22,448 bases of DNA from a virus, in the IMG/VR virus record IMGVR_UViG_3300043775_002303, positions 1 through 22,448 of that record; one strand, written 5' to 3'. The stretch's first letter is position 1, and every line of letters begins with the position of its first letter. A model generated the notes under the pieces. That model saw only the letters and a list, made by a program, of their open reading frames with translations, was not told where the DNA came from and searched no databases. Of the stretch, positions 1-22,448 are shown one piece after another. Position numbers and translations under genes: made by a program.

Positions 1-664
1 CGACTCGTGTAGTACCACCAGAGCCTTTAGAACCTCCACCTTGAGATTCACCCCACCAGAATGCTGTCACTTGCTGTTGCTGTGCTAACCACGCTTCAAA
101 TGGAAGGTAATCGTCTTTGGTCAAGAACTTACCATCATCAGTTTCCACAAACAATCTTTCCGCTTTAAGCATCACAGTTTCTTCAAAACGTGAATCAATT
201 TTAGCGGCTCTGATTTTACTTGTAAACTCATCGTTCATTCTACGCTGACGCTCAATCGTTTGATAACGATTTAATTGTTCTTCATATTCTTTTGTTTTAG
301 AGAGCAATAGCTCTTTCTCACTAATCACAGGTTGTAGCTTCGCATTTAATCGAGCGGCAACCATTTGTTCTAATTTGGCATCATCAATTTTACCTTCAGA
401 CGCGGCTTCTAATTCTTTAATTCGTGCCAATTGTTGTTGCACAGATTCTGGTTCTAGTTCACCAAATAAAGACAATTTCTGCTTGATTGTCTTTGCATCA
501 TTACGCTCTTTTTGCAGAGCAGAGTACACAGTATTGAATTCAGTTAAAGGTTTCACACCTTCAACATCAAGTACATATTTTGAACCATCATCAACAGATG
601 TATATAAATCATGAAGTGATGCATCAATTTCGTCTAAACTCGTTAATTCGTATTTTAAAGCCAT
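1..664 (-). CDS. Phage scaffold-like protein (3' end cut by window edge)
   Basis: The reading frame is open from ATG at 664 to the window edge, about 221 codons, starting MALKYELTSLDEIDASLHDL. The N-terminus resembles the small scaffold-type proteins that lie between portal and major capsid genes in many phages. Residues about 45-140 are charged, Glu/Lys/Gln-rich and likely coiled coil, as expected of a scaffold. The visible end is Gly/Ser-rich (GGGSKGSGG). An AGAGGA ribosome binding site precedes the ATG. The gene follows the portal by 30 bp in the same direction, so it belongs to the head operon. The role is inferred from composition and position; the capsid gene itself would lie beyond the window. 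Confidence 0.6.
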   Translation of the reverse strand, partial: MALKYELTSLDEIDASLHDLYTSVDDGSKYVLDVEGVKPLTEFNTVYSALQKERNDAKTIKQKLSLFGELEPESVQQQLARIKELEAASEGKIDDAKLEQMVAARLNAKLQPVISEKELLLSKTKEYEEQLNRYQTIERQRRMNDEFTSKIRAAKIDSRFEETVMLKAERLFVETDDGKFLTKDDYLPFEAWLAQQQQVTAFWWGESQGGGSKGSGGTTRV

Positions 665-694
665 CTTTAAAAATCCTCTAAGGTTCGGCTAACA

Positions 695-2194
695 TTAGCC
701 TTGTGTTGGACTAACACCATTGTCAGTCATATCGTCTTCTTGACCATTTACTGTCACAGTAGTGGTCGGTTGTTTAACAGGTTGAACTTGGATTGGTGGA
801 GCTAAATCTTCACTATCTATTTGTTTGCGTTCTTGCTCATAATCCATTTTAGTTAGATTTTGAGATTTTAAGATTTCATGTAACGCTGCGTCCGAGATAG
901 GAAGTAAACCAGTTTGTTTTGCAGCCACAAGTTGCGCAAAGTCTTGACCAGTCATATTCTTATCCGCGAATTGTAAATTCGGGATAACCTTAACTTGGGT
1001 TTCATCCACATTCATCCAACGTGCTAACTTTTTAAGCAATTGCTCTAATCCATATGCCGCAGTCACAGCTACTTGATTCAAACTTGCTGTCTGAGCCGCC
1101 ATACGAATCTTAAGTGCGTCACCTGACTCTTGTTTGCTGTTGCTGTTCATTAACTGACCAGCTTTAGTCACAGCGGCTTCTTTGTCGTTCTGTAGAGCTT
1201 GACGCATCTCAGCAAGACCTGAGGAAGACACACCAATAAACTTGGCATCACCGCCCATATCTACATCAATTTTAGCACCTGCTCCTACACGGGTTGCTTG
1301 GTCTTGGTCATTAGAGCCACCTACTACCACAAGTGTGTCTTGACCTTGCATATAGAGTGTATGACGATAATCTGCTTCAGCACGATAGATTGCAATCGAT
1401 AGATTAGCTAATCCGAGTAATGGTGGGATATCAGGTTTAGCGGCAATATCTTTTGTATTAATAAACACAAATGGGATTTCATTTAATGTTTGACCACGAT
1501 ACTTAGGTGTGTATAGCGCACGGTCAATCATGACCCCGTTTTCACCCATAATCACAACAGCTTGTGAGTATTCACTTGTTGTGTAATCTTCTTCATTAAG
1601 AACTAAATCACCCAATGAAAGAACACGATATCTAAATTCTTCAAACCATGAGAAGTCACGTCTTACCCATGTGGATTCATCTAGTACCACAAGATTTAAA
1701 GCATTGAACCCGACATTATCAGAGCCTTCATCCCAATTAGTAATATGCTCTGCATCGTATATAGCAATATATGGGTTGCCAGAGCCACTAGTATCAATGT
1801 CAAGCAATAAGCCAACACGCCCAGTAATAAATTGTTGCGCATGAATCCTCCGCAATAAATGGTCAATATTATCACCATTAATACTTGCTTTATCGCGCAA
1901 AAATTCCATTTCTGGAGGAAGTGATATTTGAGTGGGTTTATAGTGGAGAAGACCTAAATACGATTCAACAGCATCATGTACAAAGTTGTGGTAGACAGCT
2001 CGTTGCTTATAAGCGTTATATGCAGTGCGCCCATCTTGACCAATACCCATACCATCAAGTGTTTGACCGCCCGTTGGAGGTAGATACGTCTCACTTTTAC
2101 TTTTAACCTGTTTCTCGCCTTTATAACAATCCCGCATTAAAGTGTAATCGGGAATTGCTTCATCATAAAGTGGATGTGTAGAACTAATACTCAT
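695..2194 (-). CDS. Phage portal protein (DUF4055 family)
   Basis: The 499-aa product matches the DUF4055 portal-type family in length and texture: an N-terminal block with GERVK-like spacing (DCYKGEKQVKSKSETYLPP), a middle alpha/beta region with LLLDIDTSG and NEIPFVFIN, and a helical C-terminal part (QESGDALKIRMAAQTASLNQVA). Portals form the dodecameric ring at one capsid vertex through which DNA is packaged and ejected, docking the terminase encoded upstream. The last 40 residues are polar and low complexity. The start ATG is preceded by AAGGA, which overlaps the stop of the upstream membrane-protein gene, suggesting translational coupling. Placement between terminase and scaffold supports the assignment. 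Confidence 0.85.
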   Translation of the reverse strand: MSISSTHPLYDEAIPDYTLMRDCYKGEKQVKSKSETYLPPTGGQTLDGMGIGQDGRTAYNAYKQRAVYHNFVHDAVESYLGLLHYKPTQISLPPEMEFLRDKASINGDNIDHLLRRIHAQQFITGRVGLLLDIDTSGSGNPYIAIYDAEHITNWDEGSDNVGFNALNLVVLDESTWVRRDFSWFEEFRYRVLSLGDLVLNEEDYTTSEYSQAVVIMGENGVMIDRALYTPKYRGQTLNEIPFVFINTKDIAAKPDIPPLLGLANLSIAIYRAEADYRHTLYMQGQDTLVVVGGSNDQDQATRVGAGAKIDVDMGGDAKFIGVSSSGLAEMRQALQNDKEAAVTKAGQLMNSNSKQESGDALKIRMAAQTASLNQVAVTAAYGLEQLLKKLARWMNVDETQVKVIPNLQFADKNMTGQDFAQLVAAKQTGLLPISDAALHEILKSQNLTKMDYEQERKQIDSEDLAPPIQVQPVKQPTTTVTVNGQEDDMTDNGVSPTQG

Positions 2195-2200
2195 AAAATT

Positions 2201-2458
2201 TTATCCTTCAGTAACTATGTCATGAGCAGAAGCTAAAGCAATCACACCTGTGACAATTTCAACGGCTGTATCTTTTTCAATACCAAACCAAGAAATCAGC
2301 AACATAGGAATTAATAACATAAGTCCTCGTTGAGTTCCTTGTTCGGATAATTTATATTTTACTTTATCCCACAGTGAGGGTTTCTTGACTTCTACCGCAG
2401 ATAGACGTTTAATGATTCCTTCTAATTCCGCGATTCTATTTTCTAAATCTTCTGCCAT
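2201..2458 (-). CDS. Small membrane protein, holin-like
   Basis: This 85-aa protein has a short N-terminal coiled-coil-like helix (LENRIAELEGIIKRL), a basic stretch (about residues 25-42) and two hydrophobic segments (about 45-60, GLMLLIPMLLISWFGI, and 66-80, AVEIVTGVIALASAH). Two short membrane segments with a charged terminus are common in phage holins and in small membrane proteins near head genes. No endolysin is visible in the window, so the lysis role is only a guess. A GAGGA site precedes ATG 2458. It is cotranscribed with the HU-like gene upstream and the portal downstream. Confidence 0.5.
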   Translation of the reverse strand: MAEDLENRIAELEGIIKRLSAVEVKKPSLWDKVKYKLSEQGTQRGLMLLIPMLLISWFGIEKDTAVEIVTGVIALASAHDIVTEG

Positions 2459-2479
2459 TACGTCCTCACTATAGTTTTA

Positions 2480-2752
2480 TTACTTAGCTTGCTTGAATGC
2501 GAGAAATTGTGTCGCTGGTTTAGCTGCGATATTCAATGCTTCACCTGTGGACGGATTACGACCTACTCTTGCAGCACGAGCAGCACGAGTTTTCAATTTG
2601 AATGCACCAAAATTTGGAATACGAATTGATGTCTGAGCAGTTAATGCTTTGAACACATTATCAATCACAGTGCGGGTATCCGCATTAGTCAATTGAATAC
2701 CAGCATCACTATTTAGCGACTTAACTTCTTGTAAGAATTCTTTTAAAGCCAT
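2480..2752 (-). CDS. HU/IHF-family DNA-binding protein
   Basis: The 90-aa product has the HU/IHF layout: two N-terminal helices (MALKEFLQEV and NADTRTVIDNVFKAL), the turn leading to a beta-sheet (IRIPNFGAFKLKTRAARAARVGRNPSTGE) with the GRNPxTGE arm motif and a C-terminal helix (KPATQFLAFKQA). Family members bend DNA as dimers. Possible roles here are condensing or bending phage DNA for packaging, replication or transcription control. AAAGGT precedes the start, and a sigma70-like promoter (2797-2826) lies just upstream, so the gene probably leads its own transcript into the portal and scaffold genes. Recognition of the family is secure; the specific phage role is not. Confidence 0.9.
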   Translation of the reverse strand: MALKEFLQEVKSLNSDAGIQLTNADTRTVIDNVFKALTAQTSIRIPNFGAFKLKTRAARAARVGRNPSTGEALNIAAKPATQFLAFKQAK

Positions 2753-2796
2753 TATTATTTTACCTTTAGGTTAGTATAAGGTGGTTAGAAAAGAAC

Positions 2797-2826
2797 ACAT
2801 TACCACAAGTTAGTGGGTTTTGTCAA
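2797..2826 (-). promoter_or_regulatory. Promoter upstream of HU-like gene
   Basis: On the minus strand TTGACA (2826-2821) and TAATGT (2802-2797) are separated by 18 bp. The HU-like start codon follows 45 bp after the -10 box. It lies between the tRNA and the HU-like gene, so it could serve head-gene expression independently of the terminase transcript. Confidence 0.55.
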
Positions 2827-2859
2827 GGATTTGATTGGGGATTTGATGAGGTTTGATAT

Positions 2860-2934
2860 TGGTGCGCCAAGCAGGATTCGAACCTACAACCCAGTTCTTA
2901 TGAGGAACGCGCTCTACCTTTGAGCTACAGGCGC
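2860..2934 (-). tRNA. tRNA with CAU anticodon (Ile2 or elongator Met), encoded CCA
   Basis: A full cloverleaf is visible on the minus strand. Acceptor GCGCCTG pairs with TTGGCGC (one T-T mismatch and one G-T pair), the D stem is GCTC/GAGC, the anticodon loop is CTCATAA, and the T arm is GTAGG-TTCGAAT-CCTGC. It ends with discriminator A and an encoded CCA (2862-2860). The anticodon is CAU. It lacks the three G-C pairs of initiator tRNA next to the anticodon loop. Positions 4-69 and 5-68 are C-G pairs, which in E. coli favour lysidine modification by TilS (tRNA-Ile2, reading AUA) over tRNA-Met. That assignment is an inference. Confidence 0.9.
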
Positions 2935-3270
2935 ATATTGATAGTTGTCGGTGCTGAACTCCAACTTGTGGTGCTGTTTAACACACGCTTACTCTTTCGA
3001 GATAGTTACTCCTACAGTAACACTCCACTAGGCTTTTGGGCTTCTACCCCGTTCCATAGCGTATCAGCCTACGCATTTAACTATCAATAAAACAACATGG
3101 TGTAACCAATCATTTCTACTTTAGGCGGTGAAAATGATAGGAGAACTCGATTCGGCAGAATCTCAAAACCATATTGTTTTATTCATAGTGCTTGTCTTTC
3201 CAAGCTGTCAGTACGATAAACTTAAAGAACTCTCGTGACTCAGAGCCGTGTTATGATTAATTATAATGCC
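2935..3270 (-). ncRNA. Candidate structured non-coding RNA between HNH gene and tRNA
   Basis: No reading frame is convincing here, but complementary segments are dense. A 15-bp helix with one G-U pair joins 3169-3183 to 3086-3100. A 10-bp helix joins 3079-3088 to 2937-2946 and ends two bases before the tRNA. Local hairpins lie at 3190-3205, 3059-3074 and 3005-3021, with a CTC-GAAA-GAG GNRA tetraloop hairpin at 2992-3001. The loop of 3059-3074 (AGCCTA, 3066-3071) can pair with TAGGCT at 3029-3034 as a pseudoknot. It could be a long tRNA leader, part of a group I intron or an independent RNA. I recognise no known family. Confidence 0.45.
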
Positions 3271-3483
3271 TTATTTTAAATTGTCAATATTTTTATAGAA
3301 CTCCGCAATCTTAACTAATTCTTCAACCGTTGCATTACCCTTAAGTCTATTAGCACGATTAGATACCACAACAATATTTCCTATTTCATACGCACCATTA
3401 TTATCAATTCTATCAAAACTATAGGAGTTATCATAGGCTTTACCTTTATTCCATTTGAGAGGGATACCTAATATTGGACACAC
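3271..3483 (-). CDS. HNH-type endonuclease, probably start-less or decaying
   Basis: The product contains the phage HNH-like signature CPILGIPL...SFDRIDNNGAYEIGNIVVVSNRANRLKG, typical of small free-standing homing-type nucleases. The only canonical start is GTG 3483, with no ribosome binding site. The frame stays open upstream to 3594, and the extra residues (IYQQLKSSATRRGIPF...LDYPTV) look like the normal N-terminal part of the family. That part has no ATG, GTG or TTG and begins after the in-frame stops TAG-GGG-TAA at the end of the terminase gene. Initiation at ATT/ATC or loss of function are the alternatives. Such nucleases typically spread by cutting relatives that lack them. Confidence 0.6.
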   Translation of the reverse strand: MCPILGIPLKWNKGKAYDNSYSFDRIDNNGAYEIGNIVVVSNRANRLKGNATVEELVKIAEFYKNIDNLK

Positions 3484-3600
3484 GGTAGGGTAATCTAATC
3501 CATATAATTGTAGTTTGGTTAATCTAAAGGGAATACCTCTCCTAGTAGCACTTGATTTTAATTGTTGATAGATGGTGTTTAGGTGTTTGATAAATTACCC

Positions 3601-5154
3601 CTATGTCAACCCCTTAGTCTTACCAGACTTAGAGCCTAACTTGGTTGCTAATACTCGATATCTCACTGCATCTTGTATATGGTCACAGGAGTGAGTTTCT
3701 ACATCATCAGGGTTCTTTGTATCACGAACTGTGGTCGGAAATATTTCAATAAAATATTTATTGGTATTAAATATAAATAACCCCGCTTTTTCACGATAAG
3801 GTTTGTCAGGTGTTGTTTTTGAGTTCTGTAGAAATTGCTTCACCGATTCCCAGCCATGAACACGACTACCTCGTGATTTATCGGAGCGTTCCCAGGTCAC
3901 ACCTTGGTAGACTTTATCCCCAATCACAATAGGTTGATTCATTGACCGTGCAATGGAATTGCCATTCTCCATATTCCAAATAGAGTTATCTGCTGCTCCA
4001 CCTTTACATCTATCATGAATACCCATCATGAGTTCACGTTTTACAATCTCTGTAGCTACATCATGAGCAAGCATCTTTAATCCTTTATTAACATTTCCTT
4101 CTTCACAACCATAATATTCACCAATAAGAAATAAATCCCCTCTCACAGTTGAACGAGTTTTGCCATTACGCAATGTGATATCTTCACCATTAGACTCAGC
4201 CCACCAATTCACAGAGAAAGGACTACTGCTTCCCCAGTCAAATGAACGGTCTATTTTCCAACTACTAGGGATATCAAATGGTGGGATGATATGGGTATCG
4301 GAATCCCATACATCCTCAAACATACCTCCATCCACAGCATTATCCCATGAGCCTAAGAGCCATGCACGTCTTTTGCGTGGGTCAATAATACTTTCTAAGT
4401 CTGCCACATATTCAGGGGATAGCTTTGTATTCTCACGATATGACCCGAATATATGACATTGGGTCTTAACCATGACTTCTTCTTTCTGTGTACGAGGATT
4501 GAATATTTTGACCTCTCGCTTCACAATTTCACCCGCATCACCAGCATCAATGAATCTTTTTTTCACAAATAGATGTCCACGACCACTTGGGTTTGTTGTG
4601 CAGAAGATGGTTAAGGGTATCTCAGGTAGAATAGTTCCATCAAGTAGAGGATGTTCTTCAGGTACAAATGAGGTACGGTTTAATGAGGTGACCAAATCTA
4701 ACACAGTTGAATCGGGATATTGCGACAGCTCGTTAATGCCTATGTAACAGAATTCTTGTCCATGCAGCTTCTGATAATCCTGTTCGTCAGCCACAGCACG
4801 AAATAATAGTTCCTCACCATCTTTCCACACCCATTTGAATTCGCCTTTACTCGATAAGAATTTCGCCCCATCTAGGAATTGAGGAAAGTAACGCTTTGTT
4901 TTTGTTATGATGTCGTCTAATGCGGAGTATTGACGGTCAATAATAATCCCTTTCCAAAATCGACCATATCCAATTCCCACACTCTTACGGAATCGCATTA
5001 TCTGTAAATCCGTTTTACCATTACCCCGTGAGCCATGATAAAGAATTAGATTTGCGGGACATGATAACGCGAGGGTCTGAGAGCCAGCAGTAGGTTGCCA
5101 GATAATCTTTCTACCATTTACTTTTCCATCTACAATTAATCCATTATTACTCAT
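3601..5154 (-). CDS. terL: Terminase large subunit
   Basis: This is the ATP-driven packaging motor and nuclease. From ATG 5154 it is 517 aa. The N-terminal ATPase has Walker A GSRGNGKT (41-48), Walker B CYIGINE (136-142, catalytic E142) and the coupling motif TIFCTTNP (about 183-190). The C-terminal RNase H-like nuclease shows acidic residues in SFDWG (D306), GAADNS (D389) and DHIQDAVRY (D491, D495). Length and order fit the Terminase_6-type families. The frame extends to TTG 5169, but ATG 5154 is the better start because it overlaps the stop of the upstream 51-aa gene (GATGAGTAA), a typical coupled start. It lies in the packaging operon after the small subunit. Confidence 0.93.
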   Translation of the reverse strand: MSNNGLIVDGKVNGRKIIWQPTAGSQTLALSCPANLILYHGSRGNGKTDLQIMRFRKSVGIGYGRFWKGIIIDRQYSALDDIITKTKRYFPQFLDGAKFLSSKGEFKWVWKDGEELLFRAVADEQDYQKLHGQEFCYIGINELSQYPDSTVLDLVTSLNRTSFVPEEHPLLDGTILPEIPLTIFCTTNPSGRGHLFVKKRFIDAGDAGEIVKREVKIFNPRTQKEEVMVKTQCHIFGSYRENTKLSPEYVADLESIIDPRKRRAWLLGSWDNAVDGGMFEDVWDSDTHIIPPFDIPSSWKIDRSFDWGSSSPFSVNWWAESNGEDITLRNGKTRSTVRGDLFLIGEYYGCEEGNVNKGLKMLAHDVATEIVKRELMMGIHDRCKGGAADNSIWNMENGNSIARSMNQPIVIGDKVYQGVTWERSDKSRGSRVHGWESVKQFLQNSKTTPDKPYREKAGLFIFNTNKYFIEIFPTTVRDTKNPDDVETHSCDHIQDAVRYRVLATKLGSKSGKTKGLT

Positions 5155-5302
5155 CCCAATCGCCACCAAGTAAATAGTCGTCTATTAGTTCTAATTCATA
5201 TTTTAATTTAAATAATGTTTCATCTTTTGTATCTAAATTGAGGAAACATTTATGGATATCTAAATCGAGTAACTCATTTAATTCTTCATTTGGCTCATTC
5301 AT
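5147..5302 (-). CDS. Hypothetical acidic 51-aa protein
   Basis: A short frame, MNEPNEELNELLDLDIHKCF to GGDWDE, fills the gap between the 100-aa gene and the large terminase. Its ATG overlaps the upstream stop (TGATG), and its own stop overlaps the terminase ATG by 8 bp. Tight coupling on both sides argues that it is translated. It is strongly acidic and predicted helical. No family is recognised; a terminase accessory role is possible from position only. Confidence 0.65.
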   Translation of the reverse strand: MNEPNEELNELLDLDIHKCFLNLDTKDETLFKLKYELELIDDYLLGGDWDE

Positions 5303-5604
5303 CAATGAATACTCATGATATCTTGCTCACAGTAGTCTTCTTTATTCACAGGTATGAAGCGTAAGCCTAGATTGAATATTGCGAGAATTTCAATTACTTC
5401 GGAGAGCAATACCTTATCAAATTTACCTAAGATTATTGAATCCATTGTGCCATCATCCCTGAATCTAGCGAGAGCTTGTTTCTTAGTATAGGTGAGTTGG
5501 GTTGTGGTGATTAAGGAGTCTAAAAGAATCACAAAGTCTTTTGATATCACAGTAGTGACAAAGCGTTTGAAGTATTCTTCGTCTGATAGGTTTTGGAGTT
5601 TCAT
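5302..5604 (-). CDS. Hypothetical protein between terminase subunits
   Basis: This 100-aa protein has no recognised domain. It alternates helical segments (SDEEYFKRFVTTVISKDFVILLDSLI and SEVIEILAIFNLGLRFIPV) and has a mixed charge. Its ATG overlaps the stop of the small terminase gene (ATATGA), and its stop overlaps the next start (TGATG). It is therefore an internal member of the packaging operon, coupled on both sides. Confidence 0.75.
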   Translation of the reverse strand: MKLQNLSDEEYFKRFVTTVISKDFVILLDSLITTTQLTYTKKQALARFRDDGTMDSIILGKFDKVLLSEVIEILAIFNLGLRFIPVNKEDYCEQDIMSIH

Positions 5605-6101
5605 ATGGATGATTCCAGTTGTTTATGCAATTTACTCTGTGAGTCAATAGCATGAGCTGACCAATCATCCACAGTCATTGTGGCTGGTGTAACCATCACA
5701 CCTCCCATGAATTCAACTTTGGTTTCAGATTTAGAGGGTGCTTCAAGTCCGAGCATAGCGGCTAATTGTTTTGCTGCCGCAACTCTTGCGGATGCATTTG
5801 AGCCTTCCCCATCATAAATCATGATTTGTCTAAGTGAAATAATCATATCCTGACGCATCCTTTCAGGGTCTGCTGCTGCCACAGATGCTTCAATCTCTTT
5901 ACGCTTAATCATGATTTGGACTTTGCTCTCTGATAAGAACTCTTTTGCATAATTATCTGCATAAGTAGCATTGATTCCTGCACGGATAGCTGCTTTGGTT
6001 GGGTTCTTATCAAACATATATTCCTTCACAAACTTCTCACGAAGTTCAACCTCATAATGACTTAATTGTCGCTCTTTAGTCGCTATTTCTGTATCTGCCA
6101 T
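5601..6101 (-). CDS. terS: Terminase small subunit
   Basis: The 166-aa product has the small-terminase pattern: KFVKEYMFDKNPTKAAIRAGI (residues about 23-43), a helix-turn-helix-like DNA-recognition segment, followed by helices for oligomerisation (ESKVQIMIKRKEIEASVAAADPERMRQDM, then SARVAAAKQLAAMLGLE) and a flexible tail. It recognises the phage packaging site and loads the large subunit, encoded 450 bp downstream. It is the first gene of the leftward packaging/head operon. The Shine-Dalgarno sequence is weak. The G-rich hairpin block directly upstream is a candidate for its DNA target. Confidence 0.85.
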   Translation of the reverse strand: MADTEIATKERQLSHYEVELREKFVKEYMFDKNPTKAAIRAGINATYADNYAKEFLSESKVQIMIKRKEIEASVAAADPERMRQDMIISLRQIMIYDGEGSNASARVAAAKQLAAMLGLEAPSKSETKVEFMGGVMVTPATMTVDDWSAHAIDSQSKLHKQLESSI

Positions 6102-6131
6102 ATCTATTTATTATTAAATCCAAAAGACATT

Positions 6132-6161
6132 TGTATATCACAGTGAGGGGTTTGGTGTCAA
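6132..6161 (-). promoter_or_regulatory. Promoter for the terminase operon
   Basis: On the minus strand TTGACA (6161-6156) and TATACA (6137-6132) are spaced 18 bp apart, and the small terminase ATG follows about 30 bp later. A second TTGACA at 6262-6257 lies in a copy of the shared 16-bp operator-like motif, with TATATA 19 bp downstream, so two tandem promoters are possible. Confidence 0.55.
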
Positions 6162-6164
6162 GTT

Positions 6165-6350
6165 ATATTGGGTTGGGGTATTTTTAAAAATCCTATATTT
6201 GAGATGGGCTTTGTCCCTATAAAAAAGAGGGTATATAGGGGGTGGGTTTGCTTTGTTGTCAAATAGTGGGGTGATTTGGGGTTTTTGTGGGTGGTTGGAT
6301 GCCCCTCTACCCCAACCCTATAAAAAATAGGGGTGTTATGGGGTAGGTAT
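6165..6350. repeat. G-rich block with nested inverted repeats upstream of terminase genes
   Basis: The plus strand is unusually rich in G runs for this AT-rich genome (GGGTTGGGG, GGGGGTGGG, GGGGTGATTTGGGG, GTGGGTGGTTGG). CCCTATA (6215-6221) pairs with TATAGGG (6234-6240). A nested pair, CTACCCC/GGGGTAG with CCCTAT/ATAGGG inside, spans 6309-6348. There is no gene. Because packaging sites often lie beside the small terminase gene, this block is a candidate pac or cos region or a G-quadruplex-prone switch. Confidence 0.45.
6247..6262 (-). promoter_or_regulatory. Shared 16-bp operator-like site (copy a)
   Basis: Read on the minus strand the site is TTGACAACAAAGCAAA, matching the motif found over the -35 boxes of several other promoters in the window. 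Its TTGACA could drive leftward transcription into the terminase operon (TATATA at 6237-6232, spacing 19). Confidence 0.5.
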
Positions 6351-6379
6351 CTCTTAAAAATCAATAACTTGCAAGCAAT

Positions 6380-6403
6380 AAAAAACCCCGCTGAAGCGGG
6401 GTT
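6380..6403 (-). terminator. Rho-independent terminator of accessory operon
   Basis: On the minus strand AACCCCGC-TTCA-GCGGGGTT forms an 8-bp GC-rich stem, followed by a run of six T. It lies 17 bp after the stop of the 70-aa gene and separates the accessory operon from the terminase transcript. Confidence 0.85.
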
Positions 6404-6409
6404 CAATTG

Positions 6410-6427
6410 TTTAACAAGTCTACCAGT
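6410..6427. repeat. 18-bp direct repeat, copy 1
   Basis: TTTAACAAGTCTACCAGT is repeated exactly at 6680-6697. The copies bracket the 70-aa gene at a period of 270 bp. Copy 1 overlaps the stop codon of that gene. Confidence 0.85.
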
Positions 6428-6632
6428 CTACAATAATGTCATTAATTTTTTTTCTAAATGATTGATAACTATCAAAAGTATACAGTTTACCATTATCAAA
6501 ATGATTAATAATAATAAAAGTATTTTCAAGATAATAAAATCTGATTTTTTTATCAATCATCGGCTTGTTTGCCATAATATAATCAAAAGTCACGCCTTGC
6601 AACAAGTGCAATTTATTAATTCGAATTTTCAT
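6420..6632 (-). CDS. Hypothetical 70-aa protein inside a direct-repeat unit
   Basis: The product is a small, basic and aromatic-rich protein (IRFYYLENTFIIINHFDNGKL) with likely beta-strands and no recognised family. GGTGGT precedes ATG 6632, and a strong terminator follows the stop. The gene lies between two identical 18-bp repeats, each placed just after a stop codon, as if one gene cassette had been inserted or duplicated at the end of the operon. Very low GC supports recent gain or relaxed selection. An overlapping plus-strand frame (6462-6767) was considered less likely. Confidence 0.6.
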   Translation of the reverse strand: MKIRINKLHLLQGVTFDYIMANKPMIDKKIRFYYLENTFIIINHFDNGKLYTFDSYQSFRKKINDIIVDW

Positions 6633-6679
6633 AATACCACCAATAATAAAACAATAATAAGATTAAAAACAAACCAAAC

Positions 6680-6697
6680 TTTAACAAGTCTACCAGT
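6680..6697. repeat. 18-bp direct repeat, copy 2
   Basis: Exact second copy of TTTAACAAGTCTACCAGT, 11 bp beyond the stop of the Cys-rich gene (6709). Confidence 0.85.
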
Positions 6698-6708
6698 ATT
6701 AAAAACAA

Positions 6709-7410
6709 TCATTCTAAACCGCCTAATTTTTTGGATAAGGCATTGCGTTTGGCACCGTGAGCGGTAAACGCAATAATTATTTTTTTCTCGACTCTATCCT
6801 TTGCGCATAACATACAGTTAGCGCATTGGATAGAGTCTTTATATTCAGCTGGACAGCGAACAATCGTCAAGTCTTCGTGTTTGATGACTTTATTAATTGA
6901 ACCCGTAGGTAAAACTATCACGGCATTTAAGCCGAGATTTAAGGCTTGCGCAGCCTTGTTTGTGTCTTCACAACTAATATTTATATGCAAGCCTTTTGAG
7001 AATGCTAACTTCAACGCGCTAACATTCAAACTATTATCGATTGAATGATGGGTATATAAAATCGTTTCAATCATACGATTTTTCACTGTATTAGCCAGTT
7101 TTAAGAGTTTTACAGCGTCAATCGTGCCATCTAGGTGTGCAAGGTCGCCAACCACGTTAAAGCGCAGTTTGCTACGTTTTCGCATTGCGTCAACGTAATT
7201 CATGACCTGCGCATAGGTTAGACCGCTTAAGTCTAATTTGCGCCAGTGAATACCAGTGAATGACATTTTCCCATAACATTCATTGAATAATGCACAGTCA
7301 TCAGGACAACTAGGGCTTGACGTTGATACCGCTGCCATATCTCCTAATTTACGATTTAAAGAATGTGAAGTAAAAGAGTAAAACAATTCTAAGCTTTTTA
7401 AAAAATCCAT
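6709..7410 (-). CDS. Cys-rich phage protein resembling DUF7227/gp88-like families
   Basis: The 233-aa protein has two cysteine clusters: SPSCPDDCALFNECYG (C35, C39, C45) near the N-terminus and CPAEYKDSIQCANCMLC (C186, C196, C199, C202) near the C-terminus, followed by IIIAFTAHGAKRN. This arrangement is typical of a widespread phage/plasmid family annotated DUF7227 or gene-product-88-like. The cysteines suggest an Fe-S cluster or zinc, and an enzymatic role is possible but undetermined. The middle has alternating strand/helix segments (RFNVVGDLAH, HINISCEDT, NAVIVLPTG), consistent with a TIM-barrel-like fold. It follows the LPD29-like gene by 29 bp with an AAGGTAG site before the ATG. Confidence 0.65.
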   Translation of the reverse strand: MDFLKSLELFYSFTSHSLNRKLGDMAAVSTSSPSCPDDCALFNECYGKMSFTGIHWRKLDLSGLTYAQVMNYVDAMRKRSKLRFNVVGDLAHLDGTIDAVKLLKLANTVKNRMIETILYTHHSIDNSLNVSALKLAFSKGLHINISCEDTNKAAQALNLGLNAVIVLPTGSINKVIKHEDLTIVRCPAEYKDSIQCANCMLCAKDRVEKKIIIAFTAHGAKRNALSKKLGGLE

Positions 7411-7439
7411 TGTGACTACCTTAAAAAAAAATTGAAAAA

Positions 7440-7814
7440 TTAATTGTTAATGAAAAGATACGGTTTTCTAAATTTACCGATATTAATATCGATATAAAAA
7501 CCAATATCAAAATAATCAATCATTGAATCACTATTATTATAATTGCCATTATTCAAGATTTTGAAAGCATCATTTAAAAATTGTTGTGAGATACCACAAA
7601 AATTATAATCAATTCGATAGTGATTAACTTTAATATATCCACTATCATCTTCCAAATTATAATCACTAAAAAAGTCAATTTTACCTTTTGATATGTTTAG
7701 CACTATAGTTGAATGGTTATGACGTGCGACTGTTAATGACACGCCATATTTTTTACCCAACGCGCGTAGTAAAACCGCTTTGGCGTTTTTGTCTTCTTTG
7801 CTTATAAATACCAT
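7440..7814 (-). CDS. LPD29-like domain protein
   Basis: Read from ATG 7814 it is 124 aa. The pattern SKEDKNAKAVLLRALGKKYG...TIVLNISKGK, VNHYRIDYNFCG, NYNNSDSMIDYFDIGFYIDINIGKFRKPY strongly recalls LPD29 (large polyvalent-protein-associated domain 29), known from proteins of conjugative elements and phages and thought to act in early transfer or host takeover. The frame extends three codons to GTG 7823, but that GTG lies inside the AAGGTGG ribosome binding site, so ATG 7814 is chosen. It sits second in the accessory operon. Host-defence antagonism is an attractive but unproven role. Confidence 0.6.
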   Translation of the reverse strand: MVFISKEDKNAKAVLLRALGKKYGVSLTVARHNHSTIVLNISKGKIDFFSDYNLEDDSGYIKVNHYRIDYNFCGISQQFLNDAFKILNNGNYNNSDSMIDYFDIGFYIDINIGKFRKPYLFINN

Positions 7815-7824
7815 AATGACCACC

Positions 7825-7923
7825 TTAGATATTAATTAAAAATAAAACTACCGCACTACTCATGAGTGCAATTAAACTTGTACCAGTAACATAAAATAAA
7901 CCTAACATAAATTTATCTAACAT
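7825..7923 (-). CDS. 32-aa single-pass membrane peptide
   Basis: AGGCGG lies 6 bp before ATG 7923. The peptide begins MLDKFMLGLFYVTGTSLIAL and is almost wholly hydrophobic, one membrane span. Its stop precedes the ribosome binding site of the LPD29-like gene, so it is the first gene of that operon. It has no recognised family; its good ribosome binding site and spacing make it credible despite its size. Confidence 0.55.
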   Translation of the reverse strand: MLDKFMLGLFYVTGTSLIALMSSAVVLFLINI

Positions 7924-7967
7924 ATAAACCGCCTAAAAAAAGAAAAGAAAAATAAAAAAGTTAACGT

Positions 7968-8017
7968 ATTTTAATCTTTTTTGCTTTCTTATCAAATTAA
8001 TTTTACTTTATTATCAA
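7968..8017 (-). promoter_or_regulatory. Accessory-operon promoter with two operator-like copies
   Basis: On the minus strand TTGATA (7995-7990) and TAAAAT (7973-7968) have a 16-bp spacer and point into the membrane-peptide gene. Two 16-bp operator-like copies occur here: TTGATAAGAAAGCAAA (7995-7980), lying on the -35 box, and TTGATAATAAAGTAAA (8017-8002), 22 bp upstream. Confidence 0.6.
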
Positions 8018-8056
8018 AATAAAAACATTTATCTAACAAAAACAACAAGTTAAAAT

Positions 8057-8081
8057 ACGCGCGTCATCTTGTCGCGCGTCA
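8057..8081. repeat. Short GC-rich direct repeat
   Basis: GCGCGTCAT occurs twice in close succession, within an otherwise AT-rich stretch. It marks the left end of the gene-free region. No function can be read from it. Confidence 0.4.
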
Positions 8082-8155
8082 TGCCACGCGGCTTTTATGC
8101 GGTATACTTTACCAGTCACATGATTTTTTATTGCTTGCATATATAGAATAAAAAA

Positions 8156-8234
8156 CGTTCTTTAAAAATTTACAGCTAAACACTTTCAAGTAATCAGGTT
8201 CGCAGTTAATCAGGTTTGCAGCATTGTTACTTGA
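8156..8234 (+). repeat. BoxA-like sequence, tandem repeat and flanking inverted repeat
   Basis: GTTCTTTAAAAATT (from 8157) resembles the boxA antitermination element. Downstream, TCAAGTAA (8186-8193) and TTACTTGA (8227-8234) form an 8-bp inverted repeat around two 15-bp repeats, TAATCAGGTTCGCAG (8191-8205) and TAATCAGGTTTGCAG (8207-8221). No gene is present. It could be the 5' part of a non-coding transcript ending at the 8366-8404 hairpin. Confidence 0.4.
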
Positions 8235-8365
8235 TAAGTCAACTAGTCTATTAAACAGACGTTAAACCACTATAGAATTCAATCACTTATAAAACCATAC
8301 AGTTTATAAGGTTAGATAATTGTATATAAATCAGTAACTTAGAAAAACCCTAATCTCAAAATGGT

Positions 8366-8404
8366 ATAAATCCACTACTTTTCAAGTGGTATTTATCACT
8401 TTTT
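8366..8404 (+). terminator. Possible terminator in gene-free region
   Basis: ATAAATCCACT (8366-8376) pairs with AGTGG-T-ATTTAT (8385-8396) as an 11-bp stem with one bulged T. A T-rich run (CACTTTTTT) follows. No gene lies upstream on this strand, so it hints at a small RNA or stray transcription. Confidence 0.4.
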
Positions 8405-8548
8405 TCACTCTGAGACCAATACGCTCAAATTTACCCGCTATGCCCCGTTCAGGTCTTGAGGAATACTACGACCACACCCAGAGCCTGAAATCGTCTCCTA
8501 GACCCCTTAGAATTCAATTTTAGGGTATGATTTCACAAAAAGCTCGTT

Positions 8549-8916
8549 AGCCTGTAAAATTTTTCATGGTCAATTCAATTTTGAACTTCATCCCACAAAA
8601 CTGGAAGGCGTATTTTTAGCCACAGGTGACACAGGATACAGCTCCTTCTTCAGCTCCTGTGGCTCAGGGACGGTCACGCAGCTCCTCCTTGTGACACATC
8701 AGGTCACAGGGTAAAATCAACAGCCAATCCAAAATCCTCTCAGAATTGACCCACAGTGGTCTTTTGTGTCACAAGTAATACCAATGTAGCACTCAATCCC
8801 TCCTCGTGCCTTCAGCACACCTTAAAATCAAAATTATGACCCTTTTTTCACATTACCCCACTAGCCCATAAAATTATTTTGCACAAATTGGATTTTGAAC
8901 CTCATTTGGCAAAACT
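8549..8916. repeat. Diverged 54-bp direct repeat pair
   Basis: Segments 8549-8602 and 8863-8916 align without gaps at roughly 70% by eye, sharing AATT..ATTTTGAACYTCAT and CAAAACT blocks. They suggest an old duplication with a 314-bp period inside the gene-free region. Confidence 0.3.
8618..8775. repeat. Cluster of short repeats (GTGACACA and CAGCTCCT)
   Basis: GTGACACA occurs at 8626-8633 and 8691-8698 and inverted at 8765-8772. CTTGTGACACA (8688-8698) and TGTGTCACAAG (8765-8775) are an exact 11-bp inverted pair. CAGCTCCT occurs three times (8639, 8651, 8679). AGCCACAGG (8618-8626) and CCTGTGGCT (8656-8664) form a 9-bp inverted repeat. The density suggests protein-binding iterons of the origin/control region. 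Confidence 0.5.
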
Positions 8917-8956
8917 CACATCCAAAAAATCATCAAATAATAACCCTAAAAACTTT

Positions 8957-9370
8957 ATTGGTACCAATGGTACCTATTTGGTACCAACCCTCAAACCCGC
9001 GTCATTGCTGGATTCTTGTTTTCAAATAATAACCATAAAAAAAATGTTGGTACCAAGAATTTTGAATAACCTACTAAGTTGTGTGGTTATTTTGTTGTCA
9101 AAAAGTCGAAAAAGTGCCAAAAAAGCCGATTTTGTATATTGGATGCTGATGTGATGTAAGTTATTGATTTTTAAGAAGAAAAAAAGCTTTATTATAATAT
9201 ATATATTTTTAAGTTTATAAAATTATACCTTTTTTATTTTATTGTCAAAATCCTAGTTGGTACCAACAAATCACTACCTTGGTACCAAGGTCAAACCCTT
9301 ATATTTACTGGCTTTGAGTGTGGTACCAAGTTGGTACCAAAGACATTTCTTGGTACCAAGTTGGTACCAA
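8957..9370. other. Candidate replication origin: TTGGTACCAA palindrome array around an AT-rich element
   Basis: Eight exact copies of the 10-bp palindrome TTGGTACCAA lie at 8958, 8978, 9047, 9257, 9279, 9331, 9350 and 9361, with near copies at 8968 and 9321. They form two clusters. Neighbouring centres are spaced 9-11, 19-22 or about 41 bp, near multiples of a helical turn, and the clusters are 210 bp apart (20 turns). Between them 9161-9243 is about 10% GC, like a DNA unwinding element. A leftward TTGACA/TATAAT pair (9248-9222, 15-bp spacer) flanks it. Replication genes start 130 bp downstream. Origin function is inferred; a centromere or operator array is the alternative. Confidence 0.6.
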
Positions 9371-9432
9371 CTTAACTTTCCCCCTCTAGGAATAACATAA
9401 AAAAAATAAATTTTTTTACAACAACATCAAAA

Positions 9433-9471
9433 TCAACTCATGTTGACTAATGTTGATAAATATGCTAACCT
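9433..9471 (+). promoter_or_regulatory. Promoter and palindrome for the replication operon
   Basis: TTGACT (9443-9448) and TAACCT (9466-9471) are 17 bp apart. The palindrome TCAAC-TCAT-GTTGA (9433-9446) overlaps the -35 box, and ATGTTGA is repeated at 9440 and 9450. This suggests an operator controlling the rightward early genes that begin at 9499. Confidence 0.55.
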
Positions 9472-9498
9472 AATATTTTACTTACTTCGGGAACCATC

Positions 9499-9714
9499 AT
9501 GTCTACAGAAACTAAGCGTCACATGGTCAGATTATCATCTGATTCATGCATAAAAATCACAGAAATATCAAATAAATTTTTTGCAGGGATTACCAATCAC
9601 ACAAAAATGTGTGAACAATCCATCAATCTCCTTCATGATTTATTATCTCACCCAACTGTGAAACTGGAATACTCTGTGGAAGAAAAACAATTTAAAGTTA
9701 AAGAGGTCAAATAA
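9499..9714 (+). CDS. Small protein, possible ribbon-helix-helix DNA-binding
   Basis: The 71-aa product has a strand-helix-helix pattern: TKRHMVRLS (5-13), SDSCIKITEISNKFF (14-28) and HTKMCEQSINLLHDLLSH (about 34-51), as in ribbon-helix-helix (CopG/Arc-type) proteins. A basic N-terminal strand followed by two amphipathic helices is the key resemblance; no specific family is certain. CGGGA precedes the ATG. It is the first rightward gene after the palindrome array, with the next gene starting at the base after its stop, so autoregulation or origin binding is plausible. Confidence 0.7.
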   Translation: MSTETKRHMVRLSSDSCIKITEISNKFFAGITNHTKMCEQSINLLHDLLSHPTVKLEYSVEEKQFKVKEVK

Positions 9715-9900
9715 ATGAATACTATAAAACTATCATTTACCCCAGACACAGGAGCGCAAAGCCTTGATATTGATGTGAGCTATAGACTCGCTTTCAACTT
9801 CCTAAGACTGTGCATTCTAATGAACAAAGAACCAATTGAGATATTAGACATCTGTATGTCTGAATGTATAAAAGCTAACAATTCAAAACGTAAGGACTAA
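9715..9900 (+). CDS. Hypothetical 61-aa protein
   Basis: It starts at the base following the previous stop (TAAATG) with AGAGG upstream. The protein has a short beta N-terminus (TIKLSFTPD) and two hydrophobic helices (YRLAFNFLRLCILM and PIEILDICMSECIKA) ending in a basic tail (NNSKRKD). A distant ribbon-helix-helix relation to its neighbours is possible but weak. Operon position implies a role in early control or replication. Confidence 0.6.
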   Translation: MNTIKLSFTPDTGAQSLDIDVSYRLAFNFLRLCILMNKEPIEILDICMSECIKANNSKRKD

Positions 9901-9902
9901 CC

Positions 9903-10766
9903 ATGTCAACTAAAACCCAATTAAAATTCAGCACAACCCAAGATATTGTGGATAAGTTTGATAGCTTACACGCACTATTGCCCACAGAAACTAAAGTCAA
10001 AACCTTTGAATGGTTAATCCAAATTGGTTATGAGAAATATGAATCTATGGATATCATCTCCAACAATGTGGTCGTAAATCAACTTAATGACATCAAGAAT
10101 GTGTCCGATAAAGTCCTCGAAGCAGTCACAGAAATACTCAATAAACTTTCTCCAGCAGAGGTAGAATCAATTCTTATGTCCGAACCTATACAACCACAAG
10201 GGGAAGAAATTTCAGAGCCTTCTACACCCCTTTCTGTTGAAATTTCAAATACACCAAAAATATCAGATAAAATCTTAAAATATAAAGAACTATCTCTTGA
10301 CACAGCTATCGTCAAAATCTGTGGTCATAATTACATTGCATTCAATGCAATACCTGAACTTGACTTAAAATCTAAATACTCGGATTCCGAGTTACTTGAA
10401 CTCAGAGCTAAACTCAACGCTCATGTGGCTGATTACTCACTTGAATTAACCGAGCTTTTATCCACCTACATTTCTGACCAACGACTTATAGAACTATTTA
10501 TGCCTATCAATGGCATGGCATTAAGTCGATATTTATCCCTCCGTTTCACAAAGATGGGTATATCAAATGAACAAATAAACCACTCCATGTGGTCATATAC
10601 ACTTTCTGAATTAAATGAAATATTAGCCACAATACCTAAATACACAGCCGTTAATGGCAAAATTGATATTTCCTCACCTCAAATGTGTCTAAGAGTCGCA
10701 TTGCAAACAGCTTATAGTGCTTTATTTATGTATAAAGCAGAAGGTTATACTTTTACAACAATATAA
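9903..10766 (+). CDS. Replication-operon protein with N-terminal RHH-like domain
   Basis: The 287-aa product begins with a strand-helix-helix unit (TQLKFSTT, QDIVDKFDSLHALLP and KVKTFEWLIQIGYEKYE, residues 5-46) resembling ribbon-helix-helix DNA-binding domains. A helical stretch (55-92), a polar Pro/Ser/Glu linker (93-120) and a mainly helical C-terminal domain (121-287) follow. I recognise no family for the C-terminal part. It lies 2 bp after the previous gene and 11 bp before the primase-helicase gene, so it may be the origin-binding or helicase-loading partner and could read the TTGGTACCAA palindromes. That is inference from position and fold only. Confidence 0.65.
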   Translation: MSTKTQLKFSTTQDIVDKFDSLHALLPTETKVKTFEWLIQIGYEKYESMDIISNNVVVNQLNDIKNVSDKVLEAVTEILNKLSPAEVESILMSEPIQPQGEEISEPSTPLSVEISNTPKISDKILKYKELSLDTAIVKICGHNYIAFNAIPELDLKSKYSDSELLELRAKLNAHVADYSLELTELLSTYISDQRLIELFMPINGMALSRYLSLRFTKMGISNEQINHSMWSYTLSELNEILATIPKYTAVNGKIDISSPQMCLRVALQTAYSALFMYKAEGYTFTTI

Positions 10767-10777
10767 GGATTTAAAAA

Positions 10778-13291
10778 ATGGAAAATAGAATTCGCAATTA
10801 TAATTTAATACCCGATGAATTAAAGAGAGAAAACATCTGGTTAATTGCTGCTGATGTAGATGGTAATATAGGGGGTAAAATCCCTCATACCTTAACTAAT
10901 CAAGATAAACTTGTTAAATGTAATATCAACATAAAGTCTCATCTCATGCCTTTTAGTGTGGCATTTTCATTTGCTGATGCACATGGATATGATATTGGTG
11001 CTGTGATGAATACTGACCATCACTTTGGTGTAATTGATTTAGATATTAAAGATTTCACAACTAAAGAATCTATTGAGATGATGCATGAAATCATTAGTAA
11101 ATTTGATTCCTACACTGAACTTTCAACGTATGGAATGGGATATCACATCATCTTTAAAACTGATGAATTTATTTCTCGTAGGTCATCTAAATACAAAATA
11201 GAAGCCTATTCCTTCAGACGATTCATCGTAGTCACAGGTAATATCGTCACACCTGTGGCAAAGGCATTACCTGATGGCACAATGGATTACAGCATTGAGC
11301 GCACATTTGAGAAAATAAATGATACCGACTTACGGGTATCCGAGATTGAAAAATTCGCAAAGCGAATTGAATATCGCAATGAAGCATTACTTGCATTAGT
11401 CGATAAACTTGGCTTACAGGCTGACCCTGAATTTGACTTTGTGTTAAAGGAAGTTGAATCAGACCTCACTGATGATGAAGTAATTGATTGGATTCTCGAT
11501 TCACCTTGGTGTGATAAGTATCTCGAACTGAGTCTCATTACTGAAAGTACGGATTTAGTAAGTTTTAATTATCCATCTTTATCCGAAGTAGACTTAGCCT
11601 TAATCTGTATTTTAGGTCGGGCAACACCCTCTGACTCACAAGTTAGAAGAATATTCCGCACAACACCTGTGGGACAGAGAGCAAAGCATCAAGGTACCAA
11701 TTACCGTATTGATAGATGTTTAATTAAGATTCGTGATGAACTTGATTTAACGAGCATGACCGAATTATTTGATAGCATTATTGATAGCTATTTTAAGACG
11801 ACTAATGACAGAATTACAGCAGAACTTGATTACGCTAAAAGTAAACGTGATGCAGCTATCGAAAACAACATGGATGTGGATGATTTAAAATATGATTTTG
11901 ATGCGGATGAACTTGAGTTTTTTGCTGAAGAGGATTTATTTAAAACGGACATACCTTTCCCACATGGTTTAATCGGGGATATTTCAAAATACATTTACAA
12001 TGCATCACCCTATAAACTTAAAGAAGCCGCGATTGGTGCATCACTAGCATTGATATCCGGTATCTGTGGTCGTCAATGGAACTTCAATGGCGCAGGTCTT
12101 AATAATTATTTTGTTATCCTCGCAGCGTCAGGTCTTGGCAAAGAAAGCGTTTCACGCTCACTTGGTGTGATTGTAAATGCGATTGCAAAAGTTAATGGTG
12201 ATGAATTCGTATGTTTTGATAGATTATCATCTGGACAAGCATTTAAATCAGTTATTACATCATCGCCTTATCACTCAATACTTGTTGTGATGCCTGAATT
12301 CGCAAGACTCGTAGACGCATTAAAGAATAAAAATGATGCCGCTATGTCTGGCTTATATAACGAGTTACTCGATGCTCACAGTAAATCAGCACCTAAATCA
12401 ACCTACGGAGGTAGTCGTCATGCGGATACCGCAAATAACCGCACAGGTGTAACTGGAGCTGCTATAAGTCTTATTGGTGATTGCACACTTGATTACTATG
12501 AAGGTATTACAGAATCAATGGCTAAGAGTGGTTTTATCTCACGATTTGTTTTAATTGAGCGATATTCAACGCACAAAGGGATGTCAGATAAGTGTGCGCA
12601 CTTAACCCAACTTGACCAGAACATTGTGACTGATTTATGTGACCTCGTTATCCAAGCTAAATTAAATCACGAACAGGAACACGTTGAGCAAGTTGTTCCT
12701 GCTAATAAACAAGTAGAACTCGCTATGCTTAATTTAGAAGTGTATATCAACATGAGATTCAATCAAGGCATTGATGAGATGCAGAGACAGCCTTTTGCTA
12801 GAGCATATTTAAAAGTCATGACCATTGCTTCGCTTTTTGCTGTGACTCGTAATCGCTATAAGCCTGAGATAACCTTGGAAGACTTTGAATGGGCAAAAGC
12901 TCTCGTGCTTCGTGATTGCTTTAATCTAATCAAGCGCATTAAAGAAGGCACGATTGGTATTGGTGAAAATAACTGTAAAAAACGCACCACAACATTAATC
13001 AAACGATTAATTGACCCGAATGAACCTCGTGATAAGGTTTCAAAAGAATGGGCATATTTACTCGATAACGGTGTTGTACCTAAGAGTTTACTCGCGAAGA
13101 AGCTCAATAACGATACTTATCGTATCGGACACATGAGCAATACCGCAACACTCAATGTGATACTCAAAGAGATGGTTGAAACGGGTGATTTAATACCTTT
13201 TAATGAAGCCATACGCCTTGAGAAACATATCGTACCACCTGTGGGCAAGACTAAGATGTTTTCTGGCGTAGCCTACCTTGTTTGTTTTTAA
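10778..13291 (+). CDS. Primase-polymerase / helicase fusion (AEP domain plus DUF3987-like ATPase)
   Basis: The 837-aa protein joins two replication activities. Residues about 10-160 form an archaeo-eukaryotic-primase (Prim-Pol) domain with catalytic GVIDLDIKD (D87, D89), STYGMGYHIIF (S116, H123) and YSFRRFIVVTGN. Residues 270-320 form a helical linker (VDLALICILGRATPSDSQVRRIFR) seen in phage primase-helicases. Residues 390-640 form a DUF3987-type P-loop ATPase with variant Walker A ASGLGKES (450-457) and ILVVMPEFARL as likely Walker B (E507). A C-terminal helical region follows. AAGGA precedes ATG 10778. It probably primes and unwinds DNA at the adjacent origin. The domain calls are strong; polymerase activity is unknown. 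Confidence 0.85.
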   Translation: MENRIRNYNLIPDELKRENIWLIAADVDGNIGGKIPHTLTNQDKLVKCNINIKSHLMPFSVAFSFADAHGYDIGAVMNTDHHFGVIDLDIKDFTTKESIEMMHEIISKFDSYTELSTYGMGYHIIFKTDEFISRRSSKYKIEAYSFRRFIVVTGNIVTPVAKALPDGTMDYSIERTFEKINDTDLRVSEIEKFAKRIEYRNEALLALVDKLGLQADPEFDFVLKEVESDLTDDEVIDWILDSPWCDKYLELSLITESTDLVSFNYPSLSEVDLALICILGRATPSDSQVRRIFRTTPVGQRAKHQGTNYRIDRCLIKIRDELDLTSMTELFDSIIDSYFKTTNDRITAELDYAKSKRDAAIENNMDVDDLKYDFDADELEFFAEEDLFKTDIPFPHGLIGDISKYIYNASPYKLKEAAIGASLALISGICGRQWNFNGAGLNNYFVILAASGLGKESVSRSLGVIVNAIAKVNGDEFVCFDRLSSGQAFKSVITSSPYHSILVVMPEFARLVDALKNKNDAAMSGLYNELLDAHSKSAPKSTYGGSRHADTANNRTGVTGAAISLIGDCTLDYYEGITESMAKSGFISRFVLIERYSTHKGMSDKCAHLTQLDQNIVTDLCDLVIQAKLNHEQEHVEQVVPANKQVELAMLNLEVYINMRFNQGIDEMQRQPFARAYLKVMTIASLFAVTRNRYKPEITLEDFEWAKALVLRDCFNLIKRIKEGTIGIGENNCKKRTTTLIKRLIDPNEPRDKVSKEWAYLLDNGVVPKSLLAKKLNNDTYRIGHMSNTATLNVILKEMVETGDLIPFNEAIRLEKHIVPPVGKTKMFSGVAYLVCF

Positions 13292-13307
13292 TTTAGGAGT
13301 GATAAAG

Positions 13308-13652
13308 ATGATTAGAAAATCGTATACCGAATTCGTAACAGCTCAGGAAATAGTTAGATTTACCGATACAAAGTTTGATAAATATAAAAAACGACTCGTT
13401 ATTGTTTTTGATAATGCAAAAGAGCAAATCCATTCTCGTATTTATGAAGAAGCTGAAAATGGTTCTTATTCATTTGAGTATGATTATTCGACTGCTTGTA
13501 TGCCGTATAACTTTGACTATGATTATGAATTCTATAGCCATATGCTATGTCGTATGCTTGTCCCATTATTGAGAGAAAAAGGCTATAAAGTTACTTATTT
13601 AAAAGGAACTAAGCGACTACACATCTCATGGGACGCACATGAAATAGAATAA
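13308..13652 (+). CDS. Hypothetical 114-aa protein
   Basis: ATG 13308 is chosen because TTTAGGAG lies 8 bp upstream; an upstream in-frame ATG at 13278 overlaps the primase end without a ribosome binding site. The protein is aromatic and acidic (YSFEYDYSTACMPYNFDYDYEFYSHML), has mixed alpha/beta character and ends KVTYLKGTKRLHISW. No family is recognised. It closes the replication operon before a hairpin region and a new promoter. Confidence 0.7.
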   Translation: MIRKSYTEFVTAQEIVRFTDTKFDKYKKRLVIVFDNAKEQIHSRIYEEAENGSYSFEYDYSTACMPYNFDYDYEFYSHMLCRMLVPLLREKGYKVTYLKGTKRLHISWDAHEIE

Positions 13653-13677
13653 CCACCGCACTCCCTGCCAAGCCCAA

Positions 13678-13736
13678 AAAATCCCTCCAGACCTTGTGAT
13701 ACCTGTGTTTGAAGGGATTTTGTGTATTCAGGTATC
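13678..13736 (+). terminator. Interleaved inverted repeats, possible terminator/attenuator
   Basis: AAAATCCCT (13678-13686) pairs with AGGGATTTT (13713-13721), while GATACCTG (13698-13705) pairs with CAGGTATC (13729-13736). The two pairings interleave, so they form either alternative hairpins or a pseudoknot. It lies after the replication operon and just before a promoter, suggesting termination or attenuation. Confidence 0.5.
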
Positions 13737-13744
13737 AATTATTT

Positions 13745-13772
13745 TTGACAAGAACGTAAAAAAGATTATAAT
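13745..13772 (+). promoter_or_regulatory. Promoter with operator-like site (copy d)
   Basis: TTGACA (13745-13750), a 16-bp spacer and TATAAT (13767-13772) give a near-consensus sigma70 promoter. The operator-like motif TTGACAAGAACGTAAA (13745-13760) covers the -35 box. The leader GTCAACTTAAATGTTTTACT resembles the leader of the promoter at 14682. Confidence 0.75.
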
Positions 13773-13812
13773 AGCGTCAACTTAAATGTTTTACTTACTT
13801 GGAGATGCAAAG

Positions 13813-14064
13813 ATGAACAAAAAAATAAACAAATTAGCTATCATTGAAATTTTAAACAAGGCGTGGGTCATTGCTGATTCAAGAGCCACTCTATCAATCA
13901 ATGCCGACGATGTGCAAATCGTTATGCCTTTTTGGGATGACCGAGCGCGAGTGATTATTGATGATAAAGAATTTAGTATTATTATGGTTAACGATACCGT
14001 CAACCCAGATTTATTAACATTAGGTGACTGGGACTTACCACGTTTAAATGCATTATTAGGATAA
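13813..14064 (+). CDS. Hypothetical 83-aa protein
   Basis: The start ATG 13813 follows TTGGAG by a proper distance; the longer frame from 13786 would begin inside the leader. The sequence mixes helix (KLAIIEILNKAWVIAD) with beta-rich parts (VQIVMPFWDDRARVIIDDKEFSIIMV) and ends LGDWDLPRLNALLG. No family is recognised. It is the first gene behind a strong early-type promoter. Confidence 0.7.
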   Translation: MNKKINKLAIIEILNKAWVIADSRATLSINADDVQIVMPFWDDRARVIIDDKEFSIIMVNDTVNPDLLTLGDWDLPRLNALLG

Positions 14065-14068
14065 AGTT

Positions 14069-14233
14069 ATGACCGATGATATTTTCACTTACCAAGAATT
14101 TGTAGACAGCATGACTGCTGAAGAAAAAGCTGGATGGGTATACGAAGGAGTCAGACTATCTGACTTATACAAAGAGTATTTGGCAATGCAAGAAGAACCA
14201 CAATCAAACTATCGCCCCGAGTGGGCATATTAA
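14069..14233 (+). CDS. Hypothetical 54-aa protein
   Basis: This short acidic helical protein starts MTDDIFTYQEFVDSMTAEEK and ends NYRPEWAY. It starts 4 bp after the previous stop in the same direction and precedes a gene with its own GGAGAG site. A small helical protein of this kind is typical of early phage gene clusters. No function is assigned. Confidence 0.55.
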   Translation: MTDDIFTYQEFVDSMTAEEKAGWVYEGVRLSDLYKEYLAMQEEPQSNYRPEWAY

Positions 14234-14256
14234 TTTCAGTTTTTGGAGAGAAAAAC

Positions 14257-14679
14257 ATGACACCTATTACGAGAAAAGAAACCTACTCTTGGGACGCAGC
14301 TCAAGATATTTCACGCGAAGAAGCCATCCTGTTTATGAACGCTCTTCGTCAACAGTTGACCATTAAGTCAACATTAATCACAGACATGATGGATTTACCA
14401 TTCCATGTGTCACCTTCCATGCAATTTGGCAATTATGATACAGCAGAACAAAAGCTCACTGTGGCACAGAAAGCGCAAGGATGGCGTTTACCGTTAATTG
14501 AAGAAATCACCATGTTATATAATTGCAATGATAACAGATTCCTAGCTGATAGCATTGTGTACTGGGCAGGTAACCTCAATTCTCGTGGAGATGCATGGGT
14601 CTATGATACTGGTTCTTGTGAACCTTATGAAGAAGACAGAACAAATAATGCATATTATTTTTACATTTGCGATAAATAA
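14257..14679 (+). CDS. DUF1566/Lcl-like small protein
   Basis: From ATG 14257 (TTGGAGAG upstream) it is 140 aa; a longer frame from GTG 14221 lacks a ribosome binding site. The C-terminal half, GWRLPLIEEITMLYN...VYWAGN...AWVYDTGSCEPY...AYYFYICDK, follows the pattern of DUF1566/Lcl domains (WRLPtxxEL, yWsst, aw), which have a C-type-lectin-like fold. Such domains usually occur in surface proteins. Here the protein lacks a signal peptide and lies among early genes, so a binding role inside the cell is more likely. The domain call is moderate. Confidence 0.55.
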   Translation: MTPITRKETYSWDAAQDISREEAILFMNALRQQLTIKSTLITDMMDLPFHVSPSMQFGNYDTAEQKLTVAQKAQGWRLPLIEEITMLYNCNDNRFLADSIVYWAGNLNSRGDAWVYDTGSCEPYEEDRTNNAYYFYICDK

Positions 14680-14681
14680 AT

Positions 14682-14710
14682 TTGACTTTGTTGTCAAACA
14701 CAATTAATAT
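14682..14710 (+). promoter_or_regulatory. Promoter with perfect TTGAC-N6-GTCAA operator-like site (copy e)
   Basis: TTGACT (14682-14687), a 17-bp spacer and TAATAT (14705-14710). The 16-bp TTGACTTTGTTGTCAA (14682-14697) overlies the -35 box and in reverse reads TTGACAACAAAGTCAA, matching the shared motif. It drives the gene at 14744. Confidence 0.75.
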
Positions 14711-14743
14711 ACGTCAACTTAATTATTTTACTGGAGAGCAAAA

Positions 14744-15100
14744 ATGTTAAAAAATAATGTTACACAAAAAGATTATAGCCACGAATTCTATATCAACAAT
14801 GCACAAGGCGATTGCATCGCTTGTGTCAATGCATCATGGTCTGAGTATCACGTCAGTATTCCAGCTACATTTGACCACGCTGATGAATCAGAAACCGATA
14901 CAGACGATTTAAATATTGAGTTCTACTCAATCTCCGAGGATGAATCTTTTGAAGTAAACATCTCAAATGAACAGATTCCTTATAACATTTACTGGTCAAT
15001 AGTTGAACACATTGACAAGTACGGCAAAGAATATACCGTACCTGACCTTGTGATGTCAGATATCGATGGGTTCTGGGATACCAGTATTTTCCCACAATAA
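14744..15100 (+). CDS. Hypothetical acidic 118-aa protein
   Basis: Preceded by CTGGAGAG and its own promoter. The protein is strongly acidic (HADESETDTDDLNIEFYSISEDESFEVN), beta-rich, and ends PDLVMSDIDGFWDTSIFPQ. High negative charge in a small phage early protein recalls DNA mimics, but no family match is recognised and this is only a suggestion. A frame on the opposite strand (14865-15182) is judged a shadow. Confidence 0.7.
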   Translation: MLKNNVTQKDYSHEFYINNAQGDCIACVNASWSEYHVSIPATFDHADESETDTDDLNIEFYSISEDESFEVNISNEQIPYNIYWSIVEHIDKYGKEYTVPDLVMSDIDGFWDTSIFPQ

Positions 15101-15125
15101 TAATTGTATAATCGGAGAGATAAAA

Positions 15126-15398
15126 ATGACTGATAAAGAAAAAACAACATGGAAATGGGTAGACTGCTTCACAGACTATCAAGACGATGGAAAATGGCTA
15201 TTAACCTCATTCGAATACAGAATGACCTCAGGTAAGCATTACTGCTCCGAGCTTAAAACTGTTAACTTTGTGGCTACTATGTCCCCTAAAGGCGTAGAAT
15301 TCACAGCTAGAAAGAATCACTGTGAGTATGATGAACTGGGCGTAGATGAGATGCTTGAATTCATTAAGTTTTATGTTGAAAAAGAGGGGAGGTTTTAA
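15126..15398 (+). CDS. Hypothetical 90-aa protein
   Basis: ATG 15126 follows CGGAGAG; the longer frame from 15066 overlaps the previous gene without a ribosome binding site. The sequence has beta-strand character (WKWVDCFTDYQDDGKWLLTSFEYRM) and a C-terminal helix (VDEMLEFIKFYVEKE). Its stop overlaps the next start (TAATG). Function unknown. Confidence 0.7.
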   Translation: MTDKEKTTWKWVDCFTDYQDDGKWLLTSFEYRMTSGKHYCSELKTVNFVATMSPKGVEFTARKNHCEYDELGVDEMLEFIKFYVEKEGRF

Positions 15399-15607
15399 TG
15401 AGTGATTATAGACTAAGCGTGATTGAAGAAACCAACCGTGACATCATTAAAGCAATATCATTACTACGCAACCTAGACCATAACTTTTCACACTTAGAAG
15501 GCGTGGGTTATTACCACACTATTGTGGAATCATGCCGTCAGATACTGGAAACTGTGTCTGAAGAACTTGTGCAAACTGTGGTTAGAGAGGATAGTAAAAA
15601 TGATTAA
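15398..15607 (+). CDS. Hypothetical helical 69-aa protein
   Basis: It starts within the upstream stop (TAATG), with GAGGGGAGG as ribosome binding site. It is almost entirely helical (RLSVIEETNRDIIKAISLLRNL; TIVESCRQILETVSEELVQTVV), compatible with a helical hairpin. Function unknown. Confidence 0.65.
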   Translation: MSDYRLSVIEETNRDIIKAISLLRNLDHNFSHLEGVGYYHTIVESCRQILETVSEELVQTVVREDSKND

Positions 15608-15622
15608 ATGTGAGGTGGATCT

Positions 15623-15817
15623 ATGAGCATTCAATACAAGAACAAAAAAACAGGTGACGTTTACTTACTTGAAACTGCGTGTTGGGTAAAAATTAACGAT
15701 AACTGGGTTGAAGGGATTGCTTATTTTAATGCAAACAGACTTCGTGAAATGTTCGTCACAACTAAAAAAGATTTTTTTAATTCTTTTGAGGAAATCATTG
15801 ATGAGGAGGAAGTATGA
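15623..15817 (+). CDS. Hypothetical 64-aa protein
   Basis: GAGGTGG precedes ATG 15623. The N-terminal half looks like a small beta-sheet (YKNKKTGDVYLLETACWVKI) and the C-terminal half is an acidic helix. Its stop overlaps the next start (ATGA). Function unknown. Confidence 0.6.
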   Translation: MSIQYKNKKTGDVYLLETACWVKINDNWVEGIAYFNANRLREMFVTTKKDFFNSFEEIIDEEEV

Positions 15818-15975
15818 GAGTACGCCAAAGAGGATTCAATCGATGGGATGTAGAATGGCGCAGTTTTAAATACGCGATGTTTACTAGAGATATGACTATG
15901 ACGCATATATTTAGAAAAGAACGCCCTTATAAAGTCCATGCGGTACTAAAAAGAATAGGAGCAATAAGATGGTAA
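15814..15975 (+). CDS. Hypothetical very basic 53-aa protein
   Basis: GAGGAGGAAG precedes ATG 15814, which overlaps the upstream stop. The product is rich in Arg/Lys and aromatics (MRVRQRGFNRWDVEWRSFKY ... FRKERPYKVHAVLKRIGAIRW), suggesting nucleic-acid or acidic-surface contact. No family is recognised. Its stop lies within the start region of the next gene (ATGGTAAATG). Confidence 0.6.
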   Translation: MRVRQRGFNRWDVEWRSFKYAMFTRDMTMTHIFRKERPYKVHAVLKRIGAIRW

Positions 15976-16142
15976 ATGATTTGTACGAAGAAGAGATAGG
16001 TGTAGTGATTGCTCAACGTAATGAACTGGTTACAGTTTTAAGAGGTATCTGTAATGCCTATTACAATGATGATTACAATTTGTGTTATTTGAGAATCGAA
16101 GATGCTGATGAAGTTTTAGAAAAGTATGAGGATGAGTTATGA
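15969..16142 (+). CDS. Hypothetical acidic 57-aa protein
   Basis: ATAGGAGCAATAAG precedes ATG 15969. The gene overlaps both neighbours (7 bp upstream, ATGA downstream). The protein is acidic and helical (MVNDLYEEEIGVVIAQRNEL ... EDADEVLEKYEDEL). Function unknown; it contrasts with the very basic product encoded just before it. Confidence 0.6.
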   Translation: MVNDLYEEEIGVVIAQRNELVTVLRGICNAYYNDDYNLCYLRIEDADEVLEKYEDEL

Positions 16143-16375
16143 GTGATTACGATATGGGCATTCACAGCAGTCTAGCACCACCAAAACGTGAGCCACCAAT
16201 GACTGGTCGTGAGATGTATCAGCGGGGCTATGCAAAAGCCAAGGATGATTTAAAGCGTGAACCTTTGAGTGATGAAGAAATAAACGCTATAGATTTGCCT
16301 GAAAAACAATGCACTCTTAGAGAGTTAGTTAGGATTATTGAAAAAGCACATGGCATTGGAGTAAATGATGAATAA
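16139..16375 (+). CDS. Hypothetical 78-aa protein
   Basis: ATGA overlap with the preceding gene. It has a Pro-rich N-terminus (SLAPPKREPPMTGREMYQRGY) and a helical C-terminus (QCTLRELVRIIEKAHGIG). The REMYQRGYAKAKDDL segment recalls a motif frequent in small phage proteins of unknown role (REAYEKGYA-like). Function unknown. Confidence 0.65.
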   Translation: MSDYDMGIHSSLAPPKREPPMTGREMYQRGYAKAKDDLKREPLSDEEINAIDLPEKQCTLRELVRIIEKAHGIGVNDE

Positions 16376-16538
16376 AGAAACTATTTACATTGATGCCGTC
16401 ACTAAACTCAATGAACAAGATGCTGTTATCAAAGAACTGGCTGAACTGCTTAGTAATGTTTTAACAGATTATGTACCTGAAAACCATAAAATATATGTGA
16501 AAGCAACTGATTATTTAAAAGGATTGGGATATGAATAA
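16365..16538 (+). CDS. Hypothetical 57-aa protein
   Basis: Two adjacent ATG codons (16365, 16368) could start this frame, which ends GLGYE. It overlaps the previous gene by 11 bp and the next by 8 bp. The product is helical (DAVIKELAELLSNVLTDYVP). Function unknown. Confidence 0.55.
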   Translation: MMNKETIYIDAVTKLNEQDAVIKELAELLSNVLTDYVPENHKIYVKATDYLKGLGYE

Positions 16539-16683
16539 AGAACAAGCACTCCGCATCCTAAAACTCTTATCTGGTTTAGAGATGTATGTTTTTATGCAAT
16601 CTAACGTACCAGACCATCACACTGATGAGCTGATTAAAATAATTGATGATTTAACTGACATTGTACTGGAGAAAAACAAATGA
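16531..16683 (+). CDS. Hypothetical helical 50-aa protein
   Basis: Start ATG 16531 lies inside the end of the previous gene, with GGATTGGG upstream. Helical: MNKEQALRILKLLSGLEMYV ... DELIKIIDDLTDIVLEKNK. Its stop overlaps the next ATG (AATGA). Function unknown. Confidence 0.55.
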   Translation: MNKEQALRILKLLSGLEMYVFMQSNVPDHHTDELIKIIDDLTDIVLEKNK

Positions 16684-16895
16684 GCCATTCGAGCATTAGA
16701 TTACAAAATAATGAAGTTATTGTTATAAATAACGCAAATGTCGAATATATGAGCTTTGATATCACGCACAAAGTGATTCGTTTCTATATGATATCAGGCA
16801 AACGAATTGATTTCGGCATACATGAGCATTCTGTGAATCAGATATTGCCTGAAGACTTTGATTCGCTAATACAATACTGGACTGAAGATGAATAA
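16680..16895 (+). CDS. Hypothetical 71-aa protein
   Basis: It overlaps the preceding stop (ATGA), with CTGGAG upstream. The first half is beta-rich (IRLQNNEVIVINNANVEYMSF, VIRFYMISGKRIDFGI), and a short helix (PEDFDSLIQYW) ends it. It could be a small beta-barrel. No family is recognised. Confidence 0.65.
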   Translation: MSHSSIRLQNNEVIVINNANVEYMSFDITHKVIRFYMISGKRIDFGIHEHSVNQILPEDFDSLIQYWTEDE

Positions 16896-17028
16896 GTTAA
16901 TCACTGCATTAAAAATACCCGTGATATTGCTTTACATCTGCTTATCAATAACCTCTGAAACCCTAATTGCATTGGGGATGTTCATTGAGTTTTTTAGCGA
17001 TAAGATTTCTGATTTCTTGGAAGACTAA
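16888..17028 (+). CDS. 46-aa membrane peptide
   Basis: The frame MNKLITALKIPVILLYICLS to SDFLED overlaps the previous gene by 8 bp. A hydrophobic segment (PVILLYICLSITSETLIALGMFI) spans most of it, followed by an acidic tail, so one or two membrane passes are likely. It lies just before the methyltransferase-like gene. Confidence 0.55.
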   Translation: MNKLITALKIPVILLYICLSITSETLIALGMFIEFFSDKISDFLED

Positions 17029-17038
17029 CGGATAATTT

Positions 17039-17659
17039 ATGAAAAAAATAATACTACATCTATGTGCTGATATCGGCAGCGACAGTTGGTTTTATGCCAA
17101 TCACGATGAATACGAAGTTATAAAAGTAGGTAAAGATATAGGTGTTGAAAATTACAACCCGCCAGAAACGGTGTATGGTGTGATTGCAAACCCTGTGTGT
17201 ACCGAATTTAGTTTTGCTAAATGGGCAAATAACTTAGGTGATGGTGACGTTGAAGAAGGTATGTTTTTAGTTAATCACTGCTTAAGAATTATAAAGCAGT
17301 GTAACCCAGCATTTTGGGTAATAGAAAACCCTGCAACGGGAAGGTTAAAAGAGTTTTTAGGTGCGCCAAAACTAGTTTATCAACCGTATGAATACGGCTC
17401 ACCTTGGACTAAAAAGACTGCACTGTGGGGTGAATTTAACGTACCGAAAAAGTTATATACTTGGGATACTGTGGAAAAGAATGACAAACTATACGTTAGA
17501 CCAAACCGAGGTAAGCCTTCTTTAGCTTTTCTACATAAATCAGCCTTATATGACATACCAGAGTTTTTAAAGTTTGCGGATTTAGTTCATGATGATATGA
17601 GTTTACGTTCATTATGCCCACAAAGTTTTGCGGAACAATTTTTCGATGCTAATAGGTAA
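17039..17659 (+). CDS. C5-type DNA methyltransferase-like protein, short form
   Basis: The 206-aa product keeps parts of the cytosine-C5 methyltransferase core: LHLCADIGSDSWFYA (motif I-like, residues 7-20), IANPVCTEFS (motif IV-like; P52, nucleophile candidate C54), WVIENPATG (ENV-like motif; E96, N97) and YEYGSPWTKKTALWG (117-131). It lacks a clear target-recognition domain and the late motifs IX-X and is about half the usual length. Such short phage forms may modify DNA with altered specificity, protecting against restriction, or have a different substrate. The PVC motif in place of PPC is unusual. It is embedded among tiny early genes; activity is unverified. Confidence 0.7.
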   Translation: MKKIILHLCADIGSDSWFYANHDEYEVIKVGKDIGVENYNPPETVYGVIANPVCTEFSFAKWANNLGDGDVEEGMFLVNHCLRIIKQCNPAFWVIENPATGRLKEFLGAPKLVYQPYEYGSPWTKKTALWGEFNVPKKLYTWDTVEKNDKLYVRPNRGKPSLAFLHKSALYDIPEFLKFADLVHDDMSLRSLCPQSFAEQFFDANR

Positions 17660-17665
17660 AAGATT

Positions 17666-18304
17666 ATGGGTTTATTAAATGAAGACCAACTTAATGACAT
17701 CATGTCAAATGTTCATGTCTGCGATGAGGACTGGTTTGAGGAATTATTGCGTATGTGGAATGATAGACAAACAACAAAACAAGTTGAAATAAACTTGGAT
17801 GGCAATTTACAACCAACAAAAGAATATATGGACAAATTACAAACAGCTCTATACCCACAAGAGCCTTCTGAGCTAATAGAAATTGAACGAGCAGGCACTA
17901 TCATCAGAAAGTTACGCTTGGCTCGTGAGAAGCAATTACAGCGTGATTTAATGTGTATTGCTGATATCATTATGAATGACTGTGATTATTTAGAGTTTAT
18001 TGAGATACTGCTTTACTCAGGACTTGATTGCAGAGAAGCAATGGTCACTCGTGAACTGCGAGACTTGTGTTATCGGATTGGTGATTGTCATTTATTATTT
18101 AATGAAAATTACGATGTAGATGCGATTATTGATTTTATTGATAATTGTACAGAATACGAAAAGTCTGTACATTTTGAGAAAGTTAATGGTATATTTTATC
18201 CGACCACAAAAGACGAGCCAAACAAATACTTTATGCCATCTTTGATTGAAGCTGCGGACTGGAATGGTCATGTGAACTATTCTAAAATTTATGGAGAGAA
18301 ATAA
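17666..18304 (+). CDS. Hypothetical 212-aa protein
   Basis: One of the larger proteins in the early cluster, mostly acidic and helical (SELIEIERAGTIIRKLRLAR; CIADIIMNDCDYLEFIEILL), with a C-terminal mixed region (YEKSVHFEKVNGIFYPTT ... IYGEK). Several cysteines (C19, and others in LMC, NDC, DCR and DLC) are scattered rather than clustered. No family is recognised. It follows the methyltransferase-like gene by 6 bp and may be a partner. Confidence 0.7.
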   Translation: MGLLNEDQLNDIMSNVHVCDEDWFEELLRMWNDRQTTKQVEINLDGNLQPTKEYMDKLQTALYPQEPSELIEIERAGTIIRKLRLAREKQLQRDLMCIADIIMNDCDYLEFIEILLYSGLDCREAMVTRELRDLCYRIGDCHLLFNENYDVDAIIDFIDNCTEYEKSVHFEKVNGIFYPTTKDEPNKYFMPSLIEAADWNGHVNYSKIYGEK

Positions 18305-18305
18305 A

Positions 18306-18560
18306 ATGATTAATCCAGATATCAAATCACTAAAAAACACAGTTATTACCATAAACAACGCAGGCGGTACAGCATTTCCAATTACTTATGAATATGAGAA
18401 CTGTAGCGGTATGTCACATGGCATGACACTACGCGACTATTTTGCAGCTAAAGCAATGCAAGGACTTTGCGTAAATGTTGAAGACCCTCATGAAGACAAC
18501 ATAGCTAGAACGTCTTATTCAATGGCAGACGCAATGTTAAAAGCAAGAGAGGAGGACTAA
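18306..18560 (+). CDS. Conserved phage protein with MTLRDYFAAKAMQGL motif
   Basis: ATG 18306 is preferred because GGAGAG lies at the right distance; an ATG at 18291 falls on the ribosome binding site. The 84-aa product contains GMTLRDYFAAKAMQGL (about residues 37-52) and a C-terminal YSMADAMLKAREED. This pair is common in small uncharacterised phage and prophage proteins of Proteobacteria. The role is unknown. It is recognised from family resemblance only, but the match is distinctive. Confidence 0.75.
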   Translation: MINPDIKSLKNTVITINNAGGTAFPITYEYENCSGMSHGMTLRDYFAAKAMQGLCVNVEDPHEDNIARTSYSMADAMLKAREED

Positions 18561-18565
18561 AAATA

Positions 18566-18766
18566 ATGACCACACTAATCTTCACAATCTATGTGAGTGT
18601 AGTCTCACAAATGAACACGGTATCAATACAGTTTGAATCACCCACAGCGTGCGATAATGCAAAACTTGAACTAGAACACGCCTATAGCGACTACAAGCTC
18701 TCTAAGTACAAAACTGAGCTGGTTTCAGCATACTGCGTATCAGGTAAGTATGGAAGCATCAACTAA
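18566..18766 (+). CDS. Hypothetical 66-aa protein, possible exported/membrane-anchored
   Basis: The N-terminal 16 residues (MTTLIFTIYVSVVSQM) are hydrophobic. The remainder has ESPTACDNAKLELEHAY and a second cysteine near the end (SAYCVSG), a layout seen in small phage proteins with a periplasmic disulfide. Its stop overlaps the next ATG (TAATG). Function unknown. Confidence 0.6.
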   Translation: MTTLIFTIYVSVVSQMNTVSIQFESPTACDNAKLELEHAYSDYKLSKYKTELVSAYCVSGKYGSIN

Positions 18767-18939
18767 TGTTTAAATTCTGTTTAATCTCATTCTCAATTGG
18801 TGTTCTCATTGGTTCTTTAACTGTGGGAACAATAGAATACTACCATTATAAAGGCTATTATCGGGTCTACGATACTAATATTGGTGGTATCACAATGCGT
18901 AACAATGAATTGTTTCAGTTAATAAAATTTGAAGAGTAA
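18766..18939 (+). CDS. 57-aa membrane protein
   Basis: The frame opens MFKFCLISFSIGVLIGSLTV, a single hydrophobic segment, then a Tyr-rich soluble tail (IEYYHYKGYYRVYDTNIGG). The start overlaps the previous stop. A terminator follows directly, so it is the last gene of this transcript. Confidence 0.55.
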   Translation: MFKFCLISFSIGVLIGSLTVGTIEYYHYKGYYRVYDTNIGGITMRNNELFQLIKFEE

Positions 18940-18947
18940 TCAATAAC

Positions 18948-18982
18948 ATAGCCGTTGATAGAAATATTTTCGGCTATTTTTT
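18948..18982 (+). terminator. Rho-independent terminator
   Basis: ATAGCCG (18948-18954) pairs with CGGCTAT (18971-18977), a 7-bp stem with a 16-nt loop followed by TTTTT. It ends the 14.7-18.9 kb gene run immediately before a new promoter. Confidence 0.75.
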
Positions 18983-18992
18983 AAAATAAAGT

Positions 18993-19022
18993 TTGACGTT
19001 CTTATCAAACAAAGAGTATTAT
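18993..19022 (+). promoter_or_regulatory. Promoter with operator-like site (copy f)
   Basis: TTGACG (18993-18998), an 18-bp spacer and TATTAT (19017-19022). The 16-bp site (18993-19008) in reverse reads TTGATAAGAACGTCAA, matching the shared motif. GGAGG follows before ATG 19043. Confidence 0.65.
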
Positions 19023-19042
19023 GCTTGCCAACGGAGGTAATT

Positions 19043-19297
19043 ATGTATTTACAAGAGTTTGCATGGATTGGCTCAAAGTATCAATGCCTACTGACTGTTG
19101 GTATTAGCTATGACCAAGATGTGTATGTTATTGAGGTTGAAGACTCACAGGGTGTGAGAGAAGATAATTTTGGTGATTTAGTTATTGGCTATGTGAAATC
19201 ATGGTTATCTGATGTTGAACTTGATGACGATGAAGAAGTACAGATACCAGATTATCAAGAAGAAAGTTATTTGCCTTACGAGGTTAAAAAAAGATGA
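19043..19297 (+). CDS. Hypothetical acidic 84-aa protein
   Basis: GGAGG lies 7 bp before ATG 19043; the frame extends to 19025 but that would pass through the ribosome binding site. The product is beta-rich at the N-terminus (FAWIGSKYQCLLTVGISY, DVYVIEVEDSQG) with an acidic C-terminal stretch (ELDDDEEVQIPDYQEES). Its stop overlaps the next start (ATGA). Function unknown. Confidence 0.7.
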   Translation: MYLQEFAWIGSKYQCLLTVGISYDQDVYVIEVEDSQGVREDNFGDLVIGYVKSWLSDVELDDDEEVQIPDYQEESYLPYEVKKR

Positions 19298-19485
19298 AGA
19301 AAAGAACATTTGAAGAAACATTGAAGTTGCTTCAGGCTAAAAAAGAAACAGAAGTGTTGCGTGAAAAAGAAGAAAAGGTTAACGAGTTGTTTTCCGCTCA
19401 GTTTATTGGGCAAAATAATGCAAGATTTAGAAATATGTCTTGCGATGATAAAAATATTGATGTGATGTTTGGGGGAGTAAAATGA
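19294..19485 (+). CDS. Hypothetical coiled-coil 63-aa protein
   Basis: ATGA overlap upstream and downstream. The first 35 residues (KRTFEETLKLLQAKKETEVL and on) form a charged coiled coil; the rest (FIGQNNARFRNMSCDDKNIDV) is polar. Function unknown. Confidence 0.6.
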   Translation: MKKRTFEETLKLLQAKKETEVLREKEEKVNELFSAQFIGQNNARFRNMSCDDKNIDVMFGGVK

Positions 19486-19925
19486 GCTTATTAACAAACG
19501 AACAAATTGAAGAATTGGTTGGAATTACCAGTAACCAATCGACAAGCCAAGATTTATTTATTGAATTTTTTGATTGGAACGAAAAGCAAACAGGGACTCA
19601 AATTAATGTGAATTGGGATGATGCGCCTAAATTTGCAGGTAAAGCCGTTTTAAGATTGCATTGGGTTACTGGAAGTAAAGGTTCTGAATTGTGGACTGCT
19701 TCAGAGGACGCGATAACACTTGAAAGACCCAAACCAATCATCACACCACACCCACACGCAGAAATGATTATGAAATATGCTGAAGTTGCAGCGCGTAGAA
19801 TTGACCCTTGGGTTGAGTTTGAAATCACATTTGATGAAGATGATGACTGTTGGAGTAAATGCCCTGATGAGCTTAGATTTCTTGTTAATGGTAGACGTTA
19901 CCGCCACATTGGGGATAACAAATGA
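19482..19925 (+). CDS. Conserved phage-type protein with HPHAEMIMKYAEVA segment
   Basis: This 147-aa protein has an N-terminal acidic region and a C-terminal module, HPHAEMIMKYAEVAARR...WVEFE...CWSKCPDELRFLVNGRRYR. The combination HPHAE + helix + W + short strands + YR recurs in many uncharacterised phage proteins as a small tandemable domain. Its role is unknown; possible regulatory or nucleic-acid contact is speculative. The start overlaps the upstream gene (ATGA) and the end overlaps the next (ATGA). Confidence 0.65.
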   Translation: MSLLTNEQIEELVGITSNQSTSQDLFIEFFDWNEKQTGTQINVNWDDAPKFAGKAVLRLHWVTGSKGSELWTASEDAITLERPKPIITPHPHAEMIMKYAEVAARRIDPWVEFEITFDEDDDCWSKCPDELRFLVNGRRYRHIGDNK

Positions 19926-20017
19926 AAGAACTAAAACAAGCAATGATTTATATATTTGGCGCAATAATTCTTTTTTCACTCATTGTGTTTATTGTTAAAC
20001 AGCAATCTAGTTTTTAA
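19922..20017 (+). CDS. 31-aa membrane peptide
   Basis: ATGA overlap with the previous gene. The sequence MKELKQAMIYIFGAIILFSL and following VFIV form a single membrane span with a positive N-terminus and polar end (KQQSSF). It is small but well placed between coupled genes. Confidence 0.5.
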   Translation: MKELKQAMIYIFGAIILFSLIVFIVKQQSSF

Positions 20018-20027
20018 GGTTAAAAAC

Positions 20028-20207
20028 ATGACAAACCAAGAACATATTGATTGGGCAGAGATAGTAACTAAACTGGTGAATCAAAAAGAAGAAGCAATTG
20101 CAAAACTCGATATTTTATTATCTGATGCAAAGTATTATGATTGTGATAGTGAGATTTGTGAAGGTATATATGATGTAATTGAAATTTTAAAAAGGTATAT
20201 GAAATGA
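20028..20207 (+). CDS. Hypothetical helical 59-aa protein
   Basis: ATG 20028 follows TTAAGG; the frame from 19983 overlaps the previous gene without support. The protein is helical and acidic (EHIDWAEIVTKLVNQKEEAI, EGIYDVIEILKRYMK) with two cysteines (DCDSEIC). Its stop overlaps the next start. Confidence 0.6.
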   Translation: MTNQEHIDWAEIVTKLVNQKEEAIAKLDILLSDAKYYDCDSEICEGIYDVIEILKRYMK

Positions 20208-20311
20208 CTCAACAACAAGTAAATAAAATAATGGATAGAATTATGCTAGAGCTTGTGGCAATTTTATTCCCTATCGTAACTTTAATGTTTTTTGCAGGAC
20301 TCTATGTATGA
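20204..20311 (+). CDS. 35-aa membrane peptide
   Basis: ATGA overlaps at both ends. MTQQQVNKIMDRIMLELVAI is followed by more hydrophobic residues (LFPIVTLMFFAGLYV), one membrane span. It is the fifth tiny membrane peptide in the window. Confidence 0.5.
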   Translation: MTQQQVNKIMDRIMLELVAILFPIVTLMFFAGLYV

Positions 20312-20631
20312 ACGAAATTAAATATAGTACAAAACCAAATGGCACAATGACAATGCAAGATGCATCAGATGAATTTGGAATTGAACAAATGACCCTTCGT
20401 GGACGATTAATTAAACACAAAGTACCTTCTGTGGGTATCTTAGAAACAAATAGAAATAGATTGTTTAGACGTGAAGACATTCTTCCGTTTGTTGTGTCAA
20501 CTGAAGCCTATTTGGATAAATTTCCAAGAAAAAGAAAGCCAAGAAAGATTTTACAGGTTGAAGAACATCCATTCTTCACATCACTTTACTTAGACTTTAT
20601 TGCGGGGAGACACAATGCAGTTAATATCTAA
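20308..20631 (+). CDS. Small HTH protein, excisionase/MerR-like
   Basis: The 107-aa product contains MTMQDASDEFGIEQMTLRGR through LFRREDILPFV (about residues 14-62), a helix-turn-helix with a wing similar to MerR/excisionase-like phage proteins. A basic segment (FPRKRKPRKI) follows. It probably binds DNA, perhaps as a regulator of the early promoters. The specific family is not certain. ATGA overlap upstream; the next gene starts inside its 3' end. Confidence 0.6.
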   Translation: MNEIKYSTKPNGTMTMQDASDEFGIEQMTLRGRLIKHKVPSVGILETNRNRLFRREDILPFVVSTEAYLDKFPRKRKPRKILQVEEHPFFTSLYLDFIAGRHNAVNI

Positions 20632-20785
20632 TCAATATCGTCATAGACCTGCGTTACTTAAATACGATGAGTATCGTGAACTTGTGGAAAAGGCAGCGTA
20701 TTTTAAATGGCTTGAAGGGTCGGATAATGAAGAGCAGAATTGGCTTGAAGCAGAACTTGAAATAATTGAGCTGTTAAAACATTGA
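20615..20785 (+). CDS. Hypothetical 56-aa protein
   Basis: ATG 20615 follows GGGGAGA; the longer frame begins with TTG 20600 lying in front of that site. It overlaps the HTH gene by 17 bp. The product is helical and acidic (YDEYRELVEKAAYFKWLEGS, WLEAELEIIELLKH). Function unknown. Confidence 0.55.
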   Translation: MQLISNQYRHRPALLKYDEYRELVEKAAYFKWLEGSDNEEQNWLEAELEIIELLKH

Positions 20786-20810
20786 CGTTATCATAAAAAC
20801 GAATTAAACT
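20782..20810 (+). promoter_or_regulatory. Promoter with looser operator-like site (copy h)
   Basis: TTGACG (20782-20787), a 17-bp spacer and TAAACT (20805-20810). In reverse, 20797-20782 reads TTTATGATAACGTCAA, a partial match to the shared motif (the GTCAA half is exact). It overlaps the stop of the preceding gene. Confidence 0.55.
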
Positions 20811-20834
20811 AGCATTTTTATATGGAGAATGGAA

Positions 20835-21041
20835 ATGACCCAAGATGAATTTGAATCGCTGTTTATCAGCAAGAATGCAATATGTGCGCGACTAAATAAA
20901 TCATGTAATTATTTAGACCATCACATTGAAAGCAAAGCGTTTCCACGCGCATTAGAGCTTAAAAGTGGAAAGAATAAGGTATTTAAACTGTATTATCGCG
21001 ATGACATACGTCATCATGACTTAGTTAAGGGAGTTGTGTAA
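20835..21041 (+). CDS. Small DNA-binding-like (HTH) protein
   Basis: ATG 20835 is preferred over ATG 20829 because GGAG (20824-20827) gives a normal spacing. The 68-aa product contains ISKNAICARLNKSCNYLDHH followed by IESKAFPRALEL and YYRDDIRHHDL, the layout of AlpA/excisionase-like winged HTH proteins. It is coupled to the next gene (TAATG). A regulatory role is likely but unproven. Confidence 0.6.
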   Translation: MTQDEFESLFISKNAICARLNKSCNYLDHHIESKAFPRALELKSGKNKVFKLYYRDDIRHHDLVKGVV

Positions 21042-21319
21042 TGGCTAAACAGAAACAAGCAAAGCAACAATTTGTGGCATTTTCTGATTCAGATGGTGCA
21101 GTAGTCAGTTTTGATATCAAACAACTTGTTGTGGTTCAATTTAAGCCACAGGATAACGTGCTGGTGCTACGATTGAAATCTGTAGGCAATATCGTCATTA
21201 CCTGTGACATGGTGAGTCACGGTGAGCTGATTGCTGCATCAACAAAGGATTGCCTTACACACCATGTGTCATATGATACATTGACTTATATTTTAGAATT
21301 AGTTGGATTATCAAGTTGA
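21041..21319 (+). CDS. Hypothetical 92-aa protein
   Basis: TAATG overlap with the upstream HTH gene. After a basic N-terminus (MAKQKQAKQQ) it is beta-rich (FVAFSDSDGAVVSFDIKQLV, DNVLVLRLKSVGNIVITC) with a helical end. Its stop overlaps the next promoter's -35 region. Function unknown. Confidence 0.7.
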   Translation: MAKQKQAKQQFVAFSDSDGAVVSFDIKQLVVVQFKPQDNVLVLRLKSVGNIVITCDMVSHGELIAASTKDCLTHHVSYDTLTYILELVGLSS

Positions 21320-21344
21320 CAACAACGTCAAATACAATTAATAT
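21316..21344 (+). promoter_or_regulatory. Promoter with perfect operator-like site (copy g)
   Basis: TTGACA (21316-21321), a 17-bp spacer and TAATAT (21339-21344). The site TTGACAACAACGTCAA (21316-21331) has perfect TTGAC/GTCAA arms. It drives the Sak4-like gene, which has CTGGAGAG before its ATG. Confidence 0.8.
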
Positions 21345-21382
21345 ACAATCGTCAATTACGACAAAACAACTGGAGAGATAAA

Positions 21383-22225
21383 ATGAGTTTTTTAAGCAGA
21401 GCATTAACAACAGAATCAAAACAAGAAGGTCTTCGCCTTATCGCGGCTGGTATTGAAGGTATTGGTAAAACAACACTTCTCGCATCAGCACCTAAACCTG
21501 TATTCATTGCTTTAGAAAAAGGCTATGTGGATGTGGATAGAGAAAAAGTAGCCATTATCCCTATGCATGATGCAAGTTACACAGATTTAATTGAATTATT
21601 TGGTGAGTTATCTGAACTAGTGATGGCTGGTACATTTGAATATCAATCTATTGTTGTGGATTCATTATCAGCTCTTGAGCGTATTATCCACACACACGTC
21701 ATTGCTCTTGACCCTGTGTCAAGAACTAATCCTAAACTCACTATGTTATCAGCACATAATGGCTATGGTAATGCATATAATGTATCCAATACTATCTGGC
21801 AAGACACTTTAAAATGGTTAGATTTCTTTGCTGATAACGGTATTAACATTTGCTGTTCTTGCCATGTATTTACTAACCTAGAGCGCGATACGATTAGCGC
21901 AACAGAATTTCATTTTACTGATGCATTATTGCACTCACCCAAATCATCAAAATCATTTGGTTCTCGTGAACTTGTGACACAATGGTGCGATATTTTTGGA
22001 ATGCTTTATACCTCCAAAACACCTGTGGGTATGGGTAGTGGTATGAATACTGCGGATATTGATAGAGAACAAGGTGTCACACTAGGTGTGGTACAGAACG
22101 CAAGATTTCGTTCAAAGAATCGTTTTGGTCTTGAGCGTGATATTACAATCACAAAAAATGATGGTTGGAATTGTATTGCTCAAGCCATCTTTGATGCTAA
22201 AGGCAGTGATTATTTTTCAAAATGA
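21383..22225 (+). CDS. RecA-fold ATPase, Sak4-like phage recombination protein
   Basis: The 280-aa product has Walker A GIEGIGKT (23-30; K29, T30) and Walker B QSIVVDSLSAL (88-98, D93), with FIALEKGYVDVD between them. This is the pattern of phage AAA/RecA-like nucleotide-binding proteins of the Sak4 type. Family members assist single-strand annealing, with SSB and exonucleases usually nearby. The C-terminal half (QWCDIFGMLYTS..., FRSKNRFGLERDITI) also fits. A strong promoter with an operator-like site precedes it. Its stop overlaps the next ATG (ATGA). The role in recombination-dependent replication is inferred from family. Confidence 0.8.
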   Translation: MSFLSRALTTESKQEGLRLIAAGIEGIGKTTLLASAPKPVFIALEKGYVDVDREKVAIIPMHDASYTDLIELFGELSELVMAGTFEYQSIVVDSLSALERIIHTHVIALDPVSRTNPKLTMLSAHNGYGNAYNVSNTIWQDTLKWLDFFADNGINICCSCHVFTNLERDTISATEFHFTDALLHSPKSSKSFGSRELVTQWCDIFGMLYTSKTPVGMGSGMNTADIDREQGVTLGVVQNARFRSKNRFGLERDITITKNDGWNCIAQAIFDAKGSDYFSK

Positions 22226-22448
22226 TTACAGTTCAAGATATCATGTCACGACTTAATGTGACCGAGAAACAAGTTGAAATGGCTGTGTATAGCGGTGCTA
22301 TACCAGCCCCTGATAACATTATCTGTAATGTTTGGGTAGATGAAGAAAGAATCCAACCTTACCTAGAACATTGGGATTCACGACTCAAACGTAAACGTGA
22401 GAAAGAGTATTATGAAAATAATATTATTGTTGGCAATATGACATTTCC
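22222..22448 (+). CDS. AlpA-like HTH protein (cut by window edge)
   Basis: The frame starts at ATG 22222 overlapping the previous stop and is open to the edge (75 codons). MITVQDIMSRLNVTEKQVEM with AVYSGAIPAPDN and VWVDEERIQPYLEHWD forms a winged HTH like AlpA/excisionase proteins, followed by a basic helix (RLKRKREKEYY). The full length is unknown. Confidence 0.65.
   Translation, partial: MITVQDIMSRLNVTEKQVEMAVYSGAIPAPDNIICNVWVDEERIQPYLEHWDSRLKRKREKEYYENNIIVGNMTF

Follow-up and report, generated by a model that had tools for sequence, protein, structure and literature searches.

An array of 10-bp palindromes with origin-like anatomy ahead of a primase operon in a Queuovirinae-like phage fragment

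Where a cluster of short palindromes stands ahead of a row of orphan genes and a primase gene, the question arises which protein reads the palindromes and what the reading serves. Such an arrangement is found in the viral record IMGVR_UViG_3300043775_002303, whose 22,448 bp, end repeats absent, were analysed as one stretch (hereafter the window). An earlier note had taken the three proteins encoded between palindromes and primase, here p1, p2 and p3, for ribbon-helix-helix-like (RHH-like) proteins, p2 weakly so, and for candidate origin-binding or partition-like factors.

The portal gene and the genes for the terminase large and small subunits run leftward in the window, and a phrog_3022 primase and a Sak4-like protein are encoded rightward. 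The large terminase subunit is at most 56% identical to that of Queuovirinae phages (taxonomy was looked up for one of the phages matched by this subunit), the primase shares at most about 29% identity with Queuovirinae primases, and on these comparisons the window is a Queuovirinae-like phage fragment. Seuratvirus, Nonagvirus, Nipunavirus and Amoyvirus, all Queuovirinae, resemble it in having small genes in front of a phrog_3022 primase, but no relatives of p1-p3 were found in them and the array was absent from the cultured phages fetched. An Rfam scan of the window returned nothing besides one tRNA. A DUF7227 protein (1.9e-53), corresponding to the C-terminal part of phrog_2554, is encoded at 6709-7410, and two small proteins that look helix-turn-helix-like (HTH-like) by eye lie at 20308-20631 and 20829-21041, ahead of the Sak4 gene. 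The features discussed below are collected in Table 1.

Table 1. Coordinates of the palindrome clusters, repeats and genes in the window.
Feature	Position	Strand	Remarks
tRNA-Met	2860-2934		
Left cluster	8958..9056	.	TTGGTACCAA at 8958, 8978, 9047; ATGGTACCTA at 8967
AT-rich element	9164..9243	.	candidate unwinding element; 90% A+T
Right cluster	9257..9370	.	TTGGTACCAA at 9257, 9279, 9331, 9350, 9361; GTGGTACCAA at 9320
Second weaker repeat	9433..9456	.	inverted TCAAC-TCAT-GTTGA; ATGTTGA at 9440 and 9450 (10 bp apart)
p1	9499..9714	+	71 aa orphan protein; candidate array reader
p2	9715..9900	+	61 aa orphan protein; ATG immediately after p1 stop
p3	9903..10766	+	287 aa orphan protein; predicted all-helical, low confidence
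Primase/helicase	10778..13291	+	phrog_3022, 5.6e-116

The palindrome array and its origin-like anatomy

The array spans 413 bp (8958-9370) and ends about 130 bp upstream of p1, within the largest non-coding gap of the window (7824-9498, on a hand-chosen gene list). The earlier note had counted ten palindromes directly upstream of the three genes; the array is real, but eight of the ten sites are exact copies of TTGGTACCAA and the other two are the variants ATGGTACCTA and GTGGTACCAA. Under a second-order Markov model 0.064 exact copies would be expected against the eight observed (Poisson 6.8e-15), none was found outside the array within the 22,448-bp window, and 10 of the 11 window copies of GGTACC lie inside it. 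When up to two mismatches are allowed, the whole window contains 17 sites against 12.6 expected (sd 3.7), a count near chance, so that the signal of the array lies in its exact copies and their clustering, and weak copies carry no meaning. Some sites are 9-11 bp apart, the spacing being 11 bp in three site pairs of the whole array, and a 35-bp direct repeat, TCAAATAATAACC...TTGGTACCAA, is present in two copies at 8933 and 9022 (86%). Three sister contigs share all eight exact copies; the 10 distinct positions at which the sister contigs differ in 8940-9498 all avoid site bases (0/10), a sparing that is not significant, with 99 of the 559 nt being site bases and a chance probability of about 0.14.

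Exactly between the two palindrome clusters sits the AT-rich element, which ranks first in A+T among all 80-bp stretches of the window. Iteron origins of plasmids and phages combine short repeated sites with a neighbouring AT-rich stretch and replication gene, and the window is like them in its clustered repeated sites at 8958-9370, in the AT-rich element adjoining these at 9164-9243, and in the replication gene nearby. It is unlike them in that its sites are perfect palindromes instead of directional iterons, and in that the array holds no DnaA box: the exact box TTATCCACA occurs only at 9947 (-), inside p3, and at 21684 (+). We count this placement against a reading of the array as origin or operator, and also the cumulative GC-skew minimum, which falls near 10.75 kb, away from the array. 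Helical phasing at 10.5 bp gives R 0.89 for the right-hand seven sites and R 0.36 (p ~0.27) for all ten, and was left out of the argument because the ten together are at chance level. Array, AT-rich element and operon make up an origin-like anatomy, short of proof of an origin.

The second repeat, beside the start of p1, was spotted post hoc and could possibly be a separate operator, or chance. Elsewhere in the non-coding gap, at 8340-8900, there are apparent degenerate long repeats, including two TTGAAC...CAAAACT blocks (by eye).

Three orphan genes and the ribbon-helix-helix question

The consecutive genes that the earlier note had placed at 9499, 9715 and 9903 were confirmed as open reading frames on the same strand, with the primase next. 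Distinct differences between the sister contigs fall on codon position 3 in 5/5 cases for p1, 3/3 for p2 and 24/27 for p3 (sister contig L003 covers 372 nt of p3 only); against the three sister contigs neither p1 nor p2 changes in amino-acid sequence, and p3 differs by at most two residues. Since the differences are mostly at codon position 3, p1, p2 and p3 are, by this pattern, genuine genes under purifying selection as proteins. Searches for p3 in viral and genome contigs and for p1 in viral contigs returned only the three near-identical sister contigs, tblastn of p1 and p3 against cultured phages gave no relatives, and phmmer of all three proteins against 9,889 ORFs of 88 loci gave no E-value below 0.5. 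Weak matches of p3 to the families NPV_P10 (0.058), phrog_34429 (0.03) and DUF3932 (0.095), to a KtrC chain (0.04) and to an NCBIfam dehydrogenase (0.14), and of p1 to coat chains of picornaviruses (0.33 at best), were taken as chance.

The suggestion that p1-p3 are RHH-like gained nothing from family searches. Against Pfam and NCBIfam, p1-p3 and their fragments matched no RHH family at E-values up to 10, and at the same limit the RHH_1 model had no match over the window, the control being positive in 14/14 genomes. On three profiles the proteins stayed near shuffle level. An RHH_1-type profile of 31 domains, 11 of which were tested held-out, scored these held-out RHH domains at 23.8-53.4 bits (n=11), compared with -1.6 bits for p1 (128/400 shuffles equal), -1.8 bits for the N-terminus of p3 (107/400) and no score for p2 (400/400). 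The best single result, 0.5 bits for p1 with 30/400 shuffles as good, came from an Arc-like profile (22 domains), on which p3 reached -1.5 bits (313/400) and p2 had no score (400/400); on a reduced-alphabet profile of six classes, shuffles were as good in 403/500, 332/500 and 331/500 cases for p1, p2 and p3, respectively. A by-eye fit of the three proteins to the RHH consensus was dropped, and the argument built on it abandoned, because shuffled sequences fit as cheaply.

The earlier note had also read a basic strand followed by two helices into these proteins. The predictions do show a helix pair in each of the three proteins, with very low confidence, but the models of p1 and p3 (pLDDT <45) lack the leading N-terminal strand. 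AlphaFold monomer predictions without alignment placed p1 helices at 14-28 and 34-49 in a p1-G-p2 read-through chain (pLDDT 38.6), and helices at 12-23 and 28-46 in p3 (pLDDT 44.2). As is expected of an RHH protein, a repeated palindromic site stands beside the gene, a property not specific to RHH. An RHH fold for p1-p3 is possible, but unsupported by sequence.

The same palindrome and parallel arrays elsewhere

A separate precedent for an RHH gene beside this palindrome comes from unrelated bacteria. A search of genome contigs for TTGGTACCAA triplets gave six stretches, two of them before an RHH gene (L133, L135), one at a Tn7-like end (L132), one in a coding repeat (L130), and two others. 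In L133 and L135 the three sites lie just upstream of a gene whose product, 64-68 aa long, scores above the Arc (PF03869) cut-off (21.9 and 22 bits versus 20.4), and among 297 genomes of that bacterial family the array was present in 4 (query genome included), with the orthologous RHH gene adjoining in 4/4. The sites of these Arc-family loci are 38-145 bp ahead of the predicted start. Because the loci form one orthologous group, we count the pairing as one precedent, not four; the TTGGTACCAA triplet and the Arc-family gene are likely, on sequence, an operator-repressor pair. The triplet upstream of this gene is conserved in gut bacterial MAGs (L133:6460-6798, L135:888-1233, L198-L201), and in L133 an integrase gene and an HTH_17 gene are found nearby.

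These Arc-family loci are like the window in that an identical 10-bp palindrome is repeated before a small gene. They differ in having three copies 37-46 bp apart, whereas the window has ten, some of them 9-11 bp apart; the neighbours in L133 are the integrase and HTH_17 genes, and in the window the primase; and p1 shows no sequence resemblance to the RHH protein. RelB and MobC(RA3) are RHH autorepressors whose operators are palindromic or repeated, and RelB dimers bind repeats on the same face (PMC2812701, PMC4175270). Both are like the window in that a small protein adjoins the operator of its own operon, the window operator being putative, but their RHH identity is established and each has a single compact operator, whereas in the window the fold is unproven and ten sites extend over 413 bp.

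The reading of the earlier note, in which p1 and/or p3 would be divergent RHH dimers binding TTGGTACCAA directly, we consider unlikely. The nearness of the array to p1 (130 bp), the adjoining RHH gene in every array-bearing genome of that family and in L135, other repeated palindromes of 8-12 bp upstream of 3/24 relatives of the Arc-like RHH gene, and helix pairs of suitable length in the low-confidence models all speak for this reading. Against it are the empty family and RHH_1 searches, the near-shuffle scores on the three profiles, the failure of p1 to align with the TTGGTACCAA-associated Arc-like protein, and the want of any repeated palindrome in the remaining 21/24 relatives.

TTGGTACCAA is also found in other settings. 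In Paraglaciecola polaris (L132:2840-2923) four copies stand between tnsA and glmS (glmS by eye), a group that probably marks one end of a Tn7-like transposon. Pairs of TTGGTACCAA in viral contigs gave 19 stretches, 3 of which are the sisters of the window; most of the other 16 were inspected by eye, and of these none has an obvious RHH neighbour and several lie inside ORFs.

Palindrome arrays are not general in the phrog_3022 primase family, which we count against the reading as origin or operator. Among 89 primase-family loci, with the primase located in 88, four have three or more copies of an exact 8- or 10-bp palindrome within 2.5 kb upstream, namely the window, L060, L075 and L095, and a clustered array of exact palindromes was found in 2/95 whole loci (some redundant), the window and L060. 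In L060:3121-4670 another palindrome, AAGCATGCTT, occurs ten times in four groups, some within a predicted ORF, followed by small genes, an HTH-like gene and a primase about 27% identical to that of the window; in L144:1018-1160 six copies precede a phrog_3022 primase that is 66% identical to the L060 primase. Triplets of AAGCATGCTT occur in 30 viral stretches. They lie upstream of a primase in L060/L143, L144, L140, L145, L151, L152 and L154, the primase being of another type in L140, L145, L151, L152 and L154, and on the 3' side of the primase in L142 and L149. The commonest flanks are A-rich before and T-rich after. No RHH protein stood out among 148 ORFs near AAGCATGCTT arrays (best E 0.088), and AAGCATGCTT is absent from the window. 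In Rhodobacter phage RcSpartan and its copy (L039, L090), CAAGCTTG occurs ten times over ~10-12 kb, scattered and unclustered. No literature on these arrays was found among the matches listed.

A proposed control and probable replication-start region, and its possible readers

Given these observations, we tentatively suggest, at somewhat below an even chance, that 8958-9370 is a control region and probably a replication-start region, read by a dimeric protein that most likely comes from the p1-p2-p3-primase operon. A dimeric DNA-binding protein, most likely operon-made (p1 or p3), would bind the ten iteron-like palindromes of 10 bp, whose two clusters flank an AT-rich element ahead of this operon. 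Such binding could repress the operon and/or organise an origin, and an origin organised in this way would allow loading of the primase-helicase at the AT-rich element. We infer the origin function, the operator function and the identity of the reader (p1 or p3) from several lines: the exact copies far exceed expectation and are confined to the array, they stand in the largest gap of the window, on either side of its 80 bp richest in A+T, the primase is directly downstream and p1-p3 are under purifying selection, and parallel AAGCATGCTT arrays stand before the L060 and L144 primases. The TTGGTACCAA triplet before an Arc-family RHH gene provides a precedent for the palindrome as operator. The idea that p1-p3 may bind the origin, already present in the earlier note, is consistent with array and genes standing together before the primase in an origin-like setting, but its RHH identity for the binder lacks support.

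Less probable than direct RHH binding is that the array is read by the primase-helicase itself, or by the HTH-like protein at 20308 or 20829, with p1-p3 acting otherwise. Some primases do bind their own origin, for example P4 alpha. A small HTH-like gene stands directly before the primase in most of 10 related-phage loci (by eye), and in two other loci the pre-primase gene is annotated as a DNA-binding protein or an AlpA regulator; we also count on this side that the HTH-like proteins of the window are located elsewhere (by eye) and not before its primase. However, they are 11 kb distant from the array, and the array is absent from the related phages that have such HTH proteins. Less probable again is a host protein as reader, the phage having borrowed a host regulatory or replication-control site. 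The triplets of AAGCATGCTT in the 30 viral stretches lie beside primases of several unrelated families, and a word that recurs beside unrelated primases suggests that something other than the primase reads it; yet AAGCATGCTT is a different word, absent from the window. That the array is the partition (centromere-like) site of a plasmid-like prophage is very improbable: par loci do have tandem sites beside small genes, but none of the 17 window proteins compared with PHROGs gave a ParA or plasmid partition match, and the close relatives by terminase (56% identity) are Queuovirinae.

Beyond the preferred reading of 8958-9370 as a control and probable replication-start region, dense arrays of a perfect 10-bp palindrome (TTGGTACCAA here; AAGCATGCTT in L060, L144 and the L140 group) might be a recurring replication-control element before phage primase operons, with dimeric readers that, here as p1 or p3, would belong to a DNA-binding family without a described relative; we regard this wider proposal as doubtful. 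The kind of element is already known, and 10-bp palindromes may be in repeated use before phage primases. The literature searched gave no account of the way in which phages with a primase of this family select the site where replication begins. With an array around an AT-rich element, three candidate readers and, in a relative, an array of parallel layout, the question of the start site becomes testable in these phages, and the Arc-like gene paired with TTGGTACCAA in gut bacteria and the arrays of AAGCATGCTT by unrelated primases provide leads that are independent of the RHH guess.
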